From assembly GCA_016765495.1 (NCBI GenBank), contig JAESPV010000027.1:62001-126000 (forward strand): DNA of 64,000 nt, in the 5' to 3' direction. The position numbers and the translations under genes were made by a program. This DNA comes from Desulfocapsa sp. GTDB taxonomy: Bacteria > Desulfobacterota > Desulfobulbia > Desulfobulbales > Desulfocapsaceae. Under the pieces are notes generated by a model that worked only from the letters and a program-made list of their open reading frames with translations, was not told the origin of the DNA and made no database searches. Shown here piece after piece: positions 1 to 64,000 of the stretch; the stretch's first letter is position 1; every line of letters starts with the position of its first letter.

Positions 1-382
1 TGGCGATGCGAGTGACTTCCTGCTGAAGCTGGTTGATTTCGGCCTGGAGGGATGCCCGGTCCGATGAGCTGTTGGTGTCGTTGGCAGACTGGATAGCCAG
101 CTCGCGCATACGTTGCAGGATATTAGTTGTCTCCTGCAGTGCTCCCTCCGCAGTCTGAGCCATGGATATACCATCGTTCGAGTTACGTGCAGCCTGATTC
201 AGTCCTCTGATCTGGGAAGTCATTCTATCAGAAATGGCAAGCCCTGCAGCATCGTCTTTGGCCGAGTTGATTCTCAGGCCGGATGAGAGGCGTTGCATGG
301 ATCGGGAAAGATCGTTTTGTGATTTACTTAAATTACGTTGTGCATTTAAAGATGGAACGTTTGTGTTGATTGTAAGTGCCAT
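1..382 (-). CDS. fliC: Flagellin, N-terminal part (runs off left edge)
   Basis: This is the filament subunit exported by the flagellar type III apparatus. The visible 127 residues begin [20 protein letters not shown] and carry the conserved D0/D1 helices ([18 protein letters not shown], then [21 protein letters not shown]), which are diagnostic of flagellin. The start is fixed by a strong ribosome site, AAGGAGGA at 390-397, seven bases before ATG. The central and C-terminal parts lie outside the window. A sigma-28-like promoter lies about 95 nt upstream. FliW and CsrA are encoded just upstream on the same strand, as in the partner switch that controls flagellin translation in other bacteria. 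Confidence 0.95.
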
Positions 383-477
383 TTGAAAATCCTCCTTGAT
401 GGGGTGCTTTGGCGTCAATGTCAATCATGTCACAAACGTAATGTTGTTCTCTCGGGTGTTCCTCGCAGTTATTATAC

Positions 478-505
478 ATTTCGTCAGTGGGGGAACATTT
501 CTTTA
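478..505 (-). promoter_or_regulatory. Sigma-28 (FliA)-like promoter of flagellin
   Basis: On the minus strand the site reads TAAAGAAA, 12 nt, GACGAAAT. This resembles the enteric consensus TAAAGTTT / GCCGATAA. The spacing is the same as at the other sigma-28-like sites in this window. It lies about 95 nt before the flagellin ATG, which fits the usual late-gene control by FliA. The -10 box is the weakest of the set. Confidence 0.45.
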
Positions 506-672
506 GGGAAAAGTTACGAATAAGCAGGATGTATTCATTTGTCTTGAACCTGCCATTCAACACCTGAAGAAACAACAGGCTCAGAGCAGGCAGGGTTGCG
601 TTGCGCCACGGTACAATGTAGCGAAAGTTGCGGGTGTGTAAGGAAAATAGGAATGTCGGGGAGACTGATGGA

Positions 673-711
673 TAAAAATAAAAAAAGCCAAATGCGTTAC
701 CATTTGGCTTT
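673..711 (-). terminator. Rho-independent terminator after csrA-fliW
   Basis: An 11-bp perfect stem (684-694 with 701-711; arm AAAGCCAAATG) and a 6-nt loop are followed on the minus strand by a T-rich tract. It lies 25 nt beyond the fliW stop and separates fliW transcription from flagellin. Confidence 0.85.
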
Positions 712-735
712 CAATCAAGGGGAGAAAACTTCCAA

Positions 736-1155
736 TTAAGATGGTAGGGGAGTTTTAGACTTGTAATCACCATGTTCCAGAATCGTCTGAATGGCTCTAT
801 TTGTTTTGGGAGAGAAAAGGATGGGAGCTGCAAGGTTCAAAGTTATTTTTTGATCTGGTGGTACTGTCACAACAGAAAGAATATAACAGTCATCATCGGC
901 AGTGATGTTTAATGAATTTTTTTCAGATTCATCAGGTGCCACGTGATATTTTGGAAAAAAATTACTGGGATCAGTAAGAACAAAAGCAATCTCAGGTTCG
1001 TCTACGCTCTGTATCCAAAAGAGAGGACCCTCTTTTTTGTTTGGCATGACGATGAACTCATGCAGGGTAGGGAAACCGATCATTCCTGCTGGAAAGTAAA
1101 GCAGATTTTCAGGATCATATTCAACTTCGCCGAATCGCGTTTGTATGGTTTTCAT
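736..1155 (-). CDS. fliW: Flagellar assembly factor FliW
   Basis: This 139-residue protein has the full length of the FliW family and its typical opening, FGEVEYDPENLLYFPAGMIGFP, here split by the usual FPAG/GFP turn. In Bacillus and Campylobacter FliW binds CsrA and flagellin. When flagellin is exported FliW is freed, sequesters CsrA and allows flagellin translation. The gene overlaps the csrA stop by 4 nt (ATGA), so the two are translationally coupled. A strong terminator follows it. Confidence 0.95.
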   Translation of the reverse strand: MKTIQTRFGEVEYDPENLLYFPAGMIGFPTLHEFIVMPNKKEGPLFWIQSVDEPEIAFVLTDPSNFFPKYHVAPDESEKNSLNITADDDCYILSVVTVPPDQKITLNLAAPILFSPKTNRAIQTILEHGDYKSKTPLPS

Positions 1156-1394
1156 TTATCTTTCTTCTTAGTTGAAAGGTTTGTGCTAAGAGAATTGAGG
1201 GCATCCATATCCCATTGTGTTGCTATTTTGTTCTCTTCAGTTATGCGGTCATAGATTTCCTGACGGTAAATTTTTTTACTTTTTGGAGCGTCAATTCCAA
1301 TACGGACGCCGCCCCCTTTCATTTCAATAACTTTAATTGTGACATCATCGCCAATGACAATTCCTTCACCGGCTTTTCTGGTAAGAACGAGCAT
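1152..1394 (-). CDS. csrA: Carbon storage regulator CsrA
   Basis: This is an RNA-binding dimer that represses translation by covering GGA-containing ribosome sites. The N-terminal 55 residues match CsrA closely (MLVLTRKAGEGIVIGDDVTIKV, with the conserved GxVRIGI segment and the R-E-I-Y helix). The protein has 80 residues, longer than the 61-residue enteric form. The C-terminal extension resembles FliW-dependent CsrA proteins, where the tail takes part in FliW binding. A GGAG ribosome site precedes ATG. The likely target is the flagellin leader at 383-470. Confidence 0.95.
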   Translation of the reverse strand: MLVLTRKAGEGIVIGDDVTIKVIEMKGGGVRIGIDAPKSKKIYRQEIYDRITEENKIATQWDMDALNSLSTNLSTKKKDK

Positions 1395-1605
1395 ATTGCG
1401 CTCCAGGAAAAATAGTGCATAACAGTTGAAAATATAAAATGACCTAACTAACGTTATGCTTAATGATAGTGAAAGTCAAATGGTGAAATAAGATAGCGCT
1501 GTAAAAAAATTCGTTACCTTCTTTGTTGCTACATTTTTTGTTTAGTTACGATGCGCCTTAGTTATCAAGATTTCATCTTTTTATGAACTTGTCAAATAAA
1601 TATTT
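1395..1605. other. Leader/intergenic region between flgL and csrA
   Basis: There is no gene in these 211 AT-rich bases. A 7-bp inverted repeat, GCATAAC (1417-1423) with GTTATGC (1453-1459), sits just ahead of the csrA ribosome site and could form a long-loop hairpin in the csrA leader. I see no convincing terminator after flgL or promoter for csrA, so csrA-fliW may be read through from the flgM-flgN-flgK-flgL operon. Confidence 0.35.
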
Positions 1606-2670
1606 CTAGAAGTAATCAAGAATTGAGATTTGTGATACTTTGGACGTAATGCTGAGGGCAGCTTGAAGGGCTGTTTCCTGTTGCATGATTGCATTGAATG
1701 TTTCTATGGCATCCGCATCCTGATATCTTGACAATACCTGTTGAAGATCAATCTTTACATCCATCTGATGAAACATGGCCACATCAACTCTGGACGCACG
1801 ATTGCCAAGTTGACTGCGTAATCGTCTACCCTGATTTGCAGCAAGCTCAAGGGTGTCAACTTTCCCTTCCAGTTTGTTTCTGAGTGCATCTGCCGCGGCT
1901 GTATTTCCAACCGCATCAAATGCATTTGCGTCCTCCAAGTCAACCATTCTAGTGCGCAAGGCTTCTTCTGTTCTTTCGAGTAAACTGAAGATATCTACTC
2001 TGTGTTGCTCGGGGGGCAGATTTGAAGGAGGCGGACCAGTAGCAGGTGTAGTTGAGTCAGTCCAATAGGTGTTTGAGACACCAAGAAACAAATCGTTTCC
2101 GGTAATATTTGATTCAAGTTTCTCACCAGGAGTGATTTCAAGTTCAGTTGGGTTGGGGGTACCCATGTATAGGTATGCCCAGGTTGTGGAATCTGTCTCA
2201 TCATAGAGGGCAGGATCGTAAGCACTGTTTCTTTCAAATGGTTTTGTGTTTTCCGCGTATCCGGAAAAAATATACTTACCGTCAACCTTTGCGTTTGCTG
2301 AGTCAAGTAATTCTTGTTTCATTTGATTAACTTCGTCGGCAAAAGTAACCATGTCTTCTTCGGACATGGCACCATTGATGGAGTTAACGGTGATTTCCTT
2401 AACACGCTGTAAGATATTTTCTATATGTCCCATATGGCCATCTGTGGCCTGCATTTTATCAAGTGTGACACCCATGGTTTCCAGGTATCTGTCGGTATGC
2501 ATTAACTGGGTGCGAGTTGTGAGTACGGGACGTATAGAAGACGGATCATCGGAGGCTTTATTGAGTTTGATCCCTGTTGCACCTTGAACCCGAAGCTCTT
2601 CCAGTTGGCTGTTAATACGAGTCAGGTTCGTCTGGAGCATGCGATACGTTGTCCCTTCAGTGGTTTTCAT
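1606..2670 (-). CDS. flgL: Flagellar hook-filament junction protein FlgL
   Basis: This is the second junction protein between hook and filament (HAP3). The N-terminus has the flagellin-like heptads of FlgL (TYRMLQTNLTRINSQLEELR, then KASDDPSS) and the C-terminus ends with the helical polymerisation domain. Length is 354 residues, within the family range. Around residues 205-220 there is a proline-rich insertion (ATGPPPSNLPPEQ). A similar one occurs in FlgK next door. It follows flgK by 22 nt in the same operon. Confidence 0.93.
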   Translation of the reverse strand: MKTTEGTTYRMLQTNLTRINSQLEELRVQGATGIKLNKASDDPSSIRPVLTTRTQLMHTDRYLETMGVTLDKMQATDGHMGHIENILQRVKEITVNSINGAMSEEDMVTFADEVNQMKQELLDSANAKVDGKYIFSGYAENTKPFERNSAYDPALYDETDSTTWAYLYMGTPNPTELEITPGEKLESNITGNDLFLGVSNTYWTDSTTPATGPPPSNLPPEQHRVDIFSLLERTEEALRTRMVDLEDANAFDAVGNTAAADALRNKLEGKVDTLELAANQGRRLRSQLGNRASRVDVAMFHQMDVKIDLQQVLSRYQDADAIETFNAIMQQETALQAALSITSKVSQISILDYF

Positions 2671-2692
2671 GATATATCTCCCAGGAAATCGA

Positions 2693-4114
2693 TTATCGTC
2701 TCAAATTTATCAGAGATCCCATCATTTCATCAATGGTGGAGAGAAATTTGGCAGATGATTCAAATCCACGTTGAAATTGGATCAGGTTAATCATTTCTTC
2801 ATCGAGTGATACACCGGAAAGTCCGTCACGAAGATTTTGCAATTGAATCATTGCATCTTCAGCGCCACCAAGGGCAAGTTGATTTTGATTGGATTCGATA
2901 CCTATCCTTGCGGTTAACTTTCCGTAATAGGAACCAAAGTTATCATTTCCGTCAATGAGGAAGTCTTCGCCTATATTTGAGATAAGAAGTGCATTCCGGT
3001 TATCACCTGGAGCTACATTTGCTGACACTTCAGCTGCTGCGACATGGTTTGAATCGGTGATGAGGACCGACATATTACGGGCTGCATCTACCCAGGGGTC
3101 AGGTGGTGCCGGTGGCGGAGGGCCAGGAGCTGGATGAACCGAGAAGAAATTTTGATTCGTTGTTCCATCGAGTCCTGCACCTGTGTAATGAACATCATTT
3201 ACAGCACCACTGATTTCGTATGCCAGTTTATCCAGATCATCTTTTATTGAAGGGATAAACTGGTCACGAATATGAACAAGTCCTGCAAATTCCCCGCCAA
3301 GGTTATTAAGTTCTATGGGACGTACTACACCGCCAGTGTGTAGAACAAGATCTAGATCCGAACCATTTTTAACGCCCTCAATCTCCATGGTCATATTACC
3401 CTGTACCAGAGGTAATCCACCTGGTAATTGCACAGCCATCATACCTTTGGAATCGTAATATGTCTGGGCTCCAAGAGATTTGGACAGGCTTTGGGCAAGC
3501 ATATCACGACGGTCGCGGGCGCCGTTTGCAGTTTGACCCTGAACTTCAATGGTGAATATCCGTTCGTTTAGTTCTGCAATTTCTGTGATTTGTGAATTGA
3601 CACCATCAATTTTGGAAACAAGAGAGTCGTTGATATTGTCCTTAACTCGATTGAGATCGTTAATCGTAAGGTTGAATTTCTCTGCAAGCAATTCTCCACG
3701 TTGGATAACGATATCTCGTTCAACGAGACCTGATGGATTGGCAGACAGTTCCTGCCAGGAATCAAAAAAACGGTTAACTTCAGTGGATAGGTTTTCTTCG
3801 CTAATATTGAAAATGCGTTCAAGTTCGGCTAATGCTCTGGTTTGCCCTTCCTGCAATCCAAATTCAATGGATTTTTCCTGCAGCATGTTTGTGACAAAAA
3901 CATCATGATCACGGCTGACATTGGAAACAACAACACCCTGGCCAATGAAAAAATCACCAAAATTCAAGGAGGGGTAGGGGGTAAGATCTGCGCTTTGGCG
4001 TGAGTATCCTTCGGTGTTTACATTGGAAATATTATTTCCTATGATCTCAATGGATTTTTGATTAACGCCTAATGCAGTTTTACCGGCGTTCAGTGCTGAG
4101 GATAAACCTGCCAT
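2693..4114 (-). CDS. flgK: Flagellar hook-associated protein FlgK
   Basis: This is the first hook-filament junction protein (HAP1). It starts MAGLSSALNAGKTALGVNQK followed by NNISNVNTEGYSRQ, the conserved D0 signature, and ends in the matching C-terminal helix (MINLIQFQRGFESSAKFLST). The length of 473 residues is normal. A proline tract (PAPGPPPPAPPDPW, about residues 328-341) interrupts the variable middle domain. It lies one base after flgN, its export chaperone gene. Confidence 0.95.
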   Translation of the reverse strand: MAGLSSALNAGKTALGVNQKSIEIIGNNISNVNTEGYSRQSADLTPYPSLNFGDFFIGQGVVVSNVSRDHDVFVTNMLQEKSIEFGLQEGQTRALAELERIFNISEENLSTEVNRFFDSWQELSANPSGLVERDIVIQRGELLAEKFNLTINDLNRVKDNINDSLVSKIDGVNSQITEIAELNERIFTIEVQGQTANGARDRRDMLAQSLSKSLGAQTYYDSKGMMAVQLPGGLPLVQGNMTMEIEGVKNGSDLDLVLHTGGVVRPIELNNLGGEFAGLVHIRDQFIPSIKDDLDKLAYEISGAVNDVHYTGAGLDGTTNQNFFSVHPAPGPPPPAPPDPWVDAARNMSVLITDSNHVAAAEVSANVAPGDNRNALLISNIGEDFLIDGNDNFGSYYGKLTARIGIESNQNQLALGGAEDAMIQLQNLRDGLSGVSLDEEMINLIQFQRGFESSAKFLSTIDEMMGSLINLRR

Positions 4115-4115
4115 T

Positions 4116-4469
4116 TTACACCTGTCCTGAAAGAAGTCTACCGTTGACTTTTGAATTAATCATTGCTGCGTCCGCTGAGTAAGAGGATGCAACGGTTCGT
4201 TTACCAAAGAATTCCATAGTCTCTCTTATCCAGCCAAGGGTGGCTTTGAAAAGATATGCGTTACGTCTGTTTTCATGACGAATGATACTTGCAATTTCTT
4301 TGTCTTCTTCATCTAAAACATTTACATGTGCCAGAACTTGAATGAGCTCTTCTTTCTCCTGCATTGCAACAGCGAGTGATTCCATATCAAGAACTTTTGT
4401 AAACTCCCGTTCTTCAAGGATAACATCACGGAGACGAATAAGATATTCGTGTGTTGTTCCGGCAGGCAT
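4116..4469 (-). CDS. flgN: FlgN-like export chaperone for FlgK/FlgL
   Basis: This small protein of 117 residues is all-helical by composition and fits the FlgN family, which holds FlgK and FlgL export-competent. The helical stretch EREFTKVLDMESLAVAMQEKEELIQ resembles FlgN coiled-coil regions, and the gene lies in the standard order flgM-flgN-flgK-flgL. Sequence conservation in this family is low, so the call depends partly on position. Confidence 0.8.
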   Translation of the reverse strand: MPAGTTHEYLIRLRDVILEEREFTKVLDMESLAVAMQEKEELIQVLAHVNVLDEEDKEIASIIRHENRRNAYLFKATLGWIRETMEFFGKRTVASSYSADAAMINSKVNGRLLSGQV

Positions 4470-4471
4470 GA

Positions 4472-4759
4472 TTATTTGTCCTCCATCAGAAACTGAAGAA
4501 GACTTGAAGCGACTTTATTCAGATCTGGCTCATAGGAGCCATTGGCAACCTGTTCTTTCAGCTCTGCAACTCGTTCAGCACGTACACTGTTTTTATCAGT
4601 TCCGGCCTGTGCTTTATTCACTTCCTGCAGGACTGAAGAAAATTGAACCTGATCACTTTTCCGGGTAGAGTCTGTTTTTGAGTCAGTTTGGGCTTTTCCG
4701 GTTTTGTTGATGCTTCCTATTTGTCCAAGGCCGCCGACTCCTCTAAATTCAACACTCAT
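4472..4759 (-). CDS. flgM: Anti-sigma-28 factor FlgM
   Basis: FlgM binds FliA until the hook is complete and is then exported. The protein has 95 residues, with a disordered N-terminal half and a helical C-terminal half (RAERVAELKEQVANGSYEPD, then VASSLLQFL) that matches the sigma-binding part of FlgM. The N-terminal KIGSI-like segment (GGLGQIGSINKTGKAQ) is typical. It lies 2 nt before flgN and 21 nt after the unknown gene at 4781, and shares that gene's sigma-28-like promoter. Confidence 0.9.
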   Translation of the reverse strand: MSVEFRGVGGLGQIGSINKTGKAQTDSKTDSTRKSDQVQFSSVLQEVNKAQAGTDKNSVRAERVAELKEQVANGSYEPDLNKVASSLLQFLMEDK

Positions 4760-4780
4760 TTTGTTCCCCTGTCTATCTGA

Positions 4781-5365
4781 TTACGATACCTGCTGAGCGC
4801 TGTTACTTTCAGCCCAGGTATCAAGTTTGTTCATTGCTGCATCATAGGTGTCGTAGGAAATATCAGGCAACCAGCCGCCAAAAGCTTCGAGTGCCTCAGT
4901 AAATCCTTTTTCGACTCCTTCTTTGATTGCATCCAGTCGAGAAGGGTCTCCTCCTGCAATACCTATGGCAAAATCTACTATACGATCAGAGGTTTGAGCA
5001 ACTCCAAAATAGCCGTCATCCCTAATAAGTTCTGTAGCTTCCTCAGGAGTGATTGAACTAATATCAATTTTCTGATCGCCATTTGCTACCTTGAAATCAA
5101 TGCCCTGCTCTTTGAGCATGCTTGTAACCAGGCCACGGAGTAAGCTGTATTGATCCTGCCCATCTCCGGTTTGAATGGTGAGTGTGCTGGAATAGGTCAT
5201 TGATACTTCCTCGTGATAACTGATTAATACAGAGTCTTTCACCTGTGGAGTGGAGACGTCTGTCTTTGCAGATTTTTTTTCTGCCAGGCGATCTGGATTC
5301 TGATTGTTGTGTTGCCGCAGTGCGTGTGAATTCTGATGTGCCTGGCTGCTAATAGTATTTGCCAT
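4781..5365 (-). CDS. Unknown flagellar-cluster protein (DUF5610-like)
   Basis: This 194-residue protein has no signal peptide and no membrane segment. Residues 1-45 are polar and rich in Q/H/N. The C-terminal half is folded and ends in a conserved-looking block (EKGFTEALEAFGGWLPDISY, then DAAMNKLDTWAE). That block resembles proteins annotated DUF5610 in proteobacterial flagellar loci; this match is from memory. It is the first gene of the flgM-flgN-flgK-flgL operon and has its own sigma-28-like promoter, so a late flagellar role is inferred. Function is unknown. Confidence 0.7.
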   Translation of the reverse strand: MANTISSQAHQNSHALRQHNNQNPDRLAEKKSAKTDVSTPQVKDSVLISYHEEVSMTYSSTLTIQTGDGQDQYSLLRGLVTSMLKEQGIDFKVANGDQKIDISSITPEEATELIRDDGYFGVAQTSDRIVDFAIGIAGGDPSRLDAIKEGVEKGFTEALEAFGGWLPDISYDTYDAAMNKLDTWAESNSAQQVS

Positions 5366-5442
5366 TGTTTTCGCCTCCTTGCGAGAGTTACCTGCATCCT
5401 TGCAGGCAATACAAGAGTGGTTTTGTTTTTCCCTTGCATACT

Positions 5443-5470
5443 CTATCGGTTGGTTGGAGGAGGAAGTTTA
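5443..5470 (-). promoter_or_regulatory. Sigma-28-like promoter ahead of the flgM operon
   Basis: The minus strand reads TAAACTTC, 12 nt, ACCGATAG: a conserved TAAA box and six of eight matches to GCCGATAA. It is about 78 nt upstream of the ATG at 5365. FliA control of flgM is known in enterics. Confidence 0.6.
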
Positions 5471-5590
5471 GTGCCTTATAGATTCTTTCGAAGTTTTTTG
5501 TTCTGTCTGGAGTATGAAAGTGACAAATGCAGAGTGGTTTTGTTCTACCCGGTCTGCAAAAAAGACGGGAGGATGGATCGCAGGGTTTTA

Positions 5591-5914
5591 TCAGTCTTTA
5601 TCAGGGAAATGTTGCTCTTTGAGTTGTTCATACATCGCTTTACCGATGCCCATTCCATCACCTTCAGCTGTGAGTTTTGCCATCTCCATATCAAGCATTT
5701 CCTGATACAAAGTATTACCCATATCTTTTTTAAATAAACCGGAGTCGGGGACGGTCTTTCGCATGGTTTTATACATTTCATTTATATAAATAGCTTCAAA
5801 TTCACGGCAGGACGAACGTAGGGAACGCAGTTTTTGTTCTTTAGGATCAGTGGCATCATTTTTAATGTTACCGGCAGTAGGTGTTGCTCTGGGATCAATT
5901 GATGATATATTCAT
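5591..5914 (-). CDS. flgJ: Rod-binding protein FlgJ (scaffold domain only)
   Basis: The 107 residues correspond to the N-terminal rod-binding domain of FlgJ (LRSSCREFEAIYINEMYKTMRK, then GNTLYQEMLDMEMAKLTAEG). The C-terminal muramidase domain of enteric FlgJ is absent, as is usual in delta- and epsilon-proteobacteria, where another hydrolase opens the peptidoglycan. It acts as cap for rod assembly in the periplasm. It lies 9 nt after flgI and ends the flgF-to-flgJ operon. Confidence 0.9.
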   Translation of the reverse strand: MNISSIDPRATPTAGNIKNDATDPKEQKLRSLRSSCREFEAIYINEMYKTMRKTVPDSGLFKKDMGNTLYQEMLDMEMAKLTAEGDGMGIGKAMYEQLKEQHFPDKD

Positions 5915-5923
5915 TATGGTAAC

Positions 5924-7042
5924 CTATAAAACAATAAGTTCTCCGTGCATTGCTCCTGCCACTTTAATTGCCTGGAAAATTGCAATCAAATCTCTTGGGG
6001 TTGCGCCAATTGCATTCAAGGCGCTGGCAACTTCACCAATGGACACACCTTCTTCTACAATCATTAATTCTCCATCATCTTCGATAACGTCAACCTGGGT
6101 ATTTGGTGTCGCAACCGTTTGGCCAAGTGCTAAAGGATTGGGTTGGGTGACATCGACAGACTCTTTGATGATCAGAGAAAGGTTACCATGGGAAACTGCA
6201 ACGGTGGATAGCCGCACATTCTGACCCATTACAATTGTGCCGGTACGTTCATTAACGACAACTCTTGCATTGGCGTCAGTATCAATGCGCATACCTTCAA
6301 TGGATGCAACAAATTGAACTTTGTTTTTAAGATGCAGTTCAGGAATAATGACTTTAACAGTTGTCGAATCCATGGGAAAGGCTGTGCCGGGACCATATTT
6401 TTCATTGATCTTATTGCTCATGTTATTTGCAGTGGTAAAATCAGCACTACGCAGGCTATATGCCAGCGTACCATCTTCTGCAAAAGTTCCTGGTGACTTT
6501 CTCTCAATTATAGCACCACTTGTTATTCTGCCGACTGTGGGATGATTTTTCTGGGCTTTTGCTGCTTTCCCACCAAAAGAAAAAGCACCAATGGTCAGTG
6601 GTCCCTGTGATACTGCATACACTTTTCCATCGGGTCCTTTTAAGGGTGTCATCAGGAGGTTACCTCCGGCAAGACTTGTGGCATCACCAATGGATGCGAC
6701 CTGAACATCAATTGTGGAACCTGGTTTCCCAAAAGGTGGTAATGCTGCGGTCACCATAACGGCTGCAACATTTTTTACCTTGATAGTATCAAATTCCTCA
6801 GGATTCACTGTTATTCCCTGGCGAACCAGCATATTGTAGAGTGCCTGTCTGGTGAAGAGAACTTTTTTCAGGTCATCGCCGGTACCGGCAAGTCCGGTTA
6901 CAAGTCCATAACCAATAAGTTGATTGTTGCGTACCCCGCGCAGTTCTGCGATATCTTTAATGCGTGCGCCAGGGCATGCTGAGCAGAACACAAAGAGGAT
7001 GAGAATTGATGAAGTGAAAAGTGTTGTAAGGTTTTTTTTCAT
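5924..7042 (-). CDS. flgI: Flagellar P-ring protein FlgI
   Basis: FlgI forms the P ring around the rod in the peptidoglycan layer. The mature sequence is typical (RIKDIAELRGVRNNQLIGYG, then GTGDDLKK), and the C-terminus ends in the conserved AMHGELIVL block. I place the start at 7042 (MKKNLTTLFTSS), because TCTAAGGAA lies 8 nt upstream and a Sec signal peptide of about 25 residues follows, cleaved near CPGA-RIKD. This gives 372 residues. A longer in-frame reading to 7150 would overlap flgH and bury the signal peptide. The gap to flgH is 13 nt. Confidence 0.95.
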   Translation of the reverse strand: MKKNLTTLFTSSILILFVFCSACPGARIKDIAELRGVRNNQLIGYGLVTGLAGTGDDLKKVLFTRQALYNMLVRQGITVNPEEFDTIKVKNVAAVMVTAALPPFGKPGSTIDVQVASIGDATSLAGGNLLMTPLKGPDGKVYAVSQGPLTIGAFSFGGKAAKAQKNHPTVGRITSGAIIERKSPGTFAEDGTLAYSLRSADFTTANNMSNKINEKYGPGTAFPMDSTTVKVIIPELHLKNKVQFVASIEGMRIDTDANARVVVNERTGTIVMGQNVRLSTVAVSHGNLSLIIKESVDVTQPNPLALGQTVATPNTQVDVIEDDGELMIVEEGVSIGEVASALNAIGATPRDLIAIFQAIKVAGAMHGELIVL

Positions 7043-7055
7043 TAAAATCATTTCC

Positions 7056-7742
7056 TTAGAAAGGCCATACGTTGTCGAGCGTTCGCATGAGCCAACCAGG
7101 TTTTTGTTTGTCACTGATGGCACCTTTTCCGGTGTATGAGATTTTGGCATTTAATACATGCTTTGAGGCCACTGTATTGTTTGCCATGATATCAACGGGT
7201 CGGATGATTCCTGTCATATAAATAACTTGTGTTTCATTGTTCACCCGTACTTCTTTTCCACCCCTTATCTTCAAATTGCCGTTTGGGTAAACATCTATAA
7301 CCTGGGTAGTCAGTGAGGCGATTAAATCTTCTTTTCTCACAGTTGTACCGGTTCCGGCAAACTTATTTGCAAAATTGGCCTCAACAAGATTTGCAATACC
7401 AATATTGGGATTATTGGCAAGCCATGCGGAATTTTCAAGGCCAAAAAGACTCGGAATTCCGGCGGTCATACTGGAAGAGCGGTCGGTGGATGTTGTTGCT
7501 GATTTACTGGCACTGGCTTTTTCAGAAATTGTTATAGTAACGATATCTCCAATGGTTCTTGCCTTGTGATCGGCATACAGTGAATGCTGTTCACCCGGCC
7601 AGAGAGATCCAGCGGTTCTTTCTGATTGACGTTGGCTTTGGATTTCCTCAAGAGGTTCAGGGAGATCCACCACATCGTCATTCCGCGAGGAGCAGGAACT
7701 AAGGAAAAATGCAATGAAAACGAATAACAGTATATTTTTCAT
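7056..7742 (-). CDS. flgH: Flagellar L-ring lipoprotein FlgH
   Basis: FlgH forms the outer-membrane L ring. The 228-residue protein opens with a lipoprotein signal (MKNILLFVFIAFFLSSCSS) whose lipobox Cys is residue 17. It continues with the family motifs SLWPGEQHSLYADHKARTIGD and ITISEKASASKSATT. Its presence shows that the organism has an outer membrane. One base separates it from flgA. Confidence 0.95.
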   Translation of the reverse strand: MKNILLFVFIAFFLSSCSSRNDDVVDLPEPLEEIQSQRQSERTAGSLWPGEQHSLYADHKARTIGDIVTITISEKASASKSATTSTDRSSSMTAGIPSLFGLENSAWLANNPNIGIANLVEANFANKFAGTGTTVRKEDLIASLTTQVIDVYPNGNLKIRGGKEVRVNNETQVIYMTGIIRPVDIMANNTVASKHVLNAKISYTGKGAISDKQKPGWLMRTLDNVWPF

Positions 7743-7743
7743 G

Positions 7744-8694
7744 TTAGATTTGCACCTCTACAATCCCAGGAGACAAAACCTTGCAGTATATCATTTTTTT
7801 TGATCCTGCGTTAATGACCCGAATAATCTGATCCTGCTTGCCGTTCATGGATGAAATTCCAGTAGCACTGAGTTGCAGGCCTTTGTTACGCAAGAGTATT
7901 TTGACCAGCTGGCCTTTTCGGATAACTGGTGGAAATTCGATTGAACTCAGATCAAGAACAACGCCTGAGCGAAGTGATCTGGTGAGTCTTTTTCCCAGCA
8001 CCTCCCTCAGATCTGTGCAGGGGGAACGAAGTTTCCCAAGATCTTTCGTTTGCAACTGAACCATGTTCGGATGCAGGATCGATCCCCGTTTAACATTTTG
8101 CGTAAGTACTGCAACGGGAGTCATGGCCTTGAGTTTGCCGCGAATAGAAATGTTTTTTACGATTGTACCGTCAACTTTATAAATAAGTGTAAATCTCCGG
8201 CTTCCAATAACATCAGGATTAGCCGGTATAACATCTATTTCGACTGCCCCTGTCGGGATAGTAAATGGGAGTGGAAGCTCGTGCGGTACAAAACTGTAAT
8301 CTGCACGGGGGAGATCATCGCTTTTGGCAAAAAGATACTCTGTAATAGCAGCTTCAATATCCTGTGGGCCAATGGAAATCCCCAGGCGGGTAACAAGAGT
8401 AGATGGAGCACCTTCCCATGTAACCTGTGTGGTTTCGGGAATCTGCCTGAGAAGTTTGTCTTTGATACTCCCTTTGTTGACAGTTATACTTGCTCCAGCT
8501 TTTGGTGAAAATGCAATTTGTTTACTCGCCAGAGCTTTTGCAAGTGCCGAATCTTTATCAAACGCAGCTACATCAGCAAGAATTACATGAGACGCAGTAA
8601 CCTCTGCCTCTTCATGAAAGGTCACTGTCAGGGCAAAACAGGAACCTTGCAGAACAGGGAATACAAATAGGAACGAGAGAAGAAACCTAAGCAT
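7744..8694 (-). CDS. flgA: P-ring assembly chaperone FlgA
   Basis: FlgA is a periplasmic chaperone for P-ring formation. The signal peptide covers about residues 1-22 (MLRFLLSFLFVFPVLQGSCF). The C-terminal SAF-type domain contains VLTQNVKRGSILHPNMVQLQ and ends with GQLVKILLRNKGLQL and a final IRVINAGSKKMIYCKV block, which are family features. At 316 residues it is longer than the enteric protein (about 219). Its N-terminus and residues 96-131 recur in the chimeric gene at 10596. It follows flgG by 3 nt. Confidence 0.92.
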   Translation of the reverse strand: MLRFLLSFLFVFPVLQGSCFALTVTFHEEAEVTASHVILADVAAFDKDSALAKALASKQIAFSPKAGASITVNKGSIKDKLLRQIPETTQVTWEGAPSTLVTRLGISIGPQDIEAAITEYLFAKSDDLPRADYSFVPHELPLPFTIPTGAVEIDVIPANPDVIGSRRFTLIYKVDGTIVKNISIRGKLKAMTPVAVLTQNVKRGSILHPNMVQLQTKDLGKLRSPCTDLREVLGKRLTRSLRSGVVLDLSSIEFPPVIRKGQLVKILLRNKGLQLSATGISSMNGKQDQIIRVINAGSKKMIYCKVLSPGIVEVQI

Positions 8695-8697
8695 AAG

Positions 8698-9483
8698 TTA
8701 CACCATATTGTTTGTGGTTTGCATCATTTCATCCGACGTCTGAATAGTCTTTGAGTTTATTTCATAGGCGCGCTGAGTGGTGATCATTGTAGCCATCTCT
8801 TCAACAATATTGACATTTGATCCTTCAATAAAGCTCTGCAGTAAAAGCCCGTAGCCATCATCACCGGGAGTGCCTGCCTGGGGAGTCCCGGATGCATCGG
8901 TATCTCTGAATAGATTTCGTCCAACGGCAAGAAGGCCGCCATTGTTTGTGAACGTGACTGTTTCAAAATTCCCAATCTCCGTACTTGATGTGTCATCACC
9001 AATTATTGCACTGACAACGCCTGTTTCACTGATGGTAATTTGTCTGGAGCCATCGGGAATGGTGATTCCGGGTGTGATGGGGTATCCATCGGATGTGGTT
9101 ACTCTGCCATCCCCATCCCGTTTAAAGGCCCCTGCCCGGGTATAAGCTGTTTCACCGTTTGGCAGCTCAACCTGATAAAAACCAGCACCTTCTATGGCTA
9201 CATCAAGTTCATTGCCGGTCTGGATAAGATCGCCCTGCGTAAAAAGTTTTTGTACAGCGGCCGGGCGAACTCCCAGGCCAACCTGGATGCCTGTTGGAGA
9301 TTCGGTGTCAACAGAAGACTGGGAACCCGGAACCCGCATGATCTGGTACATGAGATCCTGAAAATCAGCGCGACTCTTTTTAAATCCGGTGGTTGAAACA
9401 TTGGCAAGATTGTTCGCAATAACATCAAGATTCAACTGTTGAGCGTTCATGCCGGTGGTGCCGGTCCAAAGTGATCGTATCAT
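8698..9483 (-). CDS. flgG: Distal rod protein FlgG
   Basis: FlgG builds the distal rod. It begins MIRSLWTGTTGMNAQQLNLD followed by NNLANVSTTGFKKSRADFQD, and ends EINSKTIQTSDEMMQTTNNM, both diagnostic of FlgG. I start at 9483 because AAAGGACTC lies immediately upstream; this gives 261 residues, the family length. A longer reading to 9534 adds an unconserved leader. The last 14 codons recur as a remnant at 11281-11323. The 137-bp gap to flgF is unusually long for this cluster. Confidence 0.95.
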   Translation of the reverse strand: MIRSLWTGTTGMNAQQLNLDVIANNLANVSTTGFKKSRADFQDLMYQIMRVPGSQSSVDTESPTGIQVGLGVRPAAVQKLFTQGDLIQTGNELDVAIEGAGFYQVELPNGETAYTRAGAFKRDGDGRVTTSDGYPITPGITIPDGSRQITISETGVVSAIIGDDTSSTEIGNFETVTFTNNGGLLAVGRNLFRDTDASGTPQAGTPGDDGYGLLLQSFIEGSNVNIVEEMATMITTQRAYEINSKTIQTSDEMMQTTNNMV

Positions 9484-9620
9484 GAGAGTCCTTTTTTTGT
9501 GGTGTTTCAGTATTCCCCAAGAGGCGGGAAGCATTTTTGTATGTATTGGAAAAGTGAAATTTCTGTGAGGATTCTTCCTATGTTGCTCGTCAGTTACCCA
9601 ATACCGAGAACCGATTACGT

Positions 9621-10370
9621 TTATCCAACGGTTCCAAGTTCATCCTGTTTCTGGCCAAGAGTAGAATATGCTTTGATAACTTTTTGATAACTTTCAAATG
9701 TGCGTGTACTTTCAATCATTAAGGCCATTTCTTCGGTTATATTAACGTTTGATACTTCAAGGCTGGAAATGGCAAGGCTAGGTTCTTCTGTGAGAATTTC
9801 CTGTCCAGCCTCTTTTAAGGAAAAGAGAGTGTCAGATTCTCGCTTCAGGTTTTTATTGTCATTTATTGTATAAACAGCGATTGTTCCAATAACCTCACGA
9901 GTTCCGTCAAGGGAAAGAATGGAGACTTCTCCAAGGCTGTTTACGGAAATTTTTGAAGTGTCGGTATCCGGTATGAGTATTGGTGCATTACCATTATCGA
10001 GTACCGGCATATTGTTGCCGGTTAAAAGAGTGCCATCCTGGTCTGTGTGAAAGTCGCCTCGTCTCGTGTATTTCATTCCATCCTGGCTCTGCACTTTGAA
10101 AAAACCATCGCCATGAATGGCCATATCAAGCGGATTGCCTGTTCCCTTGATAGGGCCTTCTGTAAACTCTGTGAAGTTTTCTCGTACCCGGCTGTAATTG
10201 ATGCCATTGGCCTGCTTTGTTTGCTGTTCTCCTCGAAGGAGAGACTCAAAACTCATTCTGGTCTTTTTGTACCCAATGGTATTTACGTTGGCTAAATTTG
10301 TTGCAATGTTGGCCAGTCGTTGCTCTCTGGATATGGCTCCTGCCAGTGCACTGTATTTTCCTGATCCCAT
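9621..10370 (-). CDS. flgF: Proximal rod protein FlgF
   Basis: This rod protein of 249 residues carries the rod/hook N-terminal motif (NIATNLANVNTIGYKKTRMS) and ends with the matching C-terminal helix (ALMIESTRTFESYQKVIKAY). The mid-section NPLDMAIHGDGFFKVQS is typical of FlgF/FlgG. It is the first gene of the flgF-flgG-flgA-flgH-flgI-flgJ run and has a sigma-28-like site 54 nt upstream. This is unexpected, because rod genes are usually early or middle genes. Confidence 0.92.
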   Translation of the reverse strand: MGSGKYSALAGAISREQRLANIATNLANVNTIGYKKTRMSFESLLRGEQQTKQANGINYSRVRENFTEFTEGPIKGTGNPLDMAIHGDGFFKVQSQDGMKYTRRGDFHTDQDGTLLTGNNMPVLDNGNAPILIPDTDTSKISVNSLGEVSILSLDGTREVIGTIAVYTINDNKNLKRESDTLFSLKEAGQEILTEEPSLAISSLEVSNVNITEEMALMIESTRTFESYQKVIKAYSTLGQKQDELGTVG

Positions 10371-10423
10371 GGTGTTGTAAAAAGGTGTTAGAGTTGTATT
10401 GAGTGTATTTGTCTTCTCTTTAC

Positions 10424-10451
10424 GGATCGGCTGTTTGCTGATAAACCTTTA
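10424..10451 (-). promoter_or_regulatory. Sigma-28-like promoter ahead of flgF
   Basis: The minus strand reads TAAAGGTT, 12 nt, GCCGATCC. The GCCGAT core and TAAA box match the FliA consensus, and the spacing equals that of the other candidates here. It overlaps a 16-bp repeat (10448-10463) that is also found at 48651. Confidence 0.55.
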
Positions 10452-10595
10452 GTGCCTTACTCCATAAAAGCTGTAATAAAGAACACGAATTTTAAAGAGC
10501 ATTTATGAAATTACCAACGTACACATCCCCACAAGGTACTTATCCAGCGATACTAAAAGTTTCCGACTTGTCGGGTTAGGTAAAGAAAGAATACT

Positions 10596-11273
10596 TTAGT
10601 TCTGTTTGAGCTGCTCTGCCTGTTTGCGTAAAGATGAAAGTTTAATAAGCTGAGTTATCTCGATATTTGACATTCCCAGTGCTGCTGAGATCTCGGCAGT
10701 GGCCATACCTGATTTGAACATGCTCTTTGCATATTCATAGCGCTCAGGTGGACGCTGGCTGTTTCGTTGATGTACAAAAGACGATCGTGACTTCTGGAGT
10801 TCAGTTGTCATTTCTGCATGCTGCAGATTTTTCTTAAAATGTTCTTCTCGTTCGACTATTTCAGCATTTTGAGCGAGTTTTGACTGTATTTCGTCAATAT
10901 ATCTTGCCTGTTCTGCAAGCAATGCTGATTGTTTTGATGAACGTCTTGCAAGTACAATGGAACGCCATAATATCAAGATGATAAGACTTAGAGTTAATGC
11001 AGTAAGTGAGAGTTTTTTTGCTGTTAAGAAGCCACTTTTTTGCTGGAGTGTCTCAAGGTTTTCAATTTTAGCAATGGGGTGTTCCTCACGTTTTTCCATA
11101 AGGAAATCTGCAATGGCAGTTTCAACTTTTGGTGGGCCAATGGTGATACTTTTTCGTTTAACGAAAGTGTTTGGAGTACCGTCAGTATCCTTGTTGAAAG
11201 GAGCAGTAAGGGCAAAGCATGCGGGTTGAAAGAAATTTAAAAAGAGTGTGAGGAGAAGAAGAAACCTAAACAT
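10596..11273 (-). CDS. Chimeric membrane protein: FlgA fragments plus HTH-like C-terminus
   Basis: This 225-residue protein sits between fliA and flgF. Residues 1-27 (signal peptide ending CFALT) match FlgA 1-27, and residues 33-68 match FlgA 96-131. Both share P-T-V-R and IGP, then E-AI and L-K at equivalent spacing, so about 68 residues of FlgA are missing in between. A transmembrane segment follows at about 86-106, then a coiled coil (112-165). A C-terminal segment (RYEYAKSMFKSGMATAEISA, 178-197, then LGMSNIEITQLIKL) resembles the helix-turn-helix end of DUF2802/DUF6115-type flagellar-cluster proteins. Function is unknown; the fusion is inferred from sequence comparison within the window. 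Confidence 0.75.
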   Translation of the reverse strand: MFRFLLLLTLFLNFFQPACFALTAPFNKDTDGTPNTFVKRKSITIGPPKVETAIADFLMEKREEHPIAKIENLETLQQKSGFLTAKKLSLTALTLSLIILILWRSIVLARRSSKQSALLAEQARYIDEIQSKLAQNAEIVEREEHFKKNLQHAEMTTELQKSRSSFVHQRNSQRPPERYEYAKSMFKSGMATAEISAALGMSNIEITQLIKLSSLRKQAEQLKQN

Positions 11274-11280
11274 ATATCAC

Positions 11281-11323
11281 CCCATAATGTTTGTGGTTTG
11301 TATCATTTCATCTGATTCCAGGG
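11281..11323 (-). pseudogene. Remnant of the flgG 3' end
   Basis: Translating the minus strand gives ETLESDEMIQTTNIMG and a stop. This matches the FlgG C-terminus KTIQTSDEMMQTTNNMV. It lies immediately after the fliA stop, and the flgA-like start of the chimeric gene follows within 10 nt, just as flgA follows flgG at 8694-8700. It is therefore the leftover of a duplicated flgG-flgA junction. Confidence 0.8.
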
Positions 11324-11325
11324 TC

Positions 11326-12057
11326 TCAATCAACATTGTTTTGTACCTTTGTTTTCAATTTAATCAATGCCTGGCTATGAAGTTGTGAAACACGACCTTC
11401 TGAGACTTCGAGAATTTCAGCAATTTCTTTCTGAGTGAGTTCCTCGTAATAGTAAAGTGAAATAACAAGTTTTTCTTTTTTTGAAAGTTGTTCAAGTATT
11501 TCTGCTATTACGTGAGTCAGTTCATGTTGTTCGAAGATGTTTACCGGCGAGGCACTTTTATGGGTGTCTATCAGGGCGTCCTGGAAAGATCTCCCGGTAT
11601 CTGAATGATCCAGAGTTTCATTTAAGCTGACACACCCCAGATGACTGACCTGACCAAGTAATTGCTGATAGTTTTCCAACGACAGTTCAAGCTTTTCTGC
11701 CATTTCCTGTTCATCTGGTAAGCGGCCAAGTTTTCTTTCAAGTTCTGTCATACACCTGTTAAGGTTGGTCTGCTTTTCTCTCAGAGATCTTGAAAACCAG
11801 TCAAGTTTTCTCATCTCATCAAGGATTGCGCCACGGACTCGGTATTCAGCAAATGTTTTAAATTTAATCTTTTTTTCAGGTTGGAACTTGTTGGCGGCAT
11901 CTATTAGACCCATCATCCCGGCACTTCGTATATCATCACGGTTCATAAAGGCTGGAACCTGGGTTACCATCCTTCCTGCTATAATATCAACAAGAGCGAG
12001 ATGTTCTGTGATAAGAGTTGATCGATCTTCCGGGAGATGGTGTTGAGTGTAGGGCAT
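11326..12057 (-). CDS. fliA: Flagellar sigma factor FliA (sigma-28)
   Basis: This is the sigma factor for late flagellar genes. All parts of the 243-residue family are present: region 2 (DDIRSAGMMGLIDAANKFQP, then FKTFAEYRVRGAILDEMRKL), region 3 (LPDEQEMAEKLELSLENYQQ) and region 4 (ISLYYYEELTQKEIAEILEV, then SEGRVSQLHSQAL). It is 3 nt after flhG. FlgM at 4472 is its antagonist, and the sigma-28-like sites at 478, 5443, 10424, 38946 and 42943 are likely targets. Confidence 0.97.
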   Translation of the reverse strand: MPYTQHHLPEDRSTLITEHLALVDIIAGRMVTQVPAFMNRDDIRSAGMMGLIDAANKFQPEKKIKFKTFAEYRVRGAILDEMRKLDWFSRSLREKQTNLNRCMTELERKLGRLPDEQEMAEKLELSLENYQQLLGQVSHLGCVSLNETLDHSDTGRSFQDALIDTHKSASPVNIFEQHELTHVIAEILEQLSKKEKLVISLYYYEELTQKEIAEILEVSEGRVSQLHSQALIKLKTKVQNNVD

Positions 12058-12060
12058 CGT

Positions 12061-12960
12061 TTATCCTCTTCCACCTATATCGAGGAGCTTTTTCCAGAAA
12101 AACTGAACTCCTCCTTTTGGGGTTGATACTGGTTGTTCTGAACAGATGGTTACTGAAAGTGAATGAAATGCGGTTGATATTTTAGATGAGGGATACAAAT
12201 CGACTATGACGCGTTGTTTTCGAATGGCATCTGTCATCTGTTTATCAGCCGGGATAGATCCTAAAAAGTCAATGGAGATGTCAAGATACCGATTGGACAC
12301 CATTGTCAGCTTTCGATATACATCAAGTGCTTCATTCTCGTGCTGTATTTGGTTAACCACAAGGTTAAAACGTTTTTCATGGTATTGAGTTGAAAGGAGT
12401 TTCATCAAGGCGTAGGCATCTGTTATTGCAGTTGGATCGGGAGTTGTAACAACAATAATTTCCTGGGCTGCTGTGTTGAAATAGGTAACATTTTCAGAAA
12501 TGCCAGCTTCTGTGTCGATAAGTACAAAGTCAAATTGGTTATGCATTTGATCAAGCCCATCGAGAAGCTTGAGCTTTTGTTTGGAATCGAGCCTGGTGAA
12601 ATTTTGAACACCAGAGCCAGCTGGAAGAATCTTTATTCCATATGGGCCATCTGCCAGAATAGAGCCCAGATCCATGTCTCCTGCAAAAAAATGATTGAGG
12701 TTGTAGCGGGGAGCAAGGCCAAAAACCACATCAATATTGGCAAGGCCAAGATCAGCATCAAGTATGAGTACTTTTTTACCCATCTTGGCCATGGCTGTAG
12801 CTGTATTTGCAACGACTGCTGTTTTACCAACACCACCTTTACCGCTTGTTATGGAAAAGACTCGTGTGGGAGATTCTTGTGTGTCTGTTGATCGTGTCGT
12901 ATCTTCCATATTTCTCAGAGTTCCTGCTTGATCCTGTTTAGCAGAATATAAATTATTCAT
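12061..12960 (-). CDS. flhG: MinD-like ATPase FlhG (FleN/YlxH)
   Basis: FlhG limits flagellar number and works with FlhF. The 299-residue protein has the deviant Walker A of the MinD/ParA family (SGKGGVGKTAVVANTA), the LDADLGLANIDVVFG block and DTEAG in Walker B. A short N-terminal extension (MNNLYSAKQDQAGTLRNME) could contact the GTPase FlhF, as the DQA(G)xLR motif does in other FlhG proteins. It overlaps flhF by 8 nt. Confidence 0.95.
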   Translation of the reverse strand: MNNLYSAKQDQAGTLRNMEDTTRSTDTQESPTRVFSITSGKGGVGKTAVVANTATAMAKMGKKVLILDADLGLANIDVVFGLAPRYNLNHFFAGDMDLGSILADGPYGIKILPAGSGVQNFTRLDSKQKLKLLDGLDQMHNQFDFVLIDTEAGISENVTYFNTAAQEIIVVTTPDPTAITDAYALMKLLSTQYHEKRFNLVVNQIQHENEALDVYRKLTMVSNRYLDISIDFLGSIPADKQMTDAIRKQRVIVDLYPSSKISTAFHSLSVTICSEQPVSTPKGGVQFFWKKLLDIGGRG

Positions 12961-14257
12961 ATACTAATCCTTTACCGGGTGACATGATAAGCTGAGACAG
13001 GGTTTCTTTGTTTGCTTCCATGATATCCTCAGGGACTCTTTGTCCATTGGTTATATAAGAAAAAGGTATTTCTTCCTGGACCTGGATGTCGAGTAGTAGT
13101 CCAAGACTTGTACATTCGTCAGTTTTTGTAATAATAGTGTTGTCTATTCCAAGAACCGAGAAGCGCTGCATTGCGTTAAACAGTTCATTCTCACGGGTAG
13201 TGGCTGAAAGAACCAGGTGTTTTTTAATGGAAAAGTCAGGGCGAAGAAAAGAAGCCAACTCGTTTATGGATAGTTCGTCCTGGGGGCTGCGTCCTGCAGT
13301 ATCAATAAGAACAAGATCTTTCTCGCGAAAGTTTAGTAATGCATTTTCAAGTTGTTCAGGACTTAAAACAACCTCGACAGGTATGTTCATAATATCTCCA
13401 TAGACCTTCAGTTGCTCAACAGCAGCAATCCTATAAGTATCAATGGTAATGAAACCAATATTTGGTGAGTGCTTGACGAGGAAACGGGCAGCAATTTTTG
13501 CAAGTGTGGTTGTCTTGCCAACGCCTGTCGGGCCAACAAGAGCAACACGATGTTGCCTTTTTACATCTTTAAAAATATCTGTGTTGACCTGAATCCGTTC
13601 CTGAATAGTTTCTGCAACGTACTGTTGTTGTTTGAATGGATCTGACAGCTCTTCAAGGGTGAGAGATTCTTTCGCAAAAGTTGATATCGTCTGGGCGGTA
13701 TCTGGGCTGATGCCATAATCAAGGAGTCGTTGGTGCAATGATCTCAGTGAACTCTCACTGGCTACCGAGGATGGATCTGATCCTGGAGGTGCAGTGGGGG
13801 ATCGATTTGAGGTGTTGAGGCGGAGCATTTCCTGACCAAGGTTTTTGATCATTCCTTTGAGCTCACTCACTTCAATTTGTAGATCTGTTTGATCTTCAGT
13901 CTTCGGAGGTTGAGTTCGAATCGGGACAACGGGCATCACTTCCTGATCAGCTGAAGTAGTGCGACGGTTTAACTGTAAGGATGAGTTGTACGTGAGGGGT
14001 GTTTCGTCCTGTTTTTTGTCGTCGGTGGTGGCGATGGCAGGTTTGTGCTTGATTGGTTTAGCAACGGAGGTTCCCCCTTTATGTGGCCACATGGAATCAA
14101 CTGCAGCGGTGATTTCAATGTATTTTTTACCAAGCATCCCTAATTTTCCGGAGCGTATGGTTTTCGTTGATAAAATCAGGGCATCAGGCCCTAATTCATC
14201 TTTAACCATTTTAAGGCCGGAGGCGAGATCTTGAGATTCAAAGATTCTAACTTGCAT
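12953..14257 (-). CDS. flhF: SRP-type GTPase FlhF
   Basis: FlhF places the polar flagellum. Residues 1-150 form the basic/variable B domain, and the C-terminal NG domain has G1 VALVGPTGVGKTTTLAKIAA, then DTYRIAAVEQL, G3 DTAGRSPQD and TKTDE. Length is 434 residues. It overlaps flhA by 11 nt and flhG by 8 nt, which suggests translational coupling. Presence of both FlhF and FlhG suggests one or few polar flagella. Confidence 0.95.
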   Translation of the reverse strand: MQVRIFESQDLASGLKMVKDELGPDALILSTKTIRSGKLGMLGKKYIEITAAVDSMWPHKGGTSVAKPIKHKPAIATTDDKKQDETPLTYNSSLQLNRRTTSADQEVMPVVPIRTQPPKTEDQTDLQIEVSELKGMIKNLGQEMLRLNTSNRSPTAPPGSDPSSVASESSLRSLHQRLLDYGISPDTAQTISTFAKESLTLEELSDPFKQQQYVAETIQERIQVNTDIFKDVKRQHRVALVGPTGVGKTTTLAKIAARFLVKHSPNIGFITIDTYRIAAVEQLKVYGDIMNIPVEVVLSPEQLENALLNFREKDLVLIDTAGRSPQDELSINELASFLRPDFSIKKHLVLSATTRENELFNAMQRFSVLGIDNTIITKTDECTSLGLLLDIQVQEEIPFSYITNGQRVPEDIMEANKETLSQLIMSPGKGLVYE

Positions 14258-16352
14258 CTAAGTTCACGCTGCCAATGGATCGTATTTTGATATTTGGAAG
14301 AATCTCGTTGTGGGAGATAACAACCAGTTGCGGGTAGTATCGTTCTGTCAGTTTTCTCACATGGGGGCGTATTTGCGGCGCAGCAAGCAGGGTTGGGCGT
14401 TGTCCACCTTCAAAAAGTGGTATTGCCTCGCCTATGGAATCGAGAATAAGTTGGGCTTTTGCCGGGTCAATCGCAAGAAAACTTCCTGTCTCTTTATGTT
14501 GTATCGATTGCGCGATCTCTTCTTCAACGTTTTTTGCCAGAGAAATGAGGGGAATAACATTATTAACTGCAAGGTCGTGGCTGATAGTTCTGGCCAATGC
14601 GTGGCGTACATATTCTGTGAGTATGTCAGTGTCTTTTGTAACAGGAACCCAATCAGCCATGGATTCGAGAATGGTGCGTAAATCCCGAATGGAAACACCC
14701 TCCGCAAGCAGGTTCTGCAGGATACGCATAATGGTTCCAAGATTAAGAACGTTGGGAACCAGTTCTTCAACAAGTTTTGGATATGTTTTGGCAAGGTTGT
14801 CAATAAGGTTTTGCACTTCCTGTCTGCCGATCAGTTCATGGGCATGTTGTTTGATTATTTCTGAAATATGAGTGGCCATGACCGTTGTACAATCAACTAC
14901 AGTGTATCCGGCAATCTGAGCACGTTCTTTTTTGTCTTCAGTGATCCAGATTGCCGGCAGGCCGAATGCTGGTTCTTCAGTGGCAACACCCTTGATCTTT
15001 TCCGTAACCATGCCGGGATCCATGGCCATGAAGTGGCCTGGGAGCATTTCGGCACTTGCAATCTCAACGCCCTTTAAAGCAAGGACATACTGATTGGGGG
15101 TGAGTTGAAGATTGTCTTTAATGTGAACCGGTGGAACAATAAAACCATTATTGGATGCAAACTGCCTGCGAATAGACTGGATACGGACAAGCAATTCGCC
15201 ATCTTGTGCTGCGTCAACAAAGGGTATAAGGCCGTAACCGACCTCAAGTTGCAGGAGCTCAACATTGAGAAGCTCTTCGTAGTTTTCTTCCTTTTTGGGT
15301 AATGGCTCAGTTGCCGCTACTGCATCTTTTTCTTTCTGCTGCTCAAGAAGTTTCTTGGATTTGTCTAATTGATAGGCGGTAAAAGCAAGCGCCATGGAAA
15401 GCAGGAGAAATGGGATGAATGGCAGGCCGGGTATGAGTGCCATTACGATAAGGATTAGGGAAACAAGCCAGAAGGCTGTTGAGTATCTACTGAACTGTGT
15501 CTTTATATCCGAACCAAAATCCTTGTCACCTGTGGAGCGTGTTACTAGAAGTCCTGCCGCAGTTGAGATGATAAGGGCCGGGATCTGACCAACAAGGCCG
15601 TCGCCCACCGTAAGGATTGTGTAGTTAGCTGCAGCCTCAGCCATGGGCATTCCTTTTTGCAGCACGCCGATGATGAAACCGGCCCCGATATTGACAAGGG
15701 TGATAATGATACCTGCAATGGCATCTCCCTTTACAAATTTAGAAGCACCGTCCATGGCGCCATGGAAGTTTGCCTCATTGCTGATCTCTTCTCTACGGGT
15801 TCTTGCAGTATCCTCATCGATGAGTCCGGCATTCAGGTCGGCGTCGATGGCCATCTGTTTGCCGGGCATGGCATCAAGGGTGAATCTTGCTGCAACTTCA
15901 GCCACGCGTCCGGCACCTTTGGTAATGACCATGAAGTTGATGAGTACGAGTATGATGAAAATAACCAGGCCAACAACGTAATTCCCGCCAACAACGAATT
16001 GTCCAAAAGATTGAATAACAGATCCGGCAGCGGCAGGTCCCTCGTGGCCTTTAATTAAAATTAAACGAGTTGAGGCTACATTGAGAGCAAGTCTGAAGAG
16101 AGTGGTCGCCAAAAGGATGGATGGAAAGATTGAAAAATCAATGGCTTTCACAGTAAAAAGGCTGATAACCAGGATGAGCAGGGCAATGGTTATGTTCATG
16201 GATAAGAACAGGTCCAGCAGCAGAGCCGGCAGGGGGATGATCATGATCATCAGGATACCAACCAGACCAAATGCGGCCATAATGTCTGCACGCTGAAGCA
16301 ATCCTCTCCATTGTATTCTGGTAAAGATATTTTTCTGGCCGGTTAATTCCAT
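14247..16352 (-). CDS. flhA: Flagellar export gate protein FlhA
   Basis: FlhA forms the nonameric export ring in the inner membrane. About eight transmembrane helices occupy residues 25-310, with the FHIPEP-type loop region (GAGRVAEVAARFTLDAMPGK QMAIDADLNAG, split here). The cytoplasmic domain follows to residue 701, the usual length. It overlaps flhB by 10 nt and flhF by 11 nt. Confidence 0.97.
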   Translation of the reverse strand: MELTGQKNIFTRIQWRGLLQRADIMAAFGLVGILMIMIIPLPALLLDLFLSMNITIALLILVISLFTVKAIDFSIFPSILLATTLFRLALNVASTRLILIKGHEGPAAAGSVIQSFGQFVVGGNYVVGLVIFIILVLINFMVITKGAGRVAEVAARFTLDAMPGKQMAIDADLNAGLIDEDTARTRREEISNEANFHGAMDGASKFVKGDAIAGIIITLVNIGAGFIIGVLQKGMPMAEAAANYTILTVGDGLVGQIPALIISTAAGLLVTRSTGDKDFGSDIKTQFSRYSTAFWLVSLILIVMALIPGLPFIPFLLLSMALAFTAYQLDKSKKLLEQQKEKDAVAATEPLPKKEENYEELLNVELLQLEVGYGLIPFVDAAQDGELLVRIQSIRRQFASNNGFIVPPVHIKDNLQLTPNQYVLALKGVEIASAEMLPGHFMAMDPGMVTEKIKGVATEEPAFGLPAIWITEDKKERAQIAGYTVVDCTTVMATHISEIIKQHAHELIGRQEVQNLIDNLAKTYPKLVEELVPNVLNLGTIMRILQNLLAEGVSIRDLRTILESMADWVPVTKDTDILTEYVRHALARTISHDLAVNNVIPLISLAKNVEEEIAQSIQHKETGSFLAIDPAKAQLILDSIGEAIPLFEGGQRPTLLAAPQIRPHVRKLTERYYPQLVVISHNEILPNIKIRSIGSVNLDAS

Positions 16353-17428
16353 TGCCTGTCTTTTGCCTTACTTTTTAATGAATAAACGTGTGCGAGTATT
16401 TCAGCCACTGCCTTGAACATTTCCTCCGGGATGGCAGCTCCCAGGTCAACTTTATGCAATAAGCGAGCCACTGGTGGGTTTTCTACCAGGGGGATTTCGT
16501 TTTCTCTGGCGATTTCTCTGATCTTCATGGCAACATGGTCGGAACCTTTAGCTATAATAACGGGTGCATCCATGGTTTCTGTGTCATACTTTATGGCAAT
16601 GGAAAGGTGAGTAGGATTGGTTATAACCACGTCAGCCTCTGGAACTTCGGCCATCATACGTTTACGAGCCATTTCCTGTTGGATTCTTCTGATTTGACTT
16701 TTAATATAGGGATCACCTTCCATTTCCTTGAACTCTTCCTTCACTTCCTGTTTGGTCATTTTCATTTTTTCTTCCATCTCATACCGTGTATAGGCGAAAT
16801 CAATGGCTGCAATGAGGATGAGGATTGCACACACTTTTGCGAGAATAAGCGTGGCTGTTCGGCCAAGAAAAAGGATTGTTTCAGAGACACTGGTGTCGAT
16901 CAGAATTAACGCTTCTTCAAAATGGCTGTAAACAGTTGCGTAGGCAATCCAGCCGATAAGGATAACTTTGAGGACTGATTTGACCAGATCGACCAAACTT
17001 TTCATGGAAAACATTCGACCAAAACCTTTAATGGGATTCAGTTTTGAAAAATCGGGTGTTAACGGTTGAGTGGTGAAAAGCCAGCCGATTTGAAATATGC
17101 TTGAAAAAAAACCTACAACCATTACTAAAAAAAAGAGTGGTACCAGGAGTATGGCCATCTCTTTTACAAGAAAGAAAGAGAGGTTTTCCACATCACCTGG
17201 TGTACCGCCAAACGATTCAGTGTTCCTCCAAATACTTGAAAGTAATTCAGATAATCCGTTCCAGAAGTAAGGCATGTAGAAGATCCAAAGGAGGAGTACG
17301 ATTGTGAAGAGTACTGCAGTCTGAACTTCTTTACTTTGCGCAACCTGGCCTTTTTTCCTAAAGTCGTCTCTTCGTTTTGCCGACGGTTCTTCTGTTTTTT
17401 CTCCGCCACTTGATGATTCTTCAGCCAT
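16343..17428 (-). CDS. flhB: Flagellar export switch protein FlhB
   Basis: FlhB sets export specificity from hook to filament. The 361 residues include the N-terminal family motif (EKTEEPSAKRRDDFRKKGQV), four membrane helices and the autocleavage site NPTH in VVITNPTHLSIAIKY. An 88-bp gap separates it from fliR, whereas the downstream side overlaps flhA. Confidence 0.97.
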   Translation of the reverse strand: MAEESSSGGEKTEEPSAKRRDDFRKKGQVAQSKEVQTAVLFTIVLLLWIFYMPYFWNGLSELLSSIWRNTESFGGTPGDVENLSFFLVKEMAILLVPLFFLVMVVGFFSSIFQIGWLFTTQPLTPDFSKLNPIKGFGRMFSMKSLVDLVKSVLKVILIGWIAYATVYSHFEEALILIDTSVSETILFLGRTATLILAKVCAILILIAAIDFAYTRYEMEEKMKMTKQEVKEEFKEMEGDPYIKSQIRRIQQEMARKRMMAEVPEADVVITNPTHLSIAIKYDTETMDAPVIIAKGSDHVAMKIREIARENEIPLVENPPVARLLHKVDLGAAIPEEMFKAVAEILAHVYSLKSKAKDRQWN

Positions 17429-17516
17429 ATGGGCACATCATATAAGTTGATTGTTAATAATGATCAATTCATGCAAGTATTTTGCCAAGAAGAGCAGATT
17501 ATGAATACAGGTATTT

Positions 17517-18296
17517 CTAGTTGAGGAGTCGCAGCAGGGTGAAAATTCGTTCTCCAAGATTGTCAAATTCTCGTCTTAACAAGATAGTAACCAGTGGAAG
17601 TGTCAAAGCAATGACGGTAAACGAGATGCCGATATTGATGGGAAAGGAGAGTAAAAAAACGTTTAATTGCGGGAAAACCCTGGCCAGAATACCAAGAATC
17701 AGGCCCGAAAGAAGAAGCACTGCAAGGATTGGAGCACTGAACTGAATGCCAAGAAAGAAAATTCGTGATGATAATTTTAAAAGATAGGGAATAGCCTCAC
17801 CGGAAATATTAAAAACGCCTGGAGGAAGTATTTTATACGACTCTACAGCAACCTGGAAGAAGATATGGTGTCCATCAATTACCAGAAAGATAAGTATGGC
17901 AAAAACATTTTGAAATTGAGAAATAAGAGCAAGTTGACGTTCACTTGAAGGGTCATAGACATTGGCGGCTGCAAACCCCATCTGGTAACCAATAATTGTG
18001 CCACCATACTCTACGGCAGTGAAAATCATCCGTGCTACAAGGCCTATGGCAGCGCCAAGCAATACTTCTGATATTGTGAGCAGGAGAAATGTTCCAGGTT
18101 CAAAAGTTATCGGTGGGATAAAGGGTTCCATAACGGGAAAGAGAACCAGAGCGATCATAAAGACAAGCCCTGCCTTGAGCTGAGGTGGTGTTTGATTAGC
18201 CATAAGAACTGGAATGGCTGCAACAAATCCTGCAACTCGTGCAAGGCAGATAAGGAAAAGTTGAAACTCGCTTATGGGGATAAGTTGAATATCCAA
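17517..18296 (-). CDS. fliR: Flagellar export protein FliR
   Basis: FliR is part of the FliPQR export core. The 259 residues contain about six membrane helices and the family segment VARMIFTAVEYGGTIIGYQM GFAAANVYDP, written here in two parts. The start is TTG at 18296 (MDIQLIPISEFQ): the N-terminal alignment with other FliR proteins supports it, and no ATG is suitably placed. There is no clear ribosome site, so translation is probably coupled to fliQ, which ends 6 nt before. Confidence 0.93.
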   Translation of the reverse strand: MDIQLIPISEFQLFLICLARVAGFVAAIPVLMANQTPPQLKAGLVFMIALVLFPVMEPFIPPITFEPGTFLLLTISEVLLGAAIGLVARMIFTAVEYGGTIIGYQMGFAAANVYDPSSERQLALISQFQNVFAILIFLVIDGHHIFFQVAVESYKILPPGVFNISGEAIPYLLKLSSRIFFLGIQFSAPILAVLLLSGLILGILARVFPQLNVFLLSFPINIGISFTVIALTLPLVTILLRREFDNLGERIFTLLRLLN

Positions 18297-18302
18297 AGCC
18301 GT

Positions 18303-18566
18303 TTAAAAAGTTGCAATGATAGAGAAAATTTCTGCTGTAAATGACACCATGGTATGAATCATCCAGGGGGTCATGAGGAGAAGGGTGATAAAAACGACAA
18401 CAATTTTAGGAACAAAAGTAAGCGTCTGCTCATTGATTTGTGTGGTTGCCTGGAAAATAGAGACGATGAGACCAATAAGCATTCCGGCAAGGAGCATGGG
18501 AGCTGAAATCATGAGAGTCACCTGGACAGCACGTCTGCAAATGTCTACAACGAATTCATCAGTCAT
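18303..18566 (-). CDS. fliQ: Flagellar export protein FliQ
   Basis: This 87-residue protein has two membrane helices. The motif VTLMISAPMLLAGMLIGLIV and the segment SIFQATTQINEQTLTFVPKI are typical of FliQ. It forms the export channel with FliP and FliR. One base separates it from fliP. Confidence 0.96.
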   Translation of the reverse strand: MTDEFVVDICRRAVQVTLMISAPMLLAGMLIGLIVSIFQATTQINEQTLTFVPKIVVVFITLLLMTPWMIHTMVSFTAEIFSIIATF

Positions 18567-18567
18567 A

Positions 18568-19350
18568 TCAGGCCTGAAAACTATTGATTAGAGAACCTAC
18601 AATTAAAGCCCAGCCATCAACCAGCACAAAAAGGAGCAGTTTGAACGGCATGGATATAATTACAGGAGGTAACATCATCATACCCATGGACATGAGGATG
18701 GATGCAACAATCATATCGATTACTAAAAAGGGAACATAAATCATAAATCCCATCTGAAAAGCGCGTTTGAGCTCAGAAAGCATAAATGCTGGAATGAGAG
18801 TCATGGTTGGGATGTCATTTTTGTCATATGGTTCATCGGTCAAGGTGATGTCTGAGAGCATTAACAGATCTGATTCCTTTACCTGGGAAAACATGAAATC
18901 CCGCATTGGTTCAACAGCTTTATCCAAGGCTTCCTGCTGGGATATTTCTTCTGCAAGATATGGTTGCAAGGCTTCATCGTTGATTTTGTTAATGGTTGGG
19001 GCCATGATGAAAAAGCTTAAAAAGAGCGAGAGTCCGATCAATATCTGAGTGGGCGGCATGTTCTGGGTTCCCATGGCCAGTCGAATAAATCCAAGCACGA
19101 TAATAATTCGGGTGAAGCAGGTTGTCATCAGAAGAATAGCAGGTGCGATGGAGAGGATGGTCAGGAGAAAAAGTATTTGCAGTCCGGTCGATACCTGTGC
19201 AGGATCCTCAGCATTTTCCACACCAAAACTGATTGTAGGGACGCTGACAGCATGGCAAAGAGAAGGGATAATCAGTATGAAAAGAAATATGAAAAGAAAG
19301 CGGAAACGGATAAGGCTTTTAGACGGGGTATGGTAAGGGTTACTGTCCAT
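18568..19350 (-). CDS. fliP: Flagellar export protein FliP
   Basis: FliP is the main subunit of the export channel. It has a signal peptide (residues 14-36 hydrophobic) and four membrane helices. Family motifs are TCFTRIIIVLGFIRLAMGTQ, MPPTQILIGLSLFLSFF and, near the end, MGMMMLPPVIISMPFKLLLF. Length of 260 is normal. The start overlaps the end of fliO by 11 nt. Confidence 0.97.
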   Translation of the reverse strand: MDSNPYHTPSKSLIRFRFLFIFLFILIIPSLCHAVSVPTISFGVENAEDPAQVSTGLQILFLLTILSIAPAILLMTTCFTRIIIVLGFIRLAMGTQNMPPTQILIGLSLFLSFFIMAPTINKINDEALQPYLAEEISQQEALDKAVEPMRDFMFSQVKESDLLMLSDITLTDEPYDKNDIPTMTLIPAFMLSELKRAFQMGFMIYVPFLVIDMIVASILMSMGMMMLPPVIISMPFKLLLFVLVDGWALIVGSLINSFQA

Positions 19351-19675
19351 TCTGTTCTGCCACAGCTAGTTTTGCATGAAAGGACGTGTCTTTGCTGCCT
19401 TCAAGGGGTGCGAGTAATGTGATGGTATCAGTACCAATCCCCAGCAGAAAATTCTGTCCATCAACCTCCACAAGACAGAGTGATTTTTTAGGCATAAGAT
19501 GACGTATTTCTTTAATCTGGATTTTTGATTTACTGTTTGATTGTGCAAAAGAAAGCCTTTTTCTCATAATTCCGTATATCGCAAACAGAATTCCCAATAC
19601 AATGAGTAATCCCCATATCATTCTGAGGCTTGTGGAAAAAAGTGTGGGGTCAGTACTTTCAAACATCATTTTCAC
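19340..19675 (-). CDS. fliO: Flagellar biosynthesis protein FliO
   Basis: FliO is a small membrane protein that assists FliP assembly. The 111 residues have one membrane helix (about 17-38) and a C-terminal domain with VEVDGQNFLLGIGTDTITLL, matching FliO. Position between fliN and fliP supports the call. Confidence 0.9.
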   Translation of the reverse strand: MKMMFESTDPTLFSTSLRMIWGLLIVLGILFAIYGIMRKRLSFAQSNSKSKIQIKEIRHLMPKKSLCLVEVDGQNFLLGIGTDTITLLAPLEGSKDTSFHAKLAVAEQNGQ

Positions 19676-19680
19676 CCCCC

Positions 19681-20085
19681 CTATCCCAGTTGCTCAATTC
19701 GATCTACTGGACTTACGACGTCGGTGAGCCGAATACCAAATTTATCACCAACCATAACGGCCTCACCTTTGGCAATGAGTCGTGAGTTTACATAGAGATC
19801 AAGCGGATCCCCAGCCAGTTTATCAAGTTCAATAACATAGCCTTCACCCATCTTTAACAGATCTTTCAGCAGAATTTTACTGCGTCCAACTTCAACGGAA
19901 ATCTGCAGGGGAACATCGTAAAGAAATTCAAGGCTCCGTTCGGCGGAACCGGCTTGGTCAGCAGGTCCGGAGGATGCCTTTATATTGCTTGAACCTGGTG
20001 CTGCATCCATGTCAGTTCCATCTAAAAGTTCTTTGATTTCCTCTGGTTGAGGTTTTGAGCTTTGGCGTATATCAACTGTATCCAT
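19681..20085 (-). CDS. fliN: Flagellar motor switch protein FliN
   Basis: FliN forms the lower C-ring. The C-terminal SpoA domain (VPLQISVEVGRSKILLKDLL, then GEAVMVGDKFGIRLTDV) is diagnostic. I start at 20085 (MDTVDIRQ) because AAGGAG lies 6 nt upstream inside the fliM end. An ATG at 20103 has no ribosome site and would overlap fliM. This gives 134 residues. The N-terminal 55 residues are polar and variable. Confidence 0.95.
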   Translation of the reverse strand: MDTVDIRQSSKPQPEEIKELLDGTDMDAAPGSSNIKASSGPADQAGSAERSLEFLYDVPLQISVEVGRSKILLKDLLKMGEGYVIELDKLAGDPLDLYVNSRLIAKGEAVMVGDKFGIRLTDVVSPVDRIEQLG

Positions 20086-20086
20086 A

Positions 20087-21079
20087 TTATTCTCCTTGAC
20101 CATATATACCGGTCAGGTTGATGGCTTTTTTCCCTTTGATTGTTCCAGGGATGGCAAAAAATTTAAGATTATCTTCAACAAGTATTTTGAGTGGTGAATT
20201 AGGGTCGTAATCAATGCTGAGAACATCACCTTTTTTGAGTTTCATAACTTTACGCACCGGCATGGTAATCGTTCCAGATTGGGCAACAACAGTTGTGGAC
20301 ATTTTGTTTATTTCTTCAATCAGTAAATCATGCCATCCGGATTGACGGACTGTTTTGACTGTTAAGAGATCCCGTAGCTGTTCACGCAAGGGATCAAGAG
20401 TTACGACCGGAAAAACAAGATCAAATGTTCCCGATATACTGCCAACTTTAAGTTGAAATCTTCCGGCCAGTATCTCAGCATCAGGCTCGGCGATGGAAAC
20501 AAGTCTTGAATTCGATTCCACTTTAACAATTGAAGACTCAATCTCTGTGATTTGTTCCAGGGATTTGTCAATATCACCACAGGCTGTAAGCATAATGGAT
20601 TTTAAAACATTTAATTCAATTGATGTTGGTTTGCGATCAAGAAGAAGCGGCGATATTTCAGATGATGCACCAAGCATGATCTCAATAAGTGAATAACAAA
20701 GCCCGGAGTCTAGTACCATTAAGGCGCCACTTTTTAGTGGAGCCATGCCTAAAACACCAAATGCTCCGGCATCTTTTTGGGACATCATGTACTCTTGAAA
20801 GCTGGAACTGTTAATTTCTGTACGTGTTACAGTAACAGTTTTCTGTAATTGATTGGTCAGGGTGATACCAAAGCGTGAAGCAAAATTGTCGAGTATGATA
20901 TCCAGGTTTGGAATCCGCTGCTGTGTGTCAGCAGAATCAGACATATCGAAAAGATTCAGTGGACTGAAATTTACGGAGCTTGCGGTGGAGTCATCACCTT
21001 GCAGATCCGTGGACACTCTGCCACTTTTGATCCCCTCAAGGAGCTCGGCAATCTGTTCTCTATTTAAAATTGCTTCCAC
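20087..21079 (-). CDS. fliM: Flagellar motor switch protein FliM
   Basis: FliM links CheY-P to the switch. The extreme N-terminus (LNREQIAELLEGI) corresponds to the CheY-binding EIDALL-type helix. The middle CheC-like domain and the C-terminal SpoA domain (TITMPVRKVMKLKKGDVLSI) follow. Length of 330 is normal. It lies 15 nt after fliL. Confidence 0.96.
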   Translation of the reverse strand: MEAILNREQIAELLEGIKSGRVSTDLQGDDSTASSVNFSPLNLFDMSDSADTQQRIPNLDIILDNFASRFGITLTNQLQKTVTVTRTEINSSSFQEYMMSQKDAGAFGVLGMAPLKSGALMVLDSGLCYSLIEIMLGASSEISPLLLDRKPTSIELNVLKSIMLTACGDIDKSLEQITEIESSIVKVESNSRLVSIAEPDAEILAGRFQLKVGSISGTFDLVFPVVTLDPLREQLRDLLTVKTVRQSGWHDLLIEEINKMSTTVVAQSGTITMPVRKVMKLKKGDVLSIDYDPNSPLKILVEDNLKFFAIPGTIKGKKAINLTGIYGQGE

Positions 21080-21094
21080 TACTATTTCCTGGAG

Positions 21095-21616
21095 TTATTG
21101 GACAACAAAATCGGTGAAATAAATGGCCTTTACTTTTCCAGTCTGCAGGAATGAATTAATCTTGGAGACCAGCTCAGCTTTCAGTTGTTTTTTTCCTTGC
21201 AAGTCCTGAAGCTCTTCGTAGGTTTTATTGCCAATCAGCAATAAAATAGCATCTCGTATTTGCGCCATTCTTTGATTCGTCTCTTCTACTGCCTCCTCTT
21301 TGTTCAGTTCAATGGTGAAGGATGCTTTTACATAGTGACGATCTTCTTCGCTTATAATGTTTACAATGAACTCTTTAATTTCGATCATGGGGCCAATTGT
21401 TGTACTCTGGGTGATTTCAGGAACTGGCACATCAAGGCCGGGGTCAACTTCTTCTTCAACAGGTTCAGGTTTTAATAAGAAAAAGTAGGCAGCTCCTCCA
21501 ATAATGAGTAACAGAACAACAGCAGCGGCTATAATTATAATAAGTTTTTTCTTTCCGCCTCCACCTTCTTCAGCACCATCTTCCTGATCTTGTTTCTTTT
21601 TGTCGTTTTTTGCCAT
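21095..21616 (-). CDS. fliL: Flagellar basal-body protein FliL
   Basis: FliL is a stator-associated, single-pass inner-membrane protein. The 173 residues have a polar lysine-rich N-terminus, one membrane helix (KKLIIIIAAAVVLLLIIGGA, about 23-42) and a periplasmic domain ending in VKAIYFTDFVVQ, typical of the family. It lies between motB and fliM. Confidence 0.93.
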   Translation of the reverse strand: MAKNDKKKQDQEDGAEEGGGGKKKLIIIIAAAVVLLLIIGGAAYFFLLKPEPVEEEVDPGLDVPVPEITQSTTIGPMIEIKEFIVNIISEEDRHYVKASFTIELNKEEAVEETNQRMAQIRDAILLLIGNKTYEELQDLQGKKQLKAELVSKINSFLQTGKVKAIYFTDFVVQ

Positions 21617-21636
21617 GATAAAATCCTTGTAACTGT

Positions 21637-22422
21637 TTAAAGTGGTAGCTCTCCGGCTTTTGTGCCTTTAGCTCCAATCCCTTTGGTGTTATTGGTACGA
21701 AGAACAAAATCAACTCTTCTGTTTTTTGCCATGTTTGTTTCATTGGTATTTGGAACCACTGGCCGGTCTGCTCCATACCCAACAGCTGACATTCTATCCA
21801 ATGGAAGGAGGTTGCTTTTCTTAAAAAAACGCATAATTGAAACTGCTCTGTCCGTTGAAAGATTCCAGTTACTGATTTTCCTTTTAGAAAAAGGTGTGGA
21901 ATCTGTGTGACCTTCTATACGCAAGCGCATGGGAAGGGGACGAATAATATCTGCAAGGTTTCTAAGGGTTGAATACGCAGTGGGGGAAACAACGGAGGAA
22001 CCTTTTTTAAAGAGGATAGCATCGTTTATGCGAAGGATAATGGTATCATCTTCTTTTTTTATGAGCTCAACGTCCTCAGGAATATTATCGGATTTGAGTT
22101 GTGACTGTATTCGTTTGTAGACTTTAGATGCAGTCTCGTTCTGGATGGGTGAAAATTTCGAGATTGGAGGAGAGGGGATAATCGGTATGGAAAACTCACT
22201 TGGCGCCGGGAGCGAATGAGCACCAAAAGCACTTCTGATAGATGCCGACGCTTCAGCAAATTTTATTTCCTCCATATTGGCCATGGAAAGCAGTAGAACG
22301 AAAAAAGTAAGAAGCAGGGTAACAAGATCTGCAAAGGTTGTCATCCAGGCAGGTGCACCTTTAACGCATACGCATTTGGGACATTTGACCTCTTGAGGTA
22401 TCTTTTTGTCGTCATCAGCCAT
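21637..22422 (-). CDS. motB: Flagellar stator protein MotB
   Basis: MotB anchors the stator to peptidoglycan. Its plug/membrane segment (PAWMTTFADLVTLLLTFFVL) includes the ion-carrying Asp in FAD. The OmpA-like domain has RLRIEGHTDSTPF and RAVSIMRFF followed by GYGADRPV. Length is 261. Just before the helix there is a C-x2-C-x-C cluster (CPKCVC), unusual for enteric MotB but common in PomB-like and delta-proteobacterial stators. Confidence 0.95.
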   Translation of the reverse strand: MADDDKKIPQEVKCPKCVCVKGAPAWMTTFADLVTLLLTFFVLLLSMANMEEIKFAEASASIRSAFGAHSLPAPSEFSIPIIPSPPISKFSPIQNETASKVYKRIQSQLKSDNIPEDVELIKKEDDTIILRINDAILFKKGSSVVSPTAYSTLRNLADIIRPLPMRLRIEGHTDSTPFSKRKISNWNLSTDRAVSIMRFFKKSNLLPLDRMSAVGYGADRPVVPNTNETNMAKNRRVDFVLRTNNTKGIGAKGTKAGELPL

Positions 22423-22438
22423 AATTACAGGGAGTCCT

Positions 22439-23203
22439 CTACTTGAATGTTGATTCTCTAAGTTTAGGAGCGATAAACGCGTGAAGTTTCTGTTCCATTA
22501 TCCTGGGGTTTTCACCGGATAAAATGGATTGCATTCCTTCTATGACCAGATTTTTTATCAGTGTTTCAGATGCGGATCTATTTGCAAGTTTACCCGCCAT
22601 TGGTGCAAAAAATACATTCGCAAGAACAGCGCCGTACAATGTGGTGAGCAGGGCAACAGCCATGGCAGGTCCAATGGAATCCGGGTCACTCATATTCATA
22701 AGCATCTGGACAAGGCCAATAAGAGTACCAACCATTCCCATGGCAGGGGCGTATCCTGCCAGTGAAACAAAAATATCCTGTCCTTTAGTATGGCGTTCCT
22801 GGAGATACTCAACTTCAGTGCCGAGCATGGCACGTAACGTTTCAGGCTCCTGTCCGTCAACTGCCATCTGCATGGCTTTTAAGAGAAACGCATCCTCTAC
22901 GGTGTCCATCATGCCTTGAAGTGAGAGAATACCTTCTTTTCGGGCTTTATTGGCAAATTCCATCAACTGAACGATCAGTTCATGTGGCGATTCGTCTTTA
23001 TTGAGAACCGTTTTTTTGGCGATGGAGACGGCACCCATAATATCACTGAGCGGATAATGAACCAGTGCTACACCAATGGTTCCCCCACCAACGATCAGAA
23101 CAGATGGTACATTGATGAAAATGCCCAGTGGCCCACCCTGAAGAATAGCCATAAGCATGAGGCCAAGTGCTACAATCAGGCCGAGTATTGTTGCAATATC
23201 CAA
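22439..23203 (-). CDS. motA: Flagellar stator protein MotA
   Basis: MotA (PomA-like) forms the stator pentamer around MotB. The 254 residues have four membrane helices and the segment LAGYAPAMGMVGTLIGLVQM LMNMSDP, characteristic of MotA/PomA. The ribosome site GGAGGA lies 8 nt before ATG. It is the first gene of the motA-to-fliA run and is preceded by a sigma-54-like site. Confidence 0.96.
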   Translation of the reverse strand: MDIATILGLIVALGLMLMAILQGGPLGIFINVPSVLIVGGGTIGVALVHYPLSDIMGAVSIAKKTVLNKDESPHELIVQLMEFANKARKEGILSLQGMMDTVEDAFLLKAMQMAVDGQEPETLRAMLGTEVEYLQERHTKGQDIFVSLAGYAPAMGMVGTLIGLVQMLMNMSDPDSIGPAMAVALLTTLYGAVLANVFFAPMAGKLANRSASETLIKNLVIEGMQSILSGENPRIMEQKLHAFIAPKLRESTFK

Positions 23204-23279
23204 AGAAAAATCCTCCGCTACAGAAAATGGTGTCTAGAAGTATATAATTAAGCTTATATTCTGGAGTTTAAAAAAACAA

Positions 23280-23295
23280 TGCAAAATACATTCCT
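23280..23295 (-). promoter_or_regulatory. Sigma-54-like -24/-12 site ahead of motA
   Basis: The minus strand reads AGGAATGTATTTTGCA. It keeps the GG and GC dinucleotides 10 nt apart and the TTGCA box of RpoN promoters, but the CACG part is poor. It lies about 77 nt before the motA ATG, and early/middle flagellar genes are RpoN-dependent in many polar-flagellated bacteria. Confidence 0.35.
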
Positions 23296-23456
23296 AATTA
23301 TTCGAAGGCGTGTGTGTTTCTTCTTCACATTGAATTTACGACTGTTTTTCCTCTCGGGAGGAAGTTGGAAGTGGTCAGAAAAAGGAGTGTGTCAGAAAAA
23401 TGACAGTGCGTGGAACCAGGAATTGGCAGGATGGAGAGTGAAAACATAGAGTTCTT

Positions 23457-23491
23457 CTAACACTGGCTTACCCATTGTTCACCAGTGTTAG
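23457..23491 (+). repeat. Dispersed palindromic repeat, copy A
   Basis: CTAACACTGG (23457-23466) and CCAGTGTTAG (23482-23491) form a perfect 10-bp inverted repeat around a 15-nt loop. The right part, TGTTCACCAGTGTTA, recurs in the intergenic regions at 48744-48773 and 51184-51210. Copies A and C agree at 24 of 27 positions. No T tract follows, so it is not a simple terminator. Confidence 0.75.
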
Positions 23492-23540
23492 TTAACGCAA
23501 TCTGGTCGGATTATGAAAATATTCGGTACTCTGTGAGAAC

Positions 23541-24881
23541 TTATCGCTTCAGATTAATTAATTGTCCCAGAAGTTCGTCAACAACAGTAATGATTTTTGA
23601 GTTGGCTTCAAACCCTCTCTGGGTGGTGATCATCTTAACAAATTCCTGTCCCATGTCCACATTGGATTGTTCAAGAGATTTTGTGAATATTTTTCCAAGT
23701 TCCGTGCCGGGAAGGCCGGACCGTGGATCTCCAGAGGCAGCAGTACCGGTATACATATTGGAACCCACCATTTCGAGTCCGCCTGGATTGTTGAATTTAG
23801 CCAGGACAAGAGATGCAATGTTTGTTTGCTCACCATTGGAATATGTTGCGACAACCACGCCTTCGTCGTTGATTCCAATATTGGTCAGGGTTCCTGCGGC
23901 AAAACCATTTTGACCTTGAGAAATGACATCTGATCTGGAGTTAAACTGGGTCATATCAAAGTCAATAGTAATATCAACAGGAGCTGAGCCATTTCCAAAA
24001 TCCATGGCTGCTATGTCGGCTGTAACGGGTATGAAAAGCGGGTCTTCAGAAGTCGCACCATTAATATCTATAAGTTTTCCTTCAGGTGAAAAAACCAGAG
24101 GAACACCCGAAAGATCATTGAGTGGTGCGGCGGCCGGGTCTGGATTTAATGCACCACCATTAACATCTTCAGCTGTCCAGTGCACATTCCATGAGTCATT
24201 TGCTTCTTTCCGGAAATACAAGTTCACAAGATGTGCTGTGCCTAACGAATCAAAAATCTGAGTTGAGGATGAATAGTTGTATGTCCCGCTATCAATAGGA
24301 TTTAAGGCAGGGTCGTAGGGCGCAGCAGGATTGACATAATTAAATGCAGGCAGCACTTGTGAGGTCGCATCCAGGTTGGCGATCAAATCCAGAGTATTTG
24401 TAGCTTGAGCTGGAGAAGGTCCATCGTCTTTCACTTGAATATCTCCAAAGCCACCTGGTATAAGTTCTCCAGCATCATCAAAGTAAGCACCCTGTACATT
24501 ATACCCTTCAGGATTGACAAGAAATCCATCTGAATCAAAGCGAAAGGCACCAGCTCGAGTGTAATAGGATTGGTCATTACCGGCTTCTTTGAGTATAAAA
24601 AAACCTTCACCCTCAATGGCTACATCAGTATTTATAGCTGTAGTTTCAAAGGTACCCTGGCTGAAAATACTATCAACCTTAGAAACATTTACACCACGTC
24701 CTACTTGAGATGCACCTCCGGAACCACTAATATTACTGGAAAGGAGATCTGAAAAAATAGTTCGTCCCCCTTTGAAACCAAGGGTATTTGTGTTTGCAAG
24801 ATTGTTTCCAATCACGCCCATTGCCTGTGAGTTACTGTTAAGCCCACTGACGCCGCTGTATAATGCACTTGTGATACCCAT
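23541..24881 (-). CDS. flgE: Flagellar hook protein FlgE
   Basis: FlgE polymerises into the hook. The protein has 446 residues, the N-terminal motif SALYSGVSGLNSNSQAMGVI followed by NNLANTNTLGFKGGRTIFSD, and the C-terminal helix FVKMITTQRGFEANSKIITV. It lies 36 nt after flgD, its scaffold gene, and ends the first operon. Confidence 0.96.
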   Translation of the reverse strand: MGITSALYSGVSGLNSNSQAMGVIGNNLANTNTLGFKGGRTIFSDLLSSNISGSGGASQVGRGVNVSKVDSIFSQGTFETTAINTDVAIEGEGFFILKEAGNDQSYYTRAGAFRFDSDGFLVNPEGYNVQGAYFDDAGELIPGGFGDIQVKDDGPSPAQATNTLDLIANLDATSQVLPAFNYVNPAAPYDPALNPIDSGTYNYSSSTQIFDSLGTAHLVNLYFRKEANDSWNVHWTAEDVNGGALNPDPAAAPLNDLSGVPLVFSPEGKLIDINGATSEDPLFIPVTADIAAMDFGNGSAPVDITIDFDMTQFNSRSDVISQGQNGFAAGTLTNIGINDEGVVVATYSNGEQTNIASLVLAKFNNPGGLEMVGSNMYTGTAASGDPRSGLPGTELGKIFTKSLEQSNVDMGQEFVKMITTQRGFEANSKIITVVDELLGQLINLKR

Positions 24882-24917
24882 GAATGAATCCTCTCTGTGT
24901 GGGATTTAACGGAAAAG

Positions 24918-25781
24918 TTATCCAACTAATTGATAGTGGAGTCTATCCTGTTTGATCTGGTCTTCATCCGTGGGAGCAGATTCTTTGGTTGCTTGAGGTG
25001 TTGACGTCCCTGTAACACCAGTCGTTATGTTTTTTACAACATCTTCTATAACATCATTGTCGTCATTTTCTGTGTCGTCTCTATTGTAAAGCTGGTTCGG
25101 TTGATAAACCGCAATGATTAATCCTGCGCTGACTTCTGCGCCAGCAATGGTATGAAGAATTGCTTCACCCGTATTGTTATTGAAATCAACACCAGTTACT
25201 TCTGATTGAACCAATGGGGAAACAGCAATTGTGGAATCTTCTCCGGCGGCAGTTGCCTGCAGAACAATATGATAATCTCCCGCAGGGACTTCAATTCCTT
25301 CGTTATCCAGGCCATTCCACTCAAGAAAGTGATTCCCGTGTGTCATTTCAGTGGGATTGAGTGTTGCGACTGTTGTACCGTTGTCATCCCGGATTGTCAT
25401 GGAGACCGAGTCAGCCATGCCATCAAGCTGGTATCCAACATTCACAGGAGTTCCATCAAAGCTGAAAGTGCTGTCGGCATAAATAACCTCTTGACCAAGG
25501 AGACCCATGGTGGCAAATCTGTCGGACTGCTGTTGTGCGCTAGCCAGACCTTCCATGGAATCGTTCAGGTTCTGCAGTTGTTCAAGGGAACTGAATTCTG
25601 CAAGCTGTGATGTGAATTCTGAGGCATCATCAGGGTTTAATGGGTCTTGGTTCTGTAGTTGTGCAACCAGAAGAGTAAGAAAATCCTCTTTTCCCATGAT
25701 GTCTTCATCACTGTCGTTCTTGTACGTCGGTGTTGAATTTGGTTCAGGGGGAGGTGCAAAGATGCTAGATATATCTGTCAT
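24918..25781 (-). CDS. flgD: Hook capping/scaffold protein FlgD
   Basis: FlgD caps the growing hook. The N-terminal signature DFLTLLVAQLQNQDPLNPDD and the following EFTSQLAEFSSLEQLQNLN are diagnostic. The centre has the FlnI-like/Tudor domains (DGTTVATLNPTEMTHGNHFL, EWNGLDNEG). I start at 25781 (MTDISSIF) because AAGGAA lies 7 nt upstream. This gives 287 residues. A TTG at 25799 is the alternative. The C-terminus is extended by an acidic, Asn/Asp-rich tail. Confidence 0.93.
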   Translation of the reverse strand: MTDISSIFAPPPEPNSTPTYKNDSDEDIMGKEDFLTLLVAQLQNQDPLNPDDASEFTSQLAEFSSLEQLQNLNDSMEGLASAQQQSDRFATMGLLGQEVIYADSTFSFDGTPVNVGYQLDGMADSVSMTIRDDNGTTVATLNPTEMTHGNHFLEWNGLDNEGIEVPAGDYHIVLQATAAGEDSTIAVSPLVQSEVTGVDFNNNTGEAILHTIAGAEVSAGLIIAVYQPNQLYNRDDTENDDNDVIEDVVKNITTGVTGTSTPQATKESAPTDEDQIKQDRLHYQLVG

Positions 25782-25825
25782 GGTTGATTCCTTATTCAAT
25801 GTTGAAGGAATTTGGTGAGACCTTT

Positions 25826-27430
25826 CTATACTCTTAGGTTAACACCAGATGTTTCTTCATCTGTTTTTCCCGATTCTTCCTGGGAGTTCAGCACAGCATC
25901 AAATGATTCATTGTTTTTCGAAGATGATTCGTTACGTGTAAATTCCTGCTGCTGAGAGCTGAACTGTTCCTGGGATAATTCTTTCTGGTTTTCACCACCA
26001 TTCTCCATGGTAATTTCAAACGCATCAATTGTAAAACCTTGATCTTCAAGAACTGCACGGAGACGCGGCATGTTTTTTTCCAGTGTTTCCATGACCTGTC
26101 GACTCTGTGCGACAATGTTTGCTGAAAGGGAGTCATTCTTTACTAGAATGTCGATCTTGAGGGCACCAAGTTCCACCGGGTGCAGCTGCATGCTAATCTT
26201 GCTGGTTTGCAACCTGGGATTAATATTGAAGCGTTTAATCAGGTTATCAACCAGCTCTTTTTGAGGAATTAGAGGATGTGCTCCTGGTGCAAATTTTCCT
26301 TCAATACTTGTTGTTTGGGGTGTTGTGCTGGATACTTGTCCGAATAGCTGACCAAAAGAAGATTCTACCACTTTTGTGTTAGTTACAGTATTACCCAGCG
26401 AAGTTGCAGCTTGTTGCGATTCTTCTTTATGTGTCTGGTTGAATCCTTTCTGCTCAGAGTTTCTTTGCTCTGAACCATCGTTTGTATTTCTTTTTGATTG
26501 CCCGAGTTTTGCATTGAGAAATTGCTCAGAGACATCCTGGTGGACACCTGCAAGTTTTGCAGATTTTGGGGTATTTCTGCTGCTGTCTTCAATTATTGGT
26601 AATGATATGCCTGTTTGACTTGGTTGAATAGTTCCATTTTCTGCATTAGTGTCGGACAGTATTGGATTGGACAAATTGTGTAAGTCATTTATTTGACTTG
26701 GAAGTTTGCCACTGGCCAATTCGTTTCCACGAACTATAAGTGTTCCATTTTCTTTGCCCTGATCAAGTATTTGATGGATCTGTTGCAACAAAAAGCTTTC
26801 GACCTTTGAGGTCGGAACCGTACTGTTAGTAATGCCTGGAGCAAGGGCGGGTGCTTCAGTGTTTTTACTTGTGACAGCCATTTTTGCTTGTATTTGAGGG
26901 GCCAGTTCTTTTAATTGATTGGTACTTGTTCCCTCTGCTTCCATTTGAAGAGTCGTGGCATCATCTGTAGGTATTACGATGGTAGAATTAGCAATGGAGG
27001 CTTTTTCCAGTGGAGAGTTGGCAACAGGTTTTTGAGCAATGGAGGCTTTTTCCAGTGGAGAGTTGGCAACAGGTTTTTGAGCAATGGAGGGTTTCTCCAG
27101 TGGAGAGTTGGCAACAGGTACTCTATCAATGCCAGCAGTATTGAGATTAATTGTAGTATTTGCTGTTTCGGCAAAAAGCATAGATTGGGGTGATCTATCT
27201 ATATCATTATCATCCTGAAGGCTATCCAGGAAACTGTTTTCGGGGTGGTCTGTGTTCTGTTGTGTTTCTGGATCTTGAGGGCTTTGACCATTCTCAATAT
27301 TTTCTACGGCTTCATCCATCAAAGGAGAAAAATCCTGGTTATCATCGGACTGGGTACCCATTATTCCTTGTTGAGAAGCTGGTTTCCGAGCCGAAGCCGT
27401 AGTATCAGGACTGAGAAGGACTGTTTCCAT
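25826..27430 (-). CDS. fliK: Hook-length control protein FliK
   Basis: FliK measures hook length and switches export specificity. The C-terminal domain (about residues 400-485) has LQTSKISMQLHPVELGALKI and MPRLRAVLEDQGFTIDAFEI, matching the Flg_hook family. The N-terminal 380 residues are low-complexity and Gln/Asn/Ser rich, as usual for the ruler part. They include three 15-residue repeats of the type PVANSPLEKASIAQK. Length is 534 residues. It lies between motE-like and flgD. Confidence 0.9.
   Translation of the reverse strand: METVLLSPDTTASARKPASQQGIMGTQSDDNQDFSPLMDEAVENIENGQSPQDPETQQNTDHPENSFLDSLQDDNDIDRSPQSMLFAETANTTINLNTAGIDRVPVANSPLEKPSIAQKPVANSPLEKASIAQKPVANSPLEKASIANSTIVIPTDDATTLQMEAEGTSTNQLKELAPQIQAKMAVTSKNTEAPALAPGITNSTVPTSKVESFLLQQIHQILDQGKENGTLIVRGNELASGKLPSQINDLHNLSNPILSDTNAENGTIQPSQTGISLPIIEDSSRNTPKSAKLAGVHQDVSEQFLNAKLGQSKRNTNDGSEQRNSEQKGFNQTHKEESQQAATSLGNTVTNTKVVESSFGQLFGQVSSTTPQTTSIEGKFAPGAHPLIPQKELVDNLIKRFNINPRLQTSKISMQLHPVELGALKIDILVKNDSLSANIVAQSRQVMETLEKNMPRLRAVLEDQGFTIDAFEITMENGGENQKELSQEQFSSQQQEFTRNESSSKNNESFDAVLNSQEESGKTDEETSGVNLRV
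26991..27119. repeat. 45-bp in-frame tandem repeat inside fliK
   Basis: Three head-to-tail units start at 26991, 27036 and 27081. Units 1 and 2 are identical, and unit 3 diverges near its end. Each encodes 15 residues, so loss or gain of a unit keeps the reading frame and changes the ruler by 15 residues. Confidence 0.95.
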
Positions 27431-27436
27431 TCTATT

Positions 27437-28009
27437 TTACTCCACTTTAATGGTCGCAAAGGTTGTGCTCAGCTGGGAAGCCTTACGCTTATCCATTCGA
27501 TCAAGTATTTTTGCTGCTGATTTCACTTTCATTGTTGCCAGAAGGTTTGCCGCAAGCTGTTCGTCAAGTGCTGTCATTGCAAGGGCGGCTCTGTCTGGTG
27601 TCATTTTTGCGTATATAAGGCTCAAATCTTTAGTTTTCTTAATCTCCCTGACATCCTTTTCTGCCAGGAGATCTTCTATTTTTGCCTGTACTTTCAGCAA
27701 TTCTGCAAGCTTTTCATCAAGTAGCTCAAGTTTCTTATCGGCTTCCTCCTGTAGAGTCTTTAGCTCCTTCTCTTTAAGTGCAATAACTTTTTTCTCTTCT
27801 TCAAGATGGTCACGTTCATTTTGTAAGACAGCATATAAACGTCTTTCTTCAACTGAGTCGAATGATGTTTTCTCTGTGACTTTAAGCGTCTCTGTTGCAG
27901 CAGTTTCCTTGGCTTCCACAGCCTGCCCGGCGGCCAGGCTCAATGAAGATGAAAATCCTATGACGAGGAACAGGGGTACTAGTAGGGATATGTTGGCTCT
28001 TGAACGCAT
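27437..28009 (-). CDS. MotE-like flagellar protein with MgtE N-terminal-type domain
   Basis: This 190-residue exported protein has a signal peptide (about residues 1-27, ending SLSLAAGQ), a long Glu/Lys-rich coiled coil (about 55-125) and a C-terminal helical domain (IYAKMTPDRAALAMTALDEQ). The C-terminal domain resembles the MgtE N-terminal repeat found in MotE of rhizobia and in COG3334 proteins, where MotE stabilises the periplasmic motor protein MotC. It lies between fliJ and fliK, the usual position. Confidence 0.8.
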   Translation of the reverse strand: MRSRANISLLVPLFLVIGFSSSLSLAAGQAVEAKETAATETLKVTEKTSFDSVEERRLYAVLQNERDHLEEEKKVIALKEKELKTLQEEADKKLELLDEKLAELLKVQAKIEDLLAEKDVREIKKTKDLSLIYAKMTPDRAALAMTALDEQLAANLLATMKVKSAAKILDRMDKRKASQLSTTFATIKVE

Positions 28010-28071
28010 GGGAACTCCTTTATGTAAAGTAGCTTATTATTAAATACAAATCGTTCCTGAAGGGAAAGATA

Positions 28072-28518
28072 TCAATTGAGAGTACGATCATGATGGAGAA
28101 TAGCAATTTCATCCAGCATTGCCGCCTCCTTTTTGTCCACATACTCCTTCCAGCTTTTATTTTGTTGCGCCTTGAGAGTGGTGAGTGTTTTGTGTTCTTT
28201 TCTTTTTTCCAGAAGGTTCTGTCGTTTTTGCTGTGCTGCTTTCTGCTTTTGTTTTAACTTCTTTTGAAGTTCTTTGGTTTGTGCCTGTTCAAATTGAATA
28301 CGTTCCTCATAGCGTGACAGTTCGTCAATGGTAATGCCATGGATCTGTTTTTCTTCTAAAGAGTGGATCAGTTTTTTTAAGGTGCTTTCTGCTGTTATCA
28401 GATTTTCAGTAGCTTTGTCTGCTGCAAGTCGTTTACGAATAAACTGTTCCTGGGCAAGATCTTCCTGACGTTTTCTGAATCTGAGAACGGAATCCAGTGA
28501 AAAAGGTTTAGGTGACAT
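28072..28518 (-). CDS. fliJ: Flagellar export protein FliJ
   Basis: FliJ is the coiled-coil stalk of the export ATPase. The 148 residues open with FSLDSVLRFRKRQEDLAQEQ, the standard FliJ start, and are helical and charged throughout. The gene lies 35 nt after fliI. Confidence 0.9.
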   Translation of the reverse strand: MSPKPFSLDSVLRFRKRQEDLAQEQFIRKRLAADKATENLITAESTLKKLIHSLEEKQIHGITIDELSRYEERIQFEQAQTKELQKKLKQKQKAAQQKRQNLLEKRKEHKTLTTLKAQQNKSWKEYVDKKEAAMLDEIAILHHDRTLN

Positions 28519-28553
28519 GGTTCATCTTCTTTTATTTTGCTTTACAAATTGTA

Positions 28554-29906
28554 TTATCTGTCAGTTTCGCGCCTGTCGAGACGAGTCCCTGTGTCATCTT
28601 TTCTCTCACTCAGCAGCATCCCAAGTGATTCAATCGTCTCTTTAAGAGGAGTTGTTTCGTCATATCCCTGGCAGAGGAAGGAATTTATGGAATCAATTTT
28701 GCTCACAGCAAAATCTATTTTAGGGTTTGATCCTTTCGCATACGCACCAATGTTGATAAGGTCTTCAGCTTCAGTGTATGTGGCAAGAACATTCCTGGCT
28801 CTGCCTGCAAGCTCAATATGACGTGTATGGGTGATTTCACGCATGATGCGACTTGCTGAATTCATAATATCAATGGCGGGATAGTGATTTTTTGCAGCCA
28901 GAGCTCGAGAGAGAACAATATGTCCATCCAGGATAGATCGTACTGAGTCTGCAACGGGTTCGTTCATATCATCTCCATCAACAAGTACGGTATAGAGACC
29001 TGTAATTGAACCTTCTCCTCTAAATCTTCCTGCACGTTCAAGCAGTTTAGGAAGCGTTGCGAAAACAGAAGGGGTGTAGCCTTTTGTTGTTGGCGGTTCA
29101 CCAATTGCAAGACCTATTTCCCGCATGGCCATGGCAAATCTGGTTACAGAATCCATCATTAAAAGAACGTTTTTTCCTTTCTTGCAAAAAAATTCTGCAA
29201 TTGAGGTTGCTACAAATGCACCTCGCATCCGAAGCAAAGGAGATTGGTCCGAGGTGACAACAACAATTACCGAACGTGCCAGCCCTTCGGGGCCAAGGTC
29301 TCGTTCGATAAATTCACGAACTTCTCTGCCACGCTCGCCGATAAGTGCGATTACATTAATATCCGCACGGGCATAACGCGCCATCATGCCAAGAAGAACA
29401 CTTTTCCCGACACCTGAACCTGCCATGATCCCCATACGCTGCCCCATACCACAGGTAATGAGACCATTAATCGCACGAATCCCGAGATCAAGCGGTTCAC
29501 TTATATTTTTCCTTTCCATGGGGCCGGGAGGAAGGGAGTAAATTTGCTTTTCTTCTTCGAGAAGGGGGGCAGGTTGTCCATCAATTGGATTCTCCATTGC
29601 ATCAATTACACGGCCAAGAAGATTATAACCCACCTTGATCGTGGCACTGGGTTTGATGACTCGTATTTTACTTCCCGGTCCAAGTCCGCGCAGTTCTCCT
29701 AATGGCATCAGCAAGGCCCTTGAATCTTTAAATCCAACAATTTCTGCCAGTATCGGATCAGAATTGTCCATGGGAGTGATTTCGCAAAGGGAACCCACAG
29801 AGGCGTAAGGACAATAACCTTCAATAATTAAACCAACAATACGGGAAACTTTTCCCCAAATACGGATAGGATGGATATCTTCAATTGATCCTGAGAAAAG
29901 TGTCAT
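28554..29906 (-). CDS. fliI: Flagellum-specific ATPase FliI
   Basis: FliI is the export ATPase. The 450 residues contain Walker A AGSGVGKSVLLG, the segment ALIGERGREVREFIERDLG and the VTRFAMAMREIGLAIGEPP block, all typical of FliI. A heptamer tandem repeat lies in the 75-bp gap between fliH and fliI. Confidence 0.97.
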   Translation of the reverse strand: MTLFSGSIEDIHPIRIWGKVSRIVGLIIEGYCPYASVGSLCEITPMDNSDPILAEIVGFKDSRALLMPLGELRGLGPGSKIRVIKPSATIKVGYNLLGRVIDAMENPIDGQPAPLLEEEKQIYSLPPGPMERKNISEPLDLGIRAINGLITCGMGQRMGIMAGSGVGKSVLLGMMARYARADINVIALIGERGREVREFIERDLGPEGLARSVIVVVTSDQSPLLRMRGAFVATSIAEFFCKKGKNVLLMMDSVTRFAMAMREIGLAIGEPPTTKGYTPSVFATLPKLLERAGRFRGEGSITGLYTVLVDGDDMNEPVADSVRSILDGHIVLSRALAAKNHYPAIDIMNSASRIMREITHTRHIELAGRARNVLATYTEAEDLINIGAYAKGSNPKIDFAVSKIDSINSFLCQGYDETTPLKETIESLGMLLSERKDDTGTRLDRRETDR

Positions 29907-29955
29907 AAAATACCTGTGTTCACTGGTTTCATCTACTGTCCTTCGGTGCTCTGTG

Positions 29956-29983
29956 AGCAGTTAGCAGTTAGCAGTTAGCAGTT
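29956..29983. repeat. Heptamer tandem repeat (AGCAGTT x4) at the fliH stop
   Basis: Four perfect copies of AGCAGTT run from 29956 to 29983. On the minus strand each unit reads TAACTGC, and the first TAA is the fliH stop codon. Changes in copy number would alter only the fliH-fliI spacing. Confidence 0.95.
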
Positions 29984-30746
29984 ATGTTTCTTGCAGGTTG
30001 TCCGTTGCCATAATAGAATCATGAATAACCTTAATCTGGCCTGTCATGGTGGCATCAATAGTGCAGCACGTGGACTCCAGTTTGCAGCCGCCTCTTTCAA
30101 TATTTGGATCAGCCAGCAAAACGATATTGTTGAGTCCACTTACATTGTCAATAATCTCCTGTTTTCTTGTCTCAATAGCAGCAAGATCCTCAGGGTTTAT
30201 CTGAATTTGGAACTCATCGGATTTAACCGCTAGTCTTATGGCATCATTGATAGTTGCAACTATGGTTTCATTCTGCTCTGTGACTGAATGGCGGATGATT
30301 TTCTCACTGATAGCAAGAACCAACTCCTTCATCTCTGTTGTGCTATTTACAAGGATTGTTTCTCGTAGTGAATCCAGTTCCCTGCAAATGCACATGAAGG
30401 TTTGAGCATTGTTTTCAAAGTCATCTTCAGCCTGTTTTCTTCCTGCCTCAACTCCAGATAAAAAGGCATTTTGTTCTATGGTTTCTATATCAATTGTGAC
30501 CTCAGGTTGCGCAGGTGTGGAAGGCGCATCCAGGGGTGGAGAGCGATCAGGCTCTTCAGCCATCTCAGGAGCAGGATTTGTTTCCGGTGATTCAGTAATA
30601 GTGTCTGGCACATTGTCTTCCGGAACAATCTGTTCATCTTTGACAATTGACTCCCAGACAGGTTCATCATTAATATCACTGGATTTGTTCAGGACTGATT
30701 GTGCCTGAAACTCTGTATTGCTTTTGTAAAACCTAGACAAGCTCAT
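29982..30746 (-). CDS. fliH: Flagellar assembly protein FliH
   Basis: FliH regulates FliI. I start at 30746 (MSLSRFYKSNTEF), because GGAGGCGGC lies directly upstream in the fliG end; this gives 254 residues, overlapping fliG by 14 nt. The N-terminal 95 residues are acidic and proline-rich. The C-terminal half (ALIEQNAFLSGVEAGRKQAE type, then LVLAISEKIIRHSVTEQNE) matches FliH/YscL, including the segment IQINPEDLAAIETRKQEI. Confidence 0.9.
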   Translation of the reverse strand: MSLSRFYKSNTEFQAQSVLNKSSDINDEPVWESIVKDEQIVPEDNVPDTITESPETNPAPEMAEEPDRSPPLDAPSTPAQPEVTIDIETIEQNAFLSGVEAGRKQAEDDFENNAQTFMCICRELDSLRETILVNSTTEMKELVLAISEKIIRHSVTEQNETIVATINDAIRLAVKSDEFQIQINPEDLAAIETRKQEIIDNVSGLNNIVLLADPNIERGGCKLESTCCTIDATMTGQIKVIHDSIMATDNLQET

Positions 30747-31737
30747 CGCCGCCTCCGGTTCCAAGCACCAGCTTTCCTTCTTCTTCAAGCTTCATTGCAA
30801 TTTTCACAATGGATTGCTGCATTGCTTCAACTTCAGAGAGACGGACAGGCCCCATGGCATCCAGGTCGTCACGGATCATATCAGCAGCACGAGCAGACAT
30901 ATTTGCAAATATTTTTTCCTGCATCTCCTCCGATGCAGTTTTAAGAGCCATGGTGAGAGTATCATTATTAACTTCCCGCAGGATCATCTGCAGTGAACGG
31001 CCATCAAGGGTTGTGAGATTTTCGAAGGTGAACATAAGCTTCCTGATCTCTTCAACCATATCAGGATCGTTCTCTTCAATATCGTCAAGAATATCTGCGT
31101 CAATACTGTTTTTCATGCTATTAAGGATATCAACAACTTTATCAATCCCACCAACCTGTCGCTGGTTTTTATTTCCCACTTGTCCGATTTCCCGATGTAG
31201 GGATTCTTCTATTTTTGTGATAACATCAGCGGAGACCTGCTCAATTTTTGCAATACGATATATAACATCAGCTCGCACCTCTTCTGGTAGATGAGACAGA
31301 ATTTCACTTGCATGACTCACGTGTTGAGTTGAAAGAACCAGAGACACTGTTTGGGGATGTTCTTTTTCAAGTAAGCCTGCTACCATGGCCGGCTGCATGA
31401 GAGCAATGGTTTCAAGTGGGCGGGATTCGGTACCAGAAATAAATTGATCAAGAAGATCTTCAGTTCGATCATCTGAATCAAGTGAGGAGATAGCTTTTTT
31501 TGCAAAATCACTCCCTTTGATAAAGAGACCCGCAAATTGTCCTTGTGACTCGGCAAAGTTACTGAAAACCTTAGTCTTCACATCCTCTGGTATATGGTCG
31601 ATGGTGGCTATTGTACGCGTTACCAGGCCAATTTCCTCATCACTCAGTTCTTCAAATATTTTTGCAGATGCCTCTTCCCCAAGGCACATTAATAATACTG
31701 CTGCTTTGTTGAGTCCTGTCAGTGTATCAAAATTCAT
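30733..31737 (-). CDS. fliG: Flagellar motor switch protein FliG
   Basis: FliG transmits torque between rotor and stator. The 334 residues have the N-terminal FliF-binding domain (LNKAAVLLMCLGEEASAKIF), the middle domain with the EHPQT motif (LEKEHPQTVSLVLS) and the C-terminal charged torque helix (MSARAADMIRDDLDAMGPVR). It follows fliF by 3 nt. Confidence 0.97.
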   Translation of the reverse strand: MNFDTLTGLNKAAVLLMCLGEEASAKIFEELSDEEIGLVTRTIATIDHIPEDVKTKVFSNFAESQGQFAGLFIKGSDFAKKAISSLDSDDRTEDLLDQFISGTESRPLETIALMQPAMVAGLLEKEHPQTVSLVLSTQHVSHASEILSHLPEEVRADVIYRIAKIEQVSADVITKIEESLHREIGQVGNKNQRQVGGIDKVVDILNSMKNSIDADILDDIEENDPDMVEEIRKLMFTFENLTTLDGRSLQMILREVNNDTLTMALKTASEEMQEKIFANMSARAADMIRDDLDAMGPVRLSEVEAMQQSIVKIAMKLEEEGKLVLGTGGGDELV

Positions 31738-31740
31738 AAA

Positions 31741-33387
31741 TCAGCCTTCATTAATCCAGTTTTTAATTATGTATGCAGTGGGAACATGATTCTGCATGAT
31801 TTCATTGCGAAGGGTTATGACAGCATCAAGCTCACTATCTTCAGCTAAATTCGCAACTTCTGCTTTGCGGTTTTCCTGTTCCTTCGCATCGTTCATATCC
31901 TGAACGGCCTGTTCAAGTTCCGTAACAGTACTGTTATGTTCAGTAACTTCTGTTTTTATGGTTTTGATAAGGGGTCTGACCAGAAGAAAATAGAAAAGCA
32001 GGGCCCCAAAAGCAAGAAGGCCAATTTTTATGAGTGGTAAGTATTCATAGAGCAGGTTTGCAGGTACTCCATCGGTCAGCATCTGGTCATCGGTTGTTGT
32101 GACAAAAGGCATTGAGGTAACGTTGATGTTATCCCCCCGTTCAGTATCAAGGCCCAGGGCACTGGAGACCATTTTTTCAACAGCTTTGAGATCATTCTCA
32201 CTTCTTGATTCAGATGTTGGCTGACTGGTCTCATCTTTTGCAGGAATTATTTTGTCTGCGAGCAAAACTGAAACTGAAAGTTTTTTGATTGTTCCTATGG
32301 GATTAATGGTTTTACTGATGGTTTTACTAATCTCGTAATTCGTTGTTCGGGATGATTTGCTTGTTGGGGGAGGGTTTCCGGCTGTCTTTTGGGTGTTGCC
32401 CTGAAGGTTGGATTCAACACCCGGTATTCCTCCACTATTCTGCTCACCACTACTTTCCTGCTGGGTCTGTTCACTTCGAATAACTGGTTCGTCAGCATCA
32501 AAGAACTCTTCTGTTTTTTCAACTTTTGCAAAGTCGAGTGCTGCGGTCACTCTCACCATGGCCTGTCCTTTTCCCATGGTTTTATTGAGTAGATCCTGTG
32601 CTCTTACTTCCAGTCGATGTTCAAGTTGCTGTTGAAAGACGAGCATATCAACGGAAAATAATTGCTCATCGTTGCGTTTACTTGTTCCTTCAAGAACATT
32701 ACCGGTACTGTCTATAACTTTTACCCCATCAGCACTCAGCCCTTCAACAGATCCAGACACCAGGTGGATGATTCCCTGAACCTGGCTTTTGTCAAGTTTA
32801 CCAGTTTTGCTCAGAGTTACAATAATGGAAGCTGTTGATTTTTTTTGCTGGTTTCTAAATAAACGTTTTTCTGGAATGACCAGATGAACCCTGGTAGCTT
32901 CAACAGGCCTTAGCGACGTGATTGTTCTTGCAAGCTCTCCCTGTAATGCTCTTGTGTAGTTTACTTTTTGCACAAAATCTGTGAGGGCAAATGATTGTTT
33001 ATCAAACACCTCAAATCCAACTCCACCTCCTGACGGGAGGCCTCCTGATGCGAGTTCCAACCGTGTTTCGTAGAGCTCTCCTGCTGGTATCCAGATATTT
33101 TTACCACCATTCTTGAGTTGATAATCAATTCGCTGTCCTTTAAGCGAGGAAACTATGGCTGCGGCATCTTTTTCGGTAAGATTCGCATACAGTAACTGGT
33201 AATCAGCAGTGCGTGCTTGAGTGATAATGATAGCAAACACTATCATGGAGATAACCGTGACTGCAGCCAGAGAAATTTTCTTGGAGAGAGGCCAGTCCTT
33301 GATAAGAGTCAGCAGATTTTTTCTCTCAGGAATCTTGAACTCTTCTTCCGTGGGCGCTTCTTTTTCTATGATGTCTTTTTCGGCCAT
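31741..33387 (-). CDS. fliF: Flagellar MS-ring protein FliF
   Basis: FliF builds the MS ring. The 548 residues contain an N-terminal membrane helix (about 36-56), the ring-building motifs DYQLLYANLTEKDAAAIVSS and REKE-like GELARTITSLRPVEATRVHL, and a second helix (about 450-470) before the C-terminal FliG-binding tail. It follows fliE by about 104 nt. Confidence 0.96.
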   Translation of the reverse strand: MAEKDIIEKEAPTEEEFKIPERKNLLTLIKDWPLSKKISLAAVTVISMIVFAIIITQARTADYQLLYANLTEKDAAAIVSSLKGQRIDYQLKNGGKNIWIPAGELYETRLELASGGLPSGGGVGFEVFDKQSFALTDFVQKVNYTRALQGELARTITSLRPVEATRVHLVIPEKRLFRNQQKKSTASIIVTLSKTGKLDKSQVQGIIHLVSGSVEGLSADGVKVIDSTGNVLEGTSKRNDEQLFSVDMLVFQQQLEHRLEVRAQDLLNKTMGKGQAMVRVTAALDFAKVEKTEEFFDADEPVIRSEQTQQESSGEQNSGGIPGVESNLQGNTQKTAGNPPPTSKSSRTTNYEISKTISKTINPIGTIKKLSVSVLLADKIIPAKDETSQPTSESRSENDLKAVEKMVSSALGLDTERGDNINVTSMPFVTTTDDQMLTDGVPANLLYEYLPLIKIGLLAFGALLFYFLLVRPLIKTIKTEVTEHNSTVTELEQAVQDMNDAKEQENRKAEVANLAEDSELDAVITLRNEIMQNHVPTAYIIKNWINEG

Positions 33388-33491
33388 GAAAAAATCCCTT
33401 TTAACATGCCAGGAACATTCACGTTCCTGGGTTTTAATTTTTTTCTACAATACTTGGCTTTGGCAAGTTCTTTAGTGCGTGTTCCTCAACA

Positions 33492-33794
33492 TTATATCTG
33501 CATTCTCATAATTTCTTCGTACGCTTGTAGGGCCTTGTTACGAAATTGAACCAGCATCTTCAGTGAAATGTCTGCCTTTTCCACGCTGATCATAACGTCA
33601 TGAAGGTTTTTGGCCTGCCCGCTTTGCAAACCTTCAATGGCTTTATCCCCCTCAGACTCCGCTTTGACAGTCTTGTCGATGGTGGATTGTATCATTTGAG
33701 AGAAGTCAGAACCTGCTCTGGCAACAGGGTTGATATCTGCAGGATTTAACACCAGAGGGGGTACTCCTGGAGTACTGTTGATAATTGGATTCAT
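33492..33794 (-). CDS. fliE: Flagellar MS-ring/rod junction protein FliE
   Basis: FliE joins the MS ring to the rod. The 100 residues end with ISVEKADISLKMLVQFRNKA LQAYEEIMRMQI, a clear FliE C-terminus. It lies 6 nt after flgC. Confidence 0.94.
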   Translation of the reverse strand: MNPIINSTPGVPPLVLNPADINPVARAGSDFSQMIQSTIDKTVKAESEGDKAIEGLQSGQAKNLHDVMISVEKADISLKMLVQFRNKALQAYEEIMRMQI

Positions 33795-33800
33795 TGCTCA

Positions 33801-34220
33801 TTACCTCCCTATTTCCAATGCTTTCAGAGCCATACGTTTTGCTGATTTTATGACGGTTGTATTTGCTTCATATGCGCGAGTGGCAGACATCATATCCACC
33901 ATTTCTTTGAGTACGCTGATGTTTGGCATTTCCACATACCCATCTTCTGCAGCATCAGGGTGGGATGGGTCATAGACCTTTTTAGGTTCTGAAGTATCTT
34001 CTATTATTTTGGTTACCTCGACTCCTTGAATGGACCTGTCCAGTGCTTCCCTGAAAGGAATGGGTTTTGATTGAAAATAGACGGACTTCTTTTTATAAGG
34101 ACCACCTTCCGGGGTGGAAGTTGTTTCCACGTTGGCAAGGTTGGAACTGATTGTATTAAGTCGTATGCGTTGAGCTTTGAGTGCAGAAGCACTCACATCC
34201 ATGCTTGTGAAGATATCCAT
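33801..34220 (-). CDS. flgC: Rod protein FlgC
   Basis: This proximal rod protein has 139 residues with the N-terminal motif MDVSASALKAQRIRLNTISS NLANVETT and the C-terminal EMVDMMSATRAYEANTTVIK, both typical of FlgC. It lies 28 nt after flgB. Confidence 0.95.
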   Translation of the reverse strand: MDIFTSMDVSASALKAQRIRLNTISSNLANVETTSTPEGGPYKKKSVYFQSKPIPFREALDRSIQGVEVTKIIEDTSEPKKVYDPSHPDAAEDGYVEMPNISVLKEMVDMMSATRAYEANTTVIKSAKRMALKALEIGR

Positions 34221-34248
34221 GGGAGCCTCTTAAAGGGTTGATGTGATA

Positions 34249-34662
34249 TTATTTTCCTTCTGAAACCATATACTTAAGTAGTGCGAATTTTTTCTTCAGC
34301 AACTGGGCAGCTGTTTCATAGAGTAGTTGATTCTCTGACAGATCTATCATTTCCATATCAACACTCACTCCATTTTCATCACCAATTACTTCGGTTCCTT
34401 TGATTTCATGTACGTTCCCTGATACAGAATGTATGGTAGAAGGAGAAAAAGGAATATGTCTGCTGTGTGTGGTCTCAAGTTTACCTGGATTTGCTGCAAG
34501 TGCCTGTTGCAGCTGCGTTTCAAATTCGAATACTTTTCTGGCATACCCCGGTGTCTCTGCATTGGCAATATTGGTAGCAATAATACGTTGCTTTGTAGAA
34601 CGCAGGTCCATAACCTTCTGTAACAGCTGCATGTTTGAATCAAATGGCTCAAGTGGTTTCAT
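34249..34662 (-). CDS. flgB: Rod protein FlgB
   Basis: This proximal rod protein has 137 residues, the motif KQRIIATNIANAETPGYARK, and the C-terminal SENQLLYETAAQLLKKKFAL that identify FlgB. It follows the TPR gene by 39 nt, so the two are probably cotranscribed. Confidence 0.95.
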   Translation of the reverse strand: MKPLEPFDSNMQLLQKVMDLRSTKQRIIATNIANAETPGYARKVFEFETQLQQALAANPGKLETTHSRHIPFSPSTIHSVSGNVHEIKGTEVIGDENGVSVDMEMIDLSENQLLYETAAQLLKKKFALLKYMVSEGK

Positions 34663-34701
34663 GATTTCTTTTCGTATTCCGTTAAAAAAATATTCTGGTT
34701 A

Positions 34702-37110
34702 TTATTGCAGGACATCATTTAGCTCCAGTTCCTTTTTCGCTAATCTGACCCACAGGGGATTCTTTCCTGTTTCGACAAGATCTTTGTATATTGTTAGTGA
34801 AGCTTCACTTTGTCCGTCTTTTTTTAAGAGTTCTGCCAACCGGAATTGTGCCTGGTCGTGGTGGGTTGACTCTCGGGGGATTTTTGAGAAGATTGATTTG
34901 GATTTGTTAAATCGATTGAGTTGATAGAGACTTTCAGCAAGCATAAAAGTACTTCTGGCCAGTTTTCCATCTGTGATTTCGACTTGTCTGTCGAGAATTT
35001 CCACCACCTGTGCAAAATTGTTTTCATGGAAGTATAAGGTGGAAGCAAGTAGTGAGAATTCTTCAGTTGCCGGTATCGTTTCGGGAAGTATCTTTACTGC
35101 ATCCTGGTATCGTTCTTCTGCAAGCATGCTTTTAATGCGAAGAATGAGTATTTCTGTTTTAAATGCGCCGTCAGGGTATCTGAAACTGTACTGATCTGAA
35201 TAATCTTCTACAACATCATAGGCACCGTGGTCATATGCTGCACTCATCAATGGCACATAGTACTGTTCTTTTCGGTCTTCTGATGAAAGAGCTATCAGAT
35301 AAAGGTAAAGTTTTGACGCCTCCTGGTAAATTCCAAGGGAATTGTAGGCGCCAGCGATCTTTGCAAGCAGTGCAATGTCTACCCAGTTCTTGAGAAATAA
35401 TTTTCTGTTCTTTTTTGCTAGAATCAGGGCTTCCATATACTGTTCGCTTGCAACATACTCTGTAATTACAAGGGGAAATAGCTCAATGAGAAGTGCCTGA
35501 GCTGAATGGTATAATTCACCATTTCTGAAATTCCTTAAAAAGTCCATGATGAGTTCGATACTTTGAATATTTTTACCCATCAAGCGGTATACCAGAGCTT
35601 CTTTGAAACTTGCCTCTTCTCTGCCGGCGCGTGTGATAGACTTTTCGGCTAAGGCATTGTAAAAACGAATTGCAGTTTCATCCCAGTTTTCAAGGAGCAA
35701 GTATTGGAGATCTGTTTTCTTTAAAGCACCTCTGAATCCTGCCTCTGTGCCGGGGTAAGTGTGTTCAAGGCGGGCAAAATAATCCACCATTTCGTCGGGA
35801 GATTTAAAGTGAAGCTCTGCCAGATACTGCCGGTAAGAGATTAGGCCAAGTCTTTCTTTCTCTTTGATGTGTCCACTGAGCAACGCAAAACAACGGGAAG
35901 CATCCTTATACTGTTTTTGCTGATAGAGAGTGTCGCAATACCCATTTAAAGAAAATGTTTTATCCAGTAATAGCTCATGTTTTTCAAGGAGCTGATATCC
36001 TATATAAGCCTTGATAAGATCGCCTGTGCCATACCAGAAATCAGCCTGTCGTAAATCTCTGATCATTGCTGTATCACCGGGATACGCAAACTCGTCCCTT
36101 GCAAGTAAGTCATGCATACGAGAATATTGTTCCGTTGCAAGAGCAGTTTCCAGCTGACTGATGAGAAAATAAGGGGCGAGAGGATGCGATGGAGTCATTG
36201 ATTCATTTAAGTTTCGGAATTCAAAATCCGCAATAAACGGATCTTCAAAGCGTGCCCGCAGAAGGATGAGGAGGTATTTTGCAAAAGTACCGATGTCCTC
36301 TTCCGCATATTCTTCTGAAAGAAGGTAGAACTGTTTAAAAGCATCAGTAAAATTATTGTCCCGCGACAGAACATCCCCGTAAGTGAGGGCAAGTTTTTTC
36401 TTGATCTCAGGGTCTTTTTCCTTGGTAATCCGCTCTAGAAGCAGGGGGAGAATACTGTGCCATAGTTCTTGTCTGGCCAATGAATAGATCTCTTCACCAA
36501 GAAGATCCCTGTTTTCCTCTCTCTCTGGAAGGAGATATGCCATGGCGGGAAAGGGCAGTATTGTGTACTGAACCGGCATTGAAAAATGGACTTTGGACTC
36601 ATAGAGCGTAAAGAAACTTTTCCAGTCAGCAGCATAGGGCGATGCAATGAGTGGATTAGAAAAATCTTTTGTTGTTCTTTCAAGTATTGTTAGCCCGGCA
36701 AGTCTTGAAGAGAAATCAGGAAGTGCAAGGCTGTATGGGTTACCAAGTAGAATCGTGACAGTGAGTTTGTTGTCCTTCTGATTAGGTACAATATCAAATC
36801 GCTGTGGTGGATATCTAAAAAAGAAGGAGAGGATTGTTTTGTTGTTTTTGTTCTGTGACAAAATTTTGACTATCTTGTCATCTGTATCAAAAAAGGTAAA
36901 ATCTGGTTTCAAAGTGGTTTTTTCAAGAATGAGATCAACTCGTTTTCCTTTGATACTTGAGTGGTATAGAGGTAGCTCTGTGAATGAACAGTATAATTCA
37001 ATAGAAGATTTATTTTGAATTTTATTGATTCTGGTCAACACACTTTTGGCAGCAGCCAAAGATGGTAATAAAATCAGGATAACAAGTATAATTATAGGAT
37101 ATTTTTTCAT
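34702..37110 (-). CDS. Exported TPR-rich protein at the head of the flgB operon
   Basis: This 802-residue protein has a signal peptide (about 1-22, MKKYPIIILVILILLPSLAAA). Residues 25-140 form a beta-rich AMIN-like region (KRVDLILEKTTLKP, then RFDIVPNQKDNKLTVTILLG). From about residue 200 there are many TPR-like helix pairs, for example YKDASRCFALLSGH and YQDAVKILPETIPATEEFS. It has no catalytic motif that I recognise. TPR proteins with this position occur in delta-proteobacterial flagellar loci; a periplasmic role in basal-body or motor scaffolding is inferred only from operon context. Confidence 0.75.
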   Translation of the reverse strand: MKKYPIIILVILILLPSLAAAKSVLTRINKIQNKSSIELYCSFTELPLYHSSIKGKRVDLILEKTTLKPDFTFFDTDDKIVKILSQNKNNKTILSFFFRYPPQRFDIVPNQKDNKLTVTILLGNPYSLALPDFSSRLAGLTILERTTKDFSNPLIASPYAADWKSFFTLYESKVHFSMPVQYTILPFPAMAYLLPEREENRDLLGEEIYSLARQELWHSILPLLLERITKEKDPEIKKKLALTYGDVLSRDNNFTDAFKQFYLLSEEYAEEDIGTFAKYLLILLRARFEDPFIADFEFRNLNESMTPSHPLAPYFLISQLETALATEQYSRMHDLLARDEFAYPGDTAMIRDLRQADFWYGTGDLIKAYIGYQLLEKHELLLDKTFSLNGYCDTLYQQKQYKDASRCFALLSGHIKEKERLGLISYRQYLAELHFKSPDEMVDYFARLEHTYPGTEAGFRGALKKTDLQYLLLENWDETAIRFYNALAEKSITRAGREEASFKEALVYRLMGKNIQSIELIMDFLRNFRNGELYHSAQALLIELFPLVITEYVASEQYMEALILAKKNRKLFLKNWVDIALLAKIAGAYNSLGIYQEASKLYLYLIALSSEDRKEQYYVPLMSAAYDHGAYDVVEDYSDQYSFRYPDGAFKTEILILRIKSMLAEERYQDAVKILPETIPATEEFSLLASTLYFHENNFAQVVEILDRQVEITDGKLARSTFMLAESLYQLNRFNKSKSIFSKIPRESTHHDQAQFRLAELLKKDGQSEASLTIYKDLVETGKNPLWVRLAKKELELNDVLQ

Positions 37111-37433
37111 TCCCAGCCAAATTTGAGGTTTATTTGATTGGATCCTTGCAAAAAATAGTCCATATAAGGATTTGTCCGGTTTAAAAATTATTTTTGAAAG
37201 TTATTTGATTTTTATTCTAAAAAACTGATATTGTTTATACTAGTCCCTTAAAAAGCTCGAGTTGGGGAACGGGAACAAAGGGCAAGTCGGTAAGGGCAGA
37301 CTCCGAGACGTCCAAGTTGTTTCGTGTATGTTCCTTGGTCGGGTTAAGGAAAAAGAATCGAGTGGCAATCTTGAGTGTTCAAGACAAACAGCCCTCGAGT
37401 CAATTCATAATTTTGTATTACAGGAGGTAAGGA
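37111..37433. other. Divergent regulatory region between the TPR gene and cheY
   Basis: These 323 bases serve both strands. The minus strand has a sigma-54-like site at 37147-37162 for the TPR-flgB operon. On the plus strand a TATACT box at about 37236 is followed by a GC-richer leader (about 37250-37420) with paired segments: CCGA (37304-37307) with TCGG, and CCAAG (37313-37317) with CTTGG (37334-37338). The leader ends at AGGAGG before cheY. I could not match it to a named riboswitch. Confidence 0.45.
37147..37162 (-). promoter_or_regulatory. Sigma-54-like -24/-12 site ahead of the TPR-flgB operon
   Basis: The minus strand reads TGGACTATTTTTTGCA. TGG and TTGCA match the RpoN consensus with correct spacing (GG and GC 10 nt apart), while the CACG part is not conserved. 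It lies about 37 nt before the ATG. Confidence 0.4.
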
Positions 37434-37805
37434 ATGGGTAAGAATGTATTGTTGGTTGATGATTCCAGCACCATGAGAAAAATCATAGGCAGATCTTTAC
37501 GCCAGGCAGGAATAGATTTTGATAATATTTACGAAGCAGCAGATGGACTTGAAGCACTTGAGGTGCTGGAGAGTGAGAGCGTAGATATAGTGCTTAGTGA
37601 TATCAATATGCCCAATATGGATGGAATTAGTTTCCTTCGTGAAAAATCCACCAGAGATGCTATAAAAGATATCCCGGTATTGATGATATCAACCGAGACT
37701 GGTGATGATATAATAGGTGAAGCGAAATCGCTTGGAGCTGTTGGGGCAATCAAAAAGCCTTTCACCCCTGATAAGGTTAATGAGGTTCTTGGGCCACTTT
37801 TGTAA
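37434..37805 (+). CDS. cheY: Chemotaxis response regulator CheY
   Basis: This single receiver domain of 123 residues has all phosphorylation residues: the acidic pair D9-D10, phospho-acceptor D56 (IVLSDINMPNMDG), S86/T87 and K108 (KKPF). No output domain follows, so it is the switch-binding type. AGGAGG lies 8 nt before ATG. It is followed by two cheX genes, whose products would dephosphorylate it. Confidence 0.93.
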   Translation: MGKNVLLVDDSSTMRKIIGRSLRQAGIDFDNIYEAADGLEALEVLESESVDIVLSDINMPNMDGISFLREKSTRDAIKDIPVLMISTETGDDIIGEAKSLGAVGAIKKPFTPDKVNEVLGPLL

Positions 37806-37830
37806 TGAACTCGTATAGAAGGAGAGTGGC

Positions 37831-38283
37831 GTGGAGATTCAGGATAAGTTGATTGAAGCGACCATGGATATTTTTTCCTCCATGGTCATGATGGAAATAA
37901 CTGTTAAAGAAATAATGACAGAGCATGGGCAGCTACAGGATTCAATCACCGGGATGATTGGTCTTGCCGGCACGCACAAAGGGGTTCTGGCTGTCCATTT
38001 TCCTTACACTGTTGCCATGGCAATTACGTCAAGTTTTCTAATGATGGATGTTGAAGAAATTAATGAAGATGTTCACGATGCTGTTGGTGAAATAGCAAAT
38101 ATGCTTGGAGGGAATGTGAAAACCATTCTTTCTGAGAAAGGTCGTGACATAGACCTGTCTCTTCCTTCTACAATAGCAGGTTCCCAATACAGTTTTCAAT
38201 CCGACAAGCAAATTGAAAAAGTAATCATAACATTTGATACAGGAGTTGGTACTTTTATGGTGGAGATGGATTTGGAAAAATAA
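37831..38283 (+). CDS. cheX: CheX-type CheY-P phosphatase
   Basis: The 150-residue protein matches CheX, a CheY-P phosphatase. It has the catalytic E-x2-N motif in VHDAVGEIANMLGGNVKTI and the C-terminal beta segment (GVGTFMVEMDL). The start is GTG at 37831, supported by GGAG 6 nt upstream and by alignment with the next gene. It lies 25 nt after cheY. Confidence 0.9.
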   Translation: MEIQDKLIEATMDIFSSMVMMEITVKEIMTEHGQLQDSITGMIGLAGTHKGVLAVHFPYTVAMAITSSFLMMDVEEINEDVHDAVGEIANMLGGNVKTILSEKGRDIDLSLPSTIAGSQYSFQSDKQIEKVIITFDTGVGTFMVEMDLEK

Positions 38284-38295
38284 CAGCCTGTGAAT

Positions 38296-38341
38296 GTATC
38301 CTTTTTACGACTATAAATACAACGGGTTTTAAAAAGGATAC
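38296..38341 (+). promoter_or_regulatory. Long-loop hairpin between the two cheX genes
   Basis: GTATCCTTTTT (38296-38306) and AAAAAGGATAC (38331-38341) form a perfect 11-bp inverted repeat with a 24-nt loop. The right arm contains an AAAGGA Shine-Dalgarno-like sequence just before an ATG at 38342. Folding would hide it. Confidence 0.55.
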
Positions 38342-38395
38342 ATGACAGTTTGTCTATTTTGTAATCAGATTTTTCGTAAATGGATGAAACAATAT

Positions 38396-38863
38396 ATGAA
38401 CGTAGGTCAAGCTATAATTGATGCAACAACTGAGGTTTTTTCAACCATGCTTATGGTTGATCTTGAAGTTGGAGAGACGGTAGAAGGAAAAGATGGGGAT
38501 ATTCCTGCCAATATCACGAGTATGATAGGTCTTGGTAAAGATATTCGCGGGATGCTGGCTGTGCATTGTCCTGCTGTAGTTGCAAAAGATATAACCGGCT
38601 CTTTTTTAGGAATGGAAGTTACTGAACTTAACGAAGATGTTAAGGATGCCATTGGCGAAATCGCCAATATGGTTGCCGGAAATATGAAGGTTGCATTTGG
38701 TGAGGATGGGAAAAATATTGAAATTGCCATTCCAACCACCATTATTGGGGACTCCTTTCGTACCAGTGGAATGGCGGGTGCTCATCGGGTAGCGGTTTAT
38801 TTTACCATGAATAATGAGGTTTTTCTGATAGAGTTGAAATATATCTGCTCAAGTGGTGATTAG
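38396..38863 (+). CDS. Second CheX-type CheY-P phosphatase
   Basis: This CheX paralogue has the catalytic E-x2-N motif (VKDAIGEIANMVAGNMKVAF). I place the start at 38396 (MNVGQAIIDATTEVFSTML) because it aligns with the start of the previous CheX; this gives 155 residues. An ATG at 38342 would add 18 unconserved residues, but has the better ribosome site, which lies inside a hairpin. The true start is unsettled. The two copies differ enough to be an old duplication. Confidence 0.85.
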   Translation: MNVGQAIIDATTEVFSTMLMVDLEVGETVEGKDGDIPANITSMIGLGKDIRGMLAVHCPAVVAKDITGSFLGMEVTELNEDVKDAIGEIANMVAGNMKVAFGEDGKNIEIAIPTTIIGDSFRTSGMAGAHRVAVYFTMNNEVFLIELKYICSSGD

Positions 38864-38945
38864 TGCTCATTCATTTTTGCAATGTCATGTCATGGCAGTG
38901 TCTAGGTTTATCTCGTGTTTTTCCTTTCAAATTGTTAAAGTTGGG

Positions 38946-38973
38946 TTAAGAAATACTTGTCATCAGTCGATAC
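38946..38973 (+). promoter_or_regulatory. Sigma-28-like promoter ahead of the tandem CheX protein
   Basis: The site reads TTAAGAAA, 12 nt, GTCGATAC. The -35 part differs by one base from the flagellin site (TAAAGAAA), and six of eight -10 bases match GCCGATAA. Transcription would start about 40 nt before ATG 39022. A sigma-70-like TTGTCA/TATAGG pair overlaps it. Confidence 0.4.
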
Positions 38974-39021
38974 TTTATTATAGGTGATGAAATTCAAAAC
39001 TTCTCTTTATAATTCTAAATT

Positions 39022-40824
39022 ATGTCTGTTGATAAAGCTAAAAAGAAAATAGATAAAATATTTGAGCTCACACAGGAGCGGGTCGCCGAAGAAGTTGGTG
39101 GACTTATGGGCGCAACAATGTCCATGTCAGATTTTTCAACACGGCTTATTTCTAAAGAAGATTTTTTTGATGAGCCCTCCGGAAAACTTGTTTTTGCGGA
39201 AATGCAATTATCTGGAGAGATTGAAGGGGACGGTTGTATTCTTGTTACTGTTAAAGATGCAATCCGCCTTGGTGGAACCCTCATTATGCTTCCTGATAAT
39301 GAGCTTGAAGAATCTGTCTCATCCGAAGATTACAGTGAGGAAATTGAGGATTCCTATGGTGAAATAGCAAATATTGTAGCGGGTGCATATACCAAAACAT
39401 TTGAAGAAATGTACTCAAAGAATTTTCGTTTCATTCGTAAGAATCTGGAAGTAATCACCCCCATGAAAGTGGATGTGGAGTCCGACAAACCTATTCCAAA
39501 TCAAAGCTATTATCAGGTCTCTGCTGCAATGACTTTAAATGATGCGGAAATGGGGCAGCTGATTGTACTCGTTCCTGCAGAGTCTTTTGGGCTTGATGTA
39601 CAGGAAAATGCTGAGCAGGATGCCGTCTCCGACGTAACAGAGAATGGGACAACACCCGAAAAAGCAACAGATGAAAATCAACCCGCTTCAGACAGTGATG
39701 CTGCACTAGCAGGTCAAACAGCAACAAATGCTAAGCCATTTGATGTAGAAAAACAGAAAAAACGTGTTGATGCCTGTTTAAAAGAATCTCATGCCCGTAT
39801 GGGTAAAGAACTTGGGGATATGCTTGGTACTGAAGTAAAACTTTCAGAACATACAACTCGCCTGGTGAATAAAGAAGACTACTTCTTTGATGAGGCGTCT
39901 GGAAAACAAATCCTTGCACATATGGATGTGGTTGGAGATATTGCAGGGAAGAGTTATCTTTACATGAGTTTAAAAGATGCAATATTCATTGGTGGGACAC
40001 TCATTATGCTCCCGCCGGGTGAACTTGAAAAAAGTGTTGCAGGAGAAGATTTTAACGATGACACAGAGGATGCATACGGTGAAATAGCAAATATTATTTC
40101 AGGCGTTTATACAAAGGTGTTTGAAGAACAATATCCGGATAAGATTCGTTTTATAAAAACCGGCCTGGAACAGATTGTACCAATGAAAGTAGATACAGAG
40201 TCAGATGCCCCCATGCCTGATGGTTCCTATTATATGGCAACGAGCAGGGTTAGCATTGGTGATAAATCCCTTGGTAACCTGCAGCTACTTGTTCCACCAT
40301 CTCTCTTTCAACTTGAACTGCTGGGAGAAGAAACGGCTGCGGATGATGCACAGACCGTTGAAAAAGCAAAAGCTAATGTAGGTGGAAGTGGTAAGGCTGA
40401 TGCTGGTACAGACTTTGGTGCGACTGGAGTTAGAGCAGCAGGCGGGGGGGAGGGAGGACGCACTCCTGAGTTTGTCATCCTGAGCAATGATGGTGGTGTC
40501 TGCTCGACAATAACAGCTGTATTAAATAAACAGGGAAAAGCTTATAAGGTGCTGGATTATAAAGAGAGTATCAGTGACTATCTTCCAGGTAATGTGAAGG
40601 CAGTTTTTCTTGTTATGGCAACCGTTGACGAACAGGGATTGGGGGTCGCTATAAAAATCAGTGCGGCAAGTTCTTTGCCGCTTATTGCAGTAGGCCCCGA
40701 GTGGACACGAACAAAGGTTATAAAGGCTGTAAAGTATGGGGTTGGTGATATTCTCCTCACACCTGCAAGTGAAGCTGATATCATGGAGAAAATTAATTCA
40801 GTTCAGGCAAAAATGGCGGCTTAG
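39022..40824 (+). CDS. Tandem CheX/CheC-like protein with degenerate receiver domain
   Basis: The 600 residues contain two homologous domains. Domain 1 (about 1-195) has DSYGEIANIVAGAYTKTFEE and domain 2 (about 245-435) has DAYGEIANIISGVYTKVFEE, each with the E-x2-N phosphatase motif. Both share RLxxKEDxF and LGGTLIMLP-type blocks. A linker of low complexity follows, then a receiver-like domain (about 488-600) in which the acceptor Asp, the acidic pair and the Lys before Pro are replaced (VFLVMA, LLTPAS). There is no ribosome site, and an in-frame stop lies just upstream of ATG. A role in CheY-P removal is inferred. Confidence 0.75.
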   Translation: MSVDKAKKKIDKIFELTQERVAEEVGGLMGATMSMSDFSTRLISKEDFFDEPSGKLVFAEMQLSGEIEGDGCILVTVKDAIRLGGTLIMLPDNELEESVSSEDYSEEIEDSYGEIANIVAGAYTKTFEEMYSKNFRFIRKNLEVITPMKVDVESDKPIPNQSYYQVSAAMTLNDAEMGQLIVLVPAESFGLDVQENAEQDAVSDVTENGTTPEKATDENQPASDSDAALAGQTATNAKPFDVEKQKKRVDACLKESHARMGKELGDMLGTEVKLSEHTTRLVNKEDYFFDEASGKQILAHMDVVGDIAGKSYLYMSLKDAIFIGGTLIMLPPGELEKSVAGEDFNDDTEDAYGEIANIISGVYTKVFEEQYPDKIRFIKTGLEQIVPMKVDTESDAPMPDGSYYMATSRVSIGDKSLGNLQLLVPPSLFQLELLGEETAADDAQTVEKAKANVGGSGKADAGTDFGATGVRAAGGGEGGRTPEFVILSNDGGVCSTITAVLNKQGKAYKVLDYKESISDYLPGNVKAVFLVMATVDEQGLGVAIKISAASSLPLIAVGPEWTRTKVIKAVKYGVGDILLTPASEADIMEKINSVQAKMAA

Positions 40825-40896
40825 GAACGGGCCCCCCCCAGAGCACTTCCACAAAGGAGCCGATAACTATCCTGACACAGCGGGGATCACTTAGTC

Positions 40897-41802
40897 TTAC
40901 ATAGCAAAGTCTCTCACAACTCCCTGTGAGCCATGTTTCTGTTTACGTCTCGTAACTATGCCTGTACCCGGTTGGTATTCCACCCGAACTGTTCCGGTGG
41001 AGAGTTCCTGGCGGTTGATTCCAGTGAGAGGAATAGTCACTGTTTTCTCTGTGTCCGGAAGATAGATGGCAACCCCCTGTGACCTGCCGATTTCACGACT
41101 GTCCCCGGGGCGATCGTTGGGAATAAAGCGAAGAAACACGTTGCCAAATGCAGAGCCGTCTCCACTGCGGGAAAAAGAAACTACGGCAGCAATGCCTGCT
41201 GGAGCCTGAGGGAAATCTTTCACCGCAATAGCCTGCGGAGCAACATCTGCCGTCAATCCGCCATGCTGAATGATTATCGGGAAGGTGGATTCAACAATGA
41301 TATCCAAATCAATCGCAGTGCCTGTTCTTTCACTATTGTCAACTTTTGCAGAAGAGGATTTATCCGTAGACAAAGGCGTGAGGCGGAGACGGGTTTGGTA
41401 TTCTCCCCGTGGCAGTTCCCTGGGCTTGCGCACCATCAATTTAACAACCTGACGTTTCCCCGCCTCAATGGTTGCCCTGCGGGGTGCAAAGCGAATCATT
41501 TTTTTTACCATCTGTTCTTCTTCTGTTTCAGTCTCCGGCTTATAGAGTTTCCCGTTTGCCCCTTTTCGCATGGTGACCAAGGAGAGTTTATACGTTATCG
41601 ACTCCTGTGAAGTATTTATGACATTGGCAGTTATGGAACGTTGCCGATCGGTGAATATCATCCGCACCGGATTTATCATCAGCATTTTTGTTGCCGCCTG
41701 AGCAGCACCAGGAAACTGGGCCAGCAGAAGACAAACCAACACCATTGGCATACTCTTCAAAAACAGTTTCTGCTTCCGGGGTGAACGTCGCATAATAAGC
41801 AT
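40897..41802 (-). CDS. PapD-like periplasmic pilus chaperone
   Basis: This 301-residue exported protein has a signal peptide (about 1-37, ending AAQA) and two immunoglobulin-like parts. The first has INPVRMIFTDRQRSITANVI and IRFAPRRATIEAGKRQVVKL, the G1-strand pattern of fimbrial chaperones. The second includes FRFIPNDRPGD-like FLRFIPNDRPGD. AGGAG lies 8 nt before ATG. It is the last gene of the DUF4402 operon. Compared with enteric PapD (about 220 residues) it is longer. Confidence 0.8.
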   Translation of the reverse strand: MLIMRRSPRKQKLFLKSMPMVLVCLLLAQFPGAAQAATKMLMINPVRMIFTDRQRSITANVINTSQESITYKLSLVTMRKGANGKLYKPETETEEEQMVKKMIRFAPRRATIEAGKRQVVKLMVRKPRELPRGEYQTRLRLTPLSTDKSSSAKVDNSERTGTAIDLDIIVESTFPIIIQHGGLTADVAPQAIAVKDFPQAPAGIAAVVSFSRSGDGSAFGNVFLRFIPNDRPGDSREIGRSQGVAIYLPDTEKTVTIPLTGINRQELSTGTVRVEYQPGTGIVTRRKQKHGSQGVVRDFAM

Positions 41803-41818
41803 AAATACTATCTCCTGG

Positions 41819-42295
41819 TTAAAGAAAGTTTAGTTGGATGGTCATGGAACCACTATAGTTTCCATAAACTGTATTGCCGGGTAATATGAGCTTCCCACCG
41901 ATACTGATAGTGACCGTGGCGCCGCCACCGGGAAGGTCGACTCCCGTAAGATTATATTGAGAATGAGAGGGGATGTCAGTAATGCTGAGAATACGCGTAC
42001 CGTCCGAAAGGGTAGCAGAGAGTGGGTAGGTGATATCGACATGCTCCGCTTCCGTGGATGTGAGAAGGAGCCGGCCGCTATGGCTCCCTGTTATCAGGGA
42101 GCGGCTACATGTCGCAAGTACCGGGCCGTTTTCTGCGGCAATAATGATGGTATCGCCACTGGGATGAAGGTCAATGATACCGAGATCGATGGGGGTGACC
42201 TGGCTCACCTCTCCTGCCAAAGTGGCAGAAGCGGTGAACAGGCCTGGCAACATGGTTGCAAGCATAAAGAAAATGCTCAGGCGATGTTGCATCAT
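41819..42295 (-). CDS. DUF4402 pilin-like protein, minor
   Basis: The 158-residue exported protein has a signal peptide (about 1-27) and a beta-rich body of the DUF4402 type: IDLGIIDLHPSGDTIIIAAE and a C-terminal GGKLILPGNTVYGNYSGSMT. The G-x-L-x-LP-x-G-x-Y-x-G-x-M pattern matches the neighbouring DUF4402 protein. Its start overlaps that gene's stop (ATGA). It may be a minor or tip subunit; this is inferred from gene order. Confidence 0.75.
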   Translation of the reverse strand: MMQHRLSIFFMLATMLPGLFTASATLAGEVSQVTPIDLGIIDLHPSGDTIIIAAENGPVLATCSRSLITGSHSGRLLLTSTEAEHVDITYPLSATLSDGTRILSITDIPSHSQYNLTGVDLPGGGATVTISIGGKLILPGNTVYGNYSGSMTIQLNFL

Positions 42296-42843
42296 GTGTA
42301 ATTCATGGTAACAGCAGTGCTACCAGTATAGGTACCAGTTGTTGCACCTGAAGGAAGGACCAGTGATCCACCAACATGTATCAGCGTATCAACCCCAGCA
42401 GCGTGCGTGACAGTACCATCGGTGGTTCCCCCGCCAGAGTTAGCGTCAATGAGGCTCATGGTAGCACTGGTGGTGCCATCTGTTAGAACGACACTCACCT
42501 CATATGATACATCAACATCAAAACCGATGGGCGAGGAAATGGTTATCAGAGCACTGGTTCCACCGGTAACCACTGATGCACCCGATGAGGCGGGTACTGC
42601 GGCTGCACCACCAGCGCCACTACCAGCACCACTTGCATTAATAACTATGGTATCACCAGCAGGGATAAGTTCAATAGAGCCAAAATTCATCGCTGTTGTC
42701 ATATCTTCAACAAGGGATGATGTAACAGTAGCGGTAATCGGCACATCCACAGTTCCTGCTGTAACTGTCGTCCCTGACAATGCAACAATTCCTAAGAGAG
42801 CAGCACTCGCAAGAAACGTACTTTTTTTCCTGGTTTTCCACAT
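42292..42843 (-). CDS. DUF4402 pilin-like protein, probable major subunit
   Basis: This 183-residue exported protein has a signal peptide (about 1-29, ending TVTAG), then MNFGSIELIPAGDTIVINAS and the C-terminal GGSLVLPSGATTGTYTGSTA VTMNYT typical of DUF4402. It is rich in Gly, Ala, Ser and Thr, and visibly richer in G+C than the flagellar genes. A good ribosome site (TAGGAGAAA) precedes ATG. It is first in the operon after a near-consensus sigma-28 promoter. Structural role as fibre subunit is inferred from the chaperone and usher-like neighbours. Confidence 0.78.
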   Translation of the reverse strand: MWKTRKKSTFLASAALLGIVALSGTTVTAGTVDVPITATVTSSLVEDMTTAMNFGSIELIPAGDTIVINASGAGSGAGGAAAVPASSGASVVTGGTSALITISSPIGFDVDVSYEVSVVLTDGTTSATMSLIDANSGGGTTDGTVTHAAGVDTLIHVGGSLVLPSGATTGTYTGSTAVTMNYT

Positions 42844-42942
42844 AATATTTCTCCTACCTAATAATTCTTAAAGCTACTGTCGTTGGATACAAGACAGTGC
42901 CGTTTATTTGGAAAGAGCCCTTTGCTTTTCCATATAAGTTCC

Positions 42943-42970
42943 TTATCGGCAAGCTGTTCCATACAGTTTA
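42943..42970 (-). promoter_or_regulatory. Near-consensus sigma-28 promoter ahead of the DUF4402-chaperone operon
   Basis: The minus strand reads TAAACTGT, 12 nt, GCCGATAA. The -10 box is identical to the enteric FliA consensus, and the spacing equals the other sites in this window. It lies about 100 nt before the ATG at 42843 and 87 nt after the end of the usher-like gene. Confidence 0.65.
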
Positions 42971-43029
42971 TCTCTTTTTTGCAAAATTACGTTAAATCCT
43001 TATACTAAGCATATAAATGGGTTACATGC

Positions 43030-46000
43030 TTACACTACACCCCTCAATTTTTGTAATTTACCATCAGGGAATGAGTCAGATGTATCTTGATACACTTTGA
43101 GTGATTTGTTTTGAGCGTTCCTGTTAACAGCTGCAAGAGTAACAACTTCGCCGATTGGCCGAAATTGAGCAATTGGTAAAGGAATCGCTTCAAAGCGTGA
43201 TCCTCCTGTATCTTTCCTTTGTGTTGATTGAACAAGTGAAGCACCCTCCTGGATCAGTTTCCCAGAAGGTTCATTTAACCTTCTGGCAGTCGGCCCTGTA
43301 ACTAACCCATACACTCTTTCAAGATTCTGAATAGTGTCAGTTGCTGCAATTTCCTGAGCCTGACCCAAAGAGCTGGAAATTTCAGGTACAATGTCCATCC
43401 TTTCTTTCACCAGTGATTCTGCCACAAAGGTTGGCATAGGCTCTGGCTCAAGAATGTCAGCAATTGCCCGAGGATTCTCCACCGTGGATGAAGGCTTCAC
43501 TGGTTCTATAGCCGAAATATTTTCCCCACGACCACTCCCCACCGGTGCAACATTCTGCCTGTTATTTCCATCCGGTCCCTGAAGGCGGATATCCATACCG
43601 CTGGCAATGGTTCCATCGTTACCGATGGTTACCTTCAGCTCCTGACCACCTGCCAAAACGGAACCCTGCGGATCATCAGGACTCACCCGCAACGTATAAT
43701 CTCCTGGGAAAACTTTTTCAAAAAGATAAAAACCATCATATTCAGATCGAATGGATTGCACTATATTTCCTTCAGAATCAAGCAACTCCAACTGCACAAA
43801 AGCGAGATTCTTCATCACTCCCTGCCCATCTGTGGAGTAGACCGTTCCGTCTACCTCTCCCGTAGAAACCACAGGGAATTCGACATAATCAACATGTCCG
43901 GGTCGTGGAAGAATAGCTGTCCCTGCAAGTGAGGGCTGCCAGAAAGGATCTTCCAAAGTGTCAACGTCCACCTTAATGTCCGTGGGACTGTAGGCTGTCA
44001 GGCCAGTAATGGCAGCATGCCCACTCTCGCCTGTTGCAGCAGATTTTCTGGCCTGAGTTGCAAGCACGTCGACCTCAGGAAGCTGCGTATCACCCTCATC
44101 AAATACTTGATTATTATTTGCATCATGATAGACCAGAGCTTTTGCAGCGCCGCTGTTTGCCTTTCTTTCTGAACTCATAGCAATTGCCCAGCTGGGACTC
44201 ACCGGATCCGGCCCCAGAGAAAAAGACATGGTGGCAGCTACACTGACATTGTTATCACTGTCATAGGAAAGATGTGGAGAAAACGTTGCAAAACCGGCAT
44301 CCCAATCAAGCCTTGCTGTAGCCGTTGTTCGTTGATAAAGATCGTCATCATGAATCAGGTCAAATCCACCACTCAGCGTATTATTCATTTGCCAGTGACT
44401 TGAAAGGCTGTACCGAGTGATTTTATTTTTTTCGCCAAGGTCATACTGCATTCCCGCTAGTATCCGTACGGGCCCCGCATTGCCGGATACGTTAAGGTTT
44501 CCATCAATTAAATTGCCTTCACCCGGTCTGGTATCATTATAATTCCAATAGGTATTGTTGGTTACGTGTACACCTGCCATCCGACTTGAAAGACGGGCGC
44601 CAATTTTTGAAGTAATGTAATCTGAGTAATTGGTATTTTCATAGGACAGGCCATAGGAAATGGGGCTAGACAATTTTGTCTCAGGGAGCATTCCCTGAAT
44701 AGTTAATTCCGACTTGGATTCCAAAACACTATTAGGACGGTTTTCCATAACAAAATCTGAAAACCATTCATGCTTTGCCTTGATGTCAACAGATCCGACG
44801 GATGTCTGAGCTAAGGCGGACAAACCACTCCCACTGGCAGTGTCATAGAGATAATCTACCTGCCCATACAGGAAAGAGGTACTGCCTGAAAATCCTGCCT
44901 GAAGGTAATTGTGGCGTTCCTTGTTAAATTCTACACTTGCCAGCCCTAAAGCGACAGAGAGCGAATCTGTAAGCCCGTACTTATAATTCCCCCTGAAACG
45001 CGCACTATTGTCTTCAGGGGGACGCCCTTTTTCATCAATTCCCCAAATAGTTTTTTCTCGTTGGGAAAGAGACAGGTCATACTGATACTCCCCGGAAGGA
45101 AGCATCTCCGAGCCAACAGGAATCGCTTGATCATCTATTATTTCTTTTTGTCCCTGGGGGCCATAGGCGATGACTTGAAAATCGTTATTACCATAAAAGA
45201 GAGGAACATCTTCAAAATAGTACCTGCCGTCAGCTCCCACCAAGGCGGAGTCGAGCAGAGTGCCATTGTAATGCAACTCCACTTCCCAGCCCGGCAATAC
45301 ATTTCCTTCAAATGTGGTCAAGTCAAAATCTGATGTCCTGACCAAATCAGCATTACTGAAAGTAATACCCCGTTCAGGACTTGGTCTGTCAAGAATGGCG
45401 AAAGAGGCAGGTAAAATATCTCCCAAACTCATTTGAGTCGCCTGTAACGGGCCAAGTAAATCAGCGGCAGGAGCAACTCGTTCCAATCTGATCCGTGCTG
45501 TATTCAAAGGGTCATCTTCATAGCCTGAAACAAAATACTCTGAACTCATATAAAACAGATCGCCACGTCCAAGGAGTGAGTAGCTAGACTTTGTATCGGA
45601 ACTTTTAAACTCCTTCTGGTCAAACCCACCGGACATACTCACATCCATTACAGGAATAGAAAACAAATCATACTCAAGTGCACGAACCGGATATTGTAAA
45701 GCCTCAACACTATTGCTGCGCAACCGCAGACGACGTTCTTCCCGTTCCATCTTTGCCTGCAAGGGCAGCTTTTCTCTAGGAGTGATCGATACAGATAACT
45801 CTGAGCGGGAAATATCAAAATCCAGAGGAAGCCATGAACTAAATGCTCTGGAATCGACATAAATTTCATTGTCATAGACAAAAGCAGCATTTTTTTGCCA
45901 CGGAACGGTATCTCCAGCTATGCGCAACTCCTGCTTATTAATATCAAGTGAAAATGTTCGATCTTCAGAAATAAACCAACCTGTGGCCTTGGCTGCTGCG

Positions 46001-46782
46001 GGGTCAATATCAATTTTCAGATCTAATGCGGTTGCAATTTCACCAAGCGGCAACAGGGTAATATTTTCGTCACCATACCCAAAGGATGTCATCTGTAAAC
46101 CAATGGGTCTGCAAATCACATTGAAAATCAGACTATACTCATCATTTAACAGAGAAGGCGAAGCTGAGACCTGGGCCGCACTGGCAGGAGAGTTTGTTGA
46201 TTGGGGAGTGTGTACAACGGGAGTTCCTGGTTGCGCCTTAATCTGAGTAGATAGAGTATGTTGTGGCTCAACAAAAGCAGTAATTGTGGCCGGTACATTC
46301 GCTGCACCGGGGGGAGCTTGGGGCAATGGCAAAGACTGCTCCAGTTCAACAAAACTATCGTCAGTTTTTTGACGGCCATTTGTCTCAGTGGGAACGAGTC
46401 GAGATTCTGATTGATCAAGAAAGTAACGGGAATCATACAGGTGAATACCTGCTTGACTTAACGTTTGGGTAAAGGTATCAAAACGTCTCCAGTCGACCTT
46501 TTCACCATGGTTATTCGCCATAAGCAGCAGATGTCGTTGCAATAAAACATCTGCAAGTCGTGCTGCAGCTCTGTCATTATTTTGACGAAGTGACTGCCAC
46601 CGAGAATACTGTCCGGTGGAGCTGAGCAGCAGATCTGCTGTTTCAACTTTCACCTTTTCGTCAAAGGATGATGTGGTTTTATTCACATCAGTCCGCCTGG
46701 ATACGGTATTCGAGGACGGAACTGCTGTGATATTCGTCGCTTTACTCAAGTGTTCACTCACTGCAATAAAGTTATAATGCAA
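43030..46782 (-). CDS. Usher-like outer-membrane protein, 1250 residues
   Basis: Residues 1-210 are polar and proline-rich. Residues 215-340 (LLPLGEIATALDLKIDIDPA, then DNEIYVDSRAFSSWLPL) resemble a copper-amine-oxidase-N-like fold seen in usher-like proteins. Residues 355-860 alternate in the manner of a beta barrel, with a plug-like beta domain at about 485-555 (GADGRYYFEDVPLFYGNNDF). Residues 885-905 carry DANNNQVFDEGD, and 975-1060 form a carboxypeptidase-regulatory-like domain (SEYDGFYLFEKVFPGDYTLR). A disordered tail follows. The start is TTG at 46782 with no ribosome site and no signal peptide, which is odd for an outer-membrane protein. Role as fibre exporter is inferred from its chaperone and DUF4402 neighbours. 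Confidence 0.7.
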   Translation of the reverse strand: MHYNFIAVSEHLSKATNITAVPSSNTVSRRTDVNKTTSSFDEKVKVETADLLLSSTGQYSRWQSLRQNNDRAAARLADVLLQRHLLLMANNHGEKVDWRRFDTFTQTLSQAGIHLYDSRYFLDQSESRLVPTETNGRQKTDDSFVELEQSLPLPQAPPGAANVPATITAFVEPQHTLSTQIKAQPGTPVVHTPQSTNSPASAAQVSASPSLLNDEYSLIFNVICRPIGLQMTSFGYGDENITLLPLGEIATALDLKIDIDPAAAKATGWFISEDRTFSLDINKQELRIAGDTVPWQKNAAFVYDNEIYVDSRAFSSWLPLDFDISRSELSVSITPREKLPLQAKMEREERRLRLRSNSVEALQYPVRALEYDLFSIPVMDVSMSGGFDQKEFKSSDTKSSYSLLGRGDLFYMSSEYFVSGYEDDPLNTARIRLERVAPAADLLGPLQATQMSLGDILPASFAILDRPSPERGITFSNADLVRTSDFDLTTFEGNVLPGWEVELHYNGTLLDSALVGADGRYYFEDVPLFYGNNDFQVIAYGPQGQKEIIDDQAIPVGSEMLPSGEYQYDLSLSQREKTIWGIDEKGRPPEDNSARFRGNYKYGLTDSLSVALGLASVEFNKERHNYLQAGFSGSTSFLYGQVDYLYDTASGSGLSALAQTSVGSVDIKAKHEWFSDFVMENRPNSVLESKSELTIQGMLPETKLSSPISYGLSYENTNYSDYITSKIGARLSSRMAGVHVTNNTYWNYNDTRPGEGNLIDGNLNVSGNAGPVRILAGMQYDLGEKNKITRYSLSSHWQMNNTLSGGFDLIHDDDLYQRTTATARLDWDAGFATFSPHLSYDSDNNVSVAATMSFSLGPDPVSPSWAIAMSSERKANSGAAKALVYHDANNNQVFDEGDTQLPEVDVLATQARKSAATGESGHAAITGLTAYSPTDIKVDVDTLEDPFWQPSLAGTAILPRPGHVDYVEFPVVSTGEVDGTVYSTDGQGVMKNLAFVQLELLDSEGNIVQSIRSEYDGFYLFEKVFPGDYTLRVSPDDPQGSVLAGGQELKVTIGNDGTIASGMDIRLQGPDGNNRQNVAPVGSGRGENISAIEPVKPSSTVENPRAIADILEPEPMPTFVAESLVKERMDIVPEISSSLGQAQEIAATDTIQNLERVYGLVTGPTARRLNEPSGKLIQEGASLVQSTQRKDTGGSRFEAIPLPIAQFRPIGEVVTLAAVNRNAQNKSLKVYQDTSDSFPDGKLQKLRGVV

Positions 46783-46997
46783 GGACTGGATGAAGCCGTT
46801 ACGTTTTTATTGCAAAATGTATTCCACTCAAAGCCGCGGGGCATTAAAAATTACGAGTACTCCCGCTCGTAAAAGGAAAATAGAAGAAAATAGAAGGAAA
46901 AAAAGAATGGGGGACATGATTTTTTTTAATTTGGGATGTCCTCGATTTACACTTTTCGTTAGCGTTGAAGAGCCAATACCTGGTGCTGGTTTTTTAA

Positions 46998-47735
46998 TCA
47001 GCGGATTTCATTGGAATCAACATAGGCATAAGCGCTATGTTTGTGTATGGATTCAAAACTTTCTACACTTGCAGAGAACCAGGTGATCTTTTTATTATCC
47101 AATGCTGATACGGCAACTTTTCGTACCACATCTTCAACAAACATCGGATTTTTGTAAGCCCGTTCTGTAACATACTTTTCGTCAGGACGCTTAAGCAGTG
47201 CCCAGAGTTCGCAGGATGCAGAATCCTCTATGAGTCGAATCAGATCCTCCACCCAGATAAATTTCTTAAATTTTACACTCAAGGTAACTTCTGCGCGTTG
47301 ATTATGTGCTCCAGCTTCACTGATTTCTTTGGAGCAAGGGCATAAGGTAGTGATGGGAACCTTTACAGAAAGAATGAAATCACTATCTGTACCAACCTCT
47401 CCCGTAAAGCTGCATTCGTATTCCATCAGGCTTCTGGTTGCTGTAACAGGTGCCTTTTTCTCAATAAAATAGGGGAAGGACATTTCAACCCTTGCACTTT
47501 CTGCTCGCAAACCGTCTTGTATTTCAGCCAGCAGGTCAGGAAAGTTCGTTACACTCAATTCATCCATGTATTTGTTGAGAACTGAGGTGAATGTAATGAC
47601 ACAGCTATCTCGATATTCTCCAGGCATACTAGCCTGAAGAGATACTGTTGCAACACTGTTCTGTAAACCGCCATTCTTCTCCCGAATGCGAACAGGAGTC
47701 TGAATGTTTTTAATTCCGACAGACTGAATATTCAT
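46998..47735 (-). CDS. folE2: GTP cyclohydrolase FolE2
   Basis: FolE2 (type IB GTP cyclohydrolase I) makes dihydroneopterin triphosphate for folate. The 245 residues contain the metal-binding block TTLCPCSKEISEAGAHNQRA with its Cys, and the C-terminal KNPMFVEDVVRKVA. It replaces zinc-dependent FolE in many anaerobes. It lies 3 nt after metF, so the pair forms a folate/one-carbon operon. Confidence 0.93.
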   Translation of the reverse strand: MNIQSVGIKNIQTPVRIREKNGGLQNSVATVSLQASMPGEYRDSCVITFTSVLNKYMDELSVTNFPDLLAEIQDGLRAESARVEMSFPYFIEKKAPVTATRSLMEYECSFTGEVGTDSDFILSVKVPITTLCPCSKEISEAGAHNQRAEVTLSVKFKKFIWVEDLIRLIEDSASCELWALLKRPDEKYVTERAYKNPMFVEDVVRKVAVSALDNKKITWFSASVESFESIHKHSAYAYVDSNEIR

Positions 47736-47738
47736 GGT

Positions 47739-48635
47739 TTAATATTTATACCGAAGCTGAGTTGAATCACGAACGCCCAGAGAATTATATATCTCCAGAG
47801 TAGCCTGGGAAGAATTGAGGGTGAAAAATTGAATTCCCCGGACATCATTATCAAGAAGGTCACGAATCTGTTCTGTTGCCCAGTGAATACCAACTTTCTC
47901 CACATATTGATCGTTTTCGGCACGATAGACAGCTTTTAATAATCGTGCAGGAATCCTGGCGCCACTTGCCAGTTCTGCAGTTCGAATTAAGCCGTGTTTT
48001 GTGCTTACGGGCATAATGCCAGCAACAATTGGTACGTGAATCCCTGCAAGCTCACATCGTTCACAATAGTCGTAATAATCCCTGTTCTCAAAGAAGAGCT
48101 GAGTCACAATATAATCGGCACCGGCATCTACCTTTTCTTTAAGGTGATCAATTTCCTGTAAACGATTAGGTGTCGCAGGGTGCCCTTCAGGAAATCCTGC
48201 GACACCGATGCACATCTTCGGGAAATGTTTTTTAATGTAGGCTACGAGGTCTGCTGCATACGCAAAAGAATCGGCTGGTTCCACAAAATTCTTTTGATGT
48301 CCAGGAGGATCGCCATGTAATGCAAGAATGTTTTGAATATCAGCCTGCTGATATTTTTCTAAGATATTATGCATTTCAGTGCGCGTACTACCGACACAGG
48401 TAAGGTGGGAAACTACAGTGATATTCGTTTGTTCTTTGATGCGCACAACCAGATCATGAGTTCTGTCTCTGGTTGAGCCCCCAGCCCCATAGGTAACACT
48501 CACGTATGATGGGCCAAGAGGCATGAGGTTTGAAATTGTTTTTAAGAGATGATCTGCCGCTGCATCTTCTTTGGGTGGAAAAAATTCAAAACTAAAGGTT
48601 GTCTTATGACTATCAAGAAGGTCTTTGACGAGCAT
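47739..48635 (-). CDS. metF: Methylenetetrahydrofolate reductase MetF
   Basis: This FAD-dependent enzyme reduces methylene-THF to methyl-THF. The 298 residues have SFEFFPPKEDAA at the N-terminus, SVTYGAGGSTRDRTHDLV, and GADYIVTQLFFENRDYYDYC, all typical. Length is that of the bacterial enzyme. It starts the metF-folE2 operon. Confidence 0.95.
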   Translation of the reverse strand: MLVKDLLDSHKTTFSFEFFPPKEDAAADHLLKTISNLMPLGPSYVSVTYGAGGSTRDRTHDLVVRIKEQTNITVVSHLTCVGSTRTEMHNILEKYQQADIQNILALHGDPPGHQKNFVEPADSFAYAADLVAYIKKHFPKMCIGVAGFPEGHPATPNRLQEIDHLKEKVDAGADYIVTQLFFENRDYYDYCERCELAGIHVPIVAGIMPVSTKHGLIRTAELASGARIPARLLKAVYRAENDQYVEKVGIHWATEQIRDLLDNDVRGIQFFTLNSSQATLEIYNSLGVRDSTQLRYKY

Positions 48636-48989
48636 GTAGGTTCCAGTTTTTTTAGTGCCTTACTCCCTGATTCCTGTCAGAAAAAACAAGAAACCGGAAA
48701 TTGCATTTAAAGTTAAGAGCTTGAAGATACCACCAGGACTTATACTGGCATAGTGACTGTTCACCAGTGTTAGAAGTTGTTGTTGGTATAATTGATTTGG
48801 AATATTTGATTGCATTCTTTACACCTTTTTGGCTTGTTCGACAAGTTTGAAATAGAAGTGGAGTTAATCACTCAATCAATCATTCTGTTTCCTGTTTGCT
48901 ATCTTTTTCTATCCATTTCCTGCTTTTCAGTGTAAATTGTCTATCTTCCTAAGGCAAAGTAATACAGTTTCTCCGGCAGGCACACAAAA
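48636..48989. other. Divergent intergenic region between metF and the S4 protein gene
   Basis: No gene is visible in these 354 bases. They hold a 16-bp repeat shared with the flgF upstream region (TTTAGTGCCTTACTCC at 48651-48666), and dispersed repeat copy B (48744-48773). The rest (48790-48989) is AT-rich and probably contains promoters for both flanking genes, but I see no strong -35/-10 pair. Confidence 0.5.
48744..48773 (+). repeat. Dispersed palindromic repeat, copy B
   Basis: It starts ACTGGC and ends CTGTTCACCAGTGTTAG, giving an ACTGG/CCAGT stem. It matches copy A (23462-23491) across 30 positions with differences confined mostly to the loop, and shares 16 identical bases with copy C. 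Confidence 0.75.
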
Positions 48990-49382
48990 ATGGATGACCA
49001 ACCTCAGATACGAATCGATAAATGGCTATGGGCGGCCAGATTCTTTAAAACGCGAAGTCTGGCTACAAAAGCAGCCTCTGGTGGTAAGGTTTTTCTGAAC
49101 GGTAGGCGTACCAAACCTTCCAAACCTGTTCAGATTGGCGATACACTTACTATTCATAAAGGCCGGGTTGAGTGGATTGTCGTTGTGCTCGGTCTTTCCG
49201 GTCGAAGAGGTCCTGCAACTGTAGCAAGAACCATGTACGAGGAAACCGGGGAATCCATTCAAAACCGCGAAGAACAAAGGCAGGAACGATCTTTGTTTTA
49301 TGCCGGACAGACAATGCCTGCTAAGAAGCCCGGTAAACGCGATCGTCGTAAAATAAAGGATTTTATTCGCAAAGGTGAATAA
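48990..49382 (+). CDS. hslR: S4-domain RNA-binding protein (Hsp15-like)
   Basis: The 130 residues match HslR/Hsp15, which binds free 50S subunits carrying stalled nascent chains. The S4 domain is at about 7-70 (IRIDKWLWAARFFKTRSLAT, then GGKVFLNGRRTKPSKPVQIG), followed by a basic tail. The ribosome site is weak. It is 21 nt before the IMP cyclohydrolase gene. Confidence 0.9.
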   Translation: MDDQPQIRIDKWLWAARFFKTRSLATKAASGGKVFLNGRRTKPSKPVQIGDTLTIHKGRVEWIVVVLGLSGRRGPATVARTMYEETGESIQNREEQRQERSLFYAGQTMPAKKPGKRDRRKIKDFIRKGE

Positions 49383-49403
49383 TAAACGAAAAGGAAGCTT
49401 ACA

Positions 49404-50018
49404 ATGAACAAAGTAGAAAGAGCATTAATCAGTCTTACTGACAAATCAGGGATAGAAGTATTTGCCAAAGAATTAGCAGGTCTTGGTATAGAGATTTTAT
49501 CCACTGGAGGTACCGCTGCAAAAATTCGTGAAGCCGGCATTGACGTTATGGATGTTTCTGACTTCACAGGTTTTCCTGAAATGCTTGATGGCCGTGTGAA
49601 AACTCTCCATCCCAAAATACATGGTGGGATTTTGAATCAAAGAGCAAATAAAGATCATCAAGAGCAGTGTGCAGAACATGGACTGAAAAATATTGATATC
49701 ATCGCCGTAAACCTGTACGCATTTGAAAAAACAGTTGCAGATCCCAACTGTACACTGGGTGATGCAATTGAAAACATTGATATTGGTGGGCCAACCATGC
49801 TGCGTGCAGCTGCTAAGAATTTCCAGGATGTAACAGTTATTGTTGATCCTGCAGATTACCCGCAAGTATTAAAAGAAATCAAAGAGACCGGCAACACAAG
49901 CTTAAAAACACGATTTCGGCTGGCAGCAAAAGTGTTTAAACTTACCTCCGTTTATGATACAAGCATTTCCGCATGGCTCGATGAAGTCGATGTAGATCGC
50001 AACGATTATTTCAAATAG
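49404..50018 (+). CDS. purH: Stand-alone IMP cyclohydrolase (PurH N-terminal domain)
   Basis: The 204 residues cover only the MGS-like IMP cyclohydrolase domain of PurH ([65 protein letters not shown]). It closes FAICAR to IMP. The AICAR transformylase half is absent: the frame ends cleanly with YDTSISAWL and a stop, and purN starts 12 nt later. A separate transformylase is expected elsewhere. Split PurH proteins are known in sulfate reducers. Confidence 0.92.
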
Positions 50019-50030
50019 AGGGTAGTTGAT

Positions 50031-50606
50031 ATGCTGAAAATGGCAGTATTGCTTTCCGGGAGTGGGCGTACACTTGATAATTTCCATGAAAGAATTCAGG
50101 CTGGAACGCTTCAGGCTGAGGTACAGGTGGTAATATCAAATGTTGCTGATGCTCTTGGCCTTAAAAAAGCTGAGAACTATGGCTATCCTGCATTTTATGC
50201 TGCAGATAATGATGCGATCAATTCTATCTTGTTGAATTATGAGCTGGACATCATCGTCCTTGCAGGATATCTGAAATTGTATCAGGCTCCATCTGCGTTA
50301 AGTCGTGCTGTTATTAATATCCATCCATCACTTATTCCTGCCTTTTGTGGAGATGGTTTTTATGGTTCAAGAGTTCACAAAGCTATCAAAAAACGTGGTT
50401 GCATGGTGAGTGGCTGTACTGTCCATTTTGCCAACGGAGTATACGATGAAGGCCCGATTATTCATCAACAAACTGTTGTACTTGATTACGAAGATACTCC
50501 TGATGATATTGCTGCGAAGGTTTTTACTGCTGAATGCGAGGCGTTTCCTGAAGCCATTAACAGAGTAAATGATAAAGGGATTAATTTTTTCTGGGACAGG
50601 GTTTAG
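50031..50606 (+). CDS. purN: Phosphoribosylglycinamide formyltransferase PurN
   Basis: PurN transfers a formyl group from formyl-THF to GAR in purine synthesis. The 191 residues have the N-terminal AVLLSGSGRTLDNF (where SGxGSN is usual) and the catalytic NIHPSLIPAF block with the conserved Asn, His and a later Asp (GVYDEGPIIHQ). It is in one operon with purH and pyrR. Confidence 0.9.
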   Translation: MLKMAVLLSGSGRTLDNFHERIQAGTLQAEVQVVISNVADALGLKKAENYGYPAFYAADNDAINSILLNYELDIIVLAGYLKLYQAPSALSRAVINIHPSLIPAFCGDGFYGSRVHKAIKKRGCMVSGCTVHFANGVYDEGPIIHQQTVVLDYEDTPDDIAAKVFTAECEAFPEAINRVNDKGINFFWDRV

Positions 50607-50615
50607 GGGATAATT

Positions 50616-51158
50616 ATGGCAACGAGTATACTGTTAAGTTCTGATGAAATTACCCTTGCAATAAATCGATTAAGTCTTCAGGTTCTTGAAAAAAATCATA
50701 AGCCTGACAACCTTGCCATAGTAGGGATTCATACGTGCGGCGTTTTTCTGGCTCAGCGTATGAGAACGTATATTAAGGCACAGACATCACAGCTTATTCC
50801 GTACGGCAGCCTTGATATTAATCTTTACCGGGATGACTGGAGTCTTATGTCCCAAAACCCTGTGGTAAAAACAACAGATATCGACTTTAAGGTTGAGGAT
50901 ATGGATATTATCCTGGTTGACGACGTCCTCTTCACCGGCAGAACCATTCGCGCAGCCCTTGAAGCGTTAATGGATCATGGAAGGCCGCGGAGTGTACAAC
51001 TTGCCGTTCTTGTTGACAGGGGAGGGCGCGAGCTTCCAATTCGGGCTGACTATGTCGGGTTAAAGACTACCGTGCGAATCCATGAACGAATCCAGGTAAT
51101 GTTTGAAGAAAATGGCGGCCAGGATGAAGTGTTATTGCTCGATCACAAAGAAATCTAA
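50616..51158 (+). CDS. pyrR: Bifunctional pyrimidine regulator/uracil phosphoribosyltransferase PyrR
   Basis: The 180 residues are PyrR: PRPP motif IILVDDVLFTGRTIRAALEA, and the family start ILLSSDEITLAINRLS. In Gram-positives PyrR attenuates pyr genes by RNA binding. In Gram-negatives it may act mainly as a phosphoribosyltransferase. It lies 9 nt after purN. Confidence 0.93.
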   Translation: MATSILLSSDEITLAINRLSLQVLEKNHKPDNLAIVGIHTCGVFLAQRMRTYIKAQTSQLIPYGSLDINLYRDDWSLMSQNPVVKTTDIDFKVEDMDIILVDDVLFTGRTIRAALEALMDHGRPRSVQLAVLVDRGGRELPIRADYVGLKTTVRIHERIQVMFEENGGQDEVLLLDHKEI

Positions 51159-51183
51159 CCCAAGGAATTTCCAGGCAATCCTA

Positions 51184-51210
51184 TAACACTGGTGAACAGT
51201 AAGTAAGCCA
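51184..51210 (-). repeat. Dispersed palindromic repeat, copy C
   Basis: On the minus strand this reads TGGCTTACTT followed by ACTGTTCACCAGTGTTA. It differs from copy A (23465-23491) at 3 of 27 positions. It sits in the 100-bp gap between pyrR and the U32 gene. Confidence 0.75.
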
Positions 51211-51258
51211 TTGTAAACACCAAAGAACATTCTCTTTTTACTTACATTGAAAAAAATT

Positions 51259-53490
51259 ATGGAACTTCTTGCACCAGCCGGCAACACTGAAAATTTCCTT
51301 GCAGCAATGGATGCTGGCGCAGATGCCGTGTATGTCGGCGCCCCATCATTAAATGCTCGAAATCTTGCACGGGATTTACGCCTTGAAGAAATTTTTTCCA
51401 TGGTACAATACTGCCGTAACAACGGGAAGAAGATCTATATTGCTGCCAATAGTCTTATTCGGGAACAGGACCTCTCTCAGGCTGTGGAAACCCTCGGGTA
51501 CCTTGATGCCATGAAAACAGATGGGCTTATTGTCCAGGATCTTGGTCTTGTAAGAATTGTTCGTGAGTACTTTCCGGGGGTGCCTCTCCATGCATCTACG
51601 CTACTTTCTGCTAATAATTCAATGGCGTTGCAGGGTTTTCAAACCATGGGTTTTGAGCGTGTAGTCCTTGCTCGTGAACTCACCCTTAAAGAGATCGAAC
51701 TTCTTTGTCAAAAGAGTGATGTTGAAATTGAAGTTTTCGTCCATGGCGCGATGTGTTTTTCCTATTCAGGTCTTTGTCTGTTTTCCTCGTATTTAGGCGG
51801 AAAGAGTGGGTTACGGGGGAAATGTGTGCAACCCTGTCGTCGTCATTATAGTTGGCGTAGCAAGCAGGGGGGGAAACCGAGGTCACAGATAAAACAACAA
51901 CAAAAGTCAAAAGCAGGAACGGGAAAGGGGCAGTATCTTTTCTCAATGAACGATCTTTCCGCTTTAGAGGCTGTTCCTGCTTTAATCGCTGCAGGGGTGG
52001 CTTCACTAAAAATTGAAGGACGCCTGAGGTCTGCTCATTACGTTTCAAATATTGTTAAAGCTTACCGTATGGTGCTGGATGCAAATGTTGACAACTTCTC
52101 GGAAACCTTAGCAAAGGCAAATATTCTCAGTAACCGTGCGATGGGAAGAAAATCATCTTCCGGTTACTTCTTTTCGCCGCAGCCAGTGGCAGCAATAACG
52201 CCGTATCATTCCGGAAATATGGGTGACTTTCTTGGCAGGCTTGGCGCTATCAGAACCTTTGAAGACAGACTATACGCAAAGCTCAGTTTAAAAGAAGAAC
52301 TTTCTCAGGGGGATCGCTTGCGATTTCATGCAGAACCATCCGGGGAACGACTTGCCTTTACGCTGAAAGAACTTCGATCAGGAAATGATGCTGTGGAAAT
52401 GGCTCCAACCGGCACAAAGGTTCAGATTCTTGCTCCTGACTGGGATTTATACAAAAGTTCATCAAAAATTGATGTTTATAGGGTTGATGTCAAAAAAGAT
52501 GGAACCAGGCTTACCATCGCACTTCCTGATATTCGCCAAAGCAGGGCGAAGCTAGACGAACTGTATTCTGAAAAGAGTGCTCAGGTATCACAAGTAATGG
52601 CTGATCTGGCCTCTCCGCTTGCAGACGATGAAATCCCGGAAATCAAAAACCCGAGAGTATACGTTAGCAAAAAAACACATAAAGCTGTCAGAAAAGTAAA
52701 AAATCCATTGGATTTATGGCTTCGAGTGGATTCAGCAAAATCTCTTTTCAAGGGACTTCCTTTGAATCCCGCCCGATATCTGATCCCTGTTAACAAGGTG
52801 AATATGAGTCAGACAGGGCAGCTAAAGCGTTTCCTCGGTAGACGAATACGAGATCTTATATGGTGTTTACCACCAGTATTGTTTGAAGGGGAACAGGGGA
52901 GATTAAAGAAGCAAATTCAGTTGCTTATTCGATCTGGGTTTAGGAACTTTCAGCTCGGTCACATAACACAGTTCATTTTTTTTAAAAATGAACAACGTGT
53001 GCATCTCTCTTCTGACTATACTGTGAGTCTGCTGAACAGCCAGTCCGTAGTACTAATGGAAGAGGGTGGGCTTGAATCAGCACAACTCTCCATTGAAAGT
53101 GATAAAAAAATACTGATCGAACTTATCGCCAGATATCGAAGATACCACAGTGAGCTCAAGCTTGGTCTCACAGTATATGGTGCTCCTGCACTTTTTACGG
53201 CAAGACTTGACCCCGAACATTTTCAATACAACAAAACGCTTACAAGCCCCAAACAGGAAGAGTTTATACTGGTTAAAAAAGAGAATGTTACTGCCACGAT
53301 CCCCGTACGACCTTTTTCCTTACTACCTTATCTGTTTGAATTAAAATCTGTAGGTCTTGACTATGCTGTAATCGACTTAAGCAACATGAATATGGGTAAG
53401 AAAGAGATGGAAGAGTTAAGCGAAAGATTGAGTTGTAGCGGCAAATACTCAAAACTTCCAACCTTTAATTATTTAGGAACTCTTGAATGA
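51259..53490 (+). CDS. Peptidase U32-family protein (RNA-hydroxylation type)
   Basis: The 743 residues begin MELLAPAGNTENFLAAMDAG, the standard U32 start. They include the iron-sulfur-type Cys region (GAMCFSYSGLCLFSSYLGGK, RGKCVQPCRR) and DUF3656-like C-terminal regions. Family members TrhP and RlhA act in prephenate-dependent hydroxylation of tRNA or 23S rRNA, not as peptidases. I prefer ATG at 51259 over TTG at 51247 because family members start there. Neither has a clear ribosome site. Substrate is not predictable from the sequence alone. Confidence 0.88.
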   Translation: MELLAPAGNTENFLAAMDAGADAVYVGAPSLNARNLARDLRLEEIFSMVQYCRNNGKKIYIAANSLIREQDLSQAVETLGYLDAMKTDGLIVQDLGLVRIVREYFPGVPLHASTLLSANNSMALQGFQTMGFERVVLARELTLKEIELLCQKSDVEIEVFVHGAMCFSYSGLCLFSSYLGGKSGLRGKCVQPCRRHYSWRSKQGGKPRSQIKQQQKSKAGTGKGQYLFSMNDLSALEAVPALIAAGVASLKIEGRLRSAHYVSNIVKAYRMVLDANVDNFSETLAKANILSNRAMGRKSSSGYFFSPQPVAAITPYHSGNMGDFLGRLGAIRTFEDRLYAKLSLKEELSQGDRLRFHAEPSGERLAFTLKELRSGNDAVEMAPTGTKVQILAPDWDLYKSSSKIDVYRVDVKKDGTRLTIALPDIRQSRAKLDELYSEKSAQVSQVMADLASPLADDEIPEIKNPRVYVSKKTHKAVRKVKNPLDLWLRVDSAKSLFKGLPLNPARYLIPVNKVNMSQTGQLKRFLGRRIRDLIWCLPPVLFEGEQGRLKKQIQLLIRSGFRNFQLGHITQFIFFKNEQRVHLSSDYTVSLLNSQSVVLMEEGGLESAQLSIESDKKILIELIARYRRYHSELKLGLTVYGAPALFTARLDPEHFQYNKTLTSPKQEEFILVKKENVTATIPVRPFSLLPYLFELKSVGLDYAVIDLSNMNMGKKEMEELSERLSCSGKYSKLPTFNYLGTLE

Positions 53491-53548
53491 TGGCGTCGTA
53501 AAAACCCTTTAATTACAGGTTGAATGGAGTAAGGAATCAGCAAGAAAT

Positions 53549-53833
53549 CTATAGACGTGGAAGATGTTCCAGCGATAGCAGTTGAGCAACCTGGGTTGCT
53601 GTTTCCTCAATTGATCTGCCATCTGAAACAATGATTGGAATCTTGTATTGGAGAAAGATCTGGTTGGCCTGACTGAGTTCTTCAGTGCAGGTGCTCATGT
53701 TTGCGTACTTACTCTCTTTATATCGCTTTTCCCTTACAAAGCGGAGCGTTTTTGGGTCTGTGGTGAGACCGATTGCTCGTGCCTTATTTCGAATGATAGG
53801 CGGTGGTAAACGTGAAGCATCGTAATCTTTCAT
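53549..53833 (-). pseudogene. C-terminal remnant of a PpsR-type kinase/pyrophosphorylase
   Basis: The 94 codons match the last third of the pyruvate, phosphate dikinase regulatory family (DUF299): GLTTDPKTLRFVREKRYKES, then YANMSTCTEELSQANQIFLQ and SIEETATQVAQLL. Family members have about 270 residues; the nucleotide-binding and catalytic N-terminal two thirds are absent, and the adjacent bases belong to the oppositely oriented gene at 53861. The ATG at 53833 is probably fortuitous. Confidence 0.72.
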
Positions 53834-53860
53834 GAAAGAACCATCATCATAGGCAATAAG

Positions 53861-54310
53861 ATGGTAAAAATTTCACAACTGCTCAGTACGTATTCCTTCA
53901 TGGGACTGATTCGATATTTGCGTATGCGGATGTTAGGAAAGGTAGTTCTTATTACAGGAAATTGTCACTGTTGTGGCAATTGCTGTCGAAAGATTAACCT
54001 GGAAGGAGCGCGAGGCTGGTTGCGATCTGAAAAAGAATATTATGCAGTGTTAGACAAATATCCTGAATATGAGCGATTCCAAATAACTGGTAAAGACGAT
54101 CAGGGATTTCTTCAATTTTCCTGCACATGGCTCACTGATCAGAGTCTTTGTCGTGATCACGATAACAGGTTACCGCTTTGTACAAATTTCCCTGATAAAA
54201 GCCTTTATTTCTGTGGAGGCAAGCTACCGCCAGGATGTGGTTACGCCATTGCTGAAGTACGACCTTTCGATAAGTATTTAGAGGATGCACTCAAGGGTGG
54301 AGAAAAATAA
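53861..54310 (+). CDS. YkgJ-family cysteine-cluster protein
   Basis: The 149 residues have the zinc/iron-chelating CxxCxxCC pattern (NCHCCGNCCRKINL) and further Cys residues (FSCTWLTDQSLCRDHDN, PLCTNFP, FCGGKLPPGCGY), typical of YkgJ/FliB-like proteins. The function is unknown. The stop TAA shares its last base with the ATG of the next gene, so the two are coupled. Confidence 0.85.
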   Translation: MVKISQLLSTYSFMGLIRYLRMRMLGKVVLITGNCHCCGNCCRKINLEGARGWLRSEKEYYAVLDKYPEYERFQITGKDDQGFLQFSCTWLTDQSLCRDHDNRLPLCTNFPDKSLYFCGGKLPPGCGYAIAEVRPFDKYLEDALKGGEK

Positions 54311-55422
54311 TGCGCCGAGTGCTGGTTATCGAACCTTATTATGGAGGCTCACATAAGCTCTTCCTGAATGGTTTACGGAAAACAGTTGAAGCCGATTACA
54401 CTCTGTTAACTCTTCCTGCGCGCAAGTGGAAGGTGCGAATGCAGTTGTCGGCACCATGGTTTGTTCAGGAGCTAAAAAAAATCCCTGAAGAGAAAAGGAT
54501 TTTTGATACTGTGCTCTGTTCCACTTTTGTAGATGTTGCAGTTTTACGCTCGCTGCTGGTATCAGTTGCAGGGTGGAATAGAGATGCACGCATTGTCACC
54601 TATTTTCATGAGAATCAATTTGTATATCCGGGGCAGACGACCGACCCCACCATTCGCCAGTTTACTGCTATTAACTTCACCACTGCACTTGCATCTGATT
54701 CCTGCGCTTTTAATTCAAGCTTTAATTTGGAAAGTTTTTTAAGTGCAATCAGCTCATCTTTGAAAAAAGCAACAGATATAAAATTACCTGCCTGTGTTGA
54801 TGAAATCAGGGAAAAGAGTGTGGTACTCTATCCGGGAATGGACTATTCCTTTATCGATAAGGCTAATACACATTCAAACAAGCAGAATAGTGGTCCACCT
54901 GTTATTGTTTGGAATCATCGATGGGAGCATGATAAGGGGCCTGAGTTGTTCTTCGATTCCCTTTATTATTTACAGGAAAAGAATGTATCTTTTCGTCTCA
55001 TCGTAATGGGCGAATCTTTTGTGAAAAAACCCGCATGTTTCGTAGACGCGGTTGTTCGTCTGGAAAAGGAAATTCTTCATTTTGGTTATGCAGAATCCTC
55101 TGAAGAGTACGCAAAATTACTTCATCAGGGCGATATAATTATTTCCACAGCCAAACATGAATTTTTTGGTATTTCTGTTCTTGAAGGGGTTCGGGCAGGT
55201 TGTTATCCTCTGCTTCCAGATGATCTTTCCTATCCTGAACTGTATAACAAGAACTATTTATATGAACCTGGCAAGCTGGCTGAAAGATTACTCACATTTG
55301 TAAAAGATCCCATTCATCTTGAGCACACAACGGCACAAAACTTAACCAGTTTGTTTGACTGGAATACGTGCAGAAATAAATACGAAAAATTCCTCTTCAG
55401 GAAAACGTTGGAGTTAAAATGA
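54310..55422 (+). CDS. tRNA-queuosine mannosyltransferase homologue (DUF3524 + GT4)
   Basis: The 370 residues resemble QTMAN (GTDC1). The N-terminal DUF3524 domain has VLVIEPYYGGSHKLFLNGLR, APWFVQELK and TYFHENQFVYP, and the C-terminal GT4 part has VWNHRWEHDKGPELFFDSLY and ISTAKHEFFGISVLEGVRAG. Animal QTMAN mannosylates queuosine in tRNA-Asp; the bacterial substrate is inferred. It overlaps aroK by 4 nt and the YkgJ gene by 1 nt. Confidence 0.85.
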   Translation: MRRVLVIEPYYGGSHKLFLNGLRKTVEADYTLLTLPARKWKVRMQLSAPWFVQELKKIPEEKRIFDTVLCSTFVDVAVLRSLLVSVAGWNRDARIVTYFHENQFVYPGQTTDPTIRQFTAINFTTALASDSCAFNSSFNLESFLSAISSSLKKATDIKLPACVDEIREKSVVLYPGMDYSFIDKANTHSNKQNSGPPVIVWNHRWEHDKGPELFFDSLYYLQEKNVSFRLIVMGESFVKKPACFVDAVVRLEKEILHFGYAESSEEYAKLLHQGDIIISTAKHEFFGISVLEGVRAGCYPLLPDDLSYPELYNKNYLYEPGKLAERLLTFVKDPIHLEHTTAQNLTSLFDWNTCRNKYEKFLFRKTLELK

Positions 55423-55952
55423 AAGCTAAAAAAGGAGCAAATGGAAATATAGTTTTAATTGGTTTTATGGGAGTGGGGAAGGGGAGAACTGCCAGAATGC
55501 TGGCTGAACAAACTGGAAAGTTTGCAGTTGATTGCGATGACCTTATCGAAAGTTTTGCCAATACCAGAGTAAAGAAAATATTTGCAAACTTTGGTGAGCC
55601 GCGCTTTAGAGAACTTGAACGAATGGTGGCAACATGGCTTGAAAAGGTGGTTTGTGATACTATTATTTCAACGGGTGGGGGCTTCTTTAATGTTCCTAAT
55701 ATCAGGAAAGTTGGAAAAATCGTCTATCTTCATTCTGATTTTGATGAAATAATGAATACTATTTATGCTCATCCAAATGTGAAAAAGAAGATCAAAAAAC
55801 GACCACTTTTACAAGACCTGGATGGTGCTAAAGATCTTTTTAATATACGTTTGCCTCTTTATCGTGAAGTTGCTGATCTTGAAATCAAGGTGAGTGGAAG
55901 AAGTATTGACGATATCTCGAATGATATTTGTACGCAAATTGCTGAAAAATAA
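55419..55952 (+). CDS. aroK: Shikimate kinase AroK with atypical Walker A
   Basis: The 177 residues carry shikimate kinase features: IVLIGFMGVGKGRTARMLAE, DCDDLIE, FGEPRFRELER, STGGGFF and KKRPLLQ. Walker A normally ends GKS/GKT; here the residue is Gly (GKG), followed by R-T. The enzyme phosphorylates shikimate before EPSP formation. Activity is likely but the Mg-ATP contact differs. It is coupled to the preceding glycosyltransferase gene. Confidence 0.85.
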   Translation: MKAKKGANGNIVLIGFMGVGKGRTARMLAEQTGKFAVDCDDLIESFANTRVKKIFANFGEPRFRELERMVATWLEKVVCDTIISTGGGFFNVPNIRKVGKIVYLHSDFDEIMNTIYAHPNVKKKIKKRPLLQDLDGAKDLFNIRLPLYREVADLEIKVSGRSIDDISNDICTQIAEK

Positions 55953-55984
55953 GCAGGATATACTAAAACACACAAGGAATGCAT

Positions 55985-57625
55985 ATGTCTGAGCTAAAAC
56001 TGCAGCCATTGTCCGGCTATAACGATTTTCCAGGTCCTGTTGTAACAATCATTATGGATGGTGTGGGGATCGGTCCCCAGGATGATAGTGACGGTGTACA
56101 TATGGCTTATACTCCGATACTTGATGAGTTACTCAAAGGGGAGCTGGTTACAAACCTTAAAGCCCACGGAACAGCAGTTGGGCTGCCATCAGATGGCGAT
56201 ATGGGGAATTCTGAAGTCGGACATAATGCACTTGGTTCGGGCAGGATTTTTTCTCAGGGTGCAAAACTGGTAAATGAAGCGCTTCATTCAGGGGATCTGT
56301 TTCAGGGGGAGTCCTGGAGGGAGATAAAAAAACGAACTGATAATGGTGGAACGCTACATTTTATTGGTTTGGTTTCCGATGGTAATGTGCATAGTCATAT
56401 TGAACAGTTAAATATCATGCTGGGGCAGTGTGAAAAAGAGGATGTACAAAATGTTCGAGTACATGGCCTGGTGGATGGTCGTGATGTCTCACCTAAAAGT
56501 GGACTTGAATATTTTGGTCCACTTGAAGAAAAACTTAAAAGTATGTCTACAAATGGCAGAGATTACTGCATTGCTTCAGGTGGCGGCCGAATGACCGTCA
56601 CCATGGATCGCTATGGTGCTGATTGGGGAATAGTTGAAAAAGGCTGGAAAGCTCATGTGCTTGGTGAGGGGAGAAGATTTAATACCGCCTGTGAGGCTAT
56701 CCAGACATTTTACAAGGAAGATCAGGCTATGATCGATCAATATATGGATAGCTTTGTCATCGAGCGTGACGGGGAGCCTGTGGGTTGCATAGAGGATGGT
56801 GATAGTGTCATTCTCTTTAATTTCAGGGGTGATAGAGCCATTGAATTGTCACAGGCCTTTGAGGAGAAGGATTTTACTGCCTTTAACAGACAGCGTCACC
56901 CGGAAGTGTTTTTTGCAGGAATGATGCAATACGACGGGGATGCGATGATTCCTAAGCATTATTTAGTCGAACCTCCAGCAATAGCTGGAACAATGGGTGA
57001 GTATCTCTGTGCAGCAGGGGTTACATCCTATGCAATTTCAGAGACTCAGAAATTCGGGCACGTAACCTACTTCTGGAATGGGAATAAATCCGGTTACATC
57101 AACGAAGAATTGGAAAAGTATGTTGAAATAGAATCGGATAAGGTCACGTTTGATCTGCGCCCATGGATGAAGGCCTCAGAAATCACAGATAAGGTCATTG
57201 ATGCTATACACAGCAATAAATATAAATTTATTCGATTGAACTATGCCAATGGAGATATGGTTGGTCATACAGGAGTGCCGATATCTGTACGTATTGCAGT
57301 GGAAACAGTGGATTTGATGCTGAAAAGAGTTCTTCCTGTACTTGAAAAAGCTGGTGGAGTAGCGATTATTACAGCTGATCATGGAAACGCAGACTGTATG
57401 TGGACGGATAAAAAAGGAGAACGTACAGCAATGGTTGCCCATACCAGGAATCCGGTTCCATTTATAGTAAAACCGTATTTCAATAGTAATTCTTATTCGT
57501 TGCAGCATGTTGAGAATGCAGGACTTGCAAGTGTTGCTGCAACAACAATCAATCTTTTGGGGTATGAGGCTCCGGAAGGGTACGAGCCCTCTTTGTTGAA
57601 ACTCATATTGCCAGGCAGCCGTTGA
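55985..57625 (+). CDS. gpmI: 2,3-bisphosphoglycerate-independent phosphoglycerate mutase
   Basis: This glycolytic metalloenzyme interconverts 3- and 2-phosphoglycerate. The 546 residues have VVTIIMDGVGIGPQD, the catalytic Ser block GNSEVGHNALGSGRIFSQGA, GRDVSPKSG, and ADHGNADCMW near the C-terminus. I start at 55985 because AAGGA lies 6 nt upstream; an ATG at 55979 is adjacent to it and too close. Confidence 0.95.
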   Translation: MSELKLQPLSGYNDFPGPVVTIIMDGVGIGPQDDSDGVHMAYTPILDELLKGELVTNLKAHGTAVGLPSDGDMGNSEVGHNALGSGRIFSQGAKLVNEALHSGDLFQGESWREIKKRTDNGGTLHFIGLVSDGNVHSHIEQLNIMLGQCEKEDVQNVRVHGLVDGRDVSPKSGLEYFGPLEEKLKSMSTNGRDYCIASGGGRMTVTMDRYGADWGIVEKGWKAHVLGEGRRFNTACEAIQTFYKEDQAMIDQYMDSFVIERDGEPVGCIEDGDSVILFNFRGDRAIELSQAFEEKDFTAFNRQRHPEVFFAGMMQYDGDAMIPKHYLVEPPAIAGTMGEYLCAAGVTSYAISETQKFGHVTYFWNGNKSGYINEELEKYVEIESDKVTFDLRPWMKASEITDKVIDAIHSNKYKFIRLNYANGDMVGHTGVPISVRIAVETVDLMLKRVLPVLEKAGGVAIITADHGNADCMWTDKKGERTAMVAHTRNPVPFIVKPYFNSNSYSLQHVENAGLASVAATTINLLGYEAPEGYEPSLLKLILPGSR

Positions 57626-57992
57626 ATGAACATGGTACCTCGCAGAGACGTTTCATTGAAAAGCAGGTGAATTCAAACGTGAATACCTTGATTTGTGATG
57701 TACGATAAAAAATATTTTTCCCCAATGATGTCACTTAATGTGTTGATATTAAAGCTTATGGTGTGGTTTGTTTTTTTTATTGACATTTAAAAACACAAAT
57801 TGTCAAAAATTTGTGTGGTAATTTTAAAAATGATTGTGTATGTTGTGTCAACGTATTAATTGTATGGGGAATGAATTTGCGGCTCAAAATTAATTAATTG
57901 AGTTATTTTTTCCGATGTTTCGGGAAAAATGTTACTTGTACAACAAAAAAAGCACGATCACGTAGTTGATCAGTACTAAGGACAAGGTTATT
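57626..57992. other. Long AT-rich leader of the cold-shock gene
   Basis: No gene is seen in these 367 bases. A perfect 8-bp inverted repeat, CACAAATT (57794-57801) and AATTTGTG (57808-57815), lies next to a TTGACA box (57780-57785). A second hairpin with arms TTTTTCC and GGGAAAAA occurs at about 57907-57931. Structured long leaders are typical of cold-shock mRNAs in other bacteria, where they respond to temperature. Confidence 0.45.
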
Positions 57993-58193
57993 ATGTTAGA
58001 AGGCACAGTGAAATGGTTTAATGAGGCTAAGGGTTTTGGTTTTCTCGAGCAGGAAGGTGGAAAAGATGTATTTGTACACTACTCTGCTATTGTAAGTGAT
58101 GGTTTTAAAACCTTGAATGAAGGTGATCGAGTTCAGTTTGAAATCACCGAAGGTCCTAAAGGTCCTGCTGCAGCCAACGTGAGCAAAATATGA
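57993..58193 (+). CDS. Cold-shock domain protein (CspA family)
   Basis: The 66 residues are a complete cold-shock domain, with RNP1-type KGFGFLEQ and RNP2-type VFVHYSAI motifs. It is an RNA chaperone or antiterminator. I start at 57993 ([17 protein letters not shown]), matching family length. A TTG at 57966 would add nine unconserved residues. A strong terminator follows. Confidence 0.95.
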
Positions 58194-58223
58194 TCTAAGA
58201 CATTTATTTGTCTCTTGATTGAG

Positions 58224-58270
58224 AAGAGGGTAAGCCAAAATTTGGCTTACCCTCTTTTTTTTTGTTTTTT
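58224..58270 (+). terminator. Strong rho-independent terminator after the cold-shock gene
   Basis: The arms AGAGGGTAAGCCAAA and TTTGGCTTACCCTCT form a stem of about 14 bp with almost no loop, followed by ten or more T residues. It lies about 30 nt after the stop. Confidence 0.95.
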
Positions 58271-58388
58271 TTTGTAGAGTTGGCAAAATATTCTGGGAAT
58301 GTCAGGTTGTTGTGCGCTATTCTATATGCAATAGCCTCAGAGGTGTATTGCTTCTAATGTCTTAATCATATTTTGACAGGAGTTTGAT

Positions 58389-60098
58389 ATGGAAGAACTT
58401 TCAAAATCACAACGTGCCCGTCTTGCAATAGGAACGTTTAAAACCATTGCAGACGCATTGATTTTACGCGGATATTATAAGCCGTCAGGAAGGTCGGGAG
58501 AAAAACTATCAGAGTCCTTACAGCAGTTTGACCCGGAAATTTATGGTTCTATGAGTGATCATCGAATTGTTGAACTTCAGGGCCTTAAATATGTTATGGA
58601 TCGTATGCCACGTGGCATTGAAAAATGTAATCGTATTATTCTTACGGCCAATGAAGATTTTCATGACACCTCCTTTGAAAAAATAACACCCCTGAAACGA
58701 CGCAGACATTCCTACATTGTATCGGACAAAGAAATTTGTTTTGTAATTACCCGCGGCCTCACAGAGATATACGATATAATGACCCATATTACTTTCTTGA
58801 ATATCGAATCTCAGAAAATTCATAGGCAGATATGTCACAAAGAGGAAGGTACCTGTTCAGAATGGCATGATCTCAAAAGCATCATTCAGAATGACACTCC
58901 CCTTGAAGGTTCAGCATTGGATCAGGCCATCTGGAACCTTTCAATCATTTTAGGAAGAACATACCGGGAAACTCGTGAAAGCTTTGACAGTTTTGAAGTA
59001 CATCATGGGAAAAACGGGAACCATAACAATGGTCTTTTTGCAATCATCTATGAGATGGGGCAACGCATAATCGAAGAATCAAAATCAAAGGACTCGCTGC
59101 TGACGGTTTATTTTACACCTTCTTTACAAGAAATGATTGGGCGCCATAAGTATGCTACTCTCTGGGCAAATAATGTTAAACGAAATCTTCATGATCTTGG
59201 GCTGCACGAGAGGCCAATCCATGTCCTGAGTGCTAATATGCACTCAATGAGGACTATTTGTTATGGCGCAGGATATTTAAAGGAACAGGGGAAAACAGTT
59301 CCAGATGATCTGTATGATATGGTAGCAGAGCTTCGTAATTTAGATGATGAGATCAATCAGTTTGCTTTAGCATTTGGCTTTAGTTATTTACGTGATACTT
59401 CTGAATCAGGTATTGATGTCATGATTTTTGACACCTCCAAAAACAAAAAAGATAATCTGCACCCGTCTATTCATTGTGATTTTCAATATATTGAAAAAGA
59501 AAAACCGGTCATCGTTGTTATCGACTATGCTTTTGGCGCTCAGGCTTTTGATATACTTGATGAATTGCTCTGCCCAGGTCATTTTGCAGATCAAACAATT
59601 ACATTCTCAATAAAATCTGTAAATATCATGGGAAAGGCAGGAACGCTCCCAGGCAATAAAGGTGATATCATGCTGGCCACTGCCCATGTTATGGAAGGTA
59701 CTCCAAATAATTACATTGTTGAAAATGATCTTGCTGTGAGTGACTTTGAGGATGGGTACCCGATACATGTCGGACCAATTGTCACCGTACTCGGAACATC
59801 TTTGCAAAATCGTGATGTACTTGCCAGGTTCCATACTTCAAGCTGGAAGGCAGTTGGCCTTGAAATGGAGGGTGGACATTATCAGCGTGCGATCAGCGCA
59901 GCTATAATTCAGGGACATGTTCCTCGTGATATAAAAACCCGGTATGCCTACTATGCCTCTGATAATCCCTTGCATAGAGGGGAAACGCTGGCTTCAGGTT
60001 CCCTTGGATATAGTGGTATCAAGCCAACGTATATGATTACCAAGGTGATTTTTGAAAAGATTGTTACTCCTCCGCAGAAAGATTTATGCAAATTATAA
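58389..60098 (+). CDS. Large unknown protein with nucleoside-phosphorylase-like C-terminus
   Basis: The 569 residues have no signal peptide or membrane segment. The N-terminal two thirds (about 1-380) are helical and not recognised. The C-terminal part (about 420-545) resembles PNP/UDP-type phosphorylases: IVIDYAFGAQAFDILDELL, PGNKGDIMLATAH, and VGLEMEGGHYQRAISAA, where the E-M-E motif binds the ribose in that family. It might belong to the DUF6909 family (uncertain). AGGAG lies 6 nt before ATG. It overlaps the following histidine kinase gene by 13 nt, so they act together or are cotranscribed. Confidence 0.75.
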   Translation: MEELSKSQRARLAIGTFKTIADALILRGYYKPSGRSGEKLSESLQQFDPEIYGSMSDHRIVELQGLKYVMDRMPRGIEKCNRIILTANEDFHDTSFEKITPLKRRRHSYIVSDKEICFVITRGLTEIYDIMTHITFLNIESQKIHRQICHKEEGTCSEWHDLKSIIQNDTPLEGSALDQAIWNLSIILGRTYRETRESFDSFEVHHGKNGNHNNGLFAIIYEMGQRIIEESKSKDSLLTVYFTPSLQEMIGRHKYATLWANNVKRNLHDLGLHERPIHVLSANMHSMRTICYGAGYLKEQGKTVPDDLYDMVAELRNLDDEINQFALAFGFSYLRDTSESGIDVMIFDTSKNKKDNLHPSIHCDFQYIEKEKPVIVVIDYAFGAQAFDILDELLCPGHFADQTITFSIKSVNIMGKAGTLPGNKGDIMLATAHVMEGTPNNYIVENDLAVSDFEDGYPIHVGPIVTVLGTSLQNRDVLARFHTSSWKAVGLEMEGGHYQRAISAAIIQGHVPRDIKTRYAYYASDNPLHRGETLASGSLGYSGIKPTYMITKVIFEKIVTPPQKDLCKL

Positions 60099-61915
60099 AA
60101 AGACACTATCTGGCCAGAGTTTCTCCCTGGGTTCTCGCTGCTGCTTTTAGCTTACTTGCTATAATTATAACAGTTTTTGCAATGAATAATTACAGACGGG
60201 ATAAAGCATTAATGACAGATATTTTCCTTGAAAAAGGGATTACGTTGATCCGCGTTGTTGCATCAAGTGCCAGAAGTTCTATTTTTTCTGGCCTACGTGG
60301 TGGAAAGGATCTTGAGGATCTTTGGCCGGGAAATGTTCAGAGTGTTCTTGAACATGCCTCAGAGCACCCTGGAGTAAAGATTGTTGCTCTTGTTGACAGT
60401 AAAGGAGAGATACTTGCTGACTCTCTGCCGGAAGCAGGTGAAGAACATGTCTCAAAACAAACCCAGGAGTTTCTGGCTGCTCTGGATGGAGAGAGGACCG
60501 ATATCAGACCCTTTAGCTTCCGTATCAGCAAAGAACAAAACAAAGCTGTTTTTCAGGTAGCAGCTTTTTTTCCACCAATTGGAAAAAGATTTCTGAAACA
60601 ATTGAGACAGCTACCACCAGCTCTTATTGCTCGTGGAGAAAAGGGGCACATGATAATGCAACATCATTTTGCCAGTCCCCAGTGGCGTCAAAAAATAGAA
60701 GCTTTAAATAAAGAAAAGTATGTGATCCTTGTTGAACTTGATATGCAACCATTTAATGAGAGGCTCAAGAGACAAAAGCTTGAGATTATTATTTTATCTA
60801 TTGTTCTTTTTCTGGTGGGATTTGGAGGCTGGCTCTCTATCTTAACTCTTCAGGGTTTAAAAGGCTCACAGAGCAGGCTTAGAAGGGTCGAAGCATTTCG
60901 GGATATCCTGATTTCATCTCTGCCGGTTGGACTTATTGCAACGGATACCAATGGTGGAATAATTTTATACAACAGATTTTCTCAGGAATTAACTGGTATC
61001 AGTGAGAAAAAAGCTCTGGGTGGGAATTCGACTGTTTTCAATGAAATGCCCGATATTTATGCAGCATTCAAAACTCCAGGGACACCACAAAAGGAACTTT
61101 ATCAAAAAGAAGTCCAATTAAGCTGCGGTTCAGGAATCAGCCATACCGTGCAGCTCAGTCGTCTTGCAATCATTGACAGTGATGATACCTTCGTCGGGAC
61201 ACTCCTGATGATGCAGGATCTCAGTCAGGTGAAAAAACTCGAGAAAGAATTGAGAAGAAGTGAACGTTTGGCAGCTCTTGGTAAGATGGCAGCCGGCGTT
61301 GCTCATGAACTCAGGAACCCATTAAGCTCAATTAAAGGCTTGGCACTTGTTCTGCAATCAAAATTTTCAGCTGAAAACCCTGATAAGAAAACAGCGGAAA
61401 TACTGGTACAGGAAGTGGAGCGGCTCAATCGAAGTATCGCTGAATTGCTTGATTATGCAAGACCTCAGACTTTGCAGAAAGTAGATGTTGATTTACATAA
61501 GATACTGAATAAGGGCGTTTCATTACTCTGTATTGATGCAGAAGCTGCTGGCGTACGGATGGTTACCGATTTTCCGGAAGTGTTGCCAATGATTCAAGCG
61601 GATGAAGATAGGTTGAATCAGGTGTTTTTGAACCTGTTTTTGAATGGAATTCAGGCAATGGAATTTGGTGGAACCTTAACTGTGCACACAGCCAAAACTG
61701 ATGACAGTATCAAGGTGACTGTGTCAGATACGGGAAGCGGAATTGAACCGGATAATCTGAGCCGGGTGTTCGATCCTTACTTTACAACGAAACCGGAAGG
61801 TACAGGTTTGGGCATGGCAATGTCTGCCAAGATTGTTGAAGAACATGGCGGAGTCATAACCATTGAATCTGAAGTGACAAAAGGAACCTCCGTGACAGTG
61901 GAGATTCCCTTGTAG
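60086..61915 (+). CDS. Membrane sensor histidine kinase with PAS domain
   Basis: The 609 residues have two membrane helices (about 14-34 and 230-255) around a periplasmic sensor, a PAS domain (about 270-375, LISSLPVGLIATDTNGGIIL), HisKA with the phospho-acceptor His in AAGVAHELRNPLSSIKG, and HATPase motifs NLFLNGIQAM, DTGSGIEPD and GTGLGMAMS. It resembles NtrB/ZraS-type kinases. No partner response regulator is adjacent: the next gene, glgB, converges from the opposite strand. Confidence 0.9.
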   Translation: MQIIKRHYLARVSPWVLAAAFSLLAIIITVFAMNNYRRDKALMTDIFLEKGITLIRVVASSARSSIFSGLRGGKDLEDLWPGNVQSVLEHASEHPGVKIVALVDSKGEILADSLPEAGEEHVSKQTQEFLAALDGERTDIRPFSFRISKEQNKAVFQVAAFFPPIGKRFLKQLRQLPPALIARGEKGHMIMQHHFASPQWRQKIEALNKEKYVILVELDMQPFNERLKRQKLEIIILSIVLFLVGFGGWLSILTLQGLKGSQSRLRRVEAFRDILISSLPVGLIATDTNGGIILYNRFSQELTGISEKKALGGNSTVFNEMPDIYAAFKTPGTPQKELYQKEVQLSCGSGISHTVQLSRLAIIDSDDTFVGTLLMMQDLSQVKKLEKELRRSERLAALGKMAAGVAHELRNPLSSIKGLALVLQSKFSAENPDKKTAEILVQEVERLNRSIAELLDYARPQTLQKVDVDLHKILNKGVSLLCIDAEAAGVRMVTDFPEVLPMIQADEDRLNQVFLNLFLNGIQAMEFGGTLTVHTAKTDDSIKVTVSDTGSGIEPDNLSRVFDPYFTTKPEGTGLGMAMSAKIVEEHGGVITIESEVTKGTSVTVEIPL

Positions 61916-61928
61916 CGACGTGTTTTGA

Positions 61929-64000
61929 TCAGTTAACAGGCTTTAAGATAATACCAGCAAGTGGTGGAACCGTTACGTTTGCATGGAATTGTGCCTGTGC
62001 ATAGGGCTCTGCGATGGACTTGTATATGGTTTTACTTGCAGCATCACTTCCGCCAAACCGACTCTGATCTGAACAGAATATCTGTTCGTAATTTGATCCT
62101 GTTGGCAATCCCATTTTATATCCGTAGAAGGTCTGTGGAGTAAAGTTTAATAAACACACCAGATGATCATCACGGTTTTTTGCATAACGGGTATAAGAGA
62201 TAATAGAATTTTCCCGATCTTCAAGATCCATCCACTGAAATCCCTCCTGGCTGAAATCCTGTTCCCACAGGCTCGCATTATTTTTGTATAATGTGTTCAG
62301 CTTTTCGAAAAATGTCAGCATCTCCTTATGTAATTCATTTTCATGCAAAAGATGAAAGTCCAGGCTATGTTTGCAATCCCATTCACGCCACTGACCAAAC
62401 TCATTGCCCATAAATAAAAGTTTTTTTCCAGGATGCATCCACATACAGAGAAACAGGAGCCTGAGATTGGCAAATTTCTGCCAAAGATCTCCGGGCATTT
62501 TATCAAGTAGCGATTTTTTTCCGTGTACAACTTCATCATGTGACAGCGGCAGGATAAAGTTTTCGGAAAAGGCATACATAATAGAAAACGTGAGGCTGTT
62601 ATGATGGTACCTTCTGTAAATCGGGTCTTTTTCAAAATAATCGAGAATGTCATTCATCCAGCCCATATTCCATTTAAAACCGAATCCAAGGCCGCCTGCA
62701 TCGGCAGGTTTTGAGACTCCGTAAAAACTTGTGGATTCTTCTGCGATCATCAGTGTGCCTGGGTGACGATCATACACAATTGAGTTGAGATGTTTGATAA
62801 ATTCAATGGCTTCAAGATTTTCTCTTCCACCATAATTGTTTGGTAACCATTCGCCATCCTTTCGTGAATAGTCGAGATAAAGCATGGAGGCCACAGCATC
62901 AACCCGTAATCCGTCTATGTGGTACTTGTCGATCCAGAATAGAGCATTGGCAATAAGAAAATTACTCACTTCTTTACGGCCATAATTGTAAATAAAGGTG
63001 CCCCATTCGGGGTGGGCACCTTTTCTGGGGTCGTCATGTTCATAGAGTGCTGTTCCGTCAAATCGAGCGAGGCTATGTGCGTCTTTCGGGAAATGAGCGG
63101 GAACCCAATCAAGAATAACACCAATACCTGCAGCATGACAGCTATCCACGAAAAACATAAAGTCTTCAGGTATTCCGTACCTGCTGGTCATACTGAATGG
63201 TCCGGTTATCTGGTATCCCCATGATTCATCCAGTGGATGTTCCATGACCGGCATGATCTCAATATGGGTAAATCCAAGCTTCTTTACATAGGGAATAAGT
63301 TTGTCGGCGAGTTCCTTAAAAGTGAGAAAGCGATCCGGGTTCTTAGGGTCGCGTTGCCATGATCCGGGATGCACTTCATAAATGGACATGGCACTATCGT
63401 AAGGATTTATGCTCTTTTTCGATTCCTGCCAATCCTGATCCTTCCATTGATAGTGGTCGAGATAGCGAACTATGGAAGCAGTCTTAGGTCGAAATTCTCC
63501 AAAAAATTGAAAGGGGTCAGATTTTTCAAGGATTTCACCCTGAGTAGTACGTATTTCAAACTTGTAAATTTCATTTTCGCCAATTCCCGGAAAAAAAAGT
63601 TCCCATATGCCAGAGTTGCCAAGACTTCTCATGGGATTTACTCTTCCATCCCAGCTGTTGAAGTTTCCAATCACCGAAACTCGGGTGGCAGATGGTGCCC
63701 AGACACGAAAAATCGTACCTTCAATTTGTGAATACATACCTGGATGTGCACCAATATGGTTATACAGTTCATAGTTGGTGCCAAAATTAAAGAGGAATCT
63801 GTCCTCTTCACTTAAGATGGGCATAAATCTGTATGGGTCATTGATTGTCTGTTCAACGCCATCGTTATAAGTGATTTTGTACTGGTAAGTATAGGGATCA
63901 AGGTCAGAATCATTGATTTTTTCACAATCAACGCATGCTTCAAAGATGCCTTCGTCGCGCACCTTTTCCATAGGGATTTCCTGACCATCGATAAGAAGTG
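61929..64000 (-). CDS. glgB: 1,4-alpha-glucan branching enzyme GlgB (runs off right edge)
   Basis: GlgB makes alpha-1,6 branches in glycogen. The visible part has the CBM48-like segment (FRVWAPSATRVSVIGNFNSW), MSIYEVHPGSWQ, catalytic GLRVDAVASMLYLDY (nucleophile Asp), MIAEEST (acid Glu) and LSHDEVVHGKKSLL. Although an ATG occurs at 63971, the frame stays open to the edge with coding-like residues (LLIDGQEIP), so the true start lies outside. Typical length is about 630-730. Confidence 0.95.
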   Translation of the reverse strand, partial: LLIDGQEIPMEKVRDEGIFEACVDCEKINDSDLDPYTYQYKITYNDGVEQTINDPYRFMPILSEEDRFLFNFGTNYELYNHIGAHPGMYSQIEGTIFRVWAPSATRVSVIGNFNSWDGRVNPMRSLGNSGIWELFFPGIGENEIYKFEIRTTQGEILEKSDPFQFFGEFRPKTASIVRYLDHYQWKDQDWQESKKSINPYDSAMSIYEVHPGSWQRDPKNPDRFLTFKELADKLIPYVKKLGFTHIEIMPVMEHPLDESWGYQITGPFSMTSRYGIPEDFMFFVDSCHAAGIGVILDWVPAHFPKDAHSLARFDGTALYEHDDPRKGAHPEWGTFIYNYGRKEVSNFLIANALFWIDKYHIDGLRVDAVASMLYLDYSRKDGEWLPNNYGGRENLEAIEFIKHLNSIVYDRHPGTLMIAEESTSFYGVSKPADAGGLGFGFKWNMGWMNDILDYFEKDPIYRRYHHNSLTFSIMYAFSENFILPLSHDEVVHGKKSLLDKMPGDLWQKFANLRLLFLCMWMHPGKKLLFMGNEFGQWREWDCKHSLDFHLLHENELHKEMLTFFEKLNTLYKNNASLWEQDFSQEGFQWMDLEDRENSIISYTRYAKNRDDHLVCLLNFTPQTFYGYKMGLPTGSNYEQIFCSDQSRFGGSDAASKTIYKSIAEPYAQAQFHANVTVPPLAGIILKPVN

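Follow-up and report, generated by a model that had tools for sequence, protein, structure and literature searches.

A divergent chaperone-usher locus of Desulfocapsa sp. with putative DUF4402 fibre subunits and a large usher-like protein without a visible signal peptide

Outer-membrane barrels normally pass through Sec, and a signal peptide is expected on them. The classical, alternative and archaic chaperone-usher systems are told apart partly by the anchor residues of their chaperones, according to PMC4654587, which also describes two basic anchors for the classical chaperones (Arg20 and Lys139 of Caf1M), a proline that is invariant across chaperone-usher chaperones (Pro59 of CsuC, Pro60 of EcpB), and invariant cysteines in the archaic pilins. 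A survey of ushers gathered its sequences with the Pfam profile PF00577, according to PMC5717340. The locus described here lies in a window of 64,000 nt (contig JAESPV010000027.1, positions 62,001 to 126,000) from a Desulfocapsa sp. genome, which comprises 3.8 Mb on 108 contigs with completeness at 99.96 and contamination at 7.28. With a probability of roughly 0.8, it encodes a divergent chaperone-usher pathway that builds a thin surface fibre from DUF4402 subunits by way of an usher without a visible signal peptide.

Four open reading frames, all on the minus strand, make up the locus and were found where the initial annotation had placed them: a gene for an usher-like protein (43030-46782), two for DUF4402 proteins (subunit 1, 42292-42843; subunit 2, 41819-42295), and one for a PapD-like chaperone (40897-41802). 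The reading frame of the usher is real but its start at 46782 is probably too early; alignment favors a TTG at 46749 and hence a probable extent of 43030-46749. Upstream of 46782 the frame is closed by a stop at a distance of 27 nt. The usher-like protein found no match in 19 other genomes of the same genus.

At E ≤ 0.001, an usher profile matched 25 of the 257 genomes of the order. Six of these possess a large usher (the window's own genome, G083, G096, G097, G110, and G197), G094 has a relative that is shorter, and the matches in the remaining 18 are just short stretches, mostly C-terminal domains. A search with the N-terminal domain (NTD) described below, which is blind to ushers lacking it, detected 14/291 genomes in the class of G436, eight of them with usher-relative open frames of 1187-1570 aa. 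The total is 14 large ushers; the one from G096 (locus L005) is cut by its contig, leaving 13 loci with intact surroundings from seven genera, among them that of Desulfogranum japonicum (L004; order Desulfobulbales). Co-occurrence, on which the proposal of a joint system had been made to depend, is complete: the genes for subunit 1, subunit 2, and the chaperone stand beside the usher gene in that order in 13/13 intact loci. They are collinear with it in six (the window, L004, L037, L071, L072, and L073) and convergent in seven (L006, L036, L069, L070, L074, L078, and L079), where the subunits of L078 and L079 were missed by BLAST and placed by position.

Shorter versions of the locus occur on plasmids. 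A tblastn search with the usher matched 7 of 72,556 plasmid records at 26%-30% identity, and DUF4402, chaperone, and usher genes lie together in all four records examined. These uncharacterised operons, from Polaromonas, Sphingopyxis, and Pseudoalteromonas and thus from alpha-, beta-, and gammaproteobacteria, have the same gene set as the window locus, but their ushers are shorter than the large ushers (893-965 aa) and lack the NTD. The signal-bearing usher of G094 (L038), 24% identical over 858 residues, adjoins weak DUF4402 and PapD_N matches. The system had been put forward as undescribed, and DUF4402 indeed receives no mention in the literature searched, which was short of most subscription papers; yet it belongs to a known kind, of which it forms a divergent branch, and this branch extends to the three proteobacterial classes.

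A Pfam scan with PF00577, the standard usher profile, gave no match to the window protein. As PF00577 was built on known ushers, a missed match tests the profile; among the large ushers scanned it matched one, that of L072 (E 0.0065; 15.8 bits, where the cut-off is 27.1), and a search at the curated cut-off would miss the large ushers scanned. The 19-sequence usher profile, compared with a FimD/HtrE profile and four column-shuffled controls, matched FimD/HtrE with a probability of 91, an E-value of 1e-6, and a score of 65.2 over 465 columns (shuffled controls ≤18.6), the matching portion being the middle and C-terminal part of the protein; EcpC gave no match in the profile comparison. At the level of homology, the usher-like barrel first read from the sequence is supported. 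The structure model of the usher is poor (mean pLDDT 49.7): Foldseek rows 1-14 were all FimD or PapC, with low TM-scores of at most 0.28, and in the VIA ranking porins stood level with or above ushers. PDB sequence searches with the usher, the chaperone, and the NTD as queries returned no chaperone-usher protein. By homology, the protein would belong to the outer-membrane usher type.

The amine-oxidase-N-like front of the usher is confirmed as a Cu_amine_oxidN1-like domain (45784-46077; PF07833, E 1.3e-7), which may stand where an usher has its N-terminal periplasmic domain, but it is preceded by a separate helical domain that had gone unnoted (46405-46671; residues 38-126 of the open reading frame, from the 19-sequence alignment and the helices of the model). 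Downstream lie the predicted barrel (residues 411-855; 44218-45552), placed by the low-confidence model and the profile match, with a plug-like insert at about 45115-45324 in the same model, and a CarboxypepD_reg domain in the C-terminal part (43675-43854; PF13620, E 1.9e-10). The tail (43033-43569), in which Pfam detects no SPOR domain, is predicted from composition to be disordered; the last two features agree with the initial annotation.

Both window subunits pass the Pfam cut-off for DUF4402 (subunit 1, E 2.3e-9; subunit 2, E 2.6e-10), and 24/26 subunits of the 13 loci match it at E ≤ 0.01. Subunit 1 possesses a donor-strand-like N-terminal extension (42700-42756 in the window), along which hydrophobic residues alternate, whereas subunit 2 does not, and this holds in 13/13 loci. 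From the last candidate cleavage site, placed by a crude rule, to a conserved Phe-Gly there are 21-30 residues in subunit 1 and 7-13 in subunit 2; from the initial Met the figures are 48-59 and 34-44. Lacking the extension, subunit 2 could act as a strand acceptor only and would therefore take the tip position, where the fibre starts; subunit 1 would form the shaft. Complete Ig folds in both subunits, which would speak against strand donation, were not seen; the modelling covered subunit 1, whose model is pilin-like and of low confidence (mean pLDDT 55). Its best Foldseek row is CsuA/B of the archaic Csu pili (E 0.018, probability 0.99; no row reaches E 0.001). VIA rows 1-24 are all chaperone-usher pilins, with Z from 7.5 to 5.5, where a Z under 8 can mean merely a common arrangement; the first protein of another kind comes in row 25.

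The window chaperone matches PapD_N below the cut-off (E 0.021), and among its relatives those of L037, L043, and L045 pass the cut-off and 9/12 reach E ≤ 0.01. A profile of 16 chaperones matched a FimC/YadV/EcpB profile with a probability of 87, E 3.6e-6, and a score of 47.3 (shuffled controls ≤16.1), and more weakly the single chaperones YadV (E 3.3e-5), FimC (0.0017), and EcpB (0.011). The assignment as PapD-like therefore stands, on the relatives and the profile match; a PDB search with the chaperone returned a dirigent-like protein (E 0.0049) and a WxL-interacting protein (E 0.66). The chaperone gene of L074 (6080-6804), from a genome assembled as one contig, runs through two overlapping frames and is either broken or affected by a sequence error; it was left out of the chaperone alignment, which has 12 rows. 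Pro107 of the window protein, kept in 12/12, aligns with Pro60 of EcpB (precursor residue 80), although the EcpB alignment by itself is weak (probability 3.8).

Usher and chaperone thus match those of classical pili (FimD/FimC, HtrE/YadV) by profile. The differences are that the subunits here are DUF4402 proteins, that the usher has an NTD, no visible signal peptide and, in most relatives, a SPOR domain, and that no adhesin was recognised at the locus, the FimH-like two-domain type included, as had been remarked before. Arg47 of the window chaperone, kept in 12/12 rows, corresponds in the alignment to the Arg in strand A of FimC, and the FimC Lys aligns with Thr142; these FimC residues are the ones we take to be the counterparts of the Caf1M anchors. 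At the place of Arg89 of archaic and alternative chaperones, read from the same weak EcpB alignment, the window has Gln136 and 8/12 rows have Arg. The invariant cysteines of archaic pilins are absent: window subunit 1 has no cysteine and subunit 2 has one, fewer than two are present in 24/26 subunits, and there are none in 12/13 subunits 1. As far as these alignments go, the family mixes class marks, combining the FimC-like Arg (12/12) and an Arg at the Arg89 place (8/12) with the lack of an archaic cysteine pair (24/26 subunits).

Signal peptides were judged from the best 12-residue hydropathy within the first 60 residues, a hydropathy scale rather than SignalP. By this measure none is visible on the window usher from either 46749 or 46782, nor on any of the 13 large ushers (≤1.71 in 13/13), whereas the chaperones (≥2.30 in 12/12) and the subunits (≥2.03 in 24/26, the other two at 1.47 and 1.57) are signal-peptide-like. 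Over the first 140 residues the L073 usher peaks at 2.02, inside the NTD. The large ushers start with TTG in five cases and ATG in eight, several behind a Shine-Dalgarno-like sequence; the listed start of the L074 usher is probably too early. Differences between a close pair at the start codon number 3, 1, and 3 by codon position, too few to separate coding from non-coding sequence. In a tree of 19 ushers with three very long branches, the signal-less group needs two changes, which fits one origin or more. No paper in the literature searched, which was short of most subscription papers, pairs an outer-membrane usher with a missing signal peptide or an usher with a SPOR domain.

All 13 large ushers open with the helical NTD, of approximately 75 residues. 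In the usher model residues 1-90 are helical (ten-residue mean pLDDT 59-90), and the domain matches no Pfam or NCBIfam family above the cut-off and no PDB relative. As an impression, the N-termini may resemble flagellar or type III export signals. It occurs in 5 of the 395 genomes of a phylum sample, the window's own included. Outside ushers it makes up a standalone protein of 166 aa (L047, 6887-7387) in G436, a genome that yielded no usher relative at E 1e-15. It also occurs in 331-337-aa open frames of G666, G775, G812, and G899, and further in G261, G297, and G332; the copy in G797 has a stop. In two lineages, the NTD is combined with a weakly CHAP-like Cys/His domain in proteins without a signal peptide (L075, 1679-2674; L076, 5050-6042; L077, 4484-5479; L080, 2031-3029; L109, 4926-6047; L110, 5021-6010; L111, 6246-7424). 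By eye, the C-terminal domain of the non-usher proteins examined has conserved Cys and His, and no signal peptide is seen on them. Pfam, run on three, gave CHAP in two (E 0.018 and 0.0018) and an AmiA-like match in the third (0.16), all below the cut-off.

The missing signal counts against the fibre reading, since an outer-membrane barrel should need one, and judged from sequence the anomaly appears to be real as regards how export could occur. The export signal might be hidden by recoding, an undetected start or unusual weakness, in which case the usher would go through Sec in the ordinary way and its NTD would lie in the periplasm. We regard this as possible though doubtful: Sec is the normal path, five of the six related short ushers are signal-like (≥2.07; the sixth, that of L046, reaches 1.02 when read from the annotated start), and the window has an in-frame hydrophobic stretch upstream of the usher, behind two stop codons, but in-frame stops stand 3-42 nt upstream of the start in 13/13 large ushers, and in L004, L006, and L036 the 400 nt upstream contain no hydrophobic stretch in any frame. 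That all-frame check covered the window, L004, L005, L006, L036, and L037, with eight later loci checked in frame, and it detected one stretch each in L037 (about 170 nt upstream), L005 (248 nt), and the window (about 130 nt). The window stretch (46809-46917, minus strand) comprises an ATG and, after it, a hydrophobic run rich in T, in frame with the usher and cut off by the stop codons. Less probably still, the NTD could be a new module for export or envelope targeting that works without a signal peptide, common to the ushers and the CHAP-like enzymes and carrying both across the inner membrane by a route undescribed for an usher. Its presence at the head of signal-less proteins with so different a domain, as well as of the 13 signal-less ushers, speaks for this. 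Against it, the loci examined have no exporter gene in common, and as the CHAP matches lie below the cut-off (best E 0.0018), the NTD-CHAP-like proteins may be cytoplasmic.

A further alternative concerns the product. A SPOR domain ends 10/13 large ushers (L004, L006, L037, L069, L070, L071, L072, L073, L078, and L079), the exceptions being L036, L074, and the window, where a search for a remnant near the usher gave nothing better than an E-value of 0.23; the scan of one group yielded a count of two, which alignment identified as L004 and L006. On the Pseudoalteromonas plasmid the operon is flanked by two genes for separate SPOR proteins, followed by a TPR gene, in contrast to the fusion seen in most large ushers. 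A SPOR-held usher might display a DUF4402 coat or stalk, that is, a short structure spanning the periplasm or attached to the wall, in place of a long fibre, and the lack of a recognised separate adhesin would suit it. We consider this improbable, because a polymer with a tip calls for one subunit with an extension and one without, as seen here, and because the window usher itself has no SPOR domain.

The earlier proposal of a chaperone-usher-type surface fibre is supported at sequence level by the co-occurrence in 13/13 loci, the FimD/HtrE and FimC/YadV/EcpB profile matches, and the subunit 1 extension. In such a pathway, Sec would export the DUF4402 subunits to the periplasm, where the PapD-like chaperone, which itself carries a signal peptide, would cap them before passing them on to the outer-membrane usher barrel. 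Polymerization would follow by donor-strand exchange, with the extension of one subunit 1 filling the groove of its neighbor and subunit 2 presumably at the tip of the putative fibre. The usher would reach the outer membrane with its helical NTD probably taking part in targeting, and in most relatives the SPOR domain on its tail would hold the platform at the cell wall; the fusion suggests a pilus platform tied to cell-wall sites. Chaperone-usher assembly would thereby come to include a branch overlooked by the standard usher profile and, with it, a simple fibre of two subunits. A conserved family of ushers on which no signal peptide is visible contradicts the accepted export of outer-membrane barrels. 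The signal-less usher is open to direct test in cultured Desulfogranum japonicum DSM 18378.

In the window, the chaperone gene converges with a CheY-like gene and three CheX-like genes (37434-40824, plus strand; names given by eye). Among 19 genomes of the genus, the window's own included, the flanking CheX-like gene occurs in 17 and the flanking FolE2-like gene in 18; the two are about 150 kb apart in G008 and about 175 kb in G002, and they lie on different contigs in the other relatives that have both. No chaperone-usher locus genes were found beside the CheX-like gene in 19 CheX-side loci, inspected over short flanks. Elsewhere, a gene for a TPR-type membrane protein adjoins the locus in L004 (15795-17834), L036 (3933-5963), and L073 (10825-13305), with 30% identity between L004 and L036 and a weak likeness for L073. 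In one genus, a gene for a 572-aa protein, chemoreceptor-like by eye, is found near the locus (L071, 2374-4092; L072, 12564-14282; L078, 12403-14121).
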